DNA of 64,000 nucleotides from Paludibacter sp. (GTDB taxonomy: Bacteria > Bacteroidota > Bacteroidia > Bacteroidales > Paludibacteraceae). The DNA is taken from assembly GCA_019163375.1 (NCBI GenBank), contig JAFLKK010000007.1, forward strand, positions 345,813 through 409,812, written 5' to 3'. The notes beneath the pieces are model-generated. The model was not told the DNA's origin. It did not search any database and saw only the letters and a program-made list of their open reading frames with translations. Shown piece after piece: positions 1-64,000 of this stretch (its first letter is position 1; each line of letters starts with the position of its first letter). Both the position numbers and the translations under genes were made by a program.

Positions 1-113
1 AGGCTTGGGTGTGAGTTGTTGCGTAAAGCGATTTTGTTCTAAAAATCTATGCATTAACTCCCCGCGACTATACTATTTTTCGGATTCAATCGACAAAAAT
101 ACAAAAAAAATAG

Positions 114-121
114 TAACTTTG
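114..121 (+). promoter_or_regulatory. Bacteroidetes -7 element (TAACTTTG)
   Basis: TAACTTTG matches the Bacteroidetes sigma-70 -7 consensus TAnnTTTG. It lies about 145 bases upstream of the RhuM-like gene. A second, weaker TTTCCTTTG lies near 170 and could be the closer start. The rest of 1-265 shows no gene; a GTAACTCGTAACT spacer repeat occurs near 190-205. Confidence 0.4.
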
Positions 122-265
122 CACCTCTTTTTGGACTACAATTTCATACTAAATTGATATAAAATTATTTTTCCTTTGCAAGTAGATATTCGTAACTCGT
201 AACTAAATAGTATGGCTTTGCGAGATGATGTTTTTTGTTGAACAATTGATTATTTTTTATTCAAA

Positions 266-1276
266 ATGCAGAAAAGCGAAATACTGATATATCAAAATAA
301 CGATGGTAATATCAAGATTGATGTCCGACTTGACGAAGATACAGTTTGGTTGACGCAAGACCAAATGTCTTCACTTTTTGGTAAAGGTAGATCCACAATT
401 TCGGAACATATTCAAAATATATTTAGCGAAGGCGAATTGAATGAAAATGTGGGATGTCGGAATTTCCGACAAACCACTCAACATGGCGCTATTGAAGGGA
501 AAACACAAGAAAGAGACGTAAAGCATTATAATCTTGATGTCGTTATTTCGGTTGGGTACAGAGTCAAATCGCAGCAAGGTACTCAATTCCGAATTTGGGC
601 AACGCAGCGATTGAGAGAATATATTGTGAAGGGTTTTGCGCTCAACGATGACCGTTTTAAATCGGGTACTTCGATGAATTATTTCAGCGAGCTACAAGAA
701 CGGATACGGGAAATTCGGATTTCAGAGCGCTTCTTTTATCAAAAAATAAAAGATATTTATACCACAAGTATCGATTATAATCCGAAAGACGAAAGAACAA
801 TAGAGTTTTTTAAAATTGTACAAAACAAATTGCTTTGGGCTATCAGCAGTCAGACAGCTGCTGAGTTGATTTATCGTAGAGTTGATGCATCGTTACCGTT
901 ATTGGGAATGCTTTCTTATGATAAAAATAAACCTCAATCAATTAGGAAATCGGATATAAGTATTGCAAAAAACTATTTAAACGAGAATGAAATAAAATTA
1001 CTTGGTTTATTAGTGGAGCAATACCTCGCGTTTGCCGAAACGATGGCGCAGCAACAAACGCCAATGTATATGAATGATTGGATACAACGGTTGGACACAA
1101 TTCTTCAACTTAATGGAAGAGAGTTGCTGATGCATGCAGGTAAAGTGAGTCACGATATGGCGTTGCAAAAATCAAATTTGGAATACGAGAAATATCAATC
1201 AGTTCAGAAACAAATAGAGAAAGAGCAAAGTATGGTTGAGATAGAGCAGGATATAAAGAAATTGAAAGGTAAATAA
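266..1276 (+). CDS. RhuM-family protein
   Basis: The 336-residue protein matches the RhuM family (Pfam Virulence_RhuM), named after a Salmonella pathogenicity-island gene. Its molecular function is not established. An N-terminal helix-turn-helix-like segment (around residues 28-50, WLTQDQMSSLFGKGRSTISE) precedes the conserved block around residues 93-115 (VISVGYRVKSQQGTQFRIWA). The C-terminal 40 residues are charged and probably helical. There is no signal peptide or membrane segment, so it is probably cytosolic and may bind DNA. The start is the ATG just after an AT-rich leader. Family members are often on islands and prophages, but here there are no other mobile genes and glyS follows after only 19 bases, so read-through into glyS is possible. 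Confidence 0.8.
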   Translation: MQKSEILIYQNNDGNIKIDVRLDEDTVWLTQDQMSSLFGKGRSTISEHIQNIFSEGELNENVGCRNFRQTTQHGAIEGKTQERDVKHYNLDVVISVGYRVKSQQGTQFRIWATQRLREYIVKGFALNDDRFKSGTSMNYFSELQERIREIRISERFFYQKIKDIYTTSIDYNPKDERTIEFFKIVQNKLLWAISSQTAAELIYRRVDASLPLLGMLSYDKNKPQSIRKSDISIAKNYLNENEIKLLGLLVEQYLAFAETMAQQQTPMYMNDWIQRLDTILQLNGRELLMHAGKVSHDMALQKSNLEYEKYQSVQKQIEKEQSMVEIEQDIKKLKGK

Positions 1277-1295
1277 TATAGAAAACTAGATAGAT

Positions 1296-2843
1296 ATGGC
1301 TTCACAAGAAGATGTTTTTAAAAAATTGATTGCACATTGTAAGGAATATGGTTTTGTATTTCCTTCGAGCGAAATTTATGACGGATTAGCTGCTGTGTAC
1401 GACTATGGTCAAAATGGTGTTGAACTCAAAAACAATATCAAAAAGTATTGGTGGGACAGCATGGTGTTGCTCAATGAAAACGTGGTTGGACTTGATGCAG
1501 CCATCTTTATGCATCCTACTACCTGGAAAGCTTCCGGTCACGTGGATGCATTTAATGATCCGTTGATTGATAACAAGGACAGCAAAAAGCGTTATCGTGC
1601 CGATGTATTGATTGAAGATTTATTGGCAAAATACGATGACAAAATCAATAAAGAAGTTGAAAAAGCAGCTAAACGCTTTGGAGATAGTTTTGATGCTGCT
1701 GTTTTTCGTTCTACTAACGAACGCGTATTGGAAAATCAAGCTAAACGCGATGAGATTCACGCTCGTTTTGTAGCTGCGCTGAACGATTCCAACCTGGCTG
1801 AACTAAAAGCCATTATCGAAGATTACGAAGTGGTTTGTCCGGTAAGTGGGACCCGCAACTGGACTGATGTTCGTCAATTCAACCTGATGTTCTCCACTGA
1901 AATTGGTTCAACTGCCGATGGAGCAATGAAAATTTACCTTCGTCCCGAAACAGCTCAGGGTATTTTTGTAAACTACCTGAACGTACAAAAAACAGGTCGT
2001 ATGAAGATTCCTTTTGGTATTTGCCAGATTGGTAAAGCGTTCCGTAACGAAATTGTAGCTCGTCAGTTTATTTTCCGTATGCGCGAATTTGAACAAATGG
2101 AAATGCAATTTTTTGTACGTCCGGGCGAAGAAATGAAATGGTTTGAACACTGGAAACAAATGCGTTTGAAATGGCACAAAGCCCTTGGACTTGGTGACCA
2201 CAAGTATCGTTTCCACGATCACGATAAATTGGCTCACTATGCCAATGCCGCTACCGATATTGAATTTGAAATGCCTTTCGGTTTCAAAGAAGTGGAAGGA
2301 ATTCACTCGCGTACCGATTTTGACTTAGGAAGTCACGAAAAATTCTCAGGAAAAAATATCAAGTATTTCGATCCTGAAATCAACCAATCTTACACTCCAT
2401 ACGTAATTGAGACTTCGATTGGTGTGGATCGTACCTTCCTTTCTATCATGGCTGCTTCGTATAACGAAGAAACACTTGAGAACGGTGAAACTCGTGTAGT
2501 CTTGAATTTACCTCCTGTTTTAGCTCCGGTAAAAGCTTGTATCATGCCGTTGGTAAAGAAAGATGGCCTTCCTGAAAAAGCCCGCGAAATCATGAACGAT
2601 TTGAAATTCGATTTCAAATGTGGTTATGACGAAAAAGACTCTATCGGAAAACGATATCGTCGTCAGGATGCTGTTGGTACTCCATTCTGTATCACGGTGG
2701 ATCATCAAACTCCTGTAGATAACACGGTGACTATTCGCTATCGCGATACTATGTTGCAGGAGCGTGTGGCTGTTGCAGATCTACACAAAATCATTGGTAA
2801 CTTGGTGAACATGAAGAATTTGTTCAAGAAAATTATGGAGTAA
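1296..2843 (+). CDS. glyS: glycyl-tRNA synthetase (single-chain, class II)
   Basis: It charges tRNA-Gly with glycine using ATP, in the cytosol. The 515-residue protein is the homodimeric type found in eukaryotes, archaea and many bacteria, not the alpha2beta2 enzyme of E. coli. A class II motif 2 stretch (FRNEI, near residue 250) and the glycine-pocket block GIHSRTDFDLGSH (near residue 335) are visible. An anticodon-binding domain begins near residue 410 (PPVLAPVKACIMPLV). Length is normal for Bacteroidetes. A strong hairpin terminator follows the stop codon. The window also holds a tRNA-Gly(GCC) gene, its substrate, 15 kb away. Confidence 0.97.
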   Translation: MASQEDVFKKLIAHCKEYGFVFPSSEIYDGLAAVYDYGQNGVELKNNIKKYWWDSMVLLNENVVGLDAAIFMHPTTWKASGHVDAFNDPLIDNKDSKKRYRADVLIEDLLAKYDDKINKEVEKAAKRFGDSFDAAVFRSTNERVLENQAKRDEIHARFVAALNDSNLAELKAIIEDYEVVCPVSGTRNWTDVRQFNLMFSTEIGSTADGAMKIYLRPETAQGIFVNYLNVQKTGRMKIPFGICQIGKAFRNEIVARQFIFRMREFEQMEMQFFVRPGEEMKWFEHWKQMRLKWHKALGLGDHKYRFHDHDKLAHYANAATDIEFEMPFGFKEVEGIHSRTDFDLGSHEKFSGKNIKYFDPEINQSYTPYVIETSIGVDRTFLSIMAASYNEETLENGETRVVLNLPPVLAPVKACIMPLVKKDGLPEKAREIMNDLKFDFKCGYDEKDSIGKRYRRQDAVGTPFCITVDHQTPVDNTVTIRYRDTMLQERVAVADLHKIIGNLVNMKNLFKKIME

Positions 2844-2867
2844 TCTTTCCCAATTACAATTTATACA

Positions 2868-2902
2868 ATCGGGGTGGCTTTGAGTCACCCCGATTTTTTT
2901 TT
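2868..2902 (+). terminator. Rho-independent terminator of glyS
   Basis: ATCGGGGTG and CACCCCGAT form a 9-bp GC-rich stem with a 9-base loop, followed by nine T residues. It lies 25 bases after the glyS stop. Confidence 0.92.
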
Positions 2903-3000
2903 AAAGAAAACGTTTTCTTCGGAATCCCTTTTTTGGTATGATTTATGTAAGTTTTGAATCCGCAGATATTTTTCAATAATTCTTTTAAAAACAATCAAAA

Positions 3001-3426
3001 ATGAAAAAGATGTTTTTTATTGGTGCTCTTTGCATGGGTACTCTTTTTAGTTCCAACGCACAAATATCAACTAGTACGTTGCAAAACGCAGCAAAAACTG
3101 CTTCGACAGTTGCCACAGCTAGTGGTTTTGATGTAAAATCTTTATCGAGTGGTATTATGTCGAAACTTACCACTGTACTTCTTTTGAAGAAAACGCAAAG
3201 TCCGGCGGTTGCCTCAGCTGTTACAACTTTCCTGACGCAGAAATCAAGTATTCTTAGTTTAGCAAAGACCGACAAAACGGCTTATGCTTCGAAACTGAGT
3301 GGATTGACTGACACGTTGAAATCAAAACTTAAAACAGCATTAACCGCTGAACAGTACACTAAGTTTCTGAATTTGAAACCTGCACAAGCTACAACTGCAA
3401 ACGCTTTGTCGCAATTGTTTTTTTGA
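3001..3426 (+). CDS. small exported helical protein of unknown function
   Basis: The 141-residue protein has a clear signal peptide (MKKMFFIGALCMGTLFSSNA, cleavage after SNA). The mature part is rich in Ala, Ser, Thr, Leu and Lys, has no cysteine, and looks wholly helical, with a repeating pattern of short amphipathic helices. I do not recognise a catalytic motif. It resembles small exported helical proteins common in Bacteroidetes. It stands alone between two terminators, so it is probably a monocistronic periplasmic or surface protein. Confidence 0.7.
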   Translation: MKKMFFIGALCMGTLFSSNAQISTSTLQNAAKTASTVATASGFDVKSLSSGIMSKLTTVLLLKKTQSPAVASAVTTFLTQKSSILSLAKTDKTAYASKLSGLTDTLKSKLKTALTAEQYTKFLNLKPAQATTANALSQLFF

Positions 3427-3448
3427 GAATAGAATAGCAATGTCGAAT

Positions 3449-3485
3449 AAAAGTCCTAAGGCAATATATGCTTTAGGACTTTTTT
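3449..3485 (+). terminator. Rho-independent terminator
   Basis: AAAAGTCCTAA pairs with TTAGGACTTTT around a loop of about a dozen bases, and a T run follows. It ends the small exported-protein gene. Confidence 0.85.
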
Positions 3486-3576
3486 ATGTTCTGTGTCGAT
3501 ATTAAGATTAATATGTTTTGATAAATGGGTGCAACATTTTCCGGGGTTTAAGCATCTAATTATAAAACGAAGTTCC

Positions 3577-4005
3577 ATGAAAGCTAAATTCCACATTCTG
3601 TATGTTTTAATGCTGTTTATCAACTTAGTAAGTTGTAATTCAAACGTCAATGTTGAGGCGTCGACAAAACCCAGCGATACTATTACAATTGGTATTAAAG
3701 ATGTATTTTTGCATAAGGATCCGGAGTTTACCTTACAAGTTGATTCTATCCTGAACGATTCAAGATGTCCGATTGGTGCTCAATGTTTTTGGGAAGGTAA
3801 TGCCGAGGTTAGATTTAAACTATCATCCCTCAATTCAAAAACTGTAATGTTTAATTTGAATACTGCCAATATTTTCAGAAAAGATACGATTATTGAAGGC
3901 ATTAAATTTAAGCTAATCGAGCTAAACAATCAACCTGATATTATGGGTAGAAACTCTTATCAGAGTTACCGCGTAAAAATTTATTACTCAACTTTAGTCC
4001 GATAA
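3577..4005 (+). CDS. putative lipoprotein
   Basis: The ATG at 3577 is chosen because it begins a lipoprotein signal peptide (MKAKFHILYVLMLFINLVSC) with the acylated cysteine at residue 20. The frame is open upstream to 3493, but those codons do not look like protein. The 142-residue product has two cysteines in the mature part (SRCPIGAQCFWEGNAEV, near residues 65-80), which may form a disulphide. The pattern CPxxxxCxWxG is typical of a family of small Bacteroidetes lipoproteins, but I cannot give a function. The gene converges on the EF-G2 gene. Confidence 0.7.
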   Translation: MKAKFHILYVLMLFINLVSCNSNVNVEASTKPSDTITIGIKDVFLHKDPEFTLQVDSILNDSRCPIGAQCFWEGNAEVRFKLSSLNSKTVMFNLNTANIFRKDTIIEGIKFKLIELNNQPDIMGRNSYQSYRVKIYYSTLVR

Positions 4006-4028
4006 GATTAATACGTTCTTTATGCGAA

Positions 4029-4068
4029 AAAAGCAGTTACCCGTTTTCCGGATAACTGCTTTGGTTTT
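4029..4068. terminator. bidirectional terminator
   Basis: AAGCAGTTA and TAACTGCTT form the stem, with A-rich and T-rich flanks on both sides. It therefore serves the convergent lipoprotein gene (plus) and the EF-G2 gene (minus). Confidence 0.8.
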
Positions 4069-4088
4069 TAAATATAGGAATCGTGTGT

Positions 4089-6248
4089 TTAGTCTTCTTC
4101 TTTTTTAGATGCTTCGTATTCTTTCAGTAATTTGTCCTGAATATCCATGGGTACCAGTTCATAATTGGCAAACTTCATGCTGAACGAAGCACGACCACCG
4201 GTAAGTGAACTCAGCGTAGTAGAGTAACTTCCCAATTCTTTCAATGGAATTTTGGCGGATAGTTTTTCGTAACCTTTTTCGCTTTCCATACCCATGATTA
4301 CTGCACGTCGACCTTGCAAATCGCTCATAACATCACCAAGTCGGTCGGACGGTGCCTGAACAGTTACGTCGTAAACCGGTTCGAGCAATTTCGGTCCGGC
4401 ATCTTTAAAAGCAGCCGAAAAGGCATTACGACCTGCCAGACGGAACGATATCTCGTTTGAATCAACCGGGTGCATCTTGCCGTCGTACACAATTACACGC
4501 ACATCGCGCGCATACGAACCAGTCAGCGGTCCTTGTTCAATGCGATCCATAATTCCTTTCAAGATAGCCGGAACAAAACGGGCATCGATTGAACCACCCA
4601 CAATACTGTTAATAAGAACCAATCTGCCACCCCAGTCCAGGTCGATAACCTGCGTGTCGCGATTGCTGATTTTGTATTCCTGACCCGCAAATCGGAAGGT
4701 ATCCGGCGCAGGCATACCATCGTAATATGGCTCGATAATCATGTGAACTTCCCCAAATTGACCTGAACCTCCCGATTGTTTTTTATGACGATAATCGGCA
4801 CGTGCATTTTTGGTTATGGTTTCGCGATATGGAATTCTGGGTTCTTTGAATTCAATTGGAATTTTATCATTGTGTTCGATACGCCATTTCAATGTGCGTA
4901 AGTGAAATTCTCCCTGCCCATATAAAATAGTCTGTTTCAGTTCCTTCGATTGCTCCACCACCCATGTTGGATCTTCTTCGTGCATGCGGGTAAGCACTTC
5001 GCTCAGCTTTTCTTCATCGGCTTCAGAAACAGCTTTAATAGCACGTCTGTATTTCGGTTCGGGATATTTAATCTCTTTGAAATCATATTCGCAGCCTTTA
5101 GCATTCAAGGTATTGCCGGTGCGTGTATCTTTCAATTTTACTGTTGCACCAATATCACCGGCCAAAATTTCATCTACTTTCGTGCGGATTTGTCCTGCTA
5201 CCGAGAATATCTGGCTGATGCGTTCTTTCGAACTGCGGTCGACATTTACTAAATCATCTCCTTCTTTGAGCTTACCACTCATTACTTTAAAATATGATAC
5301 TTCGCCAATATGAGGTTCAATGCTGGTTTTGAAAACATAAATACTTGTCGGCCCGTTTACATCAGCCGCAATAATTTGTCCATCGTGTGTTTTTGGTTTT
5401 TCGGTATCGCTAACACTTGGTGATACATTACCCACAAACTCCATCAAACGGCGAACACACATGTCTTTACCTGCACAAACGCAGAAAACCGGGAACATAT
5501 CGCGATGAATAAGTCCCTTGCGGATACCAATTCGTAATTCATCCTCCGTCAAATTTCCCTGATCGAAGAATTTCTCCATCAGTTCTTCATCGTGTTCGGC
5601 AGCTGCTTCTACCAGTGCATTGTGCAGTTCTTGTGCTTTTTCTATTTCGCTTGCCGGAATTTCCAATACATCAGGAACACCACCTTCGGGTTTCCATTGG
5701 TACATTTTCATTTTCAAGACATCTACCACTGCATTAAATTGAGGTCCGGTGCTGATGGGATATTGAATTTGAACTACTTTATTTCCAAAATTTTCTTTTA
5801 GTTGTACTAATGTACGATCGAAATCGGCTTTTTCCTGATCGAGATGATTGGTTACAAAAATAACCGGTTTATTAAATTTTTCGGTGTAACGGAAGTGGTT
5901 CTTAGTCCCAACTTCTACTCCGTATTGCGTGTTGAGAAGGATAAGTGCAGTGTCGGTAACATTGAGTGAGGTAACAACTCCACCGATAAAGTCGTCGGAA
6001 CCCGGACAATCGATAAAATTCAATTTCTTGTTCAACCATTCGGTTTGGATGATTGTTGAAAAAACGGAATAGCCATACTCTTTTTCTACCGGAAAATAAT
6101 CAGAAACAGTGTTTTGTCCATTTACAGTGCCTCTTCGTTTTATAACACCACTCTCGTAAAGCATCGCTTCCACAAGAGTGGTTTTCCCGGCGCCAGAACT
6201 TCCCAACAGCGAGATGTTCTTAATTTCATTAGATTGATATACTTTCAT
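4089..6248 (-). CDS. fusA2: elongation factor G paralogue (EF-G2 type)
   Basis: This 719-residue protein has the full EF-G layout: G domain, domain II, and domains III-V with the domain IV signature HKKQSGGSGQFG. It should act in ribosomal translocation. The GTPase motifs are altered. G1 is normal (GSSGAGKT, residues 16-23), but G3 reads DCPGSDD (80-86), so the catalytic His of DxPGH is Ser. Switch I reads KEYGYSV in place of the usual RGITI. G4 is NHLD in place of NKxD. A Bacteroides thetaiotaomicron EF-G2 has been reported to support translocation without GTPase activity and to matter under starvation. I infer that this is its orthologue. It is not in a str operon, and canonical fusA is not in the window. 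Confidence 0.85.
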   Translation of the reverse strand: MKVYQSNEIKNISLLGSSGAGKTTLVEAMLYESGVIKRRGTVNGQNTVSDYFPVEKEYGYSVFSTIIQTEWLNKKLNFIDCPGSDDFIGGVVTSLNVTDTALILLNTQYGVEVGTKNHFRYTEKFNKPVIFVTNHLDQEKADFDRTLVQLKENFGNKVVQIQYPISTGPQFNAVVDVLKMKMYQWKPEGGVPDVLEIPASEIEKAQELHNALVEAAAEHDEELMEKFFDQGNLTEDELRIGIRKGLIHRDMFPVFCVCAGKDMCVRRLMEFVGNVSPSVSDTEKPKTHDGQIIAADVNGPTSIYVFKTSIEPHIGEVSYFKVMSGKLKEGDDLVNVDRSSKERISQIFSVAGQIRTKVDEILAGDIGATVKLKDTRTGNTLNAKGCEYDFKEIKYPEPKYRRAIKAVSEADEEKLSEVLTRMHEEDPTWVVEQSKELKQTILYGQGEFHLRTLKWRIEHNDKIPIEFKEPRIPYRETITKNARADYRHKKQSGGSGQFGEVHMIIEPYYDGMPAPDTFRFAGQEYKISNRDTQVIDLDWGGRLVLINSIVGGSIDARFVPAILKGIMDRIEQGPLTGSYARDVRVIVYDGKMHPVDSNEISFRLAGRNAFSAAFKDAGPKLLEPVYDVTVQAPSDRLGDVMSDLQGRRAVIMGMESEKGYEKLSAKIPLKELGSYSTTLSSLTGGRASFSMKFANYELVPMDIQDKLLKEYEASKKEED

Positions 6249-6432
6249 ACTGTATTAAATTATAAATGATTAATACTAAAAAATAAATTGCTTTTTATAA
6301 TGAAAAATCGTATGGCAATGTATGAAATCTCAACAATAAATTTACTTAATTCTATATGTTATATAACAGTGTTTTTTAGCATAAAAATACCTGACCCTAC
6401 ATCCCAAAGGGGACAAAAGATCAGGCATCTAG

Positions 6433-6455
6433 AAAAAATGAAAGCAGTAGCTTTC
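6433..6455 (-). terminator. probable terminator of the MFS gene
   Basis: On the minus strand GAAAGC-TACT-GCTTTC is followed by ATTTTTT. The stem is only 6 bp, but its position just after the MFS stop fits. The remaining bases to 6248 show no gene. Confidence 0.5.
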
Positions 6456-6475
6456 TCTATAAATAAAGAGATGTT

Positions 6476-7714
6476 TTACCTTCTCAACATTGCCTTTGTT
6501 TCTTTCCAATAAACAGGGGACGAGATAAAGAACCAGAAAGTAACAAAAATGCAGAACGCCAGAATAACACCGAAAACGGCATAACTATTTTCGGAAGTAA
6601 ACTGAGTAGTTAGTGAGAAAAAGAGCGTGCCCAGAAGTACGAAAATAAAGGTTAGCAGGTTCAGATAACCAATCATGTCGCCAAGCTTTCGACCTAAACC
6701 TGAGTTTTGAAGTATCGACAAACAGGGAATTTGAAACAAGCCACCCATAAATGCTACTACGAATACACAAAGAATAAAAAACCAAAGACTGAGATGAAAA
6801 AAGGTAAGAACGATAAACATCAAACTCATACCCATTATTCCTATCAGAATAAGTCCTTTTTTTACCTCTTTGCCTGATATTTTACCTGCAGCCCAACAGC
6901 CCAGTGCAATGCCAATGGCTGCGCAAGCCATTACCATGCCTGTGGTAGTGTTCGAAGCCTGATAAACATGTTTGCAATGAATGACCAGGTTCATTTGCAG
7001 CATTCCTCCAATAAGCCAAAAAGCCGACGCGCCAAAAATGGCATTGTTTACGCTGGCATGACTTCGTGCAAAACGGTAGGAATCAATCAAAAAACGAATG
7101 GGGTTGAGCGTGCCCTCTTTACTCTCATCTTCGGGAAGTTCAACAGCTTTTATGGACCGTGTAACCACAAAGCCGAGTACTGCCAGACCAATATAAATGC
7201 TGAAAACCACCCATTGATTGTAGACATCCGACACAATTGAAGCACTAACCGTACCGATAAGAATACCCAAAAACGCCATCATTTCGAATACACCACTACC
7301 AAAAGAAACACCATGCTCGCCACCAATATCCCGGATCAAACTGTACTTGGACGGCGAGTACAAGCAACTCAAAATCCCCATGACTAAAACGGCAAAAACA
7401 GCCAACATTACCCAGTGAAAATAAAAGGCAACACAAGCCACTACCAGCACCGGGATTTCGAGTAATTTACAAAGGATGAAGACTTTCTTTTTGGAATAAA
7501 TAACCGCAAATCTACCGGCCAAGGGCGAAAGAAACAGATAAGGTACAACCAACGATGCCGAAACCATGGAGATGAGCTGTGACTGCGTCATCCATTGGGG
7601 TAAAGCCCAACCTACGGCAATGAATATAATGCAGTTTTTCAGGAAATTATCGTTGTAAACCCCGAGGAAATTACTAAGGAATAGCGGAGTCCATTTGCTA
7701 CGAAATAGTTGCAT
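6476..7714 (-). CDS. MFS transporter, LplT-like
   Basis: The 412-residue protein has about 12 hydrophobic segments and sits in the inner membrane. The N-terminus (WTPLFLSNFLGVYNDNFLKN) resembles the lysophospholipid transporter LplT and related MFS proteins, in which the N-D-N motif in helix 1 is typical. The cytoplasmic loop has YSPSKYSLIRDI, also LplT-like. In other bacteria LplT works with an acyltransferase (Aas), sometimes fused to it; no acyltransferase domain or gene is adjacent here, so the substrate is uncertain. The gene is transcribed leftward and stands alone. Confidence 0.8.
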   Translation of the reverse strand: MQLFRSKWTPLFLSNFLGVYNDNFLKNCIIFIAVGWALPQWMTQSQLISMVSASLVVPYLFLSPLAGRFAVIYSKKKVFILCKLLEIPVLVVACVAFYFHWVMLAVFAVLVMGILSCLYSPSKYSLIRDIGGEHGVSFGSGVFEMMAFLGILIGTVSASIVSDVYNQWVVFSIYIGLAVLGFVVTRSIKAVELPEDESKEGTLNPIRFLIDSYRFARSHASVNNAIFGASAFWLIGGMLQMNLVIHCKHVYQASNTTTGMVMACAAIGIALGCWAAGKISGKEVKKGLILIGIMGMSLMFIVLTFFHLSLWFFILCVFVVAFMGGLFQIPCLSILQNSGLGRKLGDMIGYLNLLTFIFVLLGTLFFSLTTQFTSENSYAVFGVILAFCIFVTFWFFISSPVYWKETKAMLRR

Positions 7715-7783
7715 TTAATTTTAGTATAATCCCGGTGAAAGAACTGAATCTTACTCCGGGTGTTGATGACTATTGTTTGATTA

Positions 7784-9511
7784 TCAGCGTTTACGGAGCG
7801 AGAAAATAAACCGAAGTCCACCTCCGGGTACGTTTTTTGCTGAAATATTTCCACGATGAAAAAGAACGGCATTTTTCACAATAGCCAATCCTAAACCGGT
7901 TCCACCCACCTTTCGGCTCCGCCCTTTGTCTACCCGGTAGAAACGTTCGAACAGCCTACTTAAATGCTCTTCGGCTACTCCGATACCATTGTCGGAAAAA
8001 GAGAAATAATAAAAATGCTCGTCTTCCCGATAGCAATTAATCTCTATTGTCAGCCGTTCACCACCGTACGCTAATGCGTTGTCCAACAGGTTTCTGAATA
8101 TAGAATAGAGCAGTGATCTGTTACCCTGTATTTCGCAGTCGGTCATTACTTTGTTGATGGCAGTACATTCTTTTTGTTCGATTTGCAAATGAACATCTTT
8201 GAGTACGTCGGATACAACCTCGTACAAATTAGACGGTTCTTTCTCGAATAATCGCTTGGCTTCGTCCATCTTGTTCAGTGTGGAAATATCCTGCAAAAGA
8301 GCGCTCAACCGCTGTGCTTGCTGGAATGACCGTTCAACAAAGAATCGCTGGCGAAGTGGATCAAGATTTGGATTCTCAAGAATACTTTCCATGTATCCCA
8401 AAATGCTGCTTACGGGAGTCTTTAGCTCGTGTGAAATGTTCTGAGTCAAGTGTCTTTTTAGCTCATTTTCATGTTCTTGCACAGATATGTCGTTGATGGA
8501 AATTTCAAATGTATTGTCCTGAAAAACGATACATTGCAAGGCAAATATGCGTCCGCCTTTCTCTATTTTCAGCCGCTTTCTGTTCAGTTGATTGTTGAGC
8601 AGACTTTGATCAATAAATTCATTGATTTCGTCCAGCTCGGGAAGTAAAAATATCTGATCTGAACTTTCGCATTGATGATCGGAAAGAATATTGGTGTACT
8701 GAATAAAATGGGTATTAGCTAGAATTTCTTTCTTTTCTGACGAAAAAATACCCAGACCTTCTTGCGAAATAAGAAGATGTTTGATGAGTTTTTCACGCTC
8801 CTTATTTACATCATCTTTGGTGAGTAGCAGTAATTTGTAAAGATGCACAATATTTTTACTTATTTCGCCCAATTCATCATTCGGGAATTCAATATCTGTG
8901 TCTAATATCTCCTCGTTTTCGGCTTTTTGAGTAAAAATACGTAGTCGATCTATGGATCGGGTAAAATTACGTGCAATAAGGTAAAGTGCCAGTATGGCAA
9001 AAATAAGTACTACAATCATGAAGTACATGAAAGAAGTGTTGGCCTTAAGCATGCTTGCCAGGCTAACATTGTAGGGCAATGCACTGCGAACGAATGCACG
9101 TGGAAACCGATGCGCTAAATAATAATAATTCACTCCGGTGGAGAAGGAATGTCGAATGGCTTTTCCGTTTTCTGAAGTCAATGCCATCTGAATTTCAGGG
9201 CGTTGAAGATGATTACCCAACTTAGTTCCTTTTTTTACAAACGAATCGAAAATAACCACACCTGCCGTGTCAATTACTGTTACCCGCAACGAGCTGTCAG
9301 GGAATAAACGTACATATTGTTCAAGTGTTTCCCAGCTTGCTCCCTTTTCCTCAAAAAACTTATTGATGGTATAGTTATAAATGGTAAGTTGTTGATCAAG
9401 TTGTTGGGTACGGAACTCTTTTTCGCGTTGGTACTGAAAAAACGAGATGATAGCCAGCATCAAAAAGAAGATGCTGAAGAAATAGAGAAACAGGCGGCGA
9501 TTTAAAGTCAT
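7784..9511 (-). CDS. phoR: sensor histidine kinase, PhoR type
   Basis: The 575-residue membrane kinase lies 128 bases downstream of phoB and is its likely partner in phosphate sensing. TM1 is at residues 8-25, a periplasmic domain of about 130 residues follows, TM2 is around 160-180, and then a HAMP-like region. The H-box HELKTPVSSILGYME is near residue 357, the N-box RNLLDNALAY near 475, and GGTGLGLAIVKN near 545, so all catalytic elements are intact. The periplasmic domain is longer than in E. coli PhoR and resembles other Bacteroidetes PhoR proteins. Its place next to pst/phoU and phoB supports control by Pi flux through Pst and PhoU. Confidence 0.9.
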   Translation of the reverse strand: MTLNRRLFLYFFSIFFLMLAIISFFQYQREKEFRTQQLDQQLTIYNYTINKFFEEKGASWETLEQYVRLFPDSSLRVTVIDTAGVVIFDSFVKKGTKLGNHLQRPEIQMALTSENGKAIRHSFSTGVNYYYLAHRFPRAFVRSALPYNVSLASMLKANTSFMYFMIVVLIFAILALYLIARNFTRSIDRLRIFTQKAENEEILDTDIEFPNDELGEISKNIVHLYKLLLLTKDDVNKEREKLIKHLLISQEGLGIFSSEKKEILANTHFIQYTNILSDHQCESSDQIFLLPELDEINEFIDQSLLNNQLNRKRLKIEKGGRIFALQCIVFQDNTFEISINDISVQEHENELKRHLTQNISHELKTPVSSILGYMESILENPNLDPLRQRFFVERSFQQAQRLSALLQDISTLNKMDEAKRLFEKEPSNLYEVVSDVLKDVHLQIEQKECTAINKVMTDCEIQGNRSLLYSIFRNLLDNALAYGGERLTIEINCYREDEHFYYFSFSDNGIGVAEEHLSRLFERFYRVDKGRSRKVGGTGLGLAIVKNAVLFHRGNISAKNVPGGGLRFIFSLRKR

Positions 9512-9639
9512 GTGAGAATTTACTATTTAGACATTTACCATTTACTTTTAGAGTAGAATACAGAATAAAAATTCAATCACGATTTAATTAATAGAAAAAA
9601 AGAAATGGTAAATTGTAACTGAAACAATAGTCAATATCT

Positions 9640-10326
9640 CTATTCTTCAAAGCAATACCCGTAACCGAGTCGGGTAACAATATTTTTACCATACGGACCG
9701 ATTTTTTTTCGTAAACGAGTGATGTTGACGTCGATGGTTCGGTCAAGTACAATTACCTCGTCGCTCCATACACGCGTGAGCATTTCGTCGCGCGAGAAAA
9801 CACGGTTTTTATTTTCTAGGAAAAGCCGTAGTATTTCATATTCTTTTTTGGTAAATGGAATCTCTATACCATCGAGCAGTACTTTTTTATTACCTAAAAA
9901 CATAACCAAGGTTTCGTAGGTCAATTGCTCCACTGCCACCACTGTTTTCTTGTTTTCTACGCGGCGAATAACGGCTTTTACACGTGCCAGCACCTCACGA
10001 ATTGAAAATGGTTTCGAAATATAATCGTCGGCACCGATATTAAATCCGGTCAGGCGATCGGTTTCCGAGTCTTTTGCCGTGAGAAAAATAATGGGTGTAG
10101 ATGCAGTAATAGGGTTTTCGCGAAGCGCGCGCGCCATCTTGAAACCCGACATTTCGCCCATCATTACATCCAACAATAACAGATTGTACTCTGAAATATC
10201 TTTTTTCAATGCCTCTTCGGCTGAGTAAGCTACATCAACCTGATAGCCCTCTGTTTCAAGATTAAATTGAAGAATTTCACACAAGTCTTCTTCGTCGTCA
10301 ACTACCAAAATACGATATGGATTCAT
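9640..10326 (-). CDS. phoB: response regulator, PhoB/OmpR type
   Basis: The 228-residue protein has a receiver domain (acidic pocket near residues 10-12, phospho-acceptor D53 in LLLLDVMMG, conserved Lys in TAKDSE) and a C-terminal winged helix (from about residue 130). It should bind DNA as a dimer at Pho boxes and activate pst and porin genes when phosphate is low. A terminator-like hairpin at 10447-10482 separates it from phoU, so phoB-phoR probably has its own promoter. The leader holds two TTTGTAA cores (minus strand, at about 10349-10355 and 10393-10399) 44 bp, or four 11-bp steps, apart, which may hint at autoregulation; that point is weak. Confidence 0.92.
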   Translation of the reverse strand: MNPYRILVVDDEEDLCEILQFNLETEGYQVDVAYSAEEALKKDISEYNLLLLDVMMGEMSGFKMARALRENPITASTPIIFLTAKDSETDRLTGFNIGADDYISKPFSIREVLARVKAVIRRVENKKTVVAVEQLTYETLVMFLGNKKVLLDGIEIPFTKKEYEILRLFLENKNRVFSRDEMLTRVWSDEVIVLDRTIDVNITRLRKKIGPYGKNIVTRLGYGYCFEE

Positions 10327-10446
10327 ACGTTATTGAATTAAAATTATGTTACAAAGTAACTAATCTATTGTTTCGGAACTGTGTAATAAGTGTTACAAAA
10401 GTATGATAAAAATATTTAATTCGATGAAACATCAACAATAAAAACA

Positions 10447-10482
10447 TAAAAGAGGCAAATCAAGTGTTGATTTACCTCTTTA
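10447..10482 (-). terminator. terminator after phoU
   Basis: TAAAGAGG-x-AAATCAA pairs with TTGATTT-x-CCTCTTTA around a 3-base loop, with an A/T-rich flank. It sits between phoU and the phoB leader and suggests two transcription units. Confidence 0.7.
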
Positions 10483-10528
10483 TCGATGTTCCAATGGAAA
10501 ATTCGTTACGAATTGTACGCTTTAAAAC

Positions 10529-11194
10529 TTATTTTTTCGGCGAATGCTTTAATACTTTAGCATCCAGATAAAAGAAGATTTCCTCGGCAATATTGCTGCA
10601 ATGATCACCAATACGTTCGAGCTTTCTGATGGCTGCAATCATGTGCAAGCACTCAAAGGCTCGGTCGGGGTTCTTTTGAATGTAATCGGCAATAATTCTT
10701 GTTGCGTTGACATTTATCTCATCAACAATGTAGTCCTCGCTAAAAATGGCAGTTGCCATGTCCGATTTTTCATTTTCAAATGCCTCTAAACCCTGCGAAA
10801 GCATTTTGTTTACCTGCCCAATCATTTCGTTCAGTTTTGTATCCACAATAATCTCAGCATCAAGTATTACCGAAGGATAGGTAATCAATACCCGTGAAAT
10901 GCCGTAAGCAAAATCGGCAATACGTTCGAGGTTGGAGTTTATTTTTAGAACGGCCAGTACAAAACGTAAATCTACCGCCACCGGTTGGTGAAGTGCAATG
11001 ATGTTTTCGCACTCACTATCAATTTTAAGCTCGTAGGCATCCACCTTTTTTTCGCGCATGGATACTTTGGTTGCAAGCTCTTTGTCGAACGACAAAATAG
11101 CTTCGCCGGAATTTGCAACTTGCGAAATGACTAATTTCCACATGTCAATAATATCTTGACGAAGTGTTACTAATTCTTGTTCTAAGTGTCTCAT
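10529..11194 (-). CDS. phoU: phosphate transport regulator PhoU
   Basis: The 221-residue, wholly alpha-helical protein consists of two PhoU repeats of three helices. Each repeat has an acidic metal-binding region; ERIADFAYGISR and ERIGDHCSNIAEE are the paired E-R-I-x-D motifs. PhoU links the Pst transporter to the PhoR kinase and represses the Pho response when phosphate is plentiful. It is the last gene of the pstC-pstA-pstB-phoU unit. A 135-base spacer with a C-rich inverted repeat separates it from pstB. Confidence 0.95.
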   Translation of the reverse strand: MRHLEQELVTLRQDIIDMWKLVISQVANSGEAILSFDKELATKVSMREKKVDAYELKIDSECENIIALHQPVAVDLRFVLAVLKINSNLERIADFAYGISRVLITYPSVILDAEIIVDTKLNEMIGQVNKMLSQGLEAFENEKSDMATAIFSEDYIVDEINVNATRIIADYIQKNPDRAFECLHMIAAIRKLERIGDHCSNIAEEIFFYLDAKVLKHSPKK

Positions 11195-11200
11195 AATTTT

Positions 11201-11330
11201 AAAAGCCCCCCTGCCCCCCTTAGGGGGTTCAAAGACTGTATTTTTGAAGATGAATAAAAATTTATTTTAGTCTTACATATCTTACTGTTTTCCTCTTTAA
11301 GTCCCCCTTGGGGGATTTAGGGGGCTTTTT
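11201..11330. repeat. C-rich inverted repeat between pstB and phoU
   Basis: The spacer is flanked by AAAAGCCCCC (11201-11210) and GGGGGCTTTTT (11320-11330). Each arm is followed or preceded by a second C/G-rich mirrored block (CCCCCCTTAGGGGG and CCCCCTTGGGGG). It resembles a REP-like intergenic element. It could form hairpins in the pst mRNA and lower phoU expression relative to pstB. Confidence 0.65.
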
Positions 11331-12082
11331 CACCCAAACCTTCCTGTAATATAATTCTGAGTAGAAATATGTTGCGGATTGGTAAAAATCTTTGTAGTTT
11401 CATCGTATTCTATCAATTCACCAAGGTAGAAATAGGCTGTTTTGTCGCTTACACGCGAAGCTTGTTGCATGTTGTGCGTAACAATAACGATGGTATAATC
11501 TTTTTTCAATTCGTAGATCAACTCTTCGATTTTGGCGGTAGAGATGGGATCGAGTGCCGAAGCAGGTTCGTCCATTAATAATACTTTTGGTGAGATAGCC
11601 AACGCCCGTGCAATACAAAGTCGTTGTTGTTGTCCTCCTGAGAGCGCGAAAGCTGATTTTTTTAGCTTGTCTTTCACCTCGTCCCACAACGCAGCTGCTT
11701 TGATAGATTCCACAACGCGTTCTTCAATAAATGTTTTGTCGTTAACTCCGTTTACACGTAAGCCATAGGCAACGTTTTCGAAGATAGATTTTGGAAATGG
11801 ATTCGGTTTTTGAAAAACCATACCCACTTTTTTCCGTAATTCGTCAACATGAATGCCCGGTGCGTATATGTCCTGTCCTTCAACCAGAACCGAGCCTGTC
11901 AGCCTAGTTCCTGGAATCAAATCATTCATCCGGTTAAGGATGCGGAGAAAAGTTGATTTACCACAACCCGATGGGCCAATGAAAGCCACAACTTTGTTTT
12001 GTTCTACTTCCAGGTTGATGTTTTTTAGTGCATGAAAGTCACTATAATAAAAATCAACATTCTTAGCGTCAATGGTTAGCAT
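11330..12082 (-). CDS. pstB: phosphate ABC transporter ATP-binding protein
   Basis: The 250-residue ATPase powers Pi uptake through the PstC/PstA pore on the cytoplasmic face. Walker A is GPSGCGKST (residues 36-44), the signature is LSGGQQQRL (near 147) and Walker B with the catalytic Glu is [11 protein letters not shown]. The H-loop (VTHNMQQA) is intact. Length is typical (E. coli 257). It lies 43 bases after pstA, in the same direction. Confidence 0.97.
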
Positions 12083-12125
12083 ATTTTTTAGTCTACAGTC
12101 GACCGTTGTCTGTCGACAAATTGGT

Positions 12126-13013
12126 TTAATTAGTTTTTACTTTCTTCGAGAAATAGTTTCTGAGTACATTGGCCAATATATTGACCAAAAGTACAATAAA
12201 TATCAATACAAGCGCTGTTCCATAGGCAATTCCTCTCGAGGCTTCTATATCCGTTCCACTTGTAGTAATTACATACAGGTGGTAGGGCAATGCCATAACC
12301 TGATCGAAAATGCCGGTTGGAAGTTTTGGTAAGAAGTAGGCTGCCACGGTAAAGAGGATAGGTGCCGTCTCGCCGGAAACACGTCCGATGGACAGGATGA
12401 GTCCTGTAATTATGTTTGGAAGTGCCATTGGCAGAATTACCTTCCGAATGGTTTGTAATTTAGTTGCACCCAGTGCAAGACTACCCTCGCGGTACGAAAA
12501 ATCAATTGCTTTAAGCGATTCCTCGGTGGTACGGATAACCAGCGGGAGCGACAGCAAACCCAACGTAAGCGAACCGGCAAGAATTGAATCGCCAAAACCC
12601 ATTGTATTGACAAACAATGCCATCCCGAAAAGTCCGAAAACTACCGAAGGTACACCACTTAAGTTATTCGTCATGATACGAATAAAAGTGGCAATTTTAC
12701 TTCCGGCTGCATATTCGTTCATATAAATACCGGACATGATTCCTACCGGGAAACTAAAAAGACTACTTCCTAAGACGAGATATAGTGTACCAACAATAGC
12801 CGGAAAGATACCTCCTTTTGTCATACCCTCCTCAGGAGCTTTGGTTAGAAAATCCCAACTGATAACTCCTATTCCTTTTGAAACGATGAATCCCAAAATC
12901 AGAATTAAGATAGCCACAACCGAATAACTCATCAGTTTAAAGATGGTAAACGCAATAGCCTGTGACCAGCGTTTTTTTCGATCGGAATTGTTTGTATTTA
13001 TAATTGGGGTCAT
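12126..13013 (-). CDS. pstA: phosphate ABC transporter permease PstA
   Basis: The 295-residue inner-membrane protein has about six membrane helices and the ABC permease EAA loop ([19 protein letters not shown]). The start at 13013 (MTPIINTN) is chosen because the 16 codons upstream of it look like untranslated leader; 13061 is the longer alternative. With PstC it forms the transmembrane path for Pi. It lies 94 bases downstream of pstC. Confidence 0.93.
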
Positions 13014-13107
13014 TATGTGTTGATGTTTAATCGTTGAATTGGCTCTTATTTTTTTATACAAATTATAAAATTGTGTACTTGTTTACTCGTCTTCTTGTTT
13101 ACTATCC

Positions 13108-14295
13108 CTAGTTATATTTCTTTTTGCTGATAAATTCAATGCTGATGCTGATAACCATTGTGATAAGGAATAATATGCATCCCAGGGCAAATAAAGCCTG
13201 ATAGTGACCGCTCCCGGCAGATGCTTCGCCCAGTTCGGCAGCAATGGTGGCAGGAATTGTACGTACCGGTTCGAGTAAAGTATGAGGAATAACGGCAGCA
13301 TTTCCGGTAACCATCAACACAGCCATAGTTTCACCAATGGCACGACCAATGCCCAACACGGCTGCTGATGTGATACCTGACTTAGCGTAAGGGATAATAA
13401 CGCGGTAGATGGTTTGCCATTGTGTAGCCCCAAGTGCCAGACTTGCTTCTTTAGTAGCTCTGGGCACCGTACGCATGGCATCTTCGGCTACAGTAATTAT
13501 GGTTGGAAGTGCCATGATAGCAAGCACTATACTACCTGCAAGAGCTGTTTCGCCCACCGGTAATTTGAATGATTCTTGTAAAAAAGGGACAATTACCACC
13601 AAGCCAAAGAAACCGTAGACCACCGATGGAATTCCGGCAAGAAGTTCAATAAGTGGTTTTAGAAAATTTCGCACTCGCATGGAGGCTATTTCGGCAAGAT
13701 ACACTGCTACCGCAATACCGAATGGTAATGAAAGCAGAATAGCACCCAAACTGACCCAAATAGTACCTAGTAACAGAGGCAATAAACCGTATTGAGCCGA
13801 TGGTGAGGCTGTAGGATACCATTCTTTTCCTCCAAAGAAATCGCCAGGACGAAGGGTTTCGTGATTTAATAACGTTCCGTTGAAGTTCTTTGCAATATAC
13901 TCCTTTGGCAAGAACAATATTATGCCTGCGTGTTTTGAGGTTAGTTCGCTTGCTTTCGAAGGAATATTTTCAAAGCTGGCTCCCAGTTCCTCTTCGGTAT
14001 AATACTTTGTTAAGTCGCTTAGTCGAACCACTTCAATCGGTTCTTCTTTGCCACCTACTTCGTCCCAATTGGTTATTTCACCATCAAATATTTGCTTTAT
14101 CTGATACGAATTCAAATCTTTTACAGGATTTGCCTTGTTGAGTCCGAGTACATAACCTTCTTCAATGACCGGACTATTGAATAATCCGGATGCTTCTTTG
14201 AACAAAAAAATCACTATTAATAATATAGTAATACTTGTTATACTACCACTTAATAATAATGCACCTTCTACTAATTTTTCGAGGAATCGTTTCAC
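13108..14295 (-). CDS. pstC: phosphate ABC transporter permease PstC with a PstS-like insert
   Basis: This 395-residue permease is about 75 residues longer than E. coli PstC. TM1 lies near residues 12-35. Residues of about 46-135 then form a periplasmic segment that resembles part of PstS: it has ANPVKDLNSYQIKQIF and GEITNWDEVGG, against ANPVSKLTRAQLEGIF and GKITNWKQVGG in the PstS of this locus. The remaining helices follow from about residue 150, with the EAA loop KEASLALGATQWQTIYRVI. I infer a tethered, partial binding-protein lobe that could dock or occlude PstS. The gene is first in its operon and faces the divergent Pho-box-like arrays. Confidence 0.94.
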   Translation of the reverse strand: MKRFLEKLVEGALLLSGSITSITILLIVIFLFKEASGLFNSPVIEEGYVLGLNKANPVKDLNSYQIKQIFDGEITNWDEVGGKEEPIEVVRLSDLTKYYTEEELGASFENIPSKASELTSKHAGIILFLPKEYIAKNFNGTLLNHETLRPGDFFGGKEWYPTASPSAQYGLLPLLLGTIWVSLGAILLSLPFGIAVAVYLAEIASMRVRNFLKPLIELLAGIPSVVYGFFGLVVIVPFLQESFKLPVGETALAGSIVLAIMALPTIITVAEDAMRTVPRATKEASLALGATQWQTIYRVIIPYAKSGITSAAVLGIGRAIGETMAVLMVTGNAAVIPHTLLEPVRTIPATIAAELGEASAGSGHYQALFALGCILFLITMVISISIEFISKKKYN

Positions 14296-14339
14296 GTTTC
14301 TTTTGATTTTAAAAACAGTACAAAGAAACGGCAGCAGTA

Positions 14340-14378
14340 TTAAAACTAAATTACGAAAATATTACAAACATGTTACAT
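14340..14378 (-). promoter_or_regulatory. Pho-box-like 11-bp repeat array facing pstC
   Basis: On the minus strand, cores TGTAA (14377-14373), TGTAA (14366-14362), CGTAA (14355-14351) and TTTAA (14344-14340) lie exactly 11 bp apart. A -7-like TTTCTTTG follows at 14328-14321, 16 bp after the last core starts. PhoB sites in proteobacteria are also 11-bp direct repeats (CTGTCAT type). The periodicity is seen; binding by PhoB is inferred from position before pstC. Confidence 0.6.
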
Positions 14379-14467
14379 TTTGCCATTCAATAGACACATC
14401 AGATATATATATCTATTTTTCAGTCATTTAATAAATACATCTCACTAGAAAGTACTACATATTTAAA

Positions 14468-14511
14468 TTGTAACAGTATTGTAATGGTTTTGGCAAAATC
14501 TTGTAATATAG
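14468..14511 (+). promoter_or_regulatory. Pho-box-like 11-bp repeat array facing the porin-pstS operon
   Basis: Cores TTGTAA (14468), TTGTAA (14479), TTGGCA (14490) and TTGTAA (14501) lie exactly 11 bp apart. A -7-like TTCCTTTG follows at 14518-14525, 17 bp after the last core starts, so the geometry mirrors the minus-strand array. The first ATG in the open frame (14484) falls inside this array, which argues for the start at 14583. Confidence 0.65.
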
Positions 14512-14582
14512 TCGCCGTTCCTTTGCATCGTAAACTGAAAGAGAAAAAATCATATCATAAACTAAATTCAAAAAATCAAAAA

Positions 14583-15983
14583 ATGAAATTAAAAAGTTTA
14601 GCAATTATCGCATTAGGTCTTATAAGTTCGGCCATTGCATTTTCGCAAGAAGAAAAAGTGGATACACTAAACGTACTTGATCAGCGCGTTACAATTATCG
14701 AAGATCAGGTTCTTACATCTAAAAAACTAAAGATTAGTGGATACCTACAAGCACAGTGGCAATCTTCTCAAATTGATTCAGTCGGTAAAGGATCACAAGA
14801 CATGAAGGTTGGAACTGCAAAATCGGGAAGTGAAACTACAGACATGAACCGTTTCGGTATTCGCCGCGGTCGTATTAAAATGGCATACGAAGATTTTGGT
14901 TGTACAGGTGTATTACAATTCGATTTGACTGAAAAAGGATTGGCACTAAAAGATGCATATTTGAATATACTTGATCCATGGATCGGATATGTTTCTGTCA
15001 AAGGAGGTGTTTTTGATCGTCCTTTTGGCTATGAAATTTCATACTCCTCTTCTCGTCGCGAGTCGCCGGAGCGTAGTCGTATTTTTCAAACATTATTTCC
15101 CGACGAACGCGATTTGGGCGCAATGCTAACACTTCAAGCTCCTAAAACCTCTCCATGGAATGTATTAAAGCTGGAAGCTGGACTTTTTGCAGGGAATGGT
15201 ATATATCAGGACAACGATAGCAAAAAGGACTTTATGGGACACCTGTCGTATAATAAAACATTAACGTCAAATATGAAAATTGGTGCAGGAGCATCGTTGT
15301 ACGATGGAAGTGTAGCACAAACAAACGTAAATGTTTATACTGTTGACAATGGCGCATTTGTATTGAATAGTAACACCACGAACAAAAATAGTTTTGCTAA
15401 ACGTCAGTATTTCGGATTAGACGGTCAGTTTGTTTTGAGTTCAGCATTAGGGCTTACCACAATTCGCGCCGAATACATCTGGGGACAACAACCGGGACGC
15501 TCTGACAATTCGAGCAGCCCAAAATCTGGGTTATTGCCGGGCATGGATGCAAGTAACGCAGCATTAGTAAGCGCAACAACTTATACCGCTAATATAACAA
15601 CAGGTGCTGTAACTGTTACTCCCGGAGCAGCCATTGGCACAGATACCTATATTCGTAAAATGGCAGGTGGTTATGTACATTTTATTCAAGACATTGCTGA
15701 TACAAAACATAGTGTGGTTGTGAAATACGATTGGTATGATCCAAACACAAATATTGCTGCCAACCAAATTGGAGTATCAGGCTCAAAAACCGGTAAAGCC
15801 GATGTTGCTTATTCTACATTAGGACTTGGATATATGTACCGCATGAACAATAATATACGTATCATGGCTTATTACGACATTGTATCTAACGAAAAAGTGA
15901 ATGTAGTTTCCACTGCTTTAAAAGGTCTGACAAAGAATTTGGCTGACAATCTTGTAACGGTACGTGTACAATATAAATTCTAA
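14583..15983 (+). CDS. phosphate-selective-type porin (OprO/OprP family)
   Basis: The 466-residue outer-membrane protein should let phosphate pass to the periplasm, where PstS binds it. The start is ATG 14583: it begins a signal peptide (MKLKSLAIIALGLISSAIAFS), and the longer frame runs into the Pho-box-like array. A short coiled coil (LNVLDQRVTIIEDQV) at the mature N-terminus, as in trimeric OprP porins, precedes the beta-barrel. The protein ends in KF (VTVRVQYKF), an outer-membrane insertion signal. The family call (Pfam Porin_O_P) rests on FGIRRGRIKMAYEDFG and on context. It is followed 42 bases later by pstS. Confidence 0.88.
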   Translation: MKLKSLAIIALGLISSAIAFSQEEKVDTLNVLDQRVTIIEDQVLTSKKLKISGYLQAQWQSSQIDSVGKGSQDMKVGTAKSGSETTDMNRFGIRRGRIKMAYEDFGCTGVLQFDLTEKGLALKDAYLNILDPWIGYVSVKGGVFDRPFGYEISYSSSRRESPERSRIFQTLFPDERDLGAMLTLQAPKTSPWNVLKLEAGLFAGNGIYQDNDSKKDFMGHLSYNKTLTSNMKIGAGASLYDGSVAQTNVNVYTVDNGAFVLNSNTTNKNSFAKRQYFGLDGQFVLSSALGLTTIRAEYIWGQQPGRSDNSSSPKSGLLPGMDASNAALVSATTYTANITTGAVTVTPGAAIGTDTYIRKMAGGYVHFIQDIADTKHSVVVKYDWYDPNTNIAANQIGVSGSKTGKADVAYSTLGLGYMYRMNNNIRIMAYYDIVSNEKVNVVSTALKGLTKNLADNLVTVRVQYKF

Positions 15984-16025
15984 TTTCAATAATAAAATAA
16001 TAAACACATTAAAAAATAAATAAAA

Positions 16026-16835
16026 ATGAAAAAACTAATTTTATCACTTATGATGGTTTGCACAATTGCACCATCGTTTTATGCTCAGAAATTAAAAGGT
16101 AGTGACACCGTTTTACCATTGGCACAAAAAGAAGCTGAAGTATTCGGTAAAAAAACAGGGAAATCTGTAACTGTAATCGGTGGTGGTAGTGGTGTAGGTA
16201 TTGCAGCCTTGTTAGAAGGAACAACTGATATTGCAATGTCATCTCGTGCAATGAAATTTGACGAAAAGGTGAAATTTCAGGAATCAGGTAAATCTTTAGT
16301 AACAAAGATTGTTGCCTATGACGCATTGGCTGTGGTGGTGAATCCTGCTAATCCGGTTTCAAAATTGACAAGAGCACAACTCGAAGGTATTTTTACCGGT
16401 AAGATCACAAACTGGAAACAAGTAGGTGGTGCTGATTTGAAAATCATCCCTTACTCTCGCGAGTCAAGTTCAGGAACTTACGAATTCTTCAAAGAACACG
16501 TATTGATGAACAAGAACTATGTAAACTCTATTCTAAGTATGCCTGCTACAGGTGCTATTATCCAATCGGTAAGTCAAACAAAAGGAGCAATTGGTTATGT
16601 GGGCTTAGCGTATGTTACAAAAGGGATTAAAACCATACACGTATCATTTGACGGTAAAAAATATATTGAGCCAAGCGAAGAAACAGCTAAAAATAAGACG
16701 TACCCTGTCATTCGTCCACTATACTTTTACATGGATAAAAAAGCTGAAGCAAAATCAAAACCACTTGTAGATTTTATCATGTCGGCCGAAGGTCAAAGGA
16801 TAGTTGCGCAAGTTGGTTATGTTCCGGTAAAGTAA
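16026..16835 (+). CDS. pstS: phosphate-binding protein PstS
   Basis: The 269-residue protein has a signal peptide ending at YAQ (residue 20). The mature start LKGSDTVLPLAQKEAEVF and GGGSGVGIAALLEG hold phosphate-contacting residues of the family, as does SRESSSGTYEFF. It captures Pi in the periplasm and delivers it to PstC/PstA. It lacks a lipobox, so it is probably soluble. Its block ANPVSKLTRAQLEGIF also appears, diverged, in the PstC of this locus. It is the last gene of the porin-pstS pair, before a strong terminator. Confidence 0.95.
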   Translation: MKKLILSLMMVCTIAPSFYAQKLKGSDTVLPLAQKEAEVFGKKTGKSVTVIGGGSGVGIAALLEGTTDIAMSSRAMKFDEKVKFQESGKSLVTKIVAYDALAVVVNPANPVSKLTRAQLEGIFTGKITNWKQVGGADLKIIPYSRESSSGTYEFFKEHVLMNKNYVNSILSMPATGAIIQSVSQTKGAIGYVGLAYVTKGIKTIHVSFDGKKYIEPSEETAKNKTYPVIRPLYFYMDKKAEAKSKPLVDFIMSAEGQRIVAQVGYVPVK

Positions 16836-16865
16836 ATTCTATTCTATAGATAGATTCCAATTTAG

Positions 16866-16906
16866 AAGTCCGCTGTCAAACATTGTTTTGGCAGCGGACT
16901 TTTCTT
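16866..16906 (+). terminator. Rho-independent terminator of pstS
   Basis: AAGTCCGCTG (16866-16875) and CAGCGGACTT (16892-16901) form a perfect 10-bp stem, and T-rich sequence follows. It ends the porin-pstS operon. The next 100 bases, to 17005, contain nothing I can identify. Confidence 0.9.
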
Positions 16907-17074
16907 TATACCCCAAGCAGGGCAGTATATTTGGCGTTACAAGCTCGTATTTACTGCTACTGGAGAGTTCCGCAGCTAGCTAAAACCAAAATCTACACAA
17001 GAGGCAACATAGGCTGTAAATATAAACAAAAAAAAGAGACAAACTATATAAATAGAATGTCTCTTTTCTAAACG

Positions 17075-17165
17075 TACCTGCCTACCGCAGGCTGGCCCGA
17101 AGCGGGACTTGAACTTGCCTGCGGCAGGCAGGCCCGCACAGCCGTAAAGCCAAAGGATTTTAAGT
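17075..17165 (-). pseudogene. displaced tRNA-Leu 3' fragment, left copy
   Basis: It matches bases 17853-17905 of the intact tRNA-Leu(UAA): the last base of the 5' anticodon stem, the loop, the variable arm, T arm and 3' acceptor strand. Two 19-bp palindromic inserts (17077-17095 and 17114-17132) break the acceptor and T stems. The 5' half is absent and is replaced by the end of the GIY-YIG gene, so it cannot be a working tRNA. Confidence 0.9.
17077..17132. repeat. pair of 19-bp palindromic inserts, left copy
   Basis: Inserts at 17077-17095 and 17114-17132 fit the minus-strand consensus CCWGCCTGCSGYAGGCARG. Each follows CGGG and precedes T in the tRNA sequence. They are absent from the intact tRNA-Leu. 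The inner TGCCTGC and GCAGGCA arms can form a hairpin. Confidence 0.85.
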
Positions 17166-17399
17166 TTATAGACTCCGTAGAAAATCTCTACCAATTCCAC
17201 TTTTAAAATACTTCTCTCTAATCCGTGCTTCAACACGAGTTTCTACGACCTCAGAATAGATTAATTCGAAAGGACGATAGGGTTTGGTAGTTCGCTCATA
17301 TCCATGATTATGCCGATCTAATCTTTTCGGTAAATCAGAGGTCATTCCGACATAAATATAGTTGCGAGTAAGACTTCTTAAGGCGTAAACTGTAAACAT
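17166..17399 (-). CDS. small GIY-YIG nuclease, left copy
   Basis: The 77-residue protein is a complete minimal GIY-YIG domain of the UPF0213/YhbQ-like type. The GIY equivalent is VYAL (residues 4-7) and the YIG equivalent YVG (16-18). The catalytic Arg is in KRLDRH, and the catalytic Glu is probably in [15 protein letters not shown] domains cut one DNA strand near their target; the family's cellular role is unknown. The start ATG overlaps the unit junction (ATGTT from the previous unit's end, then TACAG), and no ribosome site or promoter is visible between the tRNA terminator and the start. The stop TAA abuts the displaced tRNA fragment. The protein is identical to the copy 389 bases to the right. 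Confidence 0.82.
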   Translation of the reverse strand: MFTVYALRSLTRNYIYVGMTSDLPKRLDRHNHGYERTTKPYRPFELIYSEVVETRVEARIREKYFKSGIGRDFLRSL

Positions 17400-17463
17400 A
17401 GGCTGTAAATATAAACAAAAAAAAGAGACAAACTATATAAATAGAATGTCTCTTTTCTAAACG

Positions 17464-17554
17464 TACCTGCCTACCGCAGGCTGGCCCGAAGCGGGACTTG
17501 AACTTGCCTGCGGCAGGCAGGCCCGCACAGCCGTAAAGCCAAAGGATTTTAAGT
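17464..17554 (-). pseudogene. displaced tRNA-Leu 3' fragment, right copy
   Basis: It has the same structure as the fragment at 17075-17165: 53 bases of tRNA-Leu from the anticodon loop to the discriminator base, with 19-bp inserts at 17466-17484 and 17503-17521. The tRNA-like sequence begins one base after the GIY-YIG stop codon. Confidence 0.9.
17466..17521. repeat. pair of 19-bp palindromic inserts, right copy
   Basis: The inserts at 17466-17484 and 17503-17521 are identical to those of the left unit and occupy the same two CGGG-T sites in the tRNA sequence. Confidence 0.85.
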
Positions 17555-17788
17555 TTATAGACTCCGTAGAAAATCTCTACCAATTCCACTTTTAAAATAC
17601 TTCTCTCTAATCCGTGCTTCAACACGAGTTTCTACGACCTCAGAATAGATTAATTCGAAAGGACGATAGGGTTTGGTAGTTCGCTCATATCCATGATTAT
17701 GCCGATCTAATCTTTTCGGTAAATCAGAGGTCATTCCGACATAAATATAGTTGCGAGTAAGACTTCTTAAGGCGTAAACTGTAAACAT
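17555..17788 (-). CDS. small GIY-YIG nuclease, right copy
   Basis: It encodes the same 77 residues as 17166-17399. It begins 65 bases after the 3' end of the intact tRNA-Leu and just past that tRNA's terminator hairpin, in the same direction. Expression by read-through of the tRNA-Gly/tRNA-Leu transcript is therefore the simplest route, since no separate promoter is seen. The ORF ends at TAA, which joins directly to ACTTAAAATCC of the displaced tRNA fragment. I infer that the nuclease, or an ancestor, targeted the anticodon-loop region of tRNA-Leu. A passive duplication that happened to carry the gene is the alternative. Confidence 0.82.
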
Positions 17789-17804
17789 AGGCTGTAAATA
17801 TAAA

Positions 17805-17846
17805 CAAAAAAAAGAGACAAACTATATAAATAGAATGTCTCTTTTC
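17805..17846 (-). terminator. terminator of the tRNA-Gly/tRNA-Leu unit
   Basis: On the minus strand AAAAGAGACA pairs with TGTCTCTTTT around a 16-base AT-rich loop, with a run of T residues after it. Copies in the tandem units lie at 17416-17457 and 17027-17068. Confidence 0.85.
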
Positions 17847-17852
17847 TAAACG

Positions 17853-17935
17853 TACCCGAAGCGGGACTTGAACCCGCACAGCCGTAAAGCCAAAGGATTT
17901 TAAGTCCTTCGTGTCTACCATTCCACCATCCGGGC
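17853..17935 (-). tRNA. tRNA-Leu (anticodon UAA)
   Basis: The 83-base gene has acceptor strands GCCCGGA and TTCGGGT, discriminator A, anticodon stem AAGGA/TCCTT with loop CTTAAAA (anticodon TAA), a long variable arm typical of class II tRNA, and T arm GCGGGTTCAAGTCCCGC. CCA is not encoded. It is intact, unlike the two displaced fragments downstream. It lies 21 bases after tRNA-Gly on the same strand. Confidence 0.97.
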
Positions 17936-17956
17936 ATGATATACGTTTTAAATATG

Positions 17957-18029
<73 letters not shown>

Positions 18030-18109
18030 AATTTTTGTTGTTGATAAATTATCTTGAATCCAGACTCAAGGCTCTTTTATCAAAAGAAGCTTCTCTCTCA
18101 AAGCGGGTG

Positions 18110-18117
18110 CAAAGATA
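18110..18117 (-). promoter_or_regulatory. -7 element of the tRNA unit (TATCTTTG)
   Basis: TATCTTTG on the minus strand is an exact TAnnTTTG match 80 bases upstream of tRNA-Gly, with no gene between. It is the likely promoter of tRNA-Gly, tRNA-Leu and, by read-through, the GIY-YIG genes. Confidence 0.65.
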
Positions 18118-18187
18118 CGTTCAATTTTTGAATTTCCGAAATTTTTCAACAGAAAAAAACAAGGATTTTCGCATTATATACTAGAAA

Positions 18188-18221
18188 AAAAGCGTGTATA
18201 GAAAATTCTATCCACGCTTTT
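18188..18221 (-). terminator. terminator of the winged-helix gene
   Basis: AAAAGCGTG-x-ATAGA pairs with TCTAT-x-CACGCTTTT around a 4-base loop. It lies just after the winged-helix gene and shields the tRNA promoter. Confidence 0.85.
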
Positions 18222-18237
18222 GATTATTTTGTGACAA

Positions 18238-18435
18238 TTAAGCGAGGGTTACAAATAATTCACCTTCTACTTCATTAAATTTTACCTTCCCTTCACGGGC
18301 CAACCAGCCTAAGGCCAGGTTCAAATCTTTTTCAGTCAATTTAGTTGCTTTTTTTACGGCTTTTACGTTTAGTTCACCTTTTTCTAATGAAGCCCATACT
18401 AGTCCTGCACTGATTCCAATTTTTTCTAATAACAT
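18238..18435 (-). CDS. small winged-helix protein (DUF2582 type)
   Basis: The 65-residue protein consists of one winged-helix domain with no other region. GISAGLVWASLEKGELNVKA at the N-terminus and WLAREGKVKF near residue 50 (the wing) match the DUF2582 family of Bacteroidetes. Function is unknown; DNA binding is possible from the fold, but the short length leaves no effector domain. It has its own -7 element and terminator. Confidence 0.85.
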   Translation of the reverse strand: MLLEKIGISAGLVWASLEKGELNVKAVKKATKLTEKDLNLALGWLAREGKVKFNEVEGELFVTLA

Positions 18436-18478
18436 AATTCTTTTGGTTTATAAGTTTATGTGGTAAACAATATCGCCA

Positions 18479-18486
18479 CAAAAGTA
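18479..18486 (-). promoter_or_regulatory. -7 element TACTTTTG
   Basis: An exact TAnnTTTG match on the minus strand, 43 bases upstream of the winged-helix start. Confidence 0.6.
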
Positions 18487-18548
18487 CTCAAATTATGTTA
18501 TATAGCATATATTTTGTCTAAATAAAATCTATAAAAAATATATTTAAT

Positions 18549-20351
18549 CTAAATATTGTACATTTCATCAATCTGCAACTTGTATTTACTCATCACCACA
18601 GCGCGTCGAATCTTTAGGGTATTGGTCAACTCACCGGTTTCAATTGTAAAACTTTTCGGAATTAATGTAAAACGTTTGATAAGTTCATAACTCGCCATTC
18701 CCTTCTGCAGTTCAGCAATTCGCTCTTTTATCAAATCATTAATCAACGGATTTTGCAAAAGCTCACTTACATTTTCAAATGCAATTTTATTCTTCTTTGC
18801 ATACTCTTCAATTGCAGGTTTCGAAGGCGATATCAAAGCTGTAACATAATTTCTCTCATCACCAATCACCGCCACTTGTTCAATATATTTATCCAAACCA
18901 AGACGTGTTTCAATTTCCTGCGGTGCTATGTATTTACCATTTGAGGTTTTAAACAAATCTTTAATTCTTTCGGTCAGAATAATTTTCCCGTTTCTGATTA
19001 CTCCTGCATCGCCGGTTTTAAACCAACCATCTTCGGTGAATGCTTCTTTATTTGCCTCAGGATTATTATAGTATCCGGGAAAAATCGTTTTTCCCTTAAG
19101 CATTATCTCATTATCATCGCCTATCTTCACATCCACATCAGGCATAATAGAGCCCACCGTACCGATTTCATAATTAGTATACTCATAACACGAAACTGTT
19201 GCCGTACTTTCGGTCAATCCATATCCATAAACAATAGGAACTCCAATGCATCTGAAGAAATTGGAAATTTCATCCGACAGTTTAGCACCGGCGGTTGGCA
19301 ACATATTTGCATTCTCAATCCCAATCTTTTGTTTTAGAGTAGAAAATACCAATTTATCGGCAATGGCATATTTTAGGGACAACAAAGCGCTTGGCTTCTT
19401 GCCGATACGCAAACAATCAAGATTATATTGCTTTCCGGTGGCAATAGCCCAGGTTACCAAACCTTGTTTAAACGGCGAAAACTTTGAGATATTTTCATTT
19501 ACACCAATGTACACTTTCTCCCAAAAACGCGGAACGCCACACATTAAAGTTGGACGAACATCCTTAATGGTCTGTTGGATTTCGGTTGGAAACGCATTGA
19601 TATAAATCTGGGCCCCTTTAAACAGGCACAAATAGCACCAGGTGCGTTCAAACACATGTGAAAGAGGAAGAAATGCAATAGATGTATCTTTGTCGGTAAG
19701 ACTTGTCAGCCGCAACGAATTAATGCGCATGGCTTCGTTGAAGCATTCGTGGGGAAGCATTACACCTTTTGGATTTCCCGTTGTTCCCGAAGTATATAAA
19801 ATACACGCTAAATCGGTTTCGGTAGCTTCGCTTTGGCGTTGTTCAACTTCAAAATGTCTGGTTGATTTTTCTCCAAGAGCCACCATATCATGATAATACA
19901 TGGTATGCGCCGCTTCTTTGAATACCACTTTTTTATCAAAAACAATAATTTTCTTCAGAAATTGTGAATTTTGTAAAACTTCCAGAGCAATGTTATATTG
20001 CTGCTGGTTACCCACCAGAATAATCTCGATCTTAGCATCATTCACAATATACTCCACTTGAGGAGCAGTAGAGGTTGCGTACATGGGAACGACGGTAGCA
20101 CGAGTGGCAAAGGCTGCAAAATCGACAATCAGATTTTCGGTTTTATTCTGTGAAAACTGCGCTATGCGATGCTGTTCAACAACACCCAGTTCTACGAGCG
20201 CCTTGGCCACAGCCAAAACCTGATCCGCAAATTTATTCCATGTTAAGTCACTCCATTGTTCTGTTGCATTTTCACGGTAAGATAGTGCAACTTTATCACC
20301 ATATTTTTTTGCCTGTGCAAATATCAATTGAGAAAAATGAAGGTTTTGCAT
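18549..20351 (-). CDS. long-chain acyl-CoA synthetase (AMP-forming)
   Basis: The 600-residue enzyme activates fatty acids to acyl-CoA by way of acyl-AMP. The P-loop YTSGTTGNPKGVM lies near residues 187-199, YGYGLTESTATVS near 370 and TGDAG near 440 (ATP ribose contact). ILTERIKDLFKTSNGKYIAP near residue 460 is the conserved hinge and fatty-acid binding region of the FACS family. No signal peptide is seen, so it should be cytosolic or bound to the inner membrane. It stands alone; neighbours fabF and acpP make fatty acids, so recycling of free fatty acids into lipids is a reasonable guess. Confidence 0.93.
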   Translation of the reverse strand: MQNLHFSQLIFAQAKKYGDKVALSYRENATEQWSDLTWNKFADQVLAVAKALVELGVVEQHRIAQFSQNKTENLIVDFAAFATRATVVPMYATSTAPQVEYIVNDAKIEIILVGNQQQYNIALEVLQNSQFLKKIIVFDKKVVFKEAAHTMYYHDMVALGEKSTRHFEVEQRQSEATETDLACILYTSGTTGNPKGVMLPHECFNEAMRINSLRLTSLTDKDTSIAFLPLSHVFERTWCYLCLFKGAQIYINAFPTEIQQTIKDVRPTLMCGVPRFWEKVYIGVNENISKFSPFKQGLVTWAIATGKQYNLDCLRIGKKPSALLSLKYAIADKLVFSTLKQKIGIENANMLPTAGAKLSDEISNFFRCIGVPIVYGYGLTESTATVSCYEYTNYEIGTVGSIMPDVDVKIGDDNEIMLKGKTIFPGYYNNPEANKEAFTEDGWFKTGDAGVIRNGKIILTERIKDLFKTSNGKYIAPQEIETRLGLDKYIEQVAVIGDERNYVTALISPSKPAIEEYAKKNKIAFENVSELLQNPLINDLIKERIAELQKGMASYELIKRFTLIPKSFTIETGELTNTLKIRRAVVMSKYKLQIDEMYNI

Positions 20352-20394
20352 AAATATTGATTTTGAAGTATAGATATAAAAGATTTATTATGTA

Positions 20395-20402
20395 CAAAGA
20401 TA
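20395..20402 (-). promoter_or_regulatory. -7 element TATCTTTG
   Basis: An exact TAnnTTTG match on the minus strand, 43 bases upstream of the acyl-CoA synthetase start. Confidence 0.6.
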
Positions 20403-20480
20403 GAAAATATCATTGAAATATTGCACATAACCGATAATTATGCGCAGATTCGATACTACATTAAAAAGTGAACTGAAAAA

Positions 20481-21308
20481 TCAATTGGTATGTCCTGCAG
20501 CATCTTCGTCGACAGAGGTATTGGACTCGGAAAGAGCCTCATCTACTTCAGCACTTAGCTCAGCAATAAAGTTTGGATTGGAAAGGATGGTTTGATACGC
20601 AATACGCGATGCATTTTGCTGCGATTCTTTTTTGCTCGCACCGGTGGCTTCGCAAATTGTTTTTCCCTGAATGGTTAGACTTGTTTTAAAAACATGCTTG
20701 TTCGATTTATTCAGAACCTCATCGATAAGAATAAACTCGGGCTGCATGCGGTTTTTCTGACACCACTCAATTAGCTTCGATTTGAAATTCACTTCACTCT
20801 CTACAATCTTATCCAGATCTTCGAAAGAGTTCAGCAAACGTGTCTCTACAAATTTTTTGCATTGCTTGTAGCCTAAATCCAAATAGATAGCACCCATAAG
20901 CGCCTCTAATGCATTACCATAAATATTATTATTGGTATGCAGATTCACATATTTGGTAACTTTAATAAGTTTATTGAGCCCCAGCTGAATGGCCAATTGA
21001 TTCAACGATTCGCGCTTCACAATTTTCGATCGGGTATTGGTAAGGAATCCTTCGCGCTCATTTTCATAGCGACGGTACAGAATGTCGGTCACAACAGAAT
21101 TGAGCACCGCATCGCCCAGAAATTCCAGTCGTTCGTTGCTCAGATTATGTCCGCTTTCGGTAGGGATAGAAACTGACTTGTGTCGTACCGCCAGTTGGTA
21201 GTATTCAATTTTATCGGGATAGAATCCCAATATTTTGTAAAATAAAAAATAAGGCTCTTTTCGAGCATTCGAAAGGAGCCTTATTTTTCGAAGGATATAC
21301 TTTATCAC
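20481..21308 (-). CDS. rnc: ribonuclease III
   Basis: RNase III cuts double-stranded RNA in rRNA and mRNA processing. The signature NERLEFLGDAVLN is intact, the second acidic site lies in GNALEALMGAIY, and a dsRNA-binding domain occupies the last 90 residues. I chose GTG at 21308, 4 bases after the fabF stop: it gives an N-terminus (IKYILRKIRLL) of the usual Bacteroidetes length. ATGs at 21347 and 21359 lie inside fabF and would add residues unlike the family. The first codons form a 20-bp hairpin with a T-rich tail (21245-21288). Cotranscription with acpP and fabF recurs in many bacteria. Confidence 0.93.
   Translation of the reverse strand: MIKYILRKIRLLSNARKEPYFLFYKILGFYPDKIEYYQLAVRHKSVSIPTESGHNLSNERLEFLGDAVLNSVVTDILYRRYENEREGFLTNTRSKIVKRESLNQLAIQLGLNKLIKVTKYVNLHTNNNIYGNALEALMGAIYLDLGYKQCKKFVETRLLNSFEDLDKIVESEVNFKSKLIEWCQKNRMQPEFILIDEVLNKSNKHVFKTSLTIQGKTICEATGASKKESQQNASRIAYQTILSNPNFIAELSAEVDEALSESNTSVDEDAAGHTN
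21245..21288 (-). terminator. terminator-like hairpin within the start of rnc
   Basis: Arms 21245-21264 and 21269-21288 pair over 20 bp with a single mismatch and a 4-base loop. On the minus strand the hairpin is followed by T-rich sequence. It starts 25 bases after the fabF stop, where a fabF terminator would be expected, but it also encodes conserved rnc residues (KIRLL to KEPYF). It could end most transcripts after fabF, or serve as an RNase III cleavage site in rnc mRNA. Confidence 0.7.
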
Positions 21309-21312
21309 AAAC

Positions 21313-22575
21313 TTATTTTGTATATTTCTTAACAATAACACTTGCATTATGTCCGCCAAACCCGAAGGTGTTAGACAAAGCTGCGTTTACAACGCGTTTT
21401 TGAGCTTTATTGAACGTGAAATTTAGTTTGTAATCAATGTCGGGATCTTCATCTCCGGCAGTAAAGTTAATCGTAGGAGGAACAATATCATTCACAACAG
21501 ATAGTACTGAAATAACTGCTTCAATAGCACCTGCAGCACCTAATAAGTGCCCTGTCATAGATTTAGTAGAGCTGATATTCAAATTATATGCATGCGCACC
21601 AAATACTTCTTTAATCGCTTTCGATTCAGAAATATCACCTACAGGCGTAGATGTTCCGTGAACGTTTACATAATCAATATCTTCCGGACTCATACCTGCA
21701 TCTTTCAATGCACGTTTCATCACCAACTTAGCACCTAACCCATCAGGGTGAGTAGCTGTTAAGTGATATGCATCAGCCGACATTCCACCACCAACAACTT
21801 CGCAAAGAATATTAGCTCCACGCGCAATAGCGTGATCTAATTCTTCGAGAATAAGACAGGCAGCACCTTCACCCATAACAAAACCATCGCGGCTTTTGCT
21901 AAATGGACGTGAAGCACTTTGTGGCTCATCATTGCGGGTTGATAAAGCTGTCATCGCGTTAAAACCGGCTACTCCACTTGCAATAATTGAAGCTTCTGCA
22001 CCACCGGCCACAATTATATTTGCTTTACCCATACGAATATGTGTAAATGCATCTATGATAGCATTAGTAGATGAGGCACAAGCCGAGCAAGTTGAATAAT
22101 TTGGTCCGCGGAAACCGTACATGATTGAAATCTGGCCAGCAGCAATATCCGAAATCATTTTTGGGATGAAAAACGGATTAAACTTTGGACCTTGTTCTTT
22201 GTTTTGGAAGTAATATCCAACTTCTTGTTCAAAAGTACCGATACCACCGATTCCGGCTGCGAAAATAACTCCGACTTCGTCTTTATCTATGGTTTCTAAA
22301 TCCACACCACTGTTATCAATTGCTTCTTTAGCAGCTGCAATAGCATACTGTGCATAAAGATCCAATTTGCGAGCTTCCTTACGGTCAAAATATTTCAACG
22401 GATCAAAATCTTTTACTTCGCAAGCAAATTTGGTTTTAAATAAAGAAGGATCGAAATGAGTAATAGGTCCAGCACCACTTACTCCGTTTTTGATATTCTC
22501 CCACATTTCCGGGACAGAAGATCCAACGGGTGTAATTGCACCTAAACCTGTTACTACAACTCTTTTCAATTCCAT
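21313..22575 (-). CDS. fabF: 3-oxoacyl-ACP synthase II
   Basis: It condenses malonyl-ACP with acyl-ACP in fatty-acid elongation. The 420-residue protein has the thiolase-fold catalytic triad of KAS II: Cys in STCSACASS (near residue 164), His in VNVHGTSTPVGD (near 305) and His in GHLLGAAGA (near 342). It follows acpP by 19 bases, so its partner ACP is made from the same mRNA. Confidence 0.97.
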   Translation of the reverse strand: MELKRVVVTGLGAITPVGSSVPEMWENIKNGVSGAGPITHFDPSLFKTKFACEVKDFDPLKYFDRKEARKLDLYAQYAIAAAKEAIDNSGVDLETIDKDEVGVIFAAGIGGIGTFEQEVGYYFQNKEQGPKFNPFFIPKMISDIAAGQISIMYGFRGPNYSTCSACASSTNAIIDAFTHIRMGKANIIVAGGAEASIIASGVAGFNAMTALSTRNDEPQSASRPFSKSRDGFVMGEGAACLILEELDHAIARGANILCEVVGGGMSADAYHLTATHPDGLGAKLVMKRALKDAGMSPEDIDYVNVHGTSTPVGDISESKAIKEVFGAHAYNLNISSTKSMTGHLLGAAGAIEAVISVLSVVNDIVPPTINFTAGDEDPDIDYKLNFTFNKAQKRVVNAALSNTFGFGGHNASVIVKKYTK

Positions 22576-22594
22576 AAATAGTATTGGAATAAGA

Positions 22595-22831
22595 TTATTT
22601 TTGTAATGCTTCGATATGAGATACCGCTTCGCCTACTGTAGTGATTTTTTCAGCTTGTTCGTCTGGAATAGAAATACCGAATTCTTTTTCGAATTCCATA
22701 ATCAATTCAACTGTATCTAATGAATCAGCTCCCAAGTCGTTTGTGAAACTTGCTGTAGCTACAACATCTGCTTCTTCAACTCCTAATTTGTCTACGATAA
22801 TAGCCTTTACTTTTGATTCAATTTCTGACAT
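22595..22831 (-). CDS. acpP: acyl carrier protein
   Basis: The 78-residue acidic protein carries growing acyl chains on a phosphopantetheine. The attachment Ser is in [12 protein letters not shown]. The start at 22831 (MSEIESKVK) is chosen because it gives the usual ACP length; an upstream ATG at 22885 would add 18 residues overlapping the -7 element. It heads the acpP-fabF-rnc group. Confidence 0.97.
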
Positions 22832-22882
22832 AATTTTTGTTTTTAAGTTTGTAAATAGAATTTCTTTATTAATTTTGCGGTG

Positions 22883-22890
22883 CAAAGGAA
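22883..22890 (-). promoter_or_regulatory. -7-like element TTCCTTTG before acpP
   Basis: TTCCTTTG on the minus strand differs from TAnnTTTG at one position and lies 52 bases upstream of acpP. It is the best promoter candidate for acpP-fabF. Confidence 0.5.
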
Positions 22891-22934
22891 AGAAATTTTC
22901 TCGACATAACCTCGTTTTTCATCAAAAAAAACTA

Positions 22935-22942
22935 TAAATTTG
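22935..22942 (+). promoter_or_regulatory. -7 element TAAATTTG before purN
   Basis: An exact TAnnTTTG match 41 bases upstream of purN. It is divergent from the acpP promoter, with about 45 bases between them. Confidence 0.6.
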
Positions 22943-22982
22943 CACACAATATCACTTTGTGTGCAAGAACAACAACTACAAT

Positions 22983-23549
22983 ATGCCAATTAAAATAGCC
23001 CTCTTTGCTTCCGGTTCCGGCTCTAACGCTGAGAATATTGCCAATTACCACTCAAAAAGTTCTGTTTTTGAATTTCCTTTGATTATTTCCAACAAAGCTG
23101 ATGCTTATGTGCACGAACGGGCAAAGAAACTTCAAATACCCAGTTTCACATTTCCGAGAGAAGTTTTTTTAGCCGGAGATGAAATTATAACTCTGCTAAA
23201 AGAGTATGAGATTGACTACATAGTTCTTGCCGGATTTTTACTTAAAATACCAACATCGTTGGTGGAGGCCTATCCTAACAAAATTATCAACATCCACCCC
23301 GCCCTACTCCCCAAATTTGGAGGAAAAGGAATGTACGGACAGCACGTTCATCAGGCAGTGGCCGATGCCGGAGAAATAGAATCGGGCATTACTATACATT
23401 ATGTAAACGGAAATTACGATGAGGGAAATATTATTTTTCAGGCAAAATGCCCTGTACTGCCAACTGATACGCCAGATATGATCGCCGAAAAAGTGCATGC
23501 ACTGGAATATGAACATTTTCCAAGGATTATCAGCGAACTATGGGGATAA
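22983..23549 (+). CDS. purN: phosphoribosylglycinamide formyltransferase
   Basis: It transfers a formyl group from 10-formyl-THF to GAR in purine synthesis. The 188-residue protein begins MPIKIALFASGSGSNAENI, the phosphate-binding loop of the family, which sets the start at 22983. The active-site Asn and His are in NIHPALLPKF (near residues 105-107), and the catalytic Asp is in NYDEGNI (near 143). The purH gene of the same pathway is 29 kb away. It is monocistronic here. Confidence 0.95.
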   Translation: MPIKIALFASGSGSNAENIANYHSKSSVFEFPLIISNKADAYVHERAKKLQIPSFTFPREVFLAGDEIITLLKEYEIDYIVLAGFLLKIPTSLVEAYPNKIINIHPALLPKFGGKGMYGQHVHQAVADAGEIESGITIHYVNGNYDEGNIIFQAKCPVLPTDTPDMIAEKVHALEYEHFPRIISELWG

Positions 23550-23615
23550 CAAGCGGTAAACGTTAAGCAGCAATCAGTTGGGAGTGGTTAGCTCATAGCC
23601 TTAAAACCATATTTT

Positions 23616-23642
23616 TTGCTCCAATTTTTTATCGTACCTTTG
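23616..23642 (+). promoter_or_regulatory. promoter of ychF (TTG ... TACCTTTG)
   Basis: TTG at 23616-23618 and TACCTTTG at 23635-23642 are 16 bases apart and fit the Bacteroidetes -33/-7 pattern, though the spacing is a little short. The -7 lies 70 bases upstream of ychF. Confidence 0.55.
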
Positions 23643-23711
23643 CAGCCCGAAAATGTTGGATCATTTTTCGATTCAACGATTACACATTTAATCAATTAAA
23701 CATTCAACTAT

Positions 23712-24812
23712 ATGGCTCTTCAATGCGGTATTGTGGGTTTACCCAATGTAGGTAAATCTACTTTATTCAACTGTCTTTCAAACGCAAAAGCTCAGGCGGC
23801 TAATTTCCCTTTTTGTACTATCGAACCTAACGTGGGTGTAATTACCGTTCCCGACGAACGATTGAACAAGCTGGCCGAATTGGTACACCCTAACCGTATT
23901 GTTCCTACCACAGTAGAAATTGTGGATATTGCAGGACTTGTAAAAGGTGCCAGTAAAGGCGAAGGACTGGGAAATAAGTTCCTTGCCAACATCCGCGAAA
24001 CAGACGCCATTCTTCACGTATTACGTTGCTTCGACGACGAAAACATTACGCACGTAGACGGAAGCATCAACCCTGTACGCGACAAGGAAATCATTGACAC
24101 CGAGCTGCAATTAAAAGATCTTGAAACGGTAGAAAGCCGCATCAGCAAAGTGCAAAAACAAGCTCAAACCGGAGGTGACAAACAAGCAAAAGCAACATAC
24201 GATATATATGTACAATACCGCGAAGCTTTGCTGCAAGGCAAATCGGCTCGTACAGTAAAACTCGATCCACTGGACAGAAAACTTGTAAAAGACCTATATC
24301 TGCTAACCGACAAACCGGTAATGTATGTTTGCAATGTAGACGAAGCTTCGGCCAAAAATGGCAATGCCTACGTGGAAGCACTTCGCGAATCGGTAAAAGA
24401 AGAAGATGCGGAAATACTGGTTGTTGCCGCAGCTACCGAAGCCGATATTGCAGAATTGGAGACCTATGAAGAACGTCAAATGTTCCTCGAAGAAGTTGGC
24501 CTGACCGAATCGGGTGTAGCACGTTTAATTCGTGCGGCATACCACTTACTAGACCTACAGACCTATTTTACCTGTGGTGTTCAAGAAGTACGTGCATGGA
24601 CTTTTGGACGCGGCTGGAAAGCCCCGCAATGTGCCGCAGTTATTCATACCGATTTCGAAAAAGGATTTATCCGTGCCGAAGTTATCAAGTATGAAGACTT
24701 CACTACCCTGGGCTCGGAAGCAGCTTGCAAAGAAGCCGGAAAAATGAACGTAGAAGGAAAAGAATATGTAGTGACTGATGGTGACATTATGCACTTCCGC
24801 TTTAATGTATAG
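23712..24812 (+). CDS. ychF: ribosome-associated ATPase YchF (Obg family)
   Basis: The 366-residue P-loop protein of the TRAFAC class binds ATP in preference to GTP in known members and associates with ribosomes. G1 is GLPNVGKST (residues 8-16), G3 DIAGLVKGASKGEGLG (near 72) and the modified G4 NVDE near residue 202. A TGS domain fills the last 85 residues and ends with the family motif GDIMHFRFNV. Length is standard. A strong terminator follows. Confidence 0.97.
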   Translation: MALQCGIVGLPNVGKSTLFNCLSNAKAQAANFPFCTIEPNVGVITVPDERLNKLAELVHPNRIVPTTVEIVDIAGLVKGASKGEGLGNKFLANIRETDAILHVLRCFDDENITHVDGSINPVRDKEIIDTELQLKDLETVESRISKVQKQAQTGGDKQAKATYDIYVQYREALLQGKSARTVKLDPLDRKLVKDLYLLTDKPVMYVCNVDEASAKNGNAYVEALRESVKEEDAEILVVAAATEADIAELETYEERQMFLEEVGLTESGVARLIRAAYHLLDLQTYFTCGVQEVRAWTFGRGWKAPQCAAVIHTDFEKGFIRAEVIKYEDFTTLGSEAACKEAGKMNVEGKEYVVTDGDIMHFRFNV

Positions 24813-24850
24813 GTTTTAGACAAAAGACATTAGAACAAAGATAAAAGACA

Positions 24851-24892
24851 AAACGAGGTCTGCCGATTTATTTCGACAGACCTCGTTTGATT
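24851..24892 (+). terminator. terminator of ychF
   Basis: AAACGAGGTCTG-x-CGA pairs with TCG-x-CAGACCTCGTTT (24851-24866 and 24873-24888) around a 6-base loop, with T-rich flanks. Before it lies a spacer with repeated AAAGAC words. Confidence 0.88.
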
Positions 24893-24929
24893 TGAATAGC
24901 TAATGACTATTGCTCCGCGGCTTACAGGC

Positions 24930-25805
24930 TTATTTCTTCAACTTAATCTCTTTCGTTACGCCATTAATGGTGAGGGTAGCAATTGCATCGGCAGTGCCGT
25001 CGCCATAATCAAGTAAAGCTGAGCGTTTTTCGGTGGTGATAATTACGGCGCCACTAACAAAGTAGGGACATCCACTACCAATGATCAATGGTTTGGTTGG
25101 ATCAATTTCCATGGTGTAAGCTATGCCATTTCCGTTAATTCCATTAGAAGTGCCTGTAATTGAATACTTAACAGCAAGATCTGTACTTTCGATACGAGTA
25201 CGAACGCGTTCGGTATTCCAAATAACTTTTGTGCTGTCGGTACGTACCAATGTATCTTTTGCAACGATAGTCCAGTAAGGTTTTTGAGCATCGTTATACC
25301 CCTTGAACGTAACTGTTTTTCCACCTTTCAATTGATTGCCGTTCACGTAAAAGTCGGAGAAAAGGAATGTTCTTGAAGAACCTGCCACTGTCATTCTACC
25401 GGTAACTGTGATATAAATTTTGCCTTTCAACACGTTACCGCGTCTAACGGTTACTCCGGTGGTTCCAAAATCGATACAAATCTTCTTAGGAAAATCGTTT
25501 AACCCTGCTCTGTCAACAGTAATAGTTATAACACCATCAATAATTTTCTTGAAGCCATTTGAGGTGGGAGTACTAACTTTGTCGATAGCACCAACAGCCG
25601 TGTAACCCGCAGCATCAATGGCTGTAAGATAAGTGTCGGCAGAGCTGATTACTTCATCATTTACAGAGGCCGCCTGAGCTTCATCTACAGCAGTAGCAGA
25701 CACTGAGGCATCGGTGCCAATAGTTTGTTCGGTAGTAGTACATGCCACAAAGGCAGTAAGACTGAAAGAAATGGCTAGTATGCCCAATAGAGTTACTCTT
25801 TTCAT
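24930..25805 (-). CDS. lipoprotein of unknown function
   Basis: The 291-residue protein has a lipoprotein signal (MKRVTLLGILAISFSLTAFVAC, Cys at residue 22) and then a Thr/Ala/Ser-rich linker. The mature part looks mainly beta: repeated strands with Gly-Asn turns, including GSGCPYFVSGAVIITT and LLDYGDGTADAIATL near the C-terminus. I do not recognise a catalytic site. Similar Bacteroidetes lipoproteins are annotated only as hypothetical. It is transcribed away from the STN/FecR/sigma operon upstream, from which a 174-base gap separates it. Confidence 0.75.
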   Translation of the reverse strand: MKRVTLLGILAISFSLTAFVACTTTEQTIGTDASVSATAVDEAQAASVNDEVISSADTYLTAIDAAGYTAVGAIDKVSTPTSNGFKKIIDGVITITVDRAGLNDFPKKICIDFGTTGVTVRRGNVLKGKIYITVTGRMTVAGSSRTFLFSDFYVNGNQLKGGKTVTFKGYNDAQKPYWTIVAKDTLVRTDSTKVIWNTERVRTRIESTDLAVKYSITGTSNGINGNGIAYTMEIDPTKPLIIGSGCPYFVSGAVIITTEKRSALLDYGDGTADAIATLTINGVTKEIKLKK

Positions 25806-25979
25806 AATAATAATTTTTAATGTGGGTATTGTGGATAATTTATTGTCTTTATACTTCTAAGACAAACCAAATAAAACACACCACTACCTGATATTGAAAA
25901 AAAATAGAAATATTTCGAAGAAATTACGCAACCAGCTAATAATCAACAAACTTTATCTTCGATAAAAAATAGAAAATTG

Positions 25980-27029
25980 CTATGACTTTTTTCTAAACAG
26001 ATGATTTAAATCTACTTTTACACCTACAATACCCCCATAATAAAAGGTTTTGCCTAAGTCGTAGGTTTTTATAGAATTGACATATGTTGAATTAAGCATA
26101 TTGAAAGTAGGCCCGACAAACAGCTTAATGCTACTCCCAAAATAATAGTTTACCTCCGGACGGAACTGTGTAATAACTGTCCTTACACCCAAATCGTAGG
26201 TCTGCCCCGAAAGTAAATTCAGTCTTAAAATATCCAGGTTCAATCCAAGGCGTTTATGCACCTTAAAAGCCGCACCCACACCGACACCGCTACTTCTGGC
26301 TTTGTCTGCATTTGTTCCAATCGACAATATTGCATAAACGCAAGAAAGTCCGAGGCGAACCGCACCTGCTAACTGTTTACTGTAGGCCGCCACCTCTATT
26401 TCAAAAATACCATGATTCTTTATAAATTGACCAAAGCCCCTATTATCTTGAACTGGCAATGGTTTATCGGAGGCCAACAAAACAGGAGTTGCGGCAACAG
26501 CACTTGCGGGTTGAGAAACAACGGCTACTGTATCCGCTTGCTGAACTTCAACAATTGGGTCGGGATGAACGACCGGTTTGCTTTCCGCGACGATGGGCTT
26601 TAGCTTCGTACTATCAACAATAACGATTGGCTCAGCCTTTATCGGCTCCGCAATTGATTTTACGCTAACAGGGACGACTACAACCTTTTTTTCGGGAATT
26701 TCTTTCACCACCGTTGAAACCCTTTGCAAAACAATGAACTTATCCTTGAAACGAAACTGAATATTTTTGGGGAGCAGTTTTTGAAGTGCCGCACTCAAGC
26801 TGCAATTAAGTCCGGTTGGCACAGTGATAATTTGCTTATCATTAATCATTACAGGATCATACGAAAAAACACAAGCAGTTTGTGTGCTTATGTTTTTTAG
26901 CAATTTACTCATTACCACCTGACCGGCTGAAATGTGTACCGTTTTCCCGGAATACACCGACTTACCGAACAACGAGAACGGAGCTATCAGAAAGAAAATG
27001 GCTATAAAATGGCGTGTAAATTTAGTCAT
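25980..27029 (-). CDS. STN-domain protein with a predicted outer-membrane barrel
   Basis: The 349-residue protein has a signal peptide (residues 1-22), then an STN domain (about 25-105: GQVVMSKLLKNISTQTACVF and KNIQFRFKDKFIVLQ). A Val/Pro/Lys-rich linker (110-200) follows, and then about 150 residues with alternating beta strands that look like a small outer-membrane barrel (GVGVGAAFKVHKRLGLNLD). STN domains of TonB-dependent receptors relay signals to FecR proteins. Here the STN is joined to a barrel, with no SusC-like transporter. It starts 4 bases after the FecR gene and ends that operon. Confidence 0.8.
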   Translation of the reverse strand: MTKFTRHFIAIFFLIAPFSLFGKSVYSGKTVHISAGQVVMSKLLKNISTQTACVFSYDPVMINDKQIITVPTGLNCSLSAALQKLLPKNIQFRFKDKFIVLQRVSTVVKEIPEKKVVVVPVSVKSIAEPIKAEPIVIVDSTKLKPIVAESKPVVHPDPIVEVQQADTVAVVSQPASAVAATPVLLASDKPLPVQDNRGFGQFIKNHGIFEIEVAAYSKQLAGAVRLGLSCVYAILSIGTNADKARSSGVGVGAAFKVHKRLGLNLDILRLNLLSGQTYDLGVRTVITQFRPEVNYYFGSSIKLFVGPTFNMLNSTYVNSIKTYDLGKTFYYGGIVGVKVDLNHLFRKKS

Positions 27030-27033
27030 TCAA

Positions 27034-28029
27034 TCAATTAAATTTTTTATTGCTAAAGAAATAAGCATTGTTGCTTTTCTCCATATTTAAATCCAGCGTT
27101 TCGGCTATGACCTGAAGTACCATGTCCAAATCTTCACCTTCGAATTTCACGGTTATCTGACGGCTGGCAATTTGCTTCTCTCGTAGGTTGATGGACACGC
27201 CATACGCCTTACTGATAATATCAAAAGCCTCGGAAAGCTGAATCTCTCTGAAATTGACGCGCAACGAACCCGAACTTTGCTTTTCCAAGGCCGGTTCCAA
27301 AACAGTAAAACACTTTGTTTTCTTATTGTAAATACCTGTATTATTGGCACCAAGCATCAATCCTTTATCTTTCTTCGTGTAAAAATGCACCTGACCTTCG
27401 TTTACCTTCACACTCACCATATTGCTATCTTTGTAAGCCGAAACTTCAAATACGGTTCCAATATCCTCAATAATAATCTCATCAGCGCACACCTGTAAAG
27501 TTCCCTTGCCGGCATGACCCACTTTAAAAGTCGCTTTACCATCAATGTGAATGGTGCGGGATCTCTTTCCGTAATTGGAACTGTAGGTAATTTTACTGTT
27601 CTCTGCCAATTTGATATTGGTTTGATCGGACAAGGTATTCTGTTTTGGAGCAAGTTGAGTGGCAAAAACCACTTCGTGCTCGGCAAAGAAAAATTTCCAA
27701 ACAGAAACAGAAAGTACCATGATAATGGCGATACTTGCCGCACGAAACATCCACTGTTTTGTAAATGGGCTACTTTTCGGTGCCAGAACCGGCTCTTTTT
27801 CCTGCATAGACATATACGCACTGAACGACTTTTTGGCCCGTTCTACATTTACTTTTGGCATATCACCAGGTGCAACTGCGCCCAACTTGGCATAAAGCGA
27901 AGTCATTTCGTCGAAATAAGCCTCATTTTCGGTAGATGACGAAAGCCATTGTTCTATAGCTTCCATATCTTTTGCGGAAGCATTGCCTCCAAAATAGTTG
28001 GCTAATAAAATGTCAATATCCTTTTTCAT
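27034..28029 (-). CDS. FecR-family anti-sigma factor
   Basis: The 331-residue single-pass membrane protein should hold the neighbouring ECF sigma factor inactive and receive a signal from the STN protein. The N-terminal cytosolic part has the conserved YFGGNASAKDMEAIEQWL. A membrane segment lies at residues 90-110 (FRAASIAIIMVLSVSVWKFF). The periplasmic FecR domain follows (about 120-230), and the C-terminal DUF4974-like part holds LRVNFREIQLSEAFDIISKA. It lies 7 bases after the sigma gene. Confidence 0.93.
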   Translation of the reverse strand: MKKDIDILLANYFGGNASAKDMEAIEQWLSSSTENEAYFDEMTSLYAKLGAVAPGDMPKVNVERAKKSFSAYMSMQEKEPVLAPKSSPFTKQWMFRAASIAIIMVLSVSVWKFFFAEHEVVFATQLAPKQNTLSDQTNIKLAENSKITYSSNYGKRSRTIHIDGKATFKVGHAGKGTLQVCADEIIIEDIGTVFEVSAYKDSNMVSVKVNEGQVHFYTKKDKGLMLGANNTGIYNKKTKCFTVLEPALEKQSSGSLRVNFREIQLSEAFDIISKAYGVSINLREKQIASRQITVKFEGEDLDMVLQVIAETLDLNMEKSNNAYFFSNKKFN

Positions 28030-28036
28030 GGCCGTA

Positions 28037-28597
28037 CTATTTTATTAGTTGAATAAGTAAACATAATGATAAAAAATCTTTCAATTCAACCCTGAGCAGC
28101 TTGAGCGCCTTCGAAATATGATTCTCTACTGTATTGGTTGAAATGTCTAGTTGCGTTGCTATTTCGGAATATGATAACTGTTCTATCCTGCTCATTTCGA
28201 ACACCCGCCTGCATTGCGGTGGAAGTGCCTCGAGCGCTTTACTAATGGCCGTTTGTAATTCATTAGTTGCCAAATGCTCATTTACAGCATCCGTCGAGCT
28301 GTTCATTGTTGAAATATAAGTCAGATTATGCTCCTTATGACTTGTTTGCTGATGAACAACATTCAGGCAATCGTTATGAACAATGCGATACAAATATGAA
28401 TTTATCGAACTCTGAATATTCAGAGTTTCGCGCTGATCCCATAGCTTACAAAACGTTTTCTGAACAACATCCTCCGCATCGTCAATATCCCTCAAAATTG
28501 AATACGCATATCTGCAAAGCGGCTCGTACCATTTATCAAATAGCTGCTCGTATGCTATGTGACTTCCCTTACGCAATGCCTTTATCGTCTCTATCAT
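28037..28597 (-). CDS. ECF sigma factor (FecI-like, Bacteroidetes type)
   Basis: The 186-residue sigma-70 has region 2 (YEPLCRYAYSILRDIDDAED, near residues 22-42) and region 4 (SRIEQLSYSEIATQLDISTN, near 138-160) with an intact helix-turn-helix. It heads the sigma-FecR-STN operon. Targets usually include the sigma operon itself and a nearby outer-membrane gene. The divergent M6 protease gene, 294 bases away, is the obvious candidate, but no shared promoter motif was found by eye. Confidence 0.95.
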   Translation of the reverse strand: MIETIKALRKGSHIAYEQLFDKWYEPLCRYAYSILRDIDDAEDVVQKTFCKLWDQRETLNIQSSINSYLYRIVHNDCLNVVHQQTSHKEHNLTYISTMNSSTDAVNEHLATNELQTAISKALEALPPQCRRVFEMSRIEQLSYSEIATQLDISTNTVENHISKALKLLRVELKDFLSLCLLIQLIK

Positions 28598-28628
28598 GCT
28601 AATGAATAAAAATGTAACTTTCTCCCGA

Positions 28629-28636
28629 CAAAGGTA
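28629..28636 (-). promoter_or_regulatory. -7 element TACCTTTG before the ECF sigma gene
   Basis: An exact TAnnTTTG match on the minus strand, 31 bases upstream of the sigma gene start. Confidence 0.6.
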
Positions 28637-28842
28637 TAAATTCTATTGAAATCTCCAATTGCAATAGTTCATCTCCATAGTTATGACAATTGAAATAAAT
28701 ACTACCACTATATGTAGCAATAAATTTAGGTGTTAAATAAATCAGAGCCGTTTTTTCTGCATTCTCCTTCTTCTTCAAAAGAGCAGAAAAAAAATATTTT
28801 AAATATCTCTGAAAAGAAAAAAACAATATCAAAAAATATCAT

Positions 28843-28850
28843 TACATTTG
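28843..28850 (+). promoter_or_regulatory. -7 element TACATTTG before the M6 protease gene
   Basis: An exact TAnnTTTG match 41 bases upstream of the ATG at 28892. It supports that start over the earlier in-frame ATG at 28730. Confidence 0.6.
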
Positions 28851-28891
28851 TCTGCATATTCAAAAATGTCACACAAATACACCGATTTCGT

Positions 28892-31150
28892 ATGAACAAC
28901 CGCATCCTCTTCGCATTGTGTTTCTTTCTATTTCAATTGTCATTAAGTCCCGTCCTAGCTGTAAAAGCATATCCCTACCCCATTACCATAACCCAACCCG
29001 ATGGAACCCAACTAACAATTCGGTTACACGGAGATGAATATCACGATTACAAAACTACTGAGGATGGTTTCATTTTAAAAGCTAATGCCAAGGGCTTTCT
29101 GACTTATGCCACTATAAATGCACTGGGCGAAACCATTGAAAGCAAAGTAATTGCCCGTGACATTGACAAACGAACAGCAGAAGACATCGAATTTCTAAGC
29201 ACTGCTCCTACCAGCGAGTCACCTGTGGTAGCACAACAAAGTGCCAGACAAAGAGTTAAAGCGCAGCGAATCTCAACAGTTGCACGAATACCTTTCCCAA
29301 AAGTGGGCAACGTAAAAACGCTGGTTATTCTTGTCAGCTTCTCCGATCTAAACTACGTAACTCCAACCCCACAAGCGGCTTTCAACAGCATGTTTAACAC
29401 CGTAGGATACAGTGCCAACAGAGGCACCGGGTCGGTACGCGATTATTTCATGGCAAGTTCGTATGGTAAGTTCACGCCAAACTTCGACGTAGTAGGACCT
29501 TATGTACTGCCTAACAGCCAGATATATTATGGAGCCGACAGCTTATCAAAAAAAGATGTTCGAATCGAACAAATGGTCATCGATGCATGCACGCAAGCTT
29601 CTGCAAATGGAATTGATTTTGCTCAATACGATACAAACAATGATGGTTATGTTGATAATGTAAGTATCATATATGCCGGGCAAAGTCAGGCCGAGGGCGG
29701 GGGTGCAAATAGCCTCTGGCCACTAACCTCCAGTTTATCGAACCCTGCCATTAGTTTCAACGGTAAATTAATTTCAGGATTTACCTGTGTCTCCGAATTG
29801 AAATATGGAGTGGGAACAACCATGTCCAGCGTTGGAGTGTTTTGCCACGAGTTTGGACATGTACTCGGACTGCCCGATTACTACAACACTTTTAATAGTA
29901 ATTACACACTGGACAAATGGGACATTATGGACGTAGGATCCTACCTCAATCTTAGTTGTACACCCCCTACTTACTCAACCTACGATCGCTTTTATTTAGG
30001 TTATTTCACACCACAGGAAATCAACAACACTTCAAATGTAACCTTATTACCCATTTATCAAGGGAGCACAACACCGGCGAACACCAACAATCAGGCTTTT
30101 CTTTTTTCAGCTACAGCTCATAATCTAAATGGAGGAAGCCCAAATCCGAAAGAGTTTTTCATGGTGGAGTATCGCAAAAAAACAGGTTGGGACAGCTATT
30201 TACCACTGGAAGGAATGCTTATCTGGCACATTGATTACGACCAGACAGCTTGGAATACGAATGGGGTAAACAGCTATACAGAACCCCTACAAACATCCGG
30301 TAGCCATATGCGAGTGTATTTGCAACCTTCTTCGGGATCAATCACAACACCGGGAACTGCATTCAAATCGGGCAACTTTACTCCATTTTCATGGTCGGGC
30401 ACAGACATAAACCGAGCCATCGCGGGCATAACTACAACAGCCGACAGCATTACTTTTAAGTTTATGCCGACGCGTATTCTCGCCACAGGCAACCTTACCC
30501 GATTTTTTACAAAACTTGGCACACCAACGGAAGTACAAAGCATAAACCTGGCAGGCTATAGCTTAACCGGAGATGTGCAAATCAACTTAGCGGATGGTGT
30601 TCACTTTGAAATGAAGCTTCCTTCAGAAAACACCTGGAGCAAAAGCCTTAGTCTCACTCCTGCAAATGGTCTTGTAAATACTGCGATTCAATTGCGCTAC
30701 AACCCGTATCTTAATGGAAACCAAACTGACCAATTAATCATTTCGGGTGCAGGCGTTCCGGATATAAATTTCAACATTAGTGGCATTTCCACTGTACCGG
30801 TTAATCCGCCAACTATTTATATCGGAAAAGTTGAAAATTCATTACGGTTTGATGAAACAGCAATAAATACAACAGAAGCGAAGACACTGAATATCAAAAC
30901 CACTTATGTCAGCAGCGATTTGACTGTTGCATTAACCGGAAGCGACGCGGCGTTTTTCAGTACTTCGGCGCAAGCTAATATCATACCAAAGGATATTGCA
31001 AACAGTGTTGACGGCTTCAACGTCACTGTTAACTACAAGCCTACCAGACATGGACAACACAAAGCCACCCTCACCATCTCCGGCGGCGGATTGCCAAACA
31101 GAATAATATCACTTAGTGGCAATGGCACAAAAAATAATTGCGATAGATAA
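28892..31150 (+). CDS. secreted M6-family metalloprotease
   Basis: The ATG at 28892 starts a signal peptide (MNNRILFALCFFLFQLSLSP), so the 752-residue form is preferred. The M6 (immune inhibitor A-like) catalytic domain holds the zinc motif HEFGHVLGLPD near residue 318 (HExxHxxGxxD). An N-terminal propeptide-like region (about 25-130) ends before the catalytic domain. Two Ig-like repeats of about 100 residues fill the C-terminus (about 530-745), each ending in a GxxxPxxxxxISG-type strand. No type IX secretion tail is clear, so export beyond the periplasm is uncertain. A terminator follows. The sigma/FecR operon is divergent. Confidence 0.9.
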   Translation: MNNRILFALCFFLFQLSLSPVLAVKAYPYPITITQPDGTQLTIRLHGDEYHDYKTTEDGFILKANAKGFLTYATINALGETIESKVIARDIDKRTAEDIEFLSTAPTSESPVVAQQSARQRVKAQRISTVARIPFPKVGNVKTLVILVSFSDLNYVTPTPQAAFNSMFNTVGYSANRGTGSVRDYFMASSYGKFTPNFDVVGPYVLPNSQIYYGADSLSKKDVRIEQMVIDACTQASANGIDFAQYDTNNDGYVDNVSIIYAGQSQAEGGGANSLWPLTSSLSNPAISFNGKLISGFTCVSELKYGVGTTMSSVGVFCHEFGHVLGLPDYYNTFNSNYTLDKWDIMDVGSYLNLSCTPPTYSTYDRFYLGYFTPQEINNTSNVTLLPIYQGSTTPANTNNQAFLFSATAHNLNGGSPNPKEFFMVEYRKKTGWDSYLPLEGMLIWHIDYDQTAWNTNGVNSYTEPLQTSGSHMRVYLQPSSGSITTPGTAFKSGNFTPFSWSGTDINRAIAGITTTADSITFKFMPTRILATGNLTRFFTKLGTPTEVQSINLAGYSLTGDVQINLADGVHFEMKLPSENTWSKSLSLTPANGLVNTAIQLRYNPYLNGNQTDQLIISGAGVPDINFNISGISTVPVNPPTIYIGKVENSLRFDETAINTTEAKTLNIKTTYVSSDLTVALTGSDAAFFSTSAQANIIPKDIANSVDGFNVTVNYKPTRHGQHKATLTISGGGLPNRIISLSGNGTKNNCDR

Positions 31151-31173
31151 ATTTAGTGCTCGTTTTAGGTCAC

Positions 31174-31206
31174 AAAAAAAGAAGAACGAACGTTCTTCTT
31201 TTTTTG
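31174..31206. terminator. bidirectional terminator
   Basis: AAAAAAAGAAGAAC and GTTCTTCTTTTTTT form a stem around a 4-base loop. It lies between the converging protease gene and outer-membrane protein gene and can act in both directions. Confidence 0.85.
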
Positions 31207-31225
31207 TATTACAAATCAATATCTA

Positions 31226-31900
31226 TTAAAATATTCTATACGCCAGCGTAAATGAAATTCCCACTAATACATCATTCCTTTTGGAAGTTATTGGATGATA
31301 ACCATCTAGATAATCGTTAGACGAATAATGAAATTCGAGCTCCGTACCAATTGATACCTGATCGGTAAGATAATACCTATACCCTCCTCCCATTAATGCC
31401 ACACCCGAAGTATTATTTGGGCGACCTTGCGGCGACCCAACCGGGAATTTTACATTGCTATTCAATACGCCAAGTCCGGCAAATCCGTAAAGTGTGTTCG
31501 GTGTATTTTTATCGTATTTTAGTCCGAAACGAACTGCATATTCACCACGCACAGACAATTCGAGCGTTTTTGAGTTATAAGAGTAATAGCCATCTTTATG
31601 TACATTGTGGTTTTTATCTGCTCCCGAATAATCGCCATAATGGAAAGTCGCTTTATAGCCGAAATTTGATGGGAACGTATTTCTAAACCCGAAACTTGCA
31701 CTATAATTATGATAACCCTGCACCAATGTTTGCTTAAACAATGAACCGGCAGCATCGCTATAGCAATACGCCGGGCCAAAAGAAGCTGTGAACTCCCCCG
31801 AAGTTTTGTGCCTATGCCGAATTAACCCGTTTCGATGAACGGCATGTACTTGCTGAAACATCAGCATACAAGAGAGTAAGCAAAAAAGGATTTTTCTCAT
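31226..31900 (-). CDS. outer-membrane beta-barrel protein
   Basis: The start at 31900 (MRKILFCLLSCMLMFQQVHA) gives a normal signal peptide; upstream codons to 31948 do not. The 224-residue protein has about eight amphipathic strands (for example YHNYSASFGFRNTFPSNFGY, LYGFAGLGVLNSNVKF and GGYRYYLTDQVSIGTELEFH) and ends in YRIF, the terminal-Phe signal of barrels. It resembles porin-family OMP domains of Bacteroidetes. Function is unknown. It lies 65 bases after the nucleoside kinase gene. Confidence 0.82.
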   Translation of the reverse strand: MRKILFCLLSCMLMFQQVHAVHRNGLIRHRHKTSGEFTASFGPAYCYSDAAGSLFKQTLVQGYHNYSASFGFRNTFPSNFGYKATFHYGDYSGADKNHNVHKDGYYSYNSKTLELSVRGEYAVRFGLKYDKNTPNTLYGFAGLGVLNSNVKFPVGSPQGRPNNTSGVALMGGGYRYYLTDQVSIGTELEFHYSSNDYLDGYHPITSKRNDVLVGISFTLAYRIF

Positions 31901-31965
31901 GTCGCAGGTAAAAAATGAAACAATGGCAATATCTATTCTTTGAACCAATCTGGAAATAAAACTGC

Positions 31966-33642
31966 TTAATATCTAAAACTACTACCTCCAACAAACTCTC
32001 TCAATAAAGAAGTAGGTGGAATTTCGCGATCGTGAATCGGCACAAAATAATTCAGGAACTTCATCATACGGTGCGTTTCGGTATATTCATCACAATATTT
32101 TGGCACTTCGGCCAAAATAGGTTCGGCATGTCGTTTCAGTACTGCGAGTTCAAACAGCAGAGCCGAATTGAACATCACATCGGCATTTTCCTGATAGGGG
32201 AAAATCCACTTTTCCTCTCCACGGCGTACACTCGCCCAACGGGCTATTGTTTCACGTGCCGAGTAATTACGGAATCGATAATCGCGAATAATTCTACGCA
32301 GCAAACGCGTATCGGCAGTCGGAATCCAGTTATGATTGTCAATTGAAATAGTTGTCAACGCAGAAACATATACTTTAAATACCGTTTCGGGGGGTATGCC
32401 GGGAATCAACTCAGGGTTCAGCGCATGAATTCCTTCCATTACCAATACGCTATCGCTACTTAATTTCAGCATTTCTCCCTTTGCTTTGCGTTTTCCATCT
32501 TCAAAATTGAAGGTCGGAATTTCAACTTCTTCACCATTTAATAATTGCTTCATATGTTGATTAAACAAAGGCAAGTCCAGCGCATGCAAGTGTTCAAAAT
32601 CCCATTCGCCATTTTCATCCAGAGGCGTATCGTCTCGATTCACAAAATAATTATCCAACGACAGCACCACGGGCTTCAATCCACTCACCATAAGCTGAAT
32701 AGAAAGGCGCTTGCTAAACGTTGTTTTGCCCGACGACGACGGTCCGGAGACAAGTACAAAACGTACTTTTTGTCCGCGTTGAGCAATCATATCGGCAATG
32801 GAAGCCACTTTCTTTTCGTGTAATGCTTCCGAAACTTTTATCAGGTTAAACGACTGGTTGTTCCGACAGGCAACGTTGAATTCGCCCACATTATTGAGAT
32901 TCATAATCTTATTCCAACCCAGGTATTCTTTAAAAATATCAAACATTTTGGGCGAAAAGGTCATTGGCTCCAACTCAAAGGGATTTTCCCTGTTTGGAAC
33001 TTGTAGCAGTAAGCCGTCGTAATAACTTATCAAATCAAACACTCCCAAATAATTCGTCGATGGCAGAAGCACCCCATTGTAATAGTCGATAAAGTCATCA
33101 ATTCTAAAAAAACGACAATACGGGTTTCCAAGCGTCTCAAATAAGGCCAGTTTATCTGCCTGAAACGAACGACTTCCAAACATATCCTTCACTTCCGAAG
33201 TTTGTTTTTCTTCGCAATAGATTCGTTTCCCTTGTTCAATAATCAATTTTACCCGCTCTTTAATTTGAGAAATAATGTCGGCCGTCAACGGTTGATTCAA
33301 GTTATCAAGTGTGCAGTAATATCCTTTGGAAATGGGGTGCTCAATACGAAGGATGGCTTGTGGAAATAGCTCCGCGATGGCCTTGGAGAGTACCATACTC
33401 AAACTTCGCACATATACCCGCATGCCCGAGGGTGTGCTTAAATCAATAAAATCAATATCTTTAGGCTTATAGACCAAGAAATTCAAATCCTCCACTTTAT
33501 AATTTACACGAGCCGCAACCACTTGATATTTCAGCTCAATTTTCAGCTCATTATAAATTTCAATTACTGAAGTACCTAGTGGGTATGTATGATATGATTT
33601 TGTGTTTTTACAGAAGATAGTGACCAATTTGTCCATGCTCAA
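31966..33642 (-). CDS. nucleoside kinase with N-terminal TGS domain
   Basis: The 558-residue protein fuses a TGS-like domain (residues 1-65), a threonyl-tRNA-synthetase-editing-like segment (about 66-200) and a uridine kinase domain (about 280-500). The P-loop is GPSSSGKTTFSKRL (near residue 303), with the phosphoribulokinase/uridine kinase motif DNYF after it. Fused proteins of this layout are widespread in Bacteroidetes and usually annotated as nucleoside or uridine kinases. The TGS role is not known. There is an in-frame ATG two codons later, so the exact start is open. It is cytosolic. Confidence 0.88.
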   Translation of the reverse strand: MSMDKLVTIFCKNTKSYHTYPLGTSVIEIYNELKIELKYQVVAARVNYKVEDLNFLVYKPKDIDFIDLSTPSGMRVYVRSLSMVLSKAIAELFPQAILRIEHPISKGYYCTLDNLNQPLTADIISQIKERVKLIIEQGKRIYCEEKQTSEVKDMFGSRSFQADKLALFETLGNPYCRFFRIDDFIDYYNGVLLPSTNYLGVFDLISYYDGLLLQVPNRENPFELEPMTFSPKMFDIFKEYLGWNKIMNLNNVGEFNVACRNNQSFNLIKVSEALHEKKVASIADMIAQRGQKVRFVLVSGPSSSGKTTFSKRLSIQLMVSGLKPVVLSLDNYFVNRDDTPLDENGEWDFEHLHALDLPLFNQHMKQLLNGEEVEIPTFNFEDGKRKAKGEMLKLSSDSVLVMEGIHALNPELIPGIPPETVFKVYVSALTTISIDNHNWIPTADTRLLRRIIRDYRFRNYSARETIARWASVRRGEEKWIFPYQENADVMFNSALLFELAVLKRHAEPILAEVPKYCDEYTETHRMMKFLNYFVPIHDREIPPTSLLREFVGGSSFRY

Positions 33643-33708
33643 TTAAATATAAATTACGTAAATAATAATCGGCTGTAAAATTACATTATTTTTTTTAATT
33701 GTAATTAT

Positions 33709-33739
33709 TTGAGTGTCTCTTAATTTTGAATTACTTTTG
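33709..33739 (+). promoter_or_regulatory. promoter of argD (TTG, 20 bases, TACTTTTG)
   Basis: TTG at 33709-33711 and TACTTTTG at 33732-33739 match the Bacteroidetes -33/-7 pattern with a 20-base spacer. The -7 is 84 bases upstream of the chosen ATG. Confidence 0.65.
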
Positions 33740-33823
33740 TAGCAAATTTTCATGGAATTGAGAACATACTTAGTGTTCGCATTTTTTATGAATATTTATC
33801 TCAAACTCAAAATAATAGACTCT

Positions 33824-34954
33824 ATGAATTTATTTAATGTTTACCCACTTTTTGACATCGAAATAGCAAAAGGAATTGGCTGCAGAACCTACGACAATCA
33901 TGGTATCGAATACCTCGATTTATACGGTGGACATGCCGTAATATCTATTGGCCATTCGCATCCATACTACGTTCAGAAACTAACTCAACAGTTGGAAAAA
34001 TTGGTTTTTTACTCCAATTCGGTTCAGAATAAATTACAGGTTGAATTGGCCGATAAGCTGGGTAAACTATCAGGATACGAAGATTATTCGCTTTTCCTGA
34101 TCAACTCGGGTGCCGAAGCTAACGAAAATGCACTGAAACTGGCATCGTTTCATACCGGAAGAAAAAAAGTTATTTCGTTCAATAAAAGCTTTCACGGACG
34201 TACATCAGCCGCAGTAAGAGTTACCGACAATCCTAAAATTGTAGCTCCGATAAACGAAGGTTTTGATGTTGACTTCTTTGCTTTAAACGACATTGATTCC
34301 GTACGCAAATCACTACAAAAGAAAGATGTTTGTGCTGTAATCATCGAAGGAATTCAGGGAATCGGAGGCATTCGCACACCCGATCCTTATTTTTTGAAAG
34401 CATTGAGCCAAGAATGTAAAGAAACAGGCACCATACTTATTTTGGATGAAATTCAATCAGGATACGGACGTAGCGGCAAGTTCTTTGCCCACCAACATGC
34501 TGATATTCGTCCGGACATCATCACTGTAGCTAAAGGTATGGGAAATGGATTCCCAATTGGAGGTGTGCTTATCAGCCCGCTGTTCGAAGCATCGCACGGT
34601 ATGCTGGGCACTACTTTTGGCGGCAGCCATTTGGCTTGCACGGCCGCCATTGCCGTGCTCGATATTATGAAAGTGGAAAAACTAATGGAAAATACCGAGA
34701 AAGTTGGAAACTACTTAATCGAAGAACTAAACAAAATTCCTCAAATAAAAGAAGTAAGAGGTACCGGACTTATTATCGGTATCGAATTTGAACAACCGGT
34801 AAAAGAAATTCGCAGTAAATTACTTTTTGACAAGAAAATATTTACCGGCGTTAGCGGACTGAACACGATCAGATTACTGCCACCGCTTTGTCTATCTTTA
34901 TCAGATGCTAAATCTTTTATCGACAGCCTGAAAGAAGTTATTCAAACACTGTAA
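33824..34954 (+). CDS. argD: acetylornithine aminotransferase (class III)
   Basis: The 376-residue PLP enzyme should convert N-acetylglutamate semialdehyde to N-acetylornithine in arginine synthesis. The start MNLFNVYPLFDIEIAKG matches Bacteroidetes ArgD N-termini; the earlier ATG at 33752 adds a hydrophobic tail that is not family-like. LINSGAEANENA (near residue 100) and LILDEIQSGYGRSGKF (near 208) bind PLP, and the Schiff-base Lys lies in ITVAKGMGNGFP (near 236). Other class III aminotransferases share these motifs, so the substrate is set by overall similarity. No other arg genes are near. Confidence 0.88.
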   Translation: MNLFNVYPLFDIEIAKGIGCRTYDNHGIEYLDLYGGHAVISIGHSHPYYVQKLTQQLEKLVFYSNSVQNKLQVELADKLGKLSGYEDYSLFLINSGAEANENALKLASFHTGRKKVISFNKSFHGRTSAAVRVTDNPKIVAPINEGFDVDFFALNDIDSVRKSLQKKDVCAVIIEGIQGIGGIRTPDPYFLKALSQECKETGTILILDEIQSGYGRSGKFFAHQHADIRPDIITVAKGMGNGFPIGGVLISPLFEASHGMLGTTFGGSHLACTAAIAVLDIMKVEKLMENTEKVGNYLIEELNKIPQIKEVRGTGLIIGIEFEQPVKEIRSKLLFDKKIFTGVSGLNTIRLLPPLCLSLSDAKSFIDSLKEVIQTL

Positions 34955-34972
34955 CAATCCAACAACATATAC

Positions 34973-35009
34973 ATTACGCCTTATAATATCAAGTATTATA
35001 GGGCGTAAT
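34973..35009. terminator. bidirectional terminator
   Basis: ATTACGCC-x-TATAAT pairs with ATTATA-x-GGCGTAAT around a short loop, with T-rich sequence on one side. It lies between the convergent argD and SDR genes and touches the SDR stop codon. Confidence 0.75.
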
Positions 35010-36031
35010 TATTTTGTGACAGTGCCAATAGAAATCTTCGTCTGAAATTCACAAATTTCACTTATACTTTTTTCTATCCTTGTAAATTGAAAACCAATTG
35101 CTTCCTGAATTTTTCGACTTGAATAATATTCTCTGTTCGTAGCTGTACGAGCCATACCCCGATCAATAAGCGGTTTAAAACGGAGCAATTCCCCCAGCAT
35201 TTCAGAAATTACCCCAATAAACATCAACAGATTTTTCCCAATTCCAATAAACGGTCGACGCTTGCCAAAACCAACGGCCATCCAGCTCAGCACATCTCTG
35301 TTGCTACAATTTTCGGCAACCAACACAAAGCGTTGAGCTGAGATCAGTGAATTTGTAAGCTGCATCATGGCTTTAACCACATCCTGCACATCCACGTAAC
35401 CACTGCCTCCATTGGTATAAAACATCAAGCCCTTTCGAACCTGTGAAAACAACTGCGAACTGCCGGTTCCCGTTCCCGATACACCCAGGATTACACCGGG
35501 ATTGACAATCACTGCATTTAATCCACGTGCCATTCCCTTCCACACTTCTTGTTCCGAAAGATATTTGCTAAGCGAATAAGGCGAACGATGTGCCGCATCG
35601 ACCCAGCAACTCTCCTCGTCAATCATTTCGCCATGAGCAGCTTTTCCGCAGGCCGCAATTGAACTTACAAAACAGAGCTTTTCTACCCTCGATTTGATCG
35701 CAGCATCAACAACGTTCTTTGTTCCGACAATATTTGTATCCAGCAAAGCATCTGTTCCACTGCCCAATGAAACCACAGCCGCGCAATGATATACTGTCTT
35801 TCCATTCCGAAAAACGTCAAGCAGCGAATTTGCATCCAGCACATCAGCCACTTTCCATTCAATGCGCGATAGAAAAGCATCGGGATCATCGGTATAAAAG
35901 CTAAAAATCACACGCAGCGGCTCCAGATTGCTTTTTAACCTCTTAATAGCTATTATCCTGTCGTTATTCTGCAACAAATGCCAAAGCAAATTACCGCCCA
36001 CTAAGCCTGTACCGCCCGTAACTACAATCAT
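35009..36031 (-). CDS. NAD-dependent epimerase/dehydratase (extended SDR)
   Basis: The 340-residue protein has the Rossmann motif TGGTGLVGGNL at residues 5-15 and the catalytic YxxxK in SPYSLSKYLSEQE (near 155), as in extended SDRs. A serine in CFVSSIAACG precedes it. It resembles dihydroflavonol 4-reductase/3-beta-hydroxysteroid dehydrogenase-like SDRs common in Bacteroidetes; the substrate is unknown. No membrane segment is evident. It stands alone and is divergent from the LOG gene. Confidence 0.85.
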   Translation of the reverse strand: MIVVTGGTGLVGGNLLWHLLQNNDRIIAIKRLKSNLEPLRVIFSFYTDDPDAFLSRIEWKVADVLDANSLLDVFRNGKTVYHCAAVVSLGSGTDALLDTNIVGTKNVVDAAIKSRVEKLCFVSSIAACGKAAHGEMIDEESCWVDAAHRSPYSLSKYLSEQEVWKGMARGLNAVIVNPGVILGVSGTGTGSSQLFSQVRKGLMFYTNGGSGYVDVQDVVKAMMQLTNSLISAQRFVLVAENCSNRDVLSWMAVGFGKRRPFIGIGKNLLMFIGVISEMLGELLRFKPLIDRGMARTATNREYYSSRKIQEAIGFQFTRIEKSISEICEFQTKISIGTVTK

Positions 36032-36056
36032 TTTAATCGTTTTTTTTATTGAAGTT

Positions 36057-36086
36057 CAAAAATACGAAAAGAAAACTGTATTTTTG
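36057..36086. promoter_or_regulatory. divergent -7 pair (TATTTTTG on both strands)
   Basis: TATTTTTG on the minus strand (36064-36057) faces the SDR gene. TATTTTTG on the plus strand (36079-36086) faces the LOG gene, 27 bases away. The two promoters start back to back, 14 bases apart. Confidence 0.6.
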
Positions 36087-36113
36087 CAAACAAATTCCTT
36101 TTAACGGTAGAAC

Positions 36114-36707
36114 ATGTCTCAAAATCAGCATAAAACCATTTGCATATACTGTGCCTCAAGTACTCAGGTAAAACCGAGCTATTTTGATGCCACCGACAGG
36201 CTGGCCAAACTGTTGGCGCATGCAGGGCATTCCATTGTTTACGGGGGTGGTGCGAAAGGACTTATGGGCCAACTGGCTGACAGCATGCTGCAAGCTAATG
36301 GAACAATAACAGGTGTTATTCCCCGTTTTATGTGCGAAGTAGAATGGAATCACACAGAGCTCACGGAGCTGATACTGGTGGAAACCATGCACGAACGAAA
36401 AGAGAAAATGGCCACTTTGGCCGATGCCGTAGTGGCTTTACCGGGAGGATGTGGCACATTGGAAGAATTGCTGGAAGTGATTACATGGAAACGATTGGGT
36501 ATTTTCACTAAACCGATTGTAATCGTAAACCTCGAAGGATATTTTGACGCATTAGTAGCAATGCTCAACCGGGCGGCTGATGAACATTTTATGCGCGAAG
36601 AGCACAGACACATGTGGAAAGTGGTAGAAACACCCGAAGAGGTACTTGCGGCCATACATCAATCAGTCGTTTGGGACGAAAATGCCCGCAGCTTTGCAGC
36701 ATTATAA
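36114..36707 (+). CDS. LOG-family protein (TIGR00730 type)
   Basis: The 197-residue Rossmann-fold protein has both LOG motifs: MHERKEKM (near residue 95) and PGGCGTLEE (near 110). Family members are cytokinin-activating phosphoribohydrolases in plants and are nucleotide 5'-monophosphate phosphoribohydrolases in some bacteria, though often misnamed lysine decarboxylases. GGGAKGLMG (near residue 43) is the nucleotide loop. A purine-salvage role is plausible. It is followed by the DUF4271 gene after 11 bases and is probably cotranscribed. Confidence 0.92.
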   Translation: MSQNQHKTICIYCASSTQVKPSYFDATDRLAKLLAHAGHSIVYGGGAKGLMGQLADSMLQANGTITGVIPRFMCEVEWNHTELTELILVETMHERKEKMATLADAVVALPGGCGTLEELLEVITWKRLGIFTKPIVIVNLEGYFDALVAMLNRAADEHFMREEHRHMWKVVETPEEVLAAIHQSVVWDENARSFAAL

Positions 36708-36718
36708 TATAACTTACA

Positions 36719-37636
36719 ATGATTCAGCAAGACAGCATACTTTCTATCAGCGACACATTAAAAAACCTGTCGACAAGCCTACCCGTGAAACATCATGTGG
36801 TACAGAACGTAGACACCGCTGTTATAGCTGACACCATAAAAGCCGTTGTACAAAAACCGACCAACGGTTTCGAAATACCCTATCTTTACCTACAAAAACC
36901 GGACACTTCTACTTTCGATATAGTACACATGTACGAAAGTTTTAAGCCGCTGGTTGCTAAATTCACCTCCGGATTCGAAGGTATTCTTCATCCACTTCTT
37001 CCACAAACTGCCAACTGGGTATTTTGCGCATTGGCAGCACTTTTACTTTTGCTGATTATAGCTTTTTCAAATGCCTCTGCATTTATTATGGAAGATGTCA
37101 AATCCTATTTTCATAGTCCCGAGCGACCGGACTTATATCGAAAAACAACACTTAATGATTTCCGTGCTCAGTTTTTGCTGATTATTTTTACCATAGGGGT
37201 AATTAGTCTGTTTGCACAACTTCATCTCCAAGAGACTTCTACCGATTTCGAATTAATCGATTATGGCTATCTGCTTGGAATAACGACACTCTTCTTTTGC
37301 CTTAAATACATAGTCATTCAACTGGTGGGATTTGTGTTTCTGGAACCTAAGGTATTGTCATTAGCAAAATTCAGCTATTTTAATATCATTTCACTCTTAG
37401 GAGTTTTCCTGTTCCCACTCCTACTATTACGCATATATGCACCAACAAATTTATATCATTTTATTGATATATTGAGCGCTGCAGTTTGTGTTCTGGCCTA
37501 TATTCTAATAACTATTAAATCATTTCAACTATTTTTACATAAAATAGTAGCATCTTTTTATATATTGTTGTATCTTTGCACCCTCGAATTTTTACCCTTA
37601 TTCTTATTGCTTAAGGCGTATCAGTTGATAGTATAA
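36719..37636 (+). CDS. DUF4271 membrane protein
   Basis: The 305-residue protein has about six membrane helices from residue 100 onward (for example WVFCALAALLLLLIIAFS and FLFPLLLLRIYAPTNL). The first 95 residues are soluble and have no signal peptide. It matches Bacteroidetes family DUF4271, regularly found just before hemD. A role in the membrane or in envelope assembly is not established. It lies 27 bases before hemD in the same direction. Confidence 0.9.
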   Translation: MIQQDSILSISDTLKNLSTSLPVKHHVVQNVDTAVIADTIKAVVQKPTNGFEIPYLYLQKPDTSTFDIVHMYESFKPLVAKFTSGFEGILHPLLPQTANWVFCALAALLLLLIIAFSNASAFIMEDVKSYFHSPERPDLYRKTTLNDFRAQFLLIIFTIGVISLFAQLHLQETSTDFELIDYGYLLGITTLFFCLKYIVIQLVGFVFLEPKVLSLAKFSYFNIISLLGVFLFPLLLLRIYAPTNLYHFIDILSAAVCVLAYILITIKSFQLFLHKIVASFYILLYLCTLEFLPLFLLLKAYQLIV

Positions 37637-37663
37637 TATAGTTCTTATTAAAATTTCGCAGCT

Positions 37664-38422
37664 TTGAAAATCAAGAAGATACTCGTTTCGCAACCGAAAC
37701 CAACCACTGAGAAGTCCCCCTACTTTGACATTAGTGAAAAATACAATGTAAAGATAGATTTTCGACCTTTCATAAAAGTTGAACCGATATTAGCAAAAGA
37801 GTTCAGAACTCAGCGTGTTTCAATTTTAGATCACACAGCCATTATTTTTAATGCCCGCCATGGTATTGATCATTTTTTCAGACTTTGTGAAGAAATGCGC
37901 ATTACCATTCCTGAAACAATGAAGTATTTCTGCGTTTCAGAAACGGTGGCTGTTTACTTACAACGTTATATCCATTACCGCAAGCGCAAAGTGTTTTATG
38001 GCGCTACCGGAAAATTAGCCGAGTTGGTGGTTATTATGAACAAGCATTTGGATGAAAAATACTTGTTTATCACTTCTGATGTTCAAAACGAAGATACACT
38101 TGCAGCACTCGAAAAATCGAAAATTACGTTGAATAAAGCCGTAATGTACAAAACCGTGAGCAACGATTTTGGACCGGAGGAAGAATTCAATTACGATATG
38201 TTGATCTTTTTCAGCCCGATAGGTATTGCGTCGCTATTGAAAAACTTTCCTAACTTTGACCAGGGAGAAATTCAGATTGGCTGCTTCGGAGCTACCACAG
38301 CCCAGGCGGTGCGCGATGCAAATTTACGAATCGACATTGAAGCACCTCTACCCGGTGTACCATCAATGACAATGGCCATCGACAATTTCTTAAAAGAAAA
38401 TCTAAAAAAGACAAAGAAATAG
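37664..38422 (+). CDS. hemD: uroporphyrinogen-III synthase
   Basis: It closes the linear tetrapyrrole hydroxymethylbilane to uroporphyrinogen III in haem synthesis. The 252-residue protein has the two-lobed HemD fold, with KYFCVSETVAVYLQRYI and LIFFSPIGIASLL around the inter-lobe hinge. Sequence conservation in the family is low, so context (after DUF4271) supports the call. The start is TTG at 37664, since no ATG lies close in frame. A strong terminator follows. Confidence 0.9.
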   Translation: MKIKKILVSQPKPTTEKSPYFDISEKYNVKIDFRPFIKVEPILAKEFRTQRVSILDHTAIIFNARHGIDHFFRLCEEMRITIPETMKYFCVSETVAVYLQRYIHYRKRKVFYGATGKLAELVVIMNKHLDEKYLFITSDVQNEDTLAALEKSKITLNKAVMYKTVSNDFGPEEEFNYDMLIFFSPIGIASLLKNFPNFDQGEIQIGCFGATTAQAVRDANLRIDIEAPLPGVPSMTMAIDNFLKENLKKTKK

Positions 38423-38443
38423 TTTGTCTTTATAAACTTTACG

Positions 38444-38489
38444 CTATCCCAAAAGTATCGAAGATTTTCCGTACTTTTGGGATAGTTTA
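38444..38489 (+). terminator. terminator of hemD
   Basis: CTATCCCAAAAGTA and TACTTTTGGGATAG form a perfect 14-bp stem with a 14-base loop; TTTATTTTT follows. The right arm holds a TACTTTTG word, so it could also overlap a promoter for rnpA. Confidence 0.85.
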
Positions 38490-38499
38490 TTTTTGAACC

Positions 38500-38958
38500 A
38501 TGAACAAACCGAATTCATTTCCAAAAGCCGAACACCTGTGTGGCGAAAAACGAATTGCTCGACTCTTTACCCAGGGCGAAGCGTTTATGGCCTTCCCATT
38601 TCGAGTGGTTTTTAGAATTGAGCAGAAAAAAGACCTAGTGTCGGCAAGCGTAATGGTTAGCGTACCGAAAAAGCGGTTTAAACGAGCCGTGAAACGCAAT
38701 CGGATTAAACGACTTTTGCGCGAAGCATATCGCCTGAACAAGCATGCACTCATCGATCTTCTGGACGAAAAACAACTGCAGATTCACGTAGGATTTAATT
38801 ACGTATCGGACGAAGAACTTGACTTTATTACCGTAGAAAAGAAGATGAAAATCGCGTTGCAAAAGCTGATGGATAAAATTAAAACTGCCCCGGTCCTTTT
38901 TGCAGATGCAACAAATCCACCAACTGAGGATAGTCATTCGCAGATCGTTACATCATGA
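38500..38958 (+). CDS. rnpA: ribonuclease P protein component
   Basis: The 152-residue basic protein binds RNase P RNA and helps mature the 5' ends of tRNAs. The signature [20 protein letters not shown] (near residues 57-76) is intact. It is longer than E. coli RnpA (119), with an acidic tail after residue 130. It overlaps yidD by 4 bases (ATGA), as in the widely conserved rnpA-yidD pair. Confidence 0.96.
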
Positions 38959-39176
38959 AAAAGATACTTGAATTTATCGTCTTACTGCCCGTCTATTTTT
39001 ACAAGTACAGCATATCTCCATTGCTGCCTGCCCGGTGCCGTTACACTCCAACCTGCTCACAATATACCATTGAAGCTGTAAAAAAGCATGGTGTTATAAA
39101 AGGAGGACTATTATCGGTAAAACGTATCGCATCATGCCATCCCTGGGGTGGAAAAGGATACGACCCGGTGCCATAA
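38955..39176 (+). CDS. yidD: membrane protein insertion efficiency factor YidD
   Basis: The 73-residue protein has an N-terminal amphipathic/membrane segment ([16 protein letters not shown]) and the YidD cysteines in [11 protein letters not shown] and [14 protein letters not shown]. It aids YidC-dependent membrane insertion. The overlap with rnpA implies translational coupling. yidC is not in the window. Confidence 0.95.
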
Positions 39177-39190
39177 AAGTTTTAATTATA

Positions 39191-39220
39191 TTGGAATAAT
39201 TAAGAAAAAATGTATCTTTG
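39191..39220 (+). promoter_or_regulatory. promoter of lpxK (TTG, 19 bases, TATCTTTG)
   Basis: TTG at 39191-39193 and TATCTTTG at 39213-39220 match the Bacteroidetes -33/-7 promoter, 33 bases before the GTG start of lpxK. Confidence 0.7.
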
Positions 39221-39252
39221 CTACTGGTTTACAACTATAAAATTTATCTACA

Positions 39253-40341
39253 GTGAAACAGCACAGAAAACACATCATCCTATACCCGCTATCACTTATA
39301 TATGGCTTGATAACGGCGTTTCGCAATTGGTTATTCGACCAGGAACTACTGGCATCCACCGAATTTAAACTCCCGGTAATTTCTGTAGGAAATTTAGCTG
39401 TGGGGGGCACAGGAAAAACACCTCACACCGAGTTTATTCTACGCGCGCTACAGGACGAGTGGAAAATAGCTGTGCTCAGTAGAGGTTACAAGCGCAAAAC
39501 GAAAGGTTTTTACCTGAGCGATGAAAATTCCGACAGCAAGACCCTGGGCGATGAACCCTTCCAGATTCATCAAAAGTTTCCAAAGGTAAAAGTTGCGGTG
39601 GACGAAAAACGGGTACATGGCGTGCAAACCTTGCAGGAACTGATCCCCGACATTCAGGTTGTTGTTCTTGACGATGCCTATCAACACAGATATATCCAAC
39701 CCGGTCTATCCATTCTGCTCACCGATTATTCCAATTTGTACAGCAAAGATCTGATGTTGCCGGCGGGTGAACTTCGGGAATGGAAAAGCGGAAGCACGCG
39801 TGCAAACATCATTGTGGTAACGAAATGTCCCCGCGATATAAACCCCATGCAGATGCGGGTTATAGAACTGGAACTTAAAATAGAAACAAATCAGCATATC
39901 TATTTTTCCTGTTTTAAGTACGACGAAATAATGCCGGTTTTCCCCGAATCAACACAGAACGATTGGACATTATCCACACTTAAAGAAGCCAAAGCCGGAG
40001 TATTACTGGTAGCTGGAATTGTATCTCCTGAACCAATAGTAGAAGAACTTACAAAATACAGCAACGAGGTAAAGTCATTGTTTTTTGACGACCACCACGC
40101 CTTCAGCCAAAAAGACTTCAATGCCATCAGTAAGAAGTTTGAGGCAATGGAAAGTGCTGAAAAAATAATAGTACTGACCGAGAAAGACGCTGCACGGATA
40201 ATTTCAAATCCACTATTTCCCGAATCATTAAAAGCCAGAACATTTGCGTTACCCATCCGGGTTTCCATTTTACACGATCAAGAAACATCATTCATACAAA
40301 AAATAAAAAGCTATGTTACAAAAAATACAAGAAACCGCTGA
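39253..40341 (+). CDS. lpxK: tetraacyldisaccharide 4'-kinase
   Basis: LpxK phosphorylates the 4' position of the lipid A precursor at the inner membrane. The 362-residue protein has an N-terminal membrane-associated helix (residues 7-25), Walker A GGTGKTPH (near 54) and LDDAYQHRYI (near 141), the DDxxQH motif of the family. It begins with GTG at 39253. Its last 29 bases overlap the next gene, so the two are translationally linked. Confidence 0.95.
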   Translation: MKQHRKHIILYPLSLIYGLITAFRNWLFDQELLASTEFKLPVISVGNLAVGGTGKTPHTEFILRALQDEWKIAVLSRGYKRKTKGFYLSDENSDSKTLGDEPFQIHQKFPKVKVAVDEKRVHGVQTLQELIPDIQVVVLDDAYQHRYIQPGLSILLTDYSNLYSKDLMLPAGELREWKSGSTRANIIVVTKCPRDINPMQMRVIELELKIETNQHIYFSCFKYDEIMPVFPESTQNDWTLSTLKEAKAGVLLVAGIVSPEPIVEELTKYSNEVKSLFFDDHHAFSQKDFNAISKKFEAMESAEKIIVLTEKDAARIISNPLFPESLKARTFALPIRVSILHDQETSFIQKIKSYVTKNTRNR

Positions 40342-41119
40342 TTTCCTTCGCACTAAAATGCAATCGAACCCACTCACGGGTATTATCCTGGGTACAGGAT
40401 TAGGAAACCTGGTAACACAAATTACCGATAAAATAGAAATTCCCTACGAAACAATTCCAAACTTCCCGGTTTCTACTGTGGAGGGTCATAGTGGAAAATT
40501 GATTTTCGGAAAACTTGGAGATGTGGACGTATTAGCCATGCAAGGCCGATTCCACTACTACGAAGGCTACGATATGAAAGCGGTTACGTTTCCGGTACGC
40601 GTGATGAAAGCACTGGGGATTGAAACACTGCTCGTTTCGAATGCTTCGGGTGGCATGAACCCCGACTTTGAGATTGGCGATTTGATGATTATTACCGATC
40701 ATATCAACCTTTTCCCTGAGCATCCGTTGCGTGGAAAGAATCTGCCCGAATTGGGGACACGTTTCCCCGATATGAGCGAGGCATACTCGAAAGAACTGAT
40801 TGCCAAAGCGAAAACAATAGCTGCGAAAAACAATATAAAAGTAGTGGAGGGTGTGTATGTTGGCACCACTGGGCCAACTTTCGAAACTCCGGCTGAATAT
40901 CGTTATTTCCATGCCATTGGAGGTGATGCAGTGGGCATGAGCACCGTTCCTGAAGTCATTGTGGCCAACCATGCAGGCATTCGTTGCTTTGGTATTTCTA
41001 TTGTTACCGACCTGGGCGTTCCCGGAAAAATTGTGGAAGTGAGCCACGAGGAAGTGCAGGAAATAGGTAACTCGGTGCAACCGCTTATGACACTTATCAT
41101 GAAAGAACTGATCAACTAG
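40313..41119 (+). CDS. punA: purine nucleoside phosphorylase (trimeric type)
   Basis: The 268-residue enzyme splits inosine and guanosine with phosphate in purine salvage. GTGLGNLV (residues 23-30), VEGHSGKL (near 60) and RFHYYEGYD (near 80) bind phosphate and ribose; VSNASGGMNPDF (near 108) and FETPAEYRYF (near 190) follow. It belongs to the trimeric class, unlike the 239-residue hexameric E. coli DeoD. It overlaps lpxK by 29 bases. Confidence 0.95.
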   Translation: MLQKIQETADFLRTKMQSNPLTGIILGTGLGNLVTQITDKIEIPYETIPNFPVSTVEGHSGKLIFGKLGDVDVLAMQGRFHYYEGYDMKAVTFPVRVMKALGIETLLVSNASGGMNPDFEIGDLMIITDHINLFPEHPLRGKNLPELGTRFPDMSEAYSKELIAKAKTIAAKNNIKVVEGVYVGTTGPTFETPAEYRYFHAIGGDAVGMSTVPEVIVANHAGIRCFGISIVTDLGVPGKIVEVSHEEVQEIGNSVQPLMTLIMKELIN

Positions 41120-41125
41120 CATAAT

Positions 41126-41194
41126 AGTTACAAGGTATTAGTTACAAGTATAATTTAGCCTACTGAATTCACTTGTAACTAACACCTTGTAACT
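41126..41194. terminator. 24-bp inverted repeat built of GTTACAAG words
   Basis: Arms 41126-41149 and 41171-41194 are complementary except at one base, with a 21-base loop. Each arm holds the word GTTACAAG twice. It lies between two convergent genes and can act as a terminator, but the internal repetition is typical of the spacer repeats seen elsewhere in the window. Confidence 0.65.
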
Positions 41195-41196
41195 GT

Positions 41197-41973
41197 TTAT
41201 ATATACTTCACCACCATGTACACTGCCACGCCAAGTAGAAAGACGGCGTAGACTTTTTTGAAGATAGCCGACGATAAGTTGAGAGCCAGTTTTGAACCAA
41301 AAAAAACACCCACTAAAATACCGAAGGCCATAAGGCCGGCGTAGAAAAAGTTTAGGTGTCCATCCTGCGCATAAACGATTACACTGGGAAGTCCTACCGG
41401 CAACTGGAGGGCTGCAAGCGAAGTTGCCGAAGCAGCTTTAGGATCATAATCAAAATATTTAATCAGAATAGGAACAATCACCAGGCCACCACCTTTACCG
41501 AACATCCCCGCAATAACGCCCGCAAGTACTCCAATGAAGATAAACTGCCATACTGCATGATGAGTTTTGGCTTTATTATCGTTAGTTTGTTTTTTATTCT
41601 TGTTGCGCGAAAAATAAGATGGAATATCAAAGTAACCCACAGCAATCCACAGCAAATAGGCCGCATACAGCTTTGCCAGCAAATTCACATCGAGCGAAAC
41701 AGCTAACTCAGCACCAAAAAACGAACCCCCAAATAAACCAAGTGCAATCCAAAGTGAGTCTTTAAGGTTTATATATCCTGCCTTATAATAATTTATCACC
41801 CCAAAAACACCCACCGGCAACAGCATGGCCGCTAACGATGTGGCATTGGCATCGAGCATATTCATTCCAAAAATAGCAATAAGCGTGGGCACCATCACTA
41901 TGCCTCCCCCAATACCAAACAAGCCCGACATGACACCGGCCAAAATACCTACAATCAAAATACCTATTTCCAT
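41197..41973 (-). CDS. TauE/SafE-family permease
   Basis: The 258-residue inner-membrane protein has about eight helices in two repeats. The paired motifs GLFGIGGGIVMVPTL (near residue 18) and GMFGKGGGLVIVPIL (near 160) mark the TauE/SafE family of sulfite, sulfonate or other organic-anion exporters. The substrate is unknown. It has its own -7 element and is transcribed leftward from a shared spacer. Confidence 0.93.
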   Translation of the reverse strand: MEIGILIVGILAGVMSGLFGIGGGIVMVPTLIAIFGMNMLDANATSLAAMLLPVGVFGVINYYKAGYINLKDSLWIALGLFGGSFFGAELAVSLDVNLLAKLYAAYLLWIAVGYFDIPSYFSRNKNKKQTNDNKAKTHHAVWQFIFIGVLAGVIAGMFGKGGGLVIVPILIKYFDYDPKAASATSLAALQLPVGLPSVIVYAQDGHLNFFYAGLMAFGILVGVFFGSKLALNLSSAIFKKVYAVFLLGVAVYMVVKYI

Positions 41974-41997
41974 ACCTACCCTTTTTCAATTGAAGCA

Positions 41998-42005
41998 CAA
42001 AAGTA
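41998..42005 (-). promoter_or_regulatory. -7 element TACTTTTG before TauE
   Basis: An exact TAnnTTTG match on the minus strand, 24 bases upstream of the start. Confidence 0.6.
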
Positions 42006-42034
42006 CTTAATTCTGAGCAATTTTCGAGAACTTT

Positions 42035-42082
42035 AGCCCAACAAAAAAAGGAAAGAATACACTTTCCTTTTTTTGTTGGGCT
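42035..42082. terminator. 21-bp bidirectional terminator
   Basis: The arms 42035-42055 and 42062-42082 (starting AGCCCAACAAAAAAAGG) are perfectly complementary with a 6-base loop. It lies after the HMA gene (minus) and before TauE. Confidence 0.85.
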
Positions 42083-42121
42083 CTATAATAGCTGAATCGA
42101 TTAACAAACTCAGTCCAAATT

Positions 42122-42331
42122 TCAGATTACTTCTACCACAGTATATCCGATAGCATCTACTGCCTTTTTAAGCACTTCATTACTTACATCGGCACTCAGT
42201 TTTATCGCCGCGGAATTACTTTCCAAATCGACAGTTGCCTCTACACCATCAATGGCATTCAACACTTTTTCTACACGAGCTGAGCAATGTCCGCAGCTCA
42301 TTCCTTTTATGACCATGGTTTTTTCTAACAT
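42122..42331 (-). CDS. heavy-metal-associated (HMA) domain protein
   Basis: The 69-residue protein is a single HMA domain. The metal-binding GMSCGHCSARVEKVL (residues 10-24) has the MxCxxC motif typical of copper chaperones (CopZ/Atx1). It should be cytosolic and bind Cu(I) or another soft metal. No copper ATPase or regulator is adjacent, so its partner is elsewhere. Confidence 0.92.
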   Translation of the reverse strand: MLEKTMVIKGMSCGHCSARVEKVLNAIDGVEATVDLESNSAAIKLSADVSNEVLKKAVDAIGYTVVEVI

Positions 42332-42784
42332 AATTTTGATGTATTGATTGGTTATTTGATTTTATTGAAAGGGCGGAGTTCCGTCCCCGACAATAAATGA
42401 TTATGAATATGCACAGCTCGTGCTATTCTGATTGTTTTTATCCTAAAAACCATTCCGATACTGTTTTAGTTCATCAAACAAGTAGTATCGAAAACAAAAT
42501 TAGTATAAAACAACCGTTTTATACTAATTTTTAAACTTATTCATCGAAACGCAATCTAAAAACAGTGATCATACGAATCAGCATCATGGTATTCCCGAAT
42601 ACATCCATTTTGAGAACAAGGAATTATTTATGACACAATAAATGGTATCTTGTATAACTTCTTTTTTATTTGTCCACATAATGAACAAATACAGCCTGAA
42701 AGATAAGAACATTCAATATCAAATCTCTATATTTGTATTTTAATCGAATAGTTGAATTAAAACAAATCTCAGTGCATCTCTTAA
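42332..42784. other. intergenic stretch, no gene seen
   Basis: The 453 bases between the divergent HMA and Crp/Fnr genes hold no open frame that looks like protein. They contain the hairpin at 42496-42532 and AT-rich sequence before the Crp/Fnr start, where TATTTTAATCG is the only weak -7 candidate. Confidence 0.6.
42496..42532. terminator. AT-rich hairpin upstream of the Crp/Fnr gene
   Basis: AAAATTAGTATAAAAC and GTTTTATACTAATTTT are perfectly complementary over 16 bp with a 4-base loop. T follows on both strands, but it is not next to a stop codon. It could be a terminator for a short transcript or an operator. Confidence 0.5.
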
Positions 42785-43351
42785 ATGGAAAAATTATTTC
42801 TGATGTTGGGTCAATTGCTGCCTTTAAGTGCGGAACTCAGGGAAGACCTGAGCGAAAAACTATATGTGCGTAAAGTAAAAAAAGGCGATATACTTGTTTC
42901 TGAAGGAAAAGTATGCAATCAGCTGTTCTTTATTCGAAAGGGATTTCTAAGGAGATTTCATTATCAGAACGGAAAGGAAATAACTTCGTGGTTCGGCTTC
43001 GAAAACGACTTTGCCACCTCCATTTACTCATTTGTATCTCAAAAAACAGGCTACGAAAATATTGAGGCAATTGAAGACAGCGCCTTATATGTTATCAACT
43101 ACGACGATTTAAACAACATCTATCACGAACACCCTGAATTTAATTATGCAGGCCGTTTGCTCACCGAAAAGTACTACATCGATTTAATGGAACGCACGCT
43201 TAGTCTACAGTTTCAATCAGCTAAAGAGAACTATCATCAACTCGTAGCCACCCACCCGCACCTACTCAAAAGAGCCTCACTGGGTCATATTGCATCGTAT
43301 CTTGGCATTTCGCAGGAAACGCTGAGCAGGATTCGTGCTAAAAAAATATAA
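42785..43351 (+). CDS. Crp/Fnr-family transcription regulator
   Basis: The 188-residue protein has a cNMP-binding-type beta-roll (about residues 20-110: KKGDILVSEGKVCNQLFFIR). A long helix and a C-terminal HTH follow (SLGHIASYLGISQETLSRIRAK, near 165-188). The recognition helix SQETLSRIR is Fnr/Crp-like. No Fe-S cysteine cluster is visible, so O2 sensing is unlikely. Short proteins of this kind are common in Bacteroidetes, and many have lost the cAMP-binding Arg/Ser. Targets are unknown. Confidence 0.88.
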   Translation: MEKLFLMLGQLLPLSAELREDLSEKLYVRKVKKGDILVSEGKVCNQLFFIRKGFLRRFHYQNGKEITSWFGFENDFATSIYSFVSQKTGYENIEAIEDSALYVINYDDLNNIYHEHPEFNYAGRLLTEKYYIDLMERTLSLQFQSAKENYHQLVATHPHLLKRASLGHIASYLGISQETLSRIRAKKI

Positions 43352-43494
43352 AGCCCCGTGTTTTTGACTTTTGTCAAAAGTTAGGTCGTAAAATAGTATG
43401 ACATTTGCTCCGTCATTCGGATAAGTAGAATAACGACACAACTACTGTCTGAATAGGAAACAATAGGTTATAACTTTTTTATTAGGCGTAAAAA

Positions 43495-44070
43495 ATGAAA
43501 AGAGCAAAGTTTGAAGACAAGAATGTTGTAGTTGACATTCTCACAAAATCATTTATTAATGATCCTCATATCAACTTCCTGTTAGAGAAATCAAAAAACA
43601 AAAACAAGTTGAGTATTATTATGGAGTACGTTTTTGAGGAATCATTTTACAAGGGAGAAATTTATCTGAACGAAGACAACACAGCAGTGGCACTTTGGAA
43701 CACTTCTATGAAGGAAAAACTCAGTTGGAGATATATTTACAGAAACCTTTCATTTTTGCTCAGAGTGGGATTTGATTCTACTTGCAGAATTTTAAAAATG
43801 GACAAGTTGGTGCACAAGCATCATCCCCGGGCAGGACAATTTGCCCATTTGTATACCATTGGCGTTTTACCTGAAAGCCAGGGAAAAGGATATGCTAAAC
43901 AACTTATCAATTTTATGATAGAGAAAATGAGTAGCACAAAATCCACCCTTTATCTCGAAACGGCTAACTCAACCAATATCGGCATTTACAATAAAATCGG
44001 ATTTCACGTATTCCACACCATCGATGTGGATGGGCACAAGCTGTTTTGCATGAACAGAAAGTATTGCTGA
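43495..44070 (+). CDS. GNAT-family N-acetyltransferase
   Basis: The 191-residue protein has the acetyl-CoA-binding motif A (LYTIGVLPESQGKGYAKQLI, near residues 120-139) and the C-terminal motif B (NSTNIGIYNKIGF, near 160-172). The acceptor substrate is unknown. It lies 143 bases after the Crp/Fnr gene in the same direction, so joint control is possible but unproven. Confidence 0.9.
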   Translation: MKRAKFEDKNVVVDILTKSFINDPHINFLLEKSKNKNKLSIIMEYVFEESFYKGEIYLNEDNTAVALWNTSMKEKLSWRYIYRNLSFLLRVGFDSTCRILKMDKLVHKHHPRAGQFAHLYTIGVLPESQGKGYAKQLINFMIEKMSSTKSTLYLETANSTNIGIYNKIGFHVFHTIDVDGHKLFCMNRKYC

Positions 44071-44380
44071 ATGATTCCCACATTATTTTTTTAAAATAAA
44101 TAACTCCCGACACCATTTACTTATTCCCTGAAACGATGCTTCGGGGGATAAGAAGGTATTTTCGACATCGAGCTTCTATCCTCTACAACTGACCCCAGCT
44201 CTAAAGGGGCTTATTGCTGCATCTGACTCCTACTCCACTTCTGTTCTATTTATCCCCGATGACCACTCGCTACCAGCAAGGGATGGTTCGATAATTTTCA
44301 TCTCAAATCGGACACAATAAATCACAATATTTCTTACTTCAACTTAATATTGTATTTTTGCACTGCAATTAGCCAATCTT
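44071..44380. other. intergenic stretch with promoter only
   Basis: No gene is seen in these 310 bases. The middle is richer in C and T than its surroundings and could be decayed coding DNA. A TATTTTTG -7 element at 44353-44360 ends it. Confidence 0.6.
44353..44360 (+). promoter_or_regulatory. -7 element TATTTTTG before the TPR gene
   Basis: An exact TAnnTTTG match 20 bases before the ATG at 44381. Confidence 0.6.
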
Positions 44381-45985
44381 ATGCGTCATCGATCCCGATT
44401 ATCAGTACTATTCTGCATCTGTATCATTCTATACAGTTGCTCAATTATGCCCGACGAACTCAAAACCGCCGGACAACTTATTGAGACTGCGCCCGATTCG
44501 GCTTTACATATCCTCCGCCAAATGCCACCCCACAAATACAAATCGGATGAAAGCCGTGCATTGTATGGTTTATTGATGGCACAGGCACTCTACTCCAAAT
44601 ACCTGCCACTCAAACCGGACTCCCTGTTAGATTTTTCTATTGCTTATTATCAGGAACATCCGCAAAAGGATTATCTGGCCACCAGCTATTTATACAAAGG
44701 ACGCACATACAAGGATAATTTTCAGTACGAACGCGCCATTGAATTTTATCTCAAAGCACTCGATGAAGCAAAATCATCGGACGATAATAACCTGAAAGGA
44801 AAAATCAACTATGATTTAGGGGAGATTTATCATGTACAGAGAGATTTCGCTCTGGCTCGCAAAAAATTCACAACCGCTTATTCCTGGCTTAGCAAGGGAA
44901 ATTCTAAAGCATTTGCCTTTTATTCATTGATGCACATTGGCCGAACATTTCACTCGGCAAAGGAGTATAAAAGAGCGCAAGTCTATTATCAAAAAATACT
45001 TCATCGCGCCAATGACTCTGTTCAAAAAGGTATATTGCTTCAGGAAATAGGCTTGAACTTCTATGATGCGCAAATGCCCGACTCAGCGTTGGTTTATCTG
45101 CGGGAGGTTATCAACTATCCCTACAAGGCTAACAATCGTGCTATTCGTTATTCGCTCTTAGCCGATTTATATTTCGATTTAGATCAAATCGATTCGTCCA
45201 ACTATTATGCAGTAAATGCTCTGAAGTATGAGCCCGACATTAGAACAAAAAAGGTGTGCTATCGAATTCTTGTCAACGCAGCAAGCACAAAAGGCAATAT
45301 CCCCGATTTAAAAAAGTATATGGTCAGCTATCAGGAATGCTCCGATTCTATCCGTAGAATCGATTCGCAAACCAAAGCCAGCGTACTGGAAACCATACAT
45401 ACCACTAAACAAGAGGTGGCACAAACCAAGCAGAAAAATTGGTTGCTCACCATCGGCATGCTACTCGTGCTTGTGCTTAGCTCGGTGTTTTACCTCCGAT
45501 TGCAAAAGCGCAAAGACAAAGAACTGGTGGAGAATGACATAAAACACAAAGAACAAAAAGAAACGTACCATAAGGATGTAATGCTAAAACATCGCTTGCT
45601 GTTGCTCCAAAAAATTGAAGCCACTAAAGCAGAACAGTCGGAGGTAAGGAGAAAGCTCACCGCCACCCAAAAGGCGGCTTTGGATAAAGAATTGTATAAC
45701 GACCTGCTCCACTTTAACGATCCGGCTTTCTTTTTCAGTCAGATGGATGCCGTGCTTAATAATCTGGTAACTAAATTGAAAGAACGGTATCCCAAAACGT
45801 CGGATCGACAAATTTGTTGGTGCTGCCTGTTCTTACTCAATATTCCATCTACCGATATTTTGCTGTTACTAAATTACAAAGTAGAAGGATATGACAAAAT
45901 GAAACAACGCTTGGCTGCCAAATTCGGACTTCAACAAGCAAGCGAATTATCGGCCTTTTTACACAGCTTCCTTGCCGAAGACTGA
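44381..45985 (+). CDS. membrane-anchored TPR protein with C-terminal HTH-like region
   Basis: The 534-residue protein has an N-terminal signal with a lipobox-like LYSCS (Cys near residue 20), then TPR-like helical repeats (about 40-330: ATSYLYKGRTYKDNFQYERA and similar). A membrane helix (352-375, NWLLTIGMLLVLVLSSVFYL) and a charged coiled coil (378-430) follow. The last 60 residues (DRQICWCCLFLLNIPSTDIL to AAKFGL) are helical and resemble the HTH that ends related Bacteroidetes TPR regulators, though diverged. I infer periplasmic TPR sensing and cytosolic DNA contact. The secreted DUF3244 gene lies downstream, as often seen with such TPR proteins. Confidence 0.78.
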   Translation: MRHRSRLSVLFCICIILYSCSIMPDELKTAGQLIETAPDSALHILRQMPPHKYKSDESRALYGLLMAQALYSKYLPLKPDSLLDFSIAYYQEHPQKDYLATSYLYKGRTYKDNFQYERAIEFYLKALDEAKSSDDNNLKGKINYDLGEIYHVQRDFALARKKFTTAYSWLSKGNSKAFAFYSLMHIGRTFHSAKEYKRAQVYYQKILHRANDSVQKGILLQEIGLNFYDAQMPDSALVYLREVINYPYKANNRAIRYSLLADLYFDLDQIDSSNYYAVNALKYEPDIRTKKVCYRILVNAASTKGNIPDLKKYMVSYQECSDSIRRIDSQTKASVLETIHTTKQEVAQTKQKNWLLTIGMLLVLVLSSVFYLRLQKRKDKELVENDIKHKEQKETYHKDVMLKHRLLLLQKIEATKAEQSEVRRKLTATQKAALDKELYNDLLHFNDPAFFFSQMDAVLNNLVTKLKERYPKTSDRQICWCCLFLLNIPSTDILLLLNYKVEGYDKMKQRLAAKFGLQQASELSAFLHSFLAED

Positions 45986-46164
45986 TAAGTAAGAGTCGTT
46001 TGAAAGAAATGATTTTCTTTCAAATTAAAAGAATAGAACATCCACAAACGAGTTCTATTCTCTATTTTAAAATCGTTCTCACTAAAAAAAACGCGCTATC
46101 GTAACCCTTGGCGAAGTCGATTTTATAGAATATTCAACTATCTAAGCCGTAAGGTTTAGATCTG

Positions 46165-46198
46165 GCCGGATAAAACTTTGTTTTATCCGGCTTTTTTT
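46165..46198 (+). terminator. Rho-independent terminator
   Basis: GCCGGATAAAAC and GTTTTATCCGGC form a perfect 12-bp stem with a 3-base loop; seven T residues follow. It lies 180 bases after the TPR stop, so it may end a transcript with a 3' extension or a small RNA. Confidence 0.85.
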
Positions 46199-46254
46199 AT
46201 TTCCCCGGCTCGCTTTCGAACTCTTTTAGGTTAAATACATATTGCCAAAAACAG

Positions 46255-46333
46255 ATGTCCAGTGAAAAGCGCAAAACAAAGACATAAACAGCTGATTAAC
46301 AAGATAGTTAGCCTTTAACATGTCCAGTGAAAA
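46255..46333. repeat. direct repeat of ATGTCCAGTGAAAA
   Basis: The 14-bp word occurs at 46255-46268 and 46320-46333, 65 bases apart, roughly six helix turns. It lies about 200 bases before the DUF3244 gene. It may be an operator pair, but I saw no other copies. Confidence 0.6.
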
Positions 46334-46535
46334 AACCGTCCAAAATTCGACTTTCTCACCCTCATTCCCTACCTTAGCAACTCGATCGATCGAAATTTCC
46401 CTATTAAAAATTAAACAAGTAATTCACAATTGAAAGTGCCTATGGAGTGAATTTAAGACTCGGAAATGGTTCATGAACATGAAAGACTTTTAGCAGAATT
46501 TCATACGGCGCGAGTAAAGTAAAAATTATTCGCGT

Positions 46536-46913
46536 ATGAAAATTTCGAAATCGATAGTTTCTAAAATCTGCATTGCGGCAGGTTTTCTCATTTTATCTCA
46601 ATTAAGTTTTGCCGGAGAGGTGATAATTCGTAAAGACGGGGATCCGGAGCCAACTCCGGTGACTCATGCACCTTTCTTTATTCCTGTTACCGCTTTTATC
46701 GACGACAACGGGTTGGCGCTTAATTTTATCGTACCGCAGGGCATTGCAACAATCACAGTGTTCGATGAATCGCACAATGTGGTACATCAAGAAGTGCTTG
46801 ATACAAACACCAACTTAAGCACCCTCATCGCAACAGATGAATGGAATGGAGGTGGTTATACCGTAACCATACATTATGGGTACACCGATTTGATTGGTAA
46901 TTTCGATTTATAA
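46536..46913 (+). CDS. secreted DUF3244 protein
   Basis: The 125-residue protein has a signal peptide ending at FAG (near residue 27). The mature part looks like one Ig-like beta sandwich (VTAFIDDNGLALNFIVP, GIATITVFDESHNVV and GGGYTVTIHYG). It matches DUF3244, a small exported family of Bacteroidales often found next to TPR regulators. The fold is shared with C-terminal modules of larger surface proteins. Function is unknown. Confidence 0.82.
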   Translation: MKISKSIVSKICIAAGFLILSQLSFAGEVIIRKDGDPEPTPVTHAPFFIPVTAFIDDNGLALNFIVPQGIATITVFDESHNVVHQEVLDTNTNLSTLIATDEWNGGGYTVTIHYGYTDLIGNFDL

Positions 46914-47322
46914 TAATAAAAAAAGTAAGACGGGCGATGCAGTTATAGTATTGTGATAGTGACAAAGTGATAAAAACCCTACCATTAAATTTAACCTGTT
47001 TATTTATAGACTGCATCGCCCGACTTATAAAAAAATAGTAGCCAAAGGTGGCAAATAGCAATCTGAAATAGCTGCTAACCTACTCTGAAAACGGATTCAC
47101 CTACAACAGAACAAAAAACAATAGAAGCAACATTCCTTCTTGATGAGCAGGGGTGATGTCTTGGTGGCACATATGCTACATAGAAAGTCGGAGTTCCAAC
47201 TCCAACTATTCTTTCGAGGAGAATACATACAAAAACAAAGGAGAGACCCGAAAATCCCAAAAGAGTAGGGAGCGTAAGCCGAAAAGCTGGAGAGTAGGCA
47301 AAAAAACACAAATTATCTATTT
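46914..47322. other. intergenic stretch with long inverted repeat
   Basis: Apart from the inverted repeat at 46931-47022, nothing is seen in these 409 bases. The open frames on the minus strand near 47075-47311 have the low-complexity, Cys/Phe-rich look of non-coding DNA. Confidence 0.55.
46931..47022. repeat. inverted repeat with a 66-base loop
   Basis: CGGGCGATGCAGT (46931-46943) and ACTGCATCGCCCG (47010-47022) are perfectly complementary, with partial pairing on both sides. It lies just after the DUF3244 stop, but the long loop and lack of a T run make it an unusual terminator. Confidence 0.65.
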
Positions 47323-47616
47323 ATGAAAAAGAGTTTATTGAAAGTGTCTCTCATTTTTGCTGTTGCTGTTATGATGACTTCATGTTACACATTTACTGCC
47401 ACCGTTGGTAACGGCCCTCAAACAGGAGCTAAAGTGGTTTCACACAATCATTACCTGATTAATGGATTGGCTCCAATTTCGACCGCCAAGACAAAAGAAT
47501 TAGTCGGCGATGCTAAAGATTATTCAATTACCGTTTCTCATTCGTTTATCGATGGGTTCCTTGCAATATTAACCAGCGGTATCTACACACCTACAACAGT
47601 TACCATTACTAAGTAA
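47323..47616 (+). CDS. Bor-family lipoprotein
   Basis: The 97-residue protein has a lipoprotein signal (VAVMMTSC, Cys at residue 22) followed by YTFTATVGNGPQ, and YLINGLAPI near residue 45. These match the Bor family, named after the lambda phage serum-resistance lipoprotein and spread through Bacteroidetes. A Thr-rich end (TPTTVTITK) is typical. It is probably at the outer membrane; its role is unknown. A terminator follows. Confidence 0.85.
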   Translation: MKKSLLKVSLIFAVAVMMTSCYTFTATVGNGPQTGAKVVSHNHYLINGLAPISTAKTKELVGDAKDYSITVSHSFIDGFLAILTSGIYTPTTVTITK

Positions 47617-47627
47617 ACAATAATTTG

Positions 47628-47665
47628 AACTCGTGGCAAGCACTATCCACTTGCCACGAGTTTTT
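47628..47665 (+). terminator. terminator of the Bor-like gene
   Basis: AACTCGTGGCAAG and CTTGCCACGAGTT form a perfect 13-bp stem with a 9-base loop; TTTT follows. Confidence 0.9.
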
Positions 47666-47676
47666 AAATAAAAAAG

Positions 47677-47877
47677 ATGAAATACTTTTTACTTACCATA
47701 TCACTTATACTTATCGTATATCCGTTGTATGGCATCATTAAATGCCTTCAGGCATTTGGCGACCTTTCGAACTACGGTATCGGAGTTCTCGCCGGAGGCT
47801 TACTCATTCTATCAACAGGCATTCTATTAATGCGTTTTACATTAAAATCAATCAACCGAAAAAGAACAACAAAATGA
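47677..47877 (+). CDS. small two-helix membrane protein
   Basis: The 66-residue protein has two membrane segments (FLLTISLILIVYPLYGII and GVLAGGLLILSTGILLM) with a short loop and a basic tail (SINRKRTTK). No family is recognised. Its stop overlaps the start of the PEGA lipoprotein gene (ATGA), which supports real translation and coupling. Confidence 0.7.
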   Translation: MKYFLLTISLILIVYPLYGIIKCLQAFGDLSNYGIGVLAGGLLILSTGILLMRFTLKSINRKRTTK

Positions 47878-48374
47878 AAAAAATTACCCGTTACACGAGT
47901 TTGTTTCTTGCACTATCCATCCTGTTGGCTAGCTGCTCCAGCACCACACTGATACAATCAAATCCAACCCAAGCGAAAGTCTATCTTAATAGCGAATTGG
48001 TTGGCGAAACCCCATACCGACATACCGATTCAAAAATTGTAGGAAGCTCTATGGTTGTTAAGTTGGAAAAAGAAGGATTTAAACCCTTTGTTACCACCAT
48101 CACTAAAGACGAACAGGTAGATGTGGGGGCTATCATTGGAGGTTTATTTGTAGTTGTTCCTTTTCTATGGACAATGAAATATCAACCGGTTCATAACTAT
48201 GAATTGCAGCTGCTGACTGCCGGAGATGAGTTCAGACCGGAAGTTCAAACCATCCAAAACCCAAAATCGAAAGCAGATAAACTTCGCGAGTTAAAGCAAC
48301 TTCTCGACGAAAACATCATCACCACCAGCGAATTCGAAAAAGAAAAAGCCAAGGTGCTTGACTTGAATGAATAG
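47874..48374 (+). CDS. PEGA-domain lipoprotein with SHOCT-like tail
   Basis: The start at 47874 (MKKITRYTSLFLALSILLASC) gives a lipoprotein signal with Cys at residue 21. The 166-residue protein has a PEGA-like domain (about 24-75: PTQAKVYLNSELVGETPYRH, VVKLEKEGFKPF) and a short hydrophobic stretch (near 85-105). A SHOCT-like C-terminal helical hairpin (KLRELKQLLDENIITTSEFE) follows. PEGA domains bind surface or cell-wall components in other proteins. It overlaps the two-helix gene by 4 bases. Confidence 0.82.
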   Translation: MKKITRYTSLFLALSILLASCSSTTLIQSNPTQAKVYLNSELVGETPYRHTDSKIVGSSMVVKLEKEGFKPFVTTITKDEQVDVGAIIGGLFVVVPFLWTMKYQPVHNYELQLLTAGDEFRPEVQTIQNPKSKADKLRELKQLLDENIITTSEFEKEKAKVLDLNE

Positions 48375-48415
48375 ACGGGAAGAATCGCTTACACGATAAA
48401 ACACTAAAGGAGAAT

Positions 48416-48628
48416 TTGAATATGCCTATTCAATTCGAAAAAAGAAAAGAGATTGTAGCTCGTTGGGAGAAAAAGAAAAAACAAAACCCTCAACTCAGAT
48501 GTAAACATCCTAACATCGAGAAAGAGTATTATTTCGGTTCCCCAACCGGCGACTACCTCTGTATCAAATGTGGAGAAGCATTTATGAAAGAAGAAAAAGA
48601 CCAATTGGAACTTCACAGAAAGAAATAG
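48416..48628 (+). CDS. small zinc-ribbon-like protein
   Basis: The 70-residue, very basic protein holds CKHPN (near residue 29) and CIKCGEAF (near 49), a spaced pair of metal-ligand blocks (C, H / C, C) that suggests a zinc ribbon. Charged helices lie at both ends. A second ATG two codons later is a possible start. It is probably cytosolic. No family is recognised. It follows the PEGA gene by 41 bases. Confidence 0.6.
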   Translation: MNMPIQFEKRKEIVARWEKKKKQNPQLRCKHPNIEKEYYFGSPTGDYLCIKCGEAFMKEEKDQLELHRKK

Positions 48629-48870
48629 AACGAGTAAGCAAAAACAGACGCACCTCCTCCACCACTCTTCACCCCTCGCTATGGAAAGCTGGCCACCGCC
48701 ACTAACCACCTGAGTCCAGGTTAGCTGCTGCACAAACGGAAACCGAAAACAACGATGCCGAAATTTAGATACTTCAATTTTAGTGATGAGCCCAACAGAA
48801 AGACATCATCGCTGCTCTCTTTTTTTGAATTAATATCCAACAATTAGTATCTTTTCTTTGAAAAAAGCAT

Positions 48871-48878
48871 TACTTTTG
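48871..48878 (+). promoter_or_regulatory. -7 element TACTTTTG before upp
   Basis: An exact TAnnTTTG match 24 bases before the upp ATG. The preceding 240 bases after the zinc-ribbon gene hold no gene. Confidence 0.65.
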
Positions 48879-48902
48879 TGACCGAAAAAAAACAGAAAGT
48901 AA

Positions 48903-49556
48903 ATGGAAATCATAAATCTATCGGATAATAATTCCGTATTGAAACATTACATTAAAGAGATTCGCTCCGTAAAAATCCAGAAGGATTCTATGCGTTTTCG
49001 TCGGAATATGGAACGTATTGGCGAGATAATGGCCTACGAAATGAGCAAAACCATGCGTTACAAACCTGAGGATGTGAAAACCCCACTTGGCGTGGCGCAC
49101 ACCGATGTGATTGACGAAAAAATCGTGATTTCAACCATTCTGCGTGCCGGTTTACCTTTTCATCAGGGATTTTTGAGCTATTTCGATTCGGCCGAGAATG
49201 CATTTGTGTCGGCTTACCGAAAATACAAAGATGCGCTGAAGTTTGATATTTTTATCGAATATATTGCTTCTCCACATCTTGATGGAAAAACCTTGATCAT
49301 TACCGATCCCATGCTGGCAACCGGCAGTTCGATGGAATTAGCTTACGGTGCATTGCTTACCAAAGGGAAACCGGCTCATATTCATATTGCCACTGTTATT
49401 GCAAGCCAACAAGCCATCGATTATGTGGCAGCACATTTCCCCGAAGCGAAGACTACCATTTGGGCAGCTGCTATTGATCCGGAATTAAACGAGCATTCGT
49501 ACATTATCCCGGGAATTGGCGACGCCGGCGATTTGGCTTACGGCGATAAATTGTAA
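48903..49556 (+). CDS. upp: uracil phosphoribosyltransferase
   Basis: It makes UMP from uracil and PRPP in pyrimidine salvage. The 217-residue protein has the PRPP loop LIITDPMLATGSSM (near residues 130-143) and the C-terminal uracil-binding stretch YIIPGIGDAGDLAYG (near 200-214). Length is normal. A nested inverted repeat that can terminate in both directions follows. Confidence 0.96.
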   Translation: MEIINLSDNNSVLKHYIKEIRSVKIQKDSMRFRRNMERIGEIMAYEMSKTMRYKPEDVKTPLGVAHTDVIDEKIVISTILRAGLPFHQGFLSYFDSAENAFVSAYRKYKDALKFDIFIEYIASPHLDGKTLIITDPMLATGSSMELAYGALLTKGKPAHIHIATVIASQQAIDYVAAHFPEAKTTIWAAAIDPELNEHSYIIPGIGDAGDLAYGDKL

Positions 49557-49565
49557 GATAACGAG

Positions 49566-49687
49566 ACCCCTAATCCGTCAGATGACGGAGAACAAGAGAT
49601 TGCTTTTGCAAATACTATTATTAAAAAACCTTCATTCGGAATCGAATGAAGGTTTTTCTTATTCTCCGTCAGCTGACGGATTAGGGT
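49566..49687. terminator. nested inverted repeat with inner terminator
   Basis: The inner hairpin (49623-49638 with 49643-49657; AAAAAACCTTCATTCG) has a T-rich tail on both strands and serves the convergent upp and M48 genes. An outer inverted repeat (49566-49592 and 49662-49687; ACCCCTAATCCGTCAG and its near complement) surrounds it, each outer arm also being partly self-complementary (CCGTCAGATGACGG). Confidence 0.8.
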
Positions 49688-49693
49688 CATTAT

Positions 49694-50485
49694 TTATTTT
49701 TTATAATACTTCATTGCTTCGGGCATTAGTGCGTTCAACTTAGCAATGCGGTTGGCATCCGAAGGGTGAGTACTCATAAATTCGGCAGTATTGTTGGCAC
49801 CATTAGCTGCCATACGTTCCCAAAAAGCTACAGCTTTTGATGGATCATAACCTGCCATTGCCAAAAATATCAAGCCCATTTGATCTGCTTCATATTCATG
49901 CTTACGCGAGTAAGGCAACATTACAGCATACTGACTACCAAGGCCATACAATGTATTCACACCTGCACGGGTAATTTCAGATTTTTTAGACACAAGAAGC
50001 CCTGCAAGCGAAGCACCATATTGCGAAAGCATTTGTGTGCTCATGCGTTCGGCACTGTGTTTAGCTATAGCATGTGCTATCTCATGTCCCATCACCACTG
50101 CCAGTCCGGTCTCATCTTTGGTAATCGGTAAAATTCCATCAAAAACTGCCACTTTACCACCTGGCATACAAAATGCATTCACTTGTTTGTCTTTCAGCAG
50201 GTTGAATTCCCAGGCAAGGTTGGCTATGTCGGCTTCATATCCATTGGCTTTCATGTATGTTTCTACTACTGATGCCATTTTTGCGCCAACTTTTTTTACC
50301 AATGCAGTGTTTACCTTATCAGTTGATGGTGGTACAGAATCCACAAACTGTTTGTAACTTTGCAAGCTCATTGCTACCACATCCGAATCAGGGACTAATA
50401 GCAATTGTTTTCGGCCGGTAAGCATAACGCTCGAACATGCTGCTAAAATGCATGCAAGCAATACTAATGATACTAATTTTTTCAT
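49694..50485 (-). CDS. M48-family metallopeptidase, lipoprotein
   Basis: The 263-residue protein has a lipoprotein signal (ACILAAC, Cys near residue 17) and the zinc motif HEIAHAIAKHSAER (near 132). A downstream Glu in YEADQMG (near 193) gives the third ligand. It resembles the LoiP/YcaL/BepA group of outer-membrane-associated proteases that act in envelope quality control. The mature chain appears to be periplasmic. It is transcribed leftward from the overlapping divergent promoter. Confidence 0.93.
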   Translation of the reverse strand: MKKLVSLVLLACILAACSSVMLTGRKQLLLVPDSDVVAMSLQSYKQFVDSVPPSTDKVNTALVKKVGAKMASVVETYMKANGYEADIANLAWEFNLLKDKQVNAFCMPGGKVAVFDGILPITKDETGLAVVMGHEIAHAIAKHSAERMSTQMLSQYGASLAGLLVSKKSEITRAGVNTLYGLGSQYAVMLPYSRKHEYEADQMGLIFLAMAGYDPSKAVAFWERMAANGANNTAEFMSTHPSDANRIAKLNALMPEAMKYYKK

Positions 50486-50534
50486 AAATTTATAATTTTA
50501 TGGTTGAAATACTGTTCTGTTAGTGTTGATGTTT

Positions 50535-50550
50535 TATCTTTGCAAAGATA
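50535..50550. promoter_or_regulatory. overlapping divergent -7 elements (palindrome)
   Basis: The sequence TATCTTTGCAAAGATA holds a -7 element on each strand (50535-50542 plus, 50550-50543 minus) that meet at the centre. One faces the VanZ-like gene, the other the M48 gene. The two RNA polymerases cannot bind at once. Confidence 0.7.
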
Positions 50551-50639
50551 ATTATTCGTTTTTAAAATAGGATAAAATAAACGAATGTTCTTTAATTTAT
50601 TTCTATCGCAGATTCTTTAATTTTCAAACAAAAACAATC

Positions 50640-51047
50640 ATGTCATTAATATATACATTATTTAATTACTGGAAATCTATCTTTGTTGCGCTCTGCATAA
50701 TGATTCTGTCATTTGCAGGAGCCAACAATTTTAGTGAAATACCTACATTTCAGCTTACGTATCCGGATAAGATTGTACATTTTCTTATGTATGCAGTACT
50801 CGCACTGGCATTGATGATTGACTATCGTAGAAGTACAAAAACAAACAGATATAGTATTCATTTTGTTCTTTGCTGTTTTGTTTTACCGGTAATTTTCGGG
50901 GGAGTCATTGAGATTGTCCAAAGTGCTTATTTTCCTCCGCGCACCGGAGATTGGTTCGACTGGGTTGCTGATATTGCAGGCATTTTAGCGGTTTGGATAG
51001 GTTGGTTTGGACGGGCGCGCATCGTCAGTCGCAAAGAAATTAATTAA
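50640..51047 (+). CDS. VanZ-family membrane protein
   Basis: The 135-residue protein has about four membrane helices. KIVHFLMYAVLALALMIDYR (near residues 43-62) and GVIEIVQSAYFPPRTGDWFD (near 87-106) match the VanZ-like family, whose E-x-x-Q and R-x-x-D motifs are intact. VanZ confers low-level teicoplanin resistance in enterococci; the role of family members in Bacteroidetes is unknown. It lies 26 bases before dprA and is probably cotranscribed. Confidence 0.9.
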   Translation: MSLIYTLFNYWKSIFVALCIMILSFAGANNFSEIPTFQLTYPDKIVHFLMYAVLALALMIDYRRSTKTNRYSIHFVLCCFVLPVIFGGVIEIVQSAYFPPRTGDWFDWVADIAGILAVWIGWFGRARIVSRKEIN

Positions 51048-51073
51048 ATTTACTCGTCTTTAATCTCCATGCA

Positions 51074-52192
51074 ATGCAACACGAGAATTTAAAATATAAG
51101 ATTGGGATAACCTTGATAAAAGGCATTGGTAATACCTTGGCTAAGAATCTTATTGCCTATGTTGGAAGTGTAGAAGGTGTTTTTATGGAAAAACAAGCCG
51201 CACTTTCCAAAATACCGGGTATTGGAGAAATGCTTTCGAAAGAGATTGTGTCTCAAAACGTGTTGGCACGTGCTGAAGAAGAAATAGAATTTGTTATAAA
51301 AAATAAGATTCAAACCTATTATTATACCGATCGCGATTATCCGTTTCGACTCAAAGAGTGTTCCGATTCTCCATTAATGTTGTTCTCAAAGGGGAATTGC
51401 GATTTAAATGCTGGAAAATTCGTTGGTATTGTTGGTACTCGCAACGCCACCGAAGTGGGGAAAGAAAATTGCAAAAAGCTTATTTTTGATTTAGCTGCCG
51501 CACAACCCAATACCGTAATTGTAAGCGGAATGGCTTACGGGATAGATATTTGTGCACACAAAGCAGCACTTGATGCAGGGTTGACAACAATTGGCGTGGT
51601 AGGTCACGGACTGGATAGATTATACCCTGCCGCTCATCGACCCACGGCTGTAAAAATGATGCCCAATGGTGCATTGCTAACAGAGTATTTGAGCCAAACA
51701 AATCCCGATCGGCAAAACTTTGTGCAGCGAAACCGTATTATTGCCGGTATGAGCGATGCCATTGTGGTGGTTGAGTCGGCTGCCAAAGGTGGAGCGTTGA
51801 TTACTGCCGAGGTGGGCAATGATTACAACCGGGATGTGTTTGCTTTTCCGGGAAGGGTGAATGACGAATGGTCGGCAGGATGTAATGCGTTGATAAAAAA
51901 CAATAAAGCATCGCTGATCGAATCGGCCGATGATATTTTACGGTTTATGAACTGGGAAAAACAGGCTGCGGGTGTATCGCCGGTAATTCAAACCGCTCTG
52001 TTTCTCGATTTATCGGACGAAGAGCAGGAAATTGTTTCCACACTTCGTCAATATACCGATGGTGTTCAGCTCAACGAATTGTCCATTCAGTTGGCAAAAC
52101 CGATTAGTAAACTATCCTCCCAGCTACTCGAAATGGAATTTAAAGGCGTGGTGAAATGCCTGCCGGGAAGTATGTATAGAATTGTAAAATAG
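51074..52192 (+). CDS. dprA: DNA-processing protein DprA
   Basis: DprA loads RecA on incoming single-stranded DNA in natural transformation. The 372-residue protein has an N-terminal helix-hairpin-helix/SAM-like region (1-65), then the Rossmann-like DprA domain. That domain holds GIVGTRNATEVG (near residue 115), SGMAYGIDICAHKAAL (near 152), NRIIAGMSDAIVVVE and GGALITAE. A winged-helix tail fills residues 305-372. No other competence genes are in the window. It is cytosolic. Confidence 0.95.
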   Translation: MQHENLKYKIGITLIKGIGNTLAKNLIAYVGSVEGVFMEKQAALSKIPGIGEMLSKEIVSQNVLARAEEEIEFVIKNKIQTYYYTDRDYPFRLKECSDSPLMLFSKGNCDLNAGKFVGIVGTRNATEVGKENCKKLIFDLAAAQPNTVIVSGMAYGIDICAHKAALDAGLTTIGVVGHGLDRLYPAAHRPTAVKMMPNGALLTEYLSQTNPDRQNFVQRNRIIAGMSDAIVVVESAAKGGALITAEVGNDYNRDVFAFPGRVNDEWSAGCNALIKNNKASLIESADDILRFMNWEKQAAGVSPVIQTALFLDLSDEEQEIVSTLRQYTDGVQLNELSIQLAKPISKLSSQLLEMEFKGVVKCLPGSMYRIVK

Positions 52193-52263
52193 ACATTCGC
52201 TTCGCGATGTAAAGAGCGAAATCATAACTTTCGACCTCAGACCATAGACTATAGACAAAAGAA

Positions 52264-52716
52264 ATGTATTCAAAAGAAGAACTAAAACAATTAAAGAAAG
52301 AATTTTGGGAAGGGTTTGGTACCTATTGCAGTGAGATTCCTGCCTTGAAGCGTCGCAAAAGCAAATTTATGCTTTACAATACCAAAATGAAAGGCGTAGA
52401 GCTGAAGTTCGACGCAACAAGAGATGGAGCTTTTGTGATTCTCGAAGTAAATCATCACGACGCAAAAACACGTTTTGAAAAGTACGAGCAATTTGAGCAA
52501 TATAAATCCGTTATGGAGAAACAGTTTCCCGATGGTTTAATTTGGGACTTTGCCTATGTGCGCGAATGTGGTACAGAGGTTTGCCGCATTTATACCCAAA
52601 AAAATGGTATCGACCTGCATCGCCGCATACAATGGATGGAGTTTTACCAATTCATGTCCACCGAAATGTTGAAGTTGGAGCGTGCGTTTAAAACCGTAAA
52701 AGAGGCGATTGAATAA
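52264..52716 (+). CDS. DUF4268-type protein
   Basis: The 150-residue cytosolic protein is charged and has KGVELKFDATRDGAFVILEV (near residues 42-61) and RIQWMEFYQFM (near 120). These resemble DUF4268, a family with restriction-endonuclease-like relatives; here no catalytic role is shown. It lies 71 bases after dprA in the same direction. Its small size argues for a stand-alone domain. Confidence 0.78.
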   Translation: MYSKEELKQLKKEFWEGFGTYCSEIPALKRRKSKFMLYNTKMKGVELKFDATRDGAFVILEVNHHDAKTRFEKYEQFEQYKSVMEKQFPDGLIWDFAYVRECGTEVCRIYTQKNGIDLHRRIQWMEFYQFMSTEMLKLERAFKTVKEAIE

Positions 52717-52863
52717 AAACCGACGATAAATTATGCACTCTGAAATAGCGCAGAGAATCTTGTAAATTGCAACATGAAGAGCTATTATATATGCATATTT
52801 TATACTATTTCTGTATCAACTTATTAAATTTAGTTTACGTTCAAAATCAATCAGACATTTGCA

Positions 52864-52893
52864 TTGATAAAACAACTTTTTTGTGTAATTTTG
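52864..52893 (+). promoter_or_regulatory. promoter of purH (TTG, 19 bases, TAATTTTG)
   Basis: TTG at 52864-52866 and TAATTTTG at 52886-52893 have the ideal Bacteroidetes spacing. The start codon of purH is 28 bases downstream. No purine riboswitch fold is seen. Confidence 0.75.
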
Positions 52894-52921
52894 TACCCCA
52901 TAAATAAACGTATAAAGGAAA

Positions 52922-54442
52922 ATGGAAAAAAAGCAAATAAAAAGAGCCTTAGTTTCTGTTTATCACAAAGATAAACTGGATGTAATCATAAAAAAACTTC
53001 ATGCCGAAGGAGTTGAATTTATCTCAACCGGAGGTACGCAATCATTTATCGAATCGCTTGATATTCCATGCCAGGCTGTTGAGGACCTTACCGGCTATCC
53101 TTCCATACTTGGGGGACGCGTAAAAACACTTCACCCTAAAATTTTTGGCGGCATCCTTACTCGTCGCGATTTAGAACTTGATAAGGCTCAAATTGCTGAA
53201 TACGAAATCCCTGAAATAGACTTAGTTATTGTAGATTTATATCCTTTCGAAGCTACTGTGGCTGCCGGAGCTGATGAACCCACTACTATCGAGAAAATTG
53301 ATATTGGCGGCATTTCACTTATTCGTGCCGCGGCTAAAAACTACAACGATGTTATCATCGTTGCTTCGCAAGATCAATACGAACCATTGTTGGAAATGGT
53401 AAATGCAAGTGGTGCAAGCTCTTCGTTAGAAGAACGTCGCTGGTTTGCAAAAGAAGCTTTTGCGGTTTCATCTCACTACGATTCAGCCATTTTCAATTAC
53501 TTCGATGGCAAAGAAGAAAGCGGTTTCCGTCAAAGCGCCAACAATGCGAAAGTGCTTCGTTACGGCGAAAATCCTCACCAACGTGGTGTTTTCTTTGGTA
53601 AATTCGAAGACATGTTCGAACAACTGCAAGGAAAAGAAATTTCGTACAACAACCTGCTCGATATTGATGCTGCTGTAAGTTTAATTAATGATTTCGACGA
53701 CATTACATTTGCTATCCTAAAACATAATAATGCTTGCGGTATTGCTTCTCGCCCGGTATTGGTAGATGCATGGAATGCCGCTTTGGCTGCTGATCCTGTT
53801 TCTGCTTTTGGTGGTGTGTTGATTACCAACGCTATCATCGACAAGGCTACAGCTGAGGAAATGAACAAAATTTTCTTCGAAGTAGTTATTGCTCCTGATT
53901 ACGATTTGGAAGCTATCGAAATATTAAGCCAAAAGAAAAATCGCATTATCCTTATTTTGAAAGAAGCAAAATCGAAAGGAAAACAATTCCGCTCGTTGCT
54001 TAACGGCGTGTTGATGCAAGATCAGGATTTGAAAACCGAAACGGCTGAAGAATTGACTGTTATCACAGAAAAAGCACCAACTACTCAAGAAATTGAAGAT
54101 TTGCTTTTTGCCAATAAAATTGTGAAACATTCAAAATCGAATGCTATCGTTTTGGCTAAAAACAAACAACTGTGTGCCAGCGGTGTAGGTCAAACTTCGC
54201 GTGTTGATGCATTGACACACGCCATTGAAAAAGCCGATTCATTTAAAATAGATTTGACCGGTGCTGTTATGGCCTCGGACGCATTTTTCCCATTCCCTGA
54301 TTGTGTTCAGATTGCATTCGAAGCGGGTATTACATCAGTAATTCAACCGGGCGGATCGATAAACGATAAACTTTCGGTGGAATCTTGCAACCAAAATGGA
54401 GTGGCGATGGTTACAACAGGTTTCCGTCATTTTAAACACTAA
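52922..54442 (+). CDS. purH: bifunctional AICAR formyltransferase/IMP cyclohydrolase
   Basis: It catalyses the last two steps of IMP synthesis. The 506-residue protein has the N-terminal MGS-like cyclohydrolase domain (about 1-150, with FISTGGTQSFIE and GGRVKTLHPKIFGGIL). The C-terminal AICAR transformylase domain holds LRYGENPHQRGVFFG (near 208) and LKHNNACGIASR (near 268), where the catalytic K-H pair lies. It is a little shorter than E. coli PurH (529). mreB follows after 95 bases with no clear terminator. Confidence 0.96.
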   Translation: MEKKQIKRALVSVYHKDKLDVIIKKLHAEGVEFISTGGTQSFIESLDIPCQAVEDLTGYPSILGGRVKTLHPKIFGGILTRRDLELDKAQIAEYEIPEIDLVIVDLYPFEATVAAGADEPTTIEKIDIGGISLIRAAAKNYNDVIIVASQDQYEPLLEMVNASGASSSLEERRWFAKEAFAVSSHYDSAIFNYFDGKEESGFRQSANNAKVLRYGENPHQRGVFFGKFEDMFEQLQGKEISYNNLLDIDAAVSLINDFDDITFAILKHNNACGIASRPVLVDAWNAALAADPVSAFGGVLITNAIIDKATAEEMNKIFFEVVIAPDYDLEAIEILSQKKNRIILILKEAKSKGKQFRSLLNGVLMQDQDLKTETAEELTVITEKAPTTQEIEDLLFANKIVKHSKSNAIVLAKNKQLCASGVGQTSRVDALTHAIEKADSFKIDLTGAVMASDAFFPFPDCVQIAFEAGITSVIQPGGSINDKLSVESCNQNGVAMVTTGFRHFKH

Positions 54443-54537
54443 TTCGATTGTGAATTAGCGTAGACATTACAAAGTACAAGACAAAATAATTCATCAACGA
54501 CCTGCAACTGTTGACCGTTGACATAAGACTAAAAACA

Positions 54538-55557
54538 ATGGGACTATTTTCATTTACACAAGAAATAGCTATCGACTTAGGTACGGCGAATACCATTATC
54601 ATTCACAATGATAAGATTGTGGTGGACGAACCTTCGGTAGTAGCGTTGGACAAACGTACCGATAAATTGATTGCTATCGGCGAAAAAGCGCGCCAAATGC
54701 AAGGCAAAGAAAACGAAGGTATCCGTACCGTGCGTCCTTTGCGCGATGGCGTTATTGCCGACTTTTATGCTGCCGAATTGATGATTCGCGGTATGATCAA
54801 GATGATTCCAACCAAAAATCACCTTTTCTCTCCAACCTTAAAAATGGTGGTTTGTATTCCTTCGGGAAGTACCGAGGTAGAAATTCGTGCGGTACGTGAC
54901 TCGTCGGAACATGCCGGTGGACGCGAAGTGTACATGATTTACGAACCAATGGCTGCAGCTATTGGTATCGGCCTTGATGTGGAAGCACCGAACGGCTGTA
55001 TGATTGTTGATATCGGCGGTGGTACTACCGAGATTGCAGTAATTTCGTTGGGTGGTATTGTGTCAAATAAATCTATTCGTATTGCCGGCGATGACCTTAC
55101 TTTGGACATTGTTGAATATATGGGTCGTATGCACAATATTAAAGTAGGCGAACGTACTGCCGAGATGATTAAAATAAACGTAGGTGCTGCATTGACCGAT
55201 TTGGAAGATGCCCCTGAAGATTTTATCGTTCATGGTCCAAATCGTATGACTGCTCTGCCTATGCAAGTTCCGGTTTCGTATCAGGAAATTGCTCACTGTC
55301 TTGAAAAATCGATTTCTAAAATTGAATCGGCTATTCTTAGCGCATTGGAACAAACTCCTCCCGAATTATATGCCGACATCGTGATGGGTGGTATCTATCT
55401 TGCCGGTGGTGGTGCGTTGCTTCGTGGTTTAGACAAACGTTTGACCGATAAGTTGAACATTCAATTCCACATTGCCGAAGACCCATTGCGCGCAGTGGCT
55501 CGCGGTACAGGTATTGCACTTAAAAACGTAGATAAATTCTCGTTCTTGATACGATAA
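54538..55557 (+). CDS. mreB: rod-shape protein MreB
   Basis: MreB is the actin-like filament that guides lateral cell-wall growth under the inner membrane. The start at 54538 (MGLFSFTQEIAIDLGTANT) is standard; an upstream ATG at 54511 adds nine unlike residues. The 339-residue protein has the phosphate loop IDLGTANT, GGGTTEIAV (near residue 163) and GGGALLRG (near 292). It heads mreB-mreC-mreD-mrdA-rodA. Confidence 0.97.
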   Translation: MGLFSFTQEIAIDLGTANTIIIHNDKIVVDEPSVVALDKRTDKLIAIGEKARQMQGKENEGIRTVRPLRDGVIADFYAAELMIRGMIKMIPTKNHLFSPTLKMVVCIPSGSTEVEIRAVRDSSEHAGGREVYMIYEPMAAAIGIGLDVEAPNGCMIVDIGGGTTEIAVISLGGIVSNKSIRIAGDDLTLDIVEYMGRMHNIKVGERTAEMIKINVGAALTDLEDAPEDFIVHGPNRMTALPMQVPVSYQEIAHCLEKSISKIESAILSALEQTPPELYADIVMGGIYLAGGGALLRGLDKRLTDKLNIQFHIAEDPLRAVARGTGIALKNVDKFSFLIR

Positions 55558-55573
55558 TAAATAATTGATATTC

Positions 55574-55606
55574 TATCAGACCAATGCGCTATGTATTGGT
55601 CTGATA
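55574..55606 (+). terminator. hairpin between mreB and mreC
   Basis: TATCAGACCAAT and ATTGGTCTGATA form a perfect 12-bp stem with a 9-base loop. Only AAATTTC follows, so termination may be partial, giving more MreB than MreC. Confidence 0.5.
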
Positions 55607-55739
55607 AATTTCAATAGTATTATTACTACGTGCATTTTTTTCTGACAGCTTACCTTTCCTCAGGTTGCAAACTTCACAAATTATGAATAATGCGTATTGA
55701 ACAACGCATCCCATTTTCTTCGCTCAGATTTGATTAAAT

Positions 55740-56585
55740 ATGAAGAATCTCATCAATTTTTTTATAAACTATGGAGTTGTGTTTTTATTTCTACTATTAG
55801 AAATAATTTCGTTCACCATGATTGTAAAAAATCAAGAGTATCAACAAAGTGTATTTCTTTCGTCGAGCAATTCAGCTGTATCTAAAATGTACGAGTGGAA
55901 TAATTCAATCTTCGAATTTTTCAAGTTAAGTGCAGCCAACGATAATCTGTCTGAAGAAAATACTGCATTAAAAAATCAACTTATCAATTTGCAGAATAAG
56001 TTGTCTACCCTCCAAAAAACGAAGCCCGATTCTATCCAGTTTCGTATTCCGCCGGAAATGGAATACAAGTTTATTTCGGCAAAAGTAATTAACAACTCTA
56101 CCAATAAAACTCAAAACTACATCACGCTGAACAAAGGTTCGCTCGAAGGAATAAAAGTGGATATGGGCGTTATCAGCGATGAAGGTGTGGTGGGAATTGT
56201 AAAAACAGTTTCGAATAAATTTTCTGTTGTTATCCCCATTTTAAATCCCAAAATTCAGATTAGTTCTAAATTTAAACGAAATAATTATACCGGCCCACTT
56301 CTTTGGTCGGGTGAGGATAGTCGGTATGCCAATCTTACTAATATTGCCCGACATGTTGATTTAGTACTTGGCGATACGTTAATTACAAGTGGTTTAACCA
56401 GCACTTTCCCTGAGGGAATTCCGGTGGGGTATATCGAAGATTTCAACATTAAAAAGAGTGATGCTTATTTTAATATAAAGGTAAAGCTGGCCGTAAATTT
56501 TCAGACGCTTTCGCACGTAAAAGTAATCAATTACTTAAACTACAGAGAACAAAAGGATATTGAGAAAAAAGCCGAAGAACAATAA
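55740..56585 (+). CDS. mreC: rod-shape protein MreC
   Basis: MreC is a bitopic inner-membrane protein that links MreB to PBP2 and RodA. The 281-residue protein has one TM (residues 9-27), a coiled coil (about 60-95, NDNLSEENTALKNQLINLQN) and the beta-rich MreC domain (about 105-265, GVISDEGVVGIVKTV). It ends in a charged tail. The start ATG at 55740 gives the right membrane topology. Confidence 0.95.
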   Translation: MKNLINFFINYGVVFLFLLLEIISFTMIVKNQEYQQSVFLSSSNSAVSKMYEWNNSIFEFFKLSAANDNLSEENTALKNQLINLQNKLSTLQKTKPDSIQFRIPPEMEYKFISAKVINNSTNKTQNYITLNKGSLEGIKVDMGVISDEGVVGIVKTVSNKFSVVIPILNPKIQISSKFKRNNYTGPLLWSGEDSRYANLTNIARHVDLVLGDTLITSGLTSTFPEGIPVGYIEDFNIKKSDAYFNIKVKLAVNFQTLSHVKVINYLNYREQKDIEKKAEEQ

Positions 56586-56686
56586 TGATAATTGATAGTT
56601 GTCAGTTGATAGTTAAGAATAAAGTAAAATGTTTTCTCTGACTAGTCTACCTCCCAACTATCAACTATCAACTATCAACTAAAAAT
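56586..56686. repeat. spacer of repeated AACTATC words in inverted orientation
   Basis: Between mreC and mreD, words of the type TTGATAGTT on the left (near 56590-56615) face AACTATCAACTATCAACTATC on the right (near 56656-56680). They could pair as a hairpin with loose ends. This is one of several word-repeat spacers in the window. Confidence 0.6.
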
Positions 56687-57184
56687 ATGCCCACAGCACT
56701 TCAAAACATATTTAGATTCATCCTACTGGTACTTCTTCAGGTATTGGTTTTGAACAATATCCAGTTTATGGGATATATAAACCCCTATTTATATATCTTA
56801 TTCGTCCTGTCATTGCCCTATCAAACGCCCAAGTGGCTTGTTCTTCTACTGGGCTTTACACTGGGTTTGACTATCGACGTATGCTCGAATACCATGGGAA
56901 TGCACGCCTTTGCCACGGTGCTTATTGCTTTTTTACGGAATGGCATCATCAAATTATTTACTTCTATTGAAGAAGGCAATAACCCAACTCCTTCGTTTTA
57001 CACTTTTGGTGTGAGTGCCTACATAAAATATGTGGTGCTGATGGTGTTTATTCATCACTCCATTTTGTTCTACCTGGAAGCATTCTCATTTGTGCATTTC
57101 TGGATTATTTCAACAAAAATCCTGCTCAGTTCGGTGGTAACCATTTTGTTGATATTTGGTATTCAATCGCTTAATAAAAAATAA
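56687..57184 (+). CDS. mreD: rod-shape protein MreD
   Basis: The 165-residue inner-membrane protein has about five helices and an N-terminal pattern of the MreD family (FRFILLVLLQVLVLNNIQFM). Sequence conservation is low; context between mreC and mrdA decides the call. It helps the elongasome. It lies 3 bases before mrdA. Confidence 0.92.
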   Translation: MPTALQNIFRFILLVLLQVLVLNNIQFMGYINPYLYILFVLSLPYQTPKWLVLLLGFTLGLTIDVCSNTMGMHAFATVLIAFLRNGIIKLFTSIEEGNNPTPSFYTFGVSAYIKYVVLMVFIHHSILFYLEAFSFVHFWIISTKILLSSVVTILLIFGIQSLNKK

Positions 57185-57187
57185 ACC

Positions 57188-59026
57188 ATGATTAACGATA
57201 CACTTCAAAACAGGAAGACTGTGATTGCAATAATCATGAGTGCTGTTATTCTTGTGTATATTCTGCGGTTATTTACAATTCAAATAATTGAATCGAGATA
57301 CAAGGAGGGTGCAGACAGCAATGCCTTTTTAAAAAAAACACAATTTCCTCCCCGTGGTCTGATATATGACCGTAACCACACCTTGCTGGTTTATAACAAA
57401 CCGGCTTACGACATCGCCCTTATCATGCGCGAAATTCGCGATTTGGATACGTTAGCATTTTGCAAGGCATTGAATATTGACAAAGCATTTTTTATTCTGC
57501 GAATTGCAGAGATTAAAGATAGGAATAAAAACACTGGCTATTCCTCTTATACGCCTCAGCTGTTTATGACTCAGTTGCGCAACGAGGATATTGCAACTAT
57601 TCAGCAATCGATGTACAAATTTCCCGGATTTTACATCCAGAATCGTACACTGAGAGAATATGCATTCCCTAATGCAGCGCATGTTTTGGGTAGTATTGGT
57701 GAGGTTTCGCGGTCAAAATTAGAATCCGATCCGTATTACAAACAAGGTGATTATGCGGGTAGAGATGGACTTGAAAAAACCTATGAGAATGTATTGAGAG
57801 GTGAAAAGGGAGTTGAAATTTTATTGCGCGACGCCAAAGGAAGAATAAAAGGGAAATACGAAAACGGCAAAGAAGATATAGCCCCAAAAGCAGGCAATAA
57901 TTTGATGTTGTCGCTCGATGCTCAACTTCAGGTATTAGGAGAAACGCTGATGGCCGGAAAAGTGGGGAGCATTGTGGCTATCGAACCCTCTACAGGCGAA
58001 ATTTTGGCTATGGTTTCCAATCCATCTTTTAACCCTTCGATACTGGTAGGTCGCCAGCGCTCGAAAAACTACATGCAGTTGGTAAATGACCCAACAAAAC
58101 CGTTGATGAATCGTGCAACTCAGGCTCAATACTCGCCCGGTTCTGCATTCAAGCCTATTCAGGCTTTGGTTTGCCAGCAAATGGGAGGCATTTCCCAAAA
58201 CACCATTTTTAGTTGTAACGGCCCATCATCTTCGCCAATTAAATGTACACACCATCACGGCTCTCCTGTAAGTTTGCTTAGTGCTATCGAGCAAAGTTGC
58301 AACCCCTATTTTTGGAGTGCATTTAAATCTACTGTCGAAAAAGATGGTTACGGAGCTAAAAATGCAATCTTTAGGAAAAATTACGATGATTGGGTGGACA
58401 GAATGAAAAGTTTTGGACTGGGAGAGAAATATACCGACAGTGATATTTACGAACAATCGAGGGGGTATATACCATCACAGAAATTCTACAATAAGGTGTA
58501 TCGCGCCGAAAATGCTTGGCGGGCAATTACGATACGCTCTCTGTCTATTGGCCAGGGAGAGGTGTTAGTAACTCCGCTTCAGTTATGTAATTCGATGGCA
58601 GTGATTTGTAACGAGGGTTATTATATCACACCGCATTTGCTTCGATGTGATTCCATGCGAAAGCATATTCATCGCGCCAAAGTGGATAAAAAATACTTCC
58701 CGATTGTGTACGAAGGTATGGCACGTGTTTTTGAATCGGGAACAGCTCGTGCATCGCAGATTCCGGGATTGCAAATGTGTGGAAAGACAGGTACAGCTGA
58801 AAATAGTCATGGAAAAGATCACTCTATCTTTGTTGGTTTTGCGCCACGGAATAATCCGAAAATTGCGATCGCGGTAGTGGTAGAAAATGCCGGGTTTGGA
58901 TCGTTGTACGCTGCACCTATTTTTAGCTTGATGGTAGAGCAATATCTTTATCGAAAAATTAAACGTACAGAACTACTTAATAGTACAGTTGCTAAAGTCA
59001 CCAATAGTTATGTCAAAGAACGTTAG
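57188..59026 (+). CDS. mrdA: penicillin-binding protein 2 (transpeptidase)
   Basis: PBP2 cross-links peptidoglycan during elongation, with RodA. The 612-residue protein has one TM (residues 12-31), an N-terminal dimerisation domain (about 55-210, PPRGLIYDRNHTLLVYNKPA) and the transpeptidase domain. That domain has SxxK in SPGSAFKP (Ser near 321), SxN in EQSCNPYFW (near 362) and KTG in CGKTGTAENS (near 531). All three catalytic motifs are present. Its last 17 bases overlap rodA. Confidence 0.96.
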   Translation: MINDTLQNRKTVIAIIMSAVILVYILRLFTIQIIESRYKEGADSNAFLKKTQFPPRGLIYDRNHTLLVYNKPAYDIALIMREIRDLDTLAFCKALNIDKAFFILRIAEIKDRNKNTGYSSYTPQLFMTQLRNEDIATIQQSMYKFPGFYIQNRTLREYAFPNAAHVLGSIGEVSRSKLESDPYYKQGDYAGRDGLEKTYENVLRGEKGVEILLRDAKGRIKGKYENGKEDIAPKAGNNLMLSLDAQLQVLGETLMAGKVGSIVAIEPSTGEILAMVSNPSFNPSILVGRQRSKNYMQLVNDPTKPLMNRATQAQYSPGSAFKPIQALVCQQMGGISQNTIFSCNGPSSSPIKCTHHHGSPVSLLSAIEQSCNPYFWSAFKSTVEKDGYGAKNAIFRKNYDDWVDRMKSFGLGEKYTDSDIYEQSRGYIPSQKFYNKVYRAENAWRAITIRSLSIGQGEVLVTPLQLCNSMAVICNEGYYITPHLLRCDSMRKHIHRAKVDKKYFPIVYEGMARVFESGTARASQIPGLQMCGKTGTAENSHGKDHSIFVGFAPRNNPKIAIAVVVENAGFGSLYAAPIFSLMVEQYLYRKIKRTELLNSTVAKVTNSYVKER

Positions 59027-60464
59027 TATAAAATACGCACTCGACTGGACTACGATATTTTTCTATGTCGTTCTGGTTTTTATGGGTTGGATAAGTATCT
59101 ATGGTGCAAGCTACGATTTCGACCAGGCTAGTATCTTTGACTTCAATCAGCGTGCAGGTAAGCAGTTTATCTGGATACTGACCGGTTTTGCTATTGGTGG
59201 AATGCTGTTGCTCATTGATGCTAAAATGTACAGTATCTTCTCCTACGTGATTTACATAGGAGCCATACTGTTGCTTATCATCACTATTTTTGTTGCCAAA
59301 GACATCAAAGGATCCCGCTCGTGGCTCGAATTTGGACCGATCCGATTTCAACCGGCCGAATTGGCTAAAATGGCTACCGCTCTCGCACTATCCAAATACA
59401 TGAGTTCCTATAATTACAAACTTAAAGCATGGAAAGACCTTATTCCCTTGGGAGTCATTCTTTTTATTCCTTTTTCATTGATTATTTTGCAGAATGAAAC
59501 AGGTTCGGCTTTGGTGTTTGTGGCCTTTCTGCTTATGTTTTATCGCGAGGGGATGAACGGGATTGTGTTGTTGATAGGCACATACGCTGTATTTTTGTTT
59601 ATTATTGTCATACGGTTTAGTATCATTCCGGTGCAAGTTGACCGGGGGACCTTAGGGTTTCTGCTCGCCATGGGCATAGTGCTCTTAACGCAATTCGTTT
59701 ACGCATTCTTTTTTACAAAGAACAGAAAAGAAGCCCTGTTTCTAGTGATCGGGACTGTTGTAATTGCCGCTATTTCGTATGTAATAAATATCTGGTTTTA
59801 TCTGAATTACAATTACGTTGCCGTATTTGCAACCATTGCCTCCTGTTTATACTGGGTGGTCATTGAGATAATGTTCCGATTTAAAAGATATTGGTTTCTG
59901 ATTTTGTTCTCACTGGGTTCGGTACTGTTTAGTTTTTCGGCCGAGTATCTGTTCGAGACGGCACTTCAGCCTCACCAAACGCAGCGTATCAAGGAGCTTT
60001 TGAGCATGGAAAATGATCTGAATGGAGCCGGTTACAATGTGCATCAATCCAAAATTGCGATTGGTTCGGGAGGTTTCTGGGGAAAAGGTTTTTTAAATGG
60101 AACGCAGACAAAATTAAAATACGTACCGGAACAAGATACCGACTTTATTTTTTGCACCGTTGGCGAGGAACACGGATTTTGGGGTTCTACCCTCGTACTT
60201 TTTGTGTATTGGCTTTTGCTAATGCGACTGCTGAAAATTGCCGAACGACAGAGAGATCAGTTTAGTCGGGTATATGGATATTGCGTAGCCAGCATTTTCT
60301 TTTTCCACCTCACCATTAATATTGGGATGGTGCTTGGTATTATGCCTGTAATTGGCATTCCACTGCCGTTTTTCAGCTACGGAGGCTCTTCGCTTTGGGG
60401 TTTTACCATTTTGCTTTTTATATTGCTTAGATTGGACGCTGCCAGATTGGAACGAATGCGCTAA
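59010..60464 (+). CDS. rodA: rod-shape glycosyltransferase RodA (SEDS)
   Basis: RodA polymerises lipid II into glycan strands with PBP2. The start at 59010 (MSKNVSIKYALDWTTIFFYV) overlaps mrdA and matches the family; an ATG at 58989 would add seven residues. The 484-residue protein has about ten or more helices, the SEDS end motif PLPFFSYGGSSL (near residue 455) and ENDLNGAGYNVHQSKIAIGS in the large loop. It is longer than E. coli RodA (370), with extra helices near 190-300, a common Bacteroidetes trait. Confidence 0.95.
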   Translation: MSKNVSIKYALDWTTIFFYVVLVFMGWISIYGASYDFDQASIFDFNQRAGKQFIWILTGFAIGGMLLLIDAKMYSIFSYVIYIGAILLLIITIFVAKDIKGSRSWLEFGPIRFQPAELAKMATALALSKYMSSYNYKLKAWKDLIPLGVILFIPFSLIILQNETGSALVFVAFLLMFYREGMNGIVLLIGTYAVFLFIIVIRFSIIPVQVDRGTLGFLLAMGIVLLTQFVYAFFFTKNRKEALFLVIGTVVIAAISYVINIWFYLNYNYVAVFATIASCLYWVVIEIMFRFKRYWFLILFSLGSVLFSFSAEYLFETALQPHQTQRIKELLSMENDLNGAGYNVHQSKIAIGSGGFWGKGFLNGTQTKLKYVPEQDTDFIFCTVGEEHGFWGSTLVLFVYWLLLMRLLKIAERQRDQFSRVYGYCVASIFFFHLTINIGMVLGIMPVIGIPLPFFSYGGSSLWGFTILLFILLRLDAARLERMR

Positions 60465-60483
60465 ACTTAAAAATGAATAGACA

Positions 60484-60885
60484 ATGAAAGAAAACAGAGG
60501 ATTATTGATGATGATCAATTTCTCGGCACTTAGCTTTATTCTTCTTCCCTTTCTGGGAGTTGTTATCCCGTTTGTAATCTGGGTGTCAAATAGAAAAACA
60601 ATCAAGGATTTGGATAAAACAGGACGAGGGATACTGAACTTTCAAATAACCTGGTTTACCCTGCTGGTTCTGTGGTTTCTATTCATCTCAACAAAACTTG
60701 TCAGTTTATTTCAATTGGACAGCATTCCCGGTGGAATTACTACCGTCATTTCTATGCAGGCAATAGGACTTATTTTTTTGTACTTCTATAACTTTGTGTT
60801 CGTGATTATTAACGCCTTTAGGATTGACAGAGGAAAAGAATTGTTTTACTTCCCAAGTATTCCGTTTTTCAGGATAAAAAAATAG
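60484..60885 (+). CDS. DUF4870-type membrane protein
   Basis: The 133-residue protein has about three membrane helices (NFSALSFILLPFLGVVIPF, FQITWFTLLVLWFLFIS and GLIFLYFYNFVFVIINAF). It matches the DUF4870 family of small integral membrane proteins (DUF4870/TIC20-like), of unknown function. The motif NRKTIKDLDKTGRGILNFQI sits in the cytosolic loop. It lies 19 bases after rodA and may be cotranscribed. Confidence 0.85.
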   Translation: MKENRGLLMMINFSALSFILLPFLGVVIPFVIWVSNRKTIKDLDKTGRGILNFQITWFTLLVLWFLFISTKLVSLFQLDSIPGGITTVISMQAIGLIFLYFYNFVFVIINAFRIDRGKELFYFPSIPFFRIKK

Positions 60886-60939
60886 AGACACGTCATATCG
60901 CATCTCTATCATATCTCTTGGGCGTTAATCATTCCCGTA

Positions 60940-61251
60940 TTAAAAACGCCTGTATTCTGCTATCAGAAGCCCTGCAGTGCTTATCAACGGGAAACAGAAA
61001 ACTACCCCAACAAAATAGTAAACGGGCAATTGTAACAAGTACGTTATTGCAGTTTGTATTGATCCGGAGCTGAATCCCAACATCAAACTAAGCACCATTC
61101 CCACGAGGGCAAAGCACCACACTATCCAGCTACGATCGGCTTGTTCGGGCAATTTCCGCATTACACGTTGTGTAAATCCATTGTCCTGAACCTCTTGTTT
61201 GTGTTCGCCAAAAAAGTTTTTCAGCAATTTGTCTGTATCTTTAGTTTCCAT
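60940..61251 (-). CDS. small membrane protein (DUF5056-like)
   Basis: The start at 61251 (METKDTDKLLKNFFGEHKQE) overlaps the sigma gene by 11 bases; the upstream ATG at 61275 lies deeper in it. The 103-residue protein has a soluble N-terminal half (KLLKNFFGEHKQ, FTQRVMRKLP) and two membrane helices (WCFALVGMVLSLMLGF and LQLPVYYFVGVVFCFPLIS). This layout is typical of anti-sigma-like partners of Bacteroidetes ECF sigmas, although no zinc motif (HxxxCxxC) is present. I infer a role as a membrane regulator of the sigma factor. Confidence 0.75.
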   Translation of the reverse strand: METKDTDKLLKNFFGEHKQEVQDNGFTQRVMRKLPEQADRSWIVWCFALVGMVLSLMLGFSSGSIQTAITYLLQLPVYYFVGVVFCFPLISTAGLLIAEYRRF

Positions 61252-61783
61252 AACCGGCTTGTGTGAGGTAAACACTTAGTTTTTCTTTTCCTTTCAGCAA
61301 ATATGTTTTTACAGTGCCCAGCGGGCAATTCATGATTCGTGCAATTTCGTTCTGCGTTCTGTCTTCCATATAAAACAATAATACGGCCGTTTGTTCTTCT
61401 CTGCGCAATTGTTTTATCGCTTTGTAAATATCAAGTTTTTCTGCCGAAAATTCATTTTGTGTTTGATGGTGGTTATCAATCATATGCACATCGAGGTCGG
61501 CATAATGTTTTTGTGCCCGCACCGAATCGTAAAACACATTGTAGGCAATCCGGTACAGCCAGGTCGAAAAGCCTGATATTCCTTTAAAAGCATCGATGTT
61601 CAGATAGGCTTTAATAAATGTTTCCTGAGCTAAATCGTCACTTAACGGGCCATCGCCCATAGTCAGGTTCAGAAAGAACCGACGAATGGGCGACTGATAT
61701 TTACTGGTTAGTTTGTCGAAGGCGCTTTTATCGCCCAGCAAAGTAAGCTGTGTTACCCAGCGGATATCATCCGTTTTGCTCAT
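61241..61783 (-). CDS. ECF sigma factor
   Basis: The start at 61783 (MSKTDDIRWVTQLTLLGDKS) matches ECF sigma lengths; upstream codons to 61852 lie within the next gene. The 180-residue protein has region 2 (LAQETFIKAYLNIDAFKGIS, GFSTWLYRIAYNVFYD) and region 4 (MEDRTQNEIARIMNCPLGTV, near 130-150). It overlaps the DUF5056-like gene by 11 bases and the upstream DUF6249 gene by 17. The three are a translationally coupled unit transcribed leftward. Confidence 0.93.
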   Translation of the reverse strand: MSKTDDIRWVTQLTLLGDKSAFDKLTSKYQSPIRRFFLNLTMGDGPLSDDLAQETFIKAYLNIDAFKGISGFSTWLYRIAYNVFYDSVRAQKHYADLDVHMIDNHHQTQNEFSAEKLDIYKAIKQLRREEQTAVLLFYMEDRTQNEIARIMNCPLGTVKTYLLKGKEKLSVYLTQAGYGN

Positions 61784-62405
61784 TGTTATTTGCTCTTGTA
61801 TCCGTTTTAGGTTTGTCCAGATAGTGAACCAATAAATAACCAATACCCACAAAGGTAGGAATTATACCAACAATCAATGCGTTATTTTTATGTATCACAA
61901 CAAAATAAATAAGTATAGCCAGCCCAACTGCCAACCATAAGATTCCTTTTTTCATATCTGACGAAGTACTCACTTTTGGTTGGTCGAAAAAATGTTCAGG
62001 AACTGTTTGTCCCATTTCCAATGATTTGGTGTATAGGTCGTAGCGACGTTTCGACTCTTCTTTTTTTGCTTTAGTGATTATATAAACGATTGTGGGTATG
62101 AAAAGAAAAGGTAACACCACAATCAAAAAGAGTTGAAAACTTGTAAATGGCATATCTGAACGTCCTTCGTTTTCTACGCGCTGTTCTTGAATTTCCATCT
62201 CTTTACGTTTAAGATCAATAAGCTGATCCGTTGAAAGCTTCGAAAACATGATGGAGTCTTTCTGCGACTGACGCAATTCTGCATCATTTTTCACAATTTC
62301 TTGTCGCAACTCATTTTTCAGGCTGTCTACATTTATCCCTTTATCGGCAGCTTTCATCTCGACAAATAATGTCAAGGCCAATAAAAATAATCCAATTCGT
62401 TTCAT
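61767..62405 (-). CDS. DUF6249-type membrane protein
   Basis: The 212-residue protein has a signal peptide (MKRIGLFLLALTLFVEMKAA) and a charged, helical region (30-80, DSLKNELRQEIVKNDAELRQ). A TM (86-106, SFQLFLIVVLPFLFIPTIVY) and two more membrane helices (GILWLAVGLAILIYFVVI and NALIVGIIPTFVGIGYLLV) follow. It resembles DUF6249 proteins found with ECF sigma factors in Bacteroidetes. It is the first gene of the sigma unit, whose start it overlaps, so it may sense envelope stress. Confidence 0.75.
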   Translation of the reverse strand: MKRIGLFLLALTLFVEMKAADKGINVDSLKNELRQEIVKNDAELRQSQKDSIMFSKLSTDQLIDLKRKEMEIQEQRVENEGRSDMPFTSFQLFLIVVLPFLFIPTIVYIITKAKKEESKRRYDLYTKSLEMGQTVPEHFFDQPKVSTSSDMKKGILWLAVGLAILIYFVVIHKNNALIVGIIPTFVGIGYLLVHYLDKPKTDTRANNNEQNG

Positions 62406-62945
62406 AATAGTTTGTTTTAAATGTAAATTTAGTAATTGTTTTTATAGTTAGACGCAACGAAGATTAGATTTGGATTTAGAAATCCTGAAATAATGAAAAC
62501 ATTAACTTATTACAAGTATTTTATCTGTAAAATGGAGTGAAGATATGATGACAACAAATTCTATTCATAACTACTGAACAAAATATAGTAGAGGTTGTTT
62601 TGAAGTACTATTCGTTTGTCACGGGAGATGAACAAAAAATGAAAATTTTGACCGTTCAGTTCTTTTTCCAATATCATTTTCGGGAAATAAAATTGGTAGA
62701 CCAGCTGAAAACTCTAAAAAATGTATTTCTATTGCTAAAATATAGAATAAAGGGGATGCACTTTTTCATGTTTTTGCCCCTTTTTCAGCACTGATAATCT
62801 TTAAATAAAGAAATTTTTATCTAATTCAATTGTCAGTTATTCAACAATATATATAAATTAATTTCAAATTAAACTGCGGTTTTAGCCTTCTTGCGACTTC
62901 AATTACGGAAATTTTTCTTTAATTTTGTACTCAAATTATTTATAG
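62406..62945. other. intergenic stretch, no confident gene
   Basis: These 540 bases between the divergent sigma unit and nuoA hold only AT-rich sequence. A 64-codon frame (62600-62794) has no ribosome site or coding look. A weak hairpin (AAAGGGG/CCCCTTTTT, about 62753-62790) lies at its end. Confidence 0.6.
62920..62927 (+). promoter_or_regulatory. -7 element TAATTTTG before nuoA
   Basis: An exact TAnnTTTG match 18 bases before the nuoA ATG. It is likely the promoter of the complex I operon. Confidence 0.65.
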
Positions 62946-63338
62946 ATGGAAAGAGTTTATTTGGCCTCCGATTATCAGCCGGTATTGATACAATTTTTTG
63001 TGGCGATGGCTTTCGTTGTCATCGTTATGGTGGTGACGCACCTTATTATTAGTACACGTAAAAGAGTAAGAACATTAAAAAAAGAAGAAAATTTTGAATG
63101 TGGAATTGATATTCAGGGTAATGCCCGGTTTCCGTTCTCCATCAAGTATTTTCTTATCGCTATTCTTTTTGTTCTTTTCGACGTGGAGGTTATATTTTTC
63201 TATCCCTGGGCAGTCAATTTTAAAGATGCCGATTGGAGTGCGTTTTTAAATATGCTTCTCTTTATGGGAATTTTCATTTTTGGGTTCTTTTATATTTATA
63301 AAAAAGGAGCTTTTGATTGGAATAAGGAACAGGAGTGA
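62946..63338 (+). CDS. nuoA: NADH-quinone oxidoreductase subunit A
   Basis: NuoA (ND3) is a membrane-arm subunit at the junction with the peripheral arm of complex I. The 130-residue protein has three helices. The conserved loop reads ECGIDIQGNARFPFSIKYFL (near residues 50-70), with the ND3 Cys, and FLIAILFVLFDVEVIFFYPW follows. It begins the nuo operon, followed by nuoB after 57 bases. Confidence 0.95.
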   Translation: MERVYLASDYQPVLIQFFVAMAFVVIVMVVTHLIISTRKRVRTLKKEENFECGIDIQGNARFPFSIKYFLIAILFVLFDVEVIFFYPWAVNFKDADWSAFLNMLLFMGIFIFGFFYIYKKGAFDWNKEQE

Positions 63339-63395
63339 GGCTAAGGTTAAGGCCAAGGCGGAGGTAATGTAAGAGGTAAGTAAAAAAAGACTATT

Positions 63396-63965
63396 ATGAG
63401 TGATAAAGATAAATATACAGTAGTAGAAGCACCGGAGGGCTATAGTGGTTCCGGTTTTTTTGCAACTACACTTGATAAGGCTGTGGGGTTGGCACGAAAA
63501 AATTCTATGTGGCCACTACCATTTGCCACTTCATGTTGTGGTATTGAGTTTATGGCCACCATGGGAGCCAATTATGATTTAGGCCGATTTGGCGCTGAAC
63601 GATTGAGTTTCTCTCCTCGTCAGGCCGATTTGCTGATGGTAATGGGCACCATTGCTAAAAAAATGGCACCTGTGGTTCAACAGATCTACGAACAAATGGC
63701 GGAACCTCGTTGGGTGATTGCTGTTGGTGCCTGCGCTTCGAGCGGTGGTATTTTTGATACGTACAGCGTTTTGCAGGGGATTGACAAAGTAGTGCCGGTG
63801 GATGTGTATGTGCCGGGTTGTCCACCTCGTCCGGAACAAATTATCGACGGATTTATGAAAATTCAGGAACTGGTGGGCAATGAGCCTTTGCGGAGACGTT
63901 ACAGCCCGGAATACAAAGCCATGCTGGAAAGCTACGGAATTAAAACAGATAGTTACGATAAGTAA
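63396..63965 (+). CDS. nuoB: NADH-quinone oxidoreductase subunit B
   Basis: NuoB (PSST) holds the N2 [4Fe-4S] cluster, which passes electrons to quinone. The 189-residue protein has the cluster ligands in SCCGIEFMA (the tandem Cys near residues 44-45), GACASSGG (near 112) and VPGCPPRPE (near 142). All are intact. nuoC and later subunits would follow beyond the window end; the last 35 bases contain nothing more. Confidence 0.97.
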   Translation: MSDKDKYTVVEAPEGYSGSGFFATTLDKAVGLARKNSMWPLPFATSCCGIEFMATMGANYDLGRFGAERLSFSPRQADLLMVMGTIAKKMAPVVQQIYEQMAEPRWVIAVGACASSGGIFDTYSVLQGIDKVVPVDVYVPGCPPRPEQIIDGFMKIQELVGNEPLRRRYSPEYKAMLESYGIKTDSYDK

Positions 63966-64000
63966 TTCACTGTAAATTACAAGATATGCATTTGTAAATA

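Follow-up and report, generated by a model that had tools for sequence, protein, structure and literature searches.

A 77-residue GIY-YIG gene beside tRNA-Leu(UAA) in the window, the 64,000-nucleotide stretch of a Paludibacter sp. genome analysed here, probably belongs to a minimal mobile element, one of a large family in which a small GIY-YIG gene is combined with a piece of its target tRNA, and often with a hairpin at the end, while the tRNA is kept whole. That the element keeps or rebuilds its tRNA is well supported, and together the loci look like a widespread family of mobile elements that target tRNAs and have apparently not been described before. At the level of sequence, the arrangement recurs on many tRNAs, tRNA identity is clustered, a hairpin lies at the junction in most tested loci, occupied and empty loci exist, and tandem arrays are present. 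Nuclease activity, a cut site and movement of the element are inferred, as is the role of the tRNA as its target.

Tandem GIY-YIG units beside tRNA-Leu(UAA)

The earlier note on this DNA had described an intact tRNA-Leu followed by two identical 389-bp units, each with a GIY-YIG gene and a tRNA-Leu 3' fragment, and our analysis confirmed this layout. Read along the minus strand, the order is tRNA-Gly, tRNA-Leu(UAA), terminator, GIY-YIG, remnant, terminator, GIY-YIG, remnant, terminator:

17956-18029, minus strand: tRNA-Gly(GCC) (ARAGORN call, anticodon gcc), the same upstream neighbour as in congener loci
17852-17935, minus strand: intact tRNA-Leu(UAA), the rebuilt or preserved copy (ARAGORN; Rfam RF00005, 58.3 bits)
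17810-17845, minus strand: terminator-like hairpin, first copy, after the intact tRNA-Leu (repeated at 17421-17456 and 17032-17067)
17555-17788, minus strand: GIY-YIG nuclease gene, copy adjoining the tRNA, 77 aa (PF01541, E = 8.6e-16)
17463-17554, minus strand: tRNA-Leu 3' remnant (bases 31-84), broken by two palindromes
17503-17521, minus strand: palindrome 1, at the T-arm position of the first remnant (a similar palindrome lies at the matching place in G016, locus L049)
17466-17484, minus strand: palindrome 2, near the 3' end of the first remnant
17421-17456, minus strand: terminator-like hairpin, second copy
17166-17399, minus strand: GIY-YIG nuclease gene, second, identical copy, 77 aa (PF01541)
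17074-17165, minus strand: second tRNA-Leu 3' remnant (palindromes at 17114-17132 and 17077-17095)
17032-17067, minus strand: terminator-like hairpin, third copy (17006, where the repeat stops, corresponds to a GIY start codon)

Perfect identity between the two units extends for 462 bp (from 17006 and from 17395) with a period of 389 bp, and the first 73 bp of the repeat, on the terminator side, are present a third time at 17784-17856. Identity with the tRNA restarts right after each stop codon (17554 and 17165), at tRNA base 31, which immediately precedes the anticodon loop. The earlier note had overlooked that each remnant is interrupted by two 19-bp palindromes, from which the intact tRNA-Leu is free. 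Since the outer terminator copy matches as far as the GIY start codon plus two bases, one insertion and one tandem duplication explain both units. The simplest history of the window would be a single insertion, followed later by tandem duplication via the terminator repeats, and the second unit is best read as such a duplication. Two independent insertions are unneeded, as the 462-bp identity and the palindromes common to both remnants fit one duplication.

The 77-aa GIY-YIG gene is the sole recognised gene of the 389-bp unit. The GIY-YIG superfamily is characterised by a motif of conserved Tyr, Tyr, Arg, His and Glu residues. The window protein contains the domain (PF01541, 58.5 bits), and Y5, Y16, G18, R26, H30 and E62 are invariant in an alignment of 23 rows; its AlphaFold model has a mean pLDDT of 96. 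The closest solved structures in a profile search were UPF0213 (1zg2, 1ywl; 2.7e-17) and SLX1 (1.9e-8), and the top Foldseek ranks were held by UPF0213, Slx1 and I-TevI, none of them below an E-value of 0.001. No NCBIfam model scored above its cut-off for this protein, which is a member of the GIY-YIG nuclease superfamily.

A link to group I introns, also raised in the earlier note, was not borne out: the tRNA-Leu(UAA) of the window is uninterrupted, and cmscan of the locus up to E = 1 gave two tRNAs and one match far below the gathering score, with no intron match.

Recurrence, tRNA identity and empty loci

Within the source genome, 30 of the 46 Rfam tRNA matches were examined as loci and gave 38 distinct tRNA calls. 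Leaving aside complete tRNAs in tandem and short stretches of resemblance between unlike tRNAs, we found a partial 3' copy less than 1 kb from a tRNA for three of these calls only, Leu (the window), Met (C2, 269 kb) and Val (C4, 22.7 kb). GIY-YIG sequence lies between the tRNA and the remnant in all three cases, that of Val being decayed. The arrangement is thus not due to chance. Nor is it peculiar to this genome: in relatives, many small GIY-YIG genes of one clade directly adjoin a tRNA gene on the same strand, and on their far side lies part of that tRNA again.

Searches with PF01541 in the source genome and 199 relatives gave 34 loci from the best matches and 60 of about 80 remaining small places, from which we dropped one duplicate (L003), ORFs longer than 400 aa, proteins shorter than 60 aa (for the tree), repeated sequences and, in some analyses, loci near contig ends. 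The resulting tree of 102 small GIY-YIG genes contains a clade of 67 rows, 47 of them tRNA-adjacent, and a sister clade of 35 rows with a single tRNA-adjacent one. In the larger clade the tRNA is upstream in 42 rows and downstream in 5, and none was found in the remaining 20, 4 of which are at contig ends. These 20 include a subgroup of 9 rows in which no tRNA was found, with three copies behind a tmRNA gene among them. The latter stand in a row directly behind that gene (L093:1489-3033), so the sites of the element are not limited to tRNA genes.

On a tree of the 46 tRNA-adjacent rows, tRNA identity requires 17 changes against a mean of 30.4 for shuffled labels, a number as low being reached in none of 200 shuffles, in a test that is helped by near-copies such as the twin genes of the window. 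Leu and Asp are single clades, the Met, Val and Pro labels fall into a few groups each, and the Arg, Ala and His labels show no clustering on this tree. A strict rule of one tRNA per protein group was accordingly cut back, as clustering is clean for Leu and Asp and loose or absent elsewhere.

Partial tRNAs behind the stop codons of GIY-YIG genes, for which the earlier note had proposed a search in Bacteroidetes genomes, turned out to be common: a piece of the same tRNA follows the stop codon (alignment score of at least 15) in 102 of 130 genes with a tRNA within 450 nt upstream. These cover 18 anticodon kinds, a few of which (Gly-ccc and Glu-ctc at least) are, given the 450-nt limit, probably mere neighbours. 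The mirror image of this arrangement also exists. The earlier note had the gene together with the tRNA 3' part, which stands, and missed a form that doubles the 5' part instead. We found it in 13 of 14 loci examined, where the intact tRNA comes after the gene (or the ORF overlaps the tRNA start) and a 5' piece of the same tRNA comes before it, often with a palindrome after about base 16-28; in the fourteenth (L352) the intact tRNA is upstream instead. Three tRNA-Val-like repeats about 106 bp apart at L073:1331-1619, unnamed by ARAGORN and with no GIY gene between them, are possibly gene-less derivatives.

The Met clade extends well beyond the genus. A query with this clade had 379 relatives in named genomes; among the 79 loci kept from the best-scoring ones, a sample whose fractions are not unbiased, a same-strand tRNA lies upstream in 64 (Met(cat) in 55, Val(gac) in 8 and Asn in 1). 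By title these loci belong mostly to Bacteroidota, with some from Balneolia, Rhodothermia, KSB1, Marinimicrobia and Cloacimonadota. The same gene without a tRNA part, which the earlier note had counted as a sign of plain duplication, is a minority, the Met clade having no upstream tRNA in 15 of 79 loci, of which 6 lie at the edge of a contig. Among loci sampled across the phylum, 27 of the 30 top-scoring and 18 of the 19 hand-picked ones are tRNA-adjacent, fractions that again are not unbiased, and 199 of 296 genomes have a match at E = 0.001, an upper bound because the sister clade also matches. A viral-contig scan with the Met clade yielded just two weak matches, and an origin from phages was discarded.

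The comparison with empty sites that the earlier note had called for was made on 29 congener loci carrying tRNA-Leu(UAA) after tRNA-Gly, taken from the best 30 loci of the 48 genus genomes searched, one of the 30 being truncated. The gene is present at two of them, the window and G016 (79% protein identity). The other 27 had no match to the window protein, and what comes after their tRNA is different sequence, in most cases a hairpin resembling a terminator; a few of these gene-less stretches are short contigs (about 110 nt after the tRNA in L161), and one, L178, has a palindrome-bearing 5' copy. Occupied and empty alleles of the tRNA-Leu locus are thus found between species. For the tRNA-Pro of G255, 109 of 150 genomes, among them G255 itself, have a match to the downstream stretch; among 30 such loci fetched, one other (L362) has a tRNA call before the downstream stretch, with the gene absent and the locus inverted.

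Tandem arrays reach up to five copies, also in single-contig genomes. Arrays of partial units could be taken as the work of a domesticated host function that regulates how tRNA genes are amplified or turned over and uses the remnant as a recombination handle, and the phage enzyme SegB does amplify a tRNA-segB unit under selection (PMC13096335). We consider such a function highly improbable, because the arrays multiply the gene and a broken tRNA, not whole tRNAs, and because presence is as patchy as 2 of 29 loci.

Junctions, hairpins and dispersed palindromes

The junction analysis used 53 loci, each with an exact second copy of the last 20 tRNA bases no more than 160 nt from the stop codon; the window locus is not among them, its own last 20 tRNA bases being interrupted by a palindrome. 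With a hairpin defined by six outer pairs and an end within 3 nt of the first identical base, a junction hairpin is present in the remnant of 38 of the 53 loci, against 4 of 53 at the equivalent position of the intact tRNA and 0.6% of shuffled sequences. The figures are 27 of 32 remnants versus 0 of 32 intact tRNAs for Met, and 11 of 21 versus 4 of 21 for the others. The first base identical to the tRNA 3' part usually sits directly behind the hairpin and corresponds to tRNA positions 44-51 in 40 of the 53 loci (29 of the 32 for Met and 11 of the 21 for other tRNAs) and to position 55 in 5. The anticodon loop, which the earlier note had proposed as the site of insertion, is therefore not supported as a general one and is rejected as a fixed one, with 40 junctions at positions 44-51. 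The start at base 31 in the window may merely be where homology meets the stop codon; in the relative from G016, identity starts at base 30. In L027, the displaced T stem keeps all five pairs.

Direct repeats were scored in 110 type-A loci, where they end at most 12 nt beyond the 3' end of the tRNA in 35, in the spacer in 20, at the start codon in 12 and inside the ORF in 15, with no clear direct repeat in 28. Hence 35 of the 82 clear repeats stop within 12 nt of the tRNA 3' end and comprise the tRNA part only, which would fit an element bringing its own tRNA 3' part and spacer, while repeats ending elsewhere would fit recent duplication inside one host. The 12 of 110 repeats that reach the start codon can also be explained by plain local duplication, in which a GIY-YIG gene beside a tRNA was doubled with part of that tRNA and the copies decayed; they count against the element account, as do the 28 loci with no clear direct repeat. 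The terminators are moreover host-like and also doubled in some loci (the window; L341), and the two units of the window are identical and flanked by a repeated terminator. As an account of the whole family, however, local duplication seems to us distinctly unlikely, given that the same layout is found on many different tRNAs, that 38 of 53 remnants have the junction hairpin and that 35 of 82 repeats stop at the tRNA end. A further point weighs against the element reading: displaced and intact 3' parts are identical in 37 of 56 alignable loci and differ by one base in 11, and since they are mostly identical (as are the terminators of the window), a foreign origin of the rebuilt part is unsupported.

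The palindromes are also dispersed outside the units. A 15-base pattern of the window palindrome family has 25 matches in the source genome, 4 of them in the array, and none when reversed, and the Met-type palindrome has 20 sites in the same genome, one of which is within the window at 49665-49680. The Met-type palindrome occurs in all 7 genus genomes with a Met-clade gene (E < 1e-30) versus 15 of the 41 others (p = 0.0023). The window-type palindrome, sought with a longer pattern, is present in 18 of the 48 genus genomes, most of them without a detected Leu/Arg-clade gene, and is carried by the Leu locus and several Arg loci.

Ssn proteins are site-specific single-strand GIY-YIG nucleases of Neisseria associated with palindromic NTS/dRS3 repeats. 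An Ssn-like nuclease might here act on REP-like palindromes that enter tRNA loops and survive only where a spare intact tRNA is present, the tRNA being a tolerated landing place. Several observations agree with this scenario. The palindromes are dispersed, as the Met-type sites and window-type matches of the source genome indicate; several sister-clade genes that lie away from tRNAs are flanked on each side by inverted palindromes; and the spare 5' copy of tRNA-Leu at L178:1599-1702 contains a clean insertion of a 19-bp palindrome, which duplicated no target sequence, in a locus where no GIY gene was found. The Met clade, furthermore, keeps its hairpin type on both Met(cat) and Val(gac) tRNAs. 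We nevertheless hold this scenario to be rather unlikely, as tRNA identity clusters on the protein tree and most sampled clade members are tRNA-adjacent, and a merely tolerated site should be less constant.

The element reading was further confronted with the relation between hairpin and protein. Over 49 loci with a junction hairpin, stem similarity correlates with protein identity (r = 0.65 over all pairs, and 0.59 where the two tRNAs differ), values reached by none of 2000 permutations, which ignore shared descent. Once Met(cat) and Val(gac) are removed, the 14 remaining loci give r = 0.12 (416 of 2000 permutations as high), and no correlation was seen among them for pairs on different tRNAs (r = 0.00). 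The link between protein and hairpin rests on the Met clade, whose constancy of hairpin type on Met(cat) and Val(gac) tRNAs speaks for the element reading as well.

Some palindrome arrangements were noted in passing. Genes of the sister clade are often flanked by the palindrome ends GTCATTGC or GTCATTCC (L013, L038, L047, L057, L060, L062, L074, L083 and L089; also L028), and in the first set this tag lies within about 200 bp of 16 of the 58 genes without a tRNA call and of 1 of the 46 with one (L028). At L041:1980-2253, a perfect 16-bp inverted repeat abuts the GIY-YIG start and stop codons, apparently inside another reading frame. In the centre of L129 and L131, a larger inverted repeat has palindrome copies at its tip, which would fit a preference of palindrome insertion for hairpin loops.

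A possible mechanism and its known relatives

On the element account, the unit would lodge in or against a tRNA gene whose tRNA stays whole. In the form seen in the window, the tRNA 3' part next to the gene would complete the upstream tRNA, and the former 3' part would end up downstream, usually behind a hairpin. The putative nuclease may nick or cut a target that forms a hairpin and is perhaps single-stranded, located either in the tRNA gene or at the palindrome, whereupon repair or homologous recombination with tRNA copies would insert the element and leave the tRNA unharmed. Such cutting could also drive the gain and loss of tandem copies, as in phage SegB. In the window, one element would have arisen at tRNA-Leu, palindromes would have come to lie in the displaced 3' part, which has no function, and the unit would have been doubled when terminator repeats recombined. 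Several points speak against this account. Rebuilding restores the supposed target, which makes it a puzzle that the intact tRNA is spared recutting. Not all tRNA labels cluster on the protein tree, the subgroup of 9 rows has no tRNA, the hairpin follows the protein in the Met clade but not in the 14 other loci, and the window-type palindrome is common in genomes where no Leu/Arg-clade gene was detected. The core of the earlier note, an element with a nuclease gene and a replacement tRNA 3' part, draws support from the recurrence on tRNAs, the clustering and the 27 of 29 empty loci, whereas its anticodon-loop site and its group I intron link do not.

Among the papers listed by keyword searches of the open-access literature, judged by title and opening of the abstract, none described the tRNA-rebuilding arrangement, which is weak evidence of absence as most subscription papers and all bioRxiv preprints were outside its scope, and the portion of a GIY-YIG phylogenomics paper considered here makes no mention of tRNA-gene neighbours (PMC1564403). 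A bolder form of the account, possible in our view rather than probable, would posit mobile DNA of about 300-450 bp, free of integrase and transposase, composed of a structure-reading GIY-YIG nuclease and a terminal hairpin. Such DNA would home into a hairpin-forming single strand of tRNA or tmRNA genes, rebuild the tRNA at each insertion and switch tRNAs with its hairpin kept (as seen in the Met clade alone), and its range would comprise Bacteroidota together with some related phyla. If true, this would be a very small selfish DNA that lives in an essential gene by rebuilding it, it would tie GIY-YIG nucleases to hairpin repeats in bacteria, and it would account for many of the unusual small GIY-YIG genes and tRNA fragments that genomes of Bacteroidota contain.

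Several known systems share parts of this design. Integrase elements at tRNA genes carry a tRNA 3' part and restore the gene on integration. The window family resembles them in the 3' part carried and the tRNA restored, but its 389-bp unit has no tyrosine or serine integrase, and it has a hairpin at the displaced part and a mirror form that doubles the 5' part. UPF0213 (1zg2, 1ywl) and the structure-specific SLX1 nucleases are the closest solved relatives by profile and the top fold matches, and we know of no tie of either to tRNA genes. Ssn is likewise a small stand-alone GIY-YIG protein, with a cognate palindromic repeat near its gene and dispersed in the genome, and it cleaves single-stranded DNA at that repeat. 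The likeness lies in the small GIY-YIG protein and may extend to a cognate family of palindromic repeats; to our knowledge, Ssn has no tRNA target and does not rebuild tRNAs.

REPtrons are RAYT transposase genes associated with REP palindromes (PMC3733652). In them, too, a single gene is paired with repeats that form hairpins and are scattered elsewhere in the genome; they differ in that the gene of the window unit is a GIY-YIG gene with no HUH tyrosine transposase, and in that its site is a tRNA gene. SegB, finally, is a free-standing GIY-YIG homing endonuclease of T-even phages encoded beside tRNA genes (PMC13096335, PMC2988022); the window family shares this position and the tandem units. 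As described there, SegB belongs to phage genomes with intact tRNAs, whereas the window type is a bacterial chromosomal family, and the parts of these papers considered here do not mention the hairpin-bearing tRNA remnant or the tRNA rebuilding seen in the latter. As in the window family, many isotypes are involved. Microhomology links the 5' end of the tRNA with the 3' end of segB, and SegB nuclease activity together with recombination has been demonstrated experimentally to yield tandem tRNA-segB units (PMC13096335), which makes phage SegB, by analogy, the closest experimental precedent for the arrays described here.
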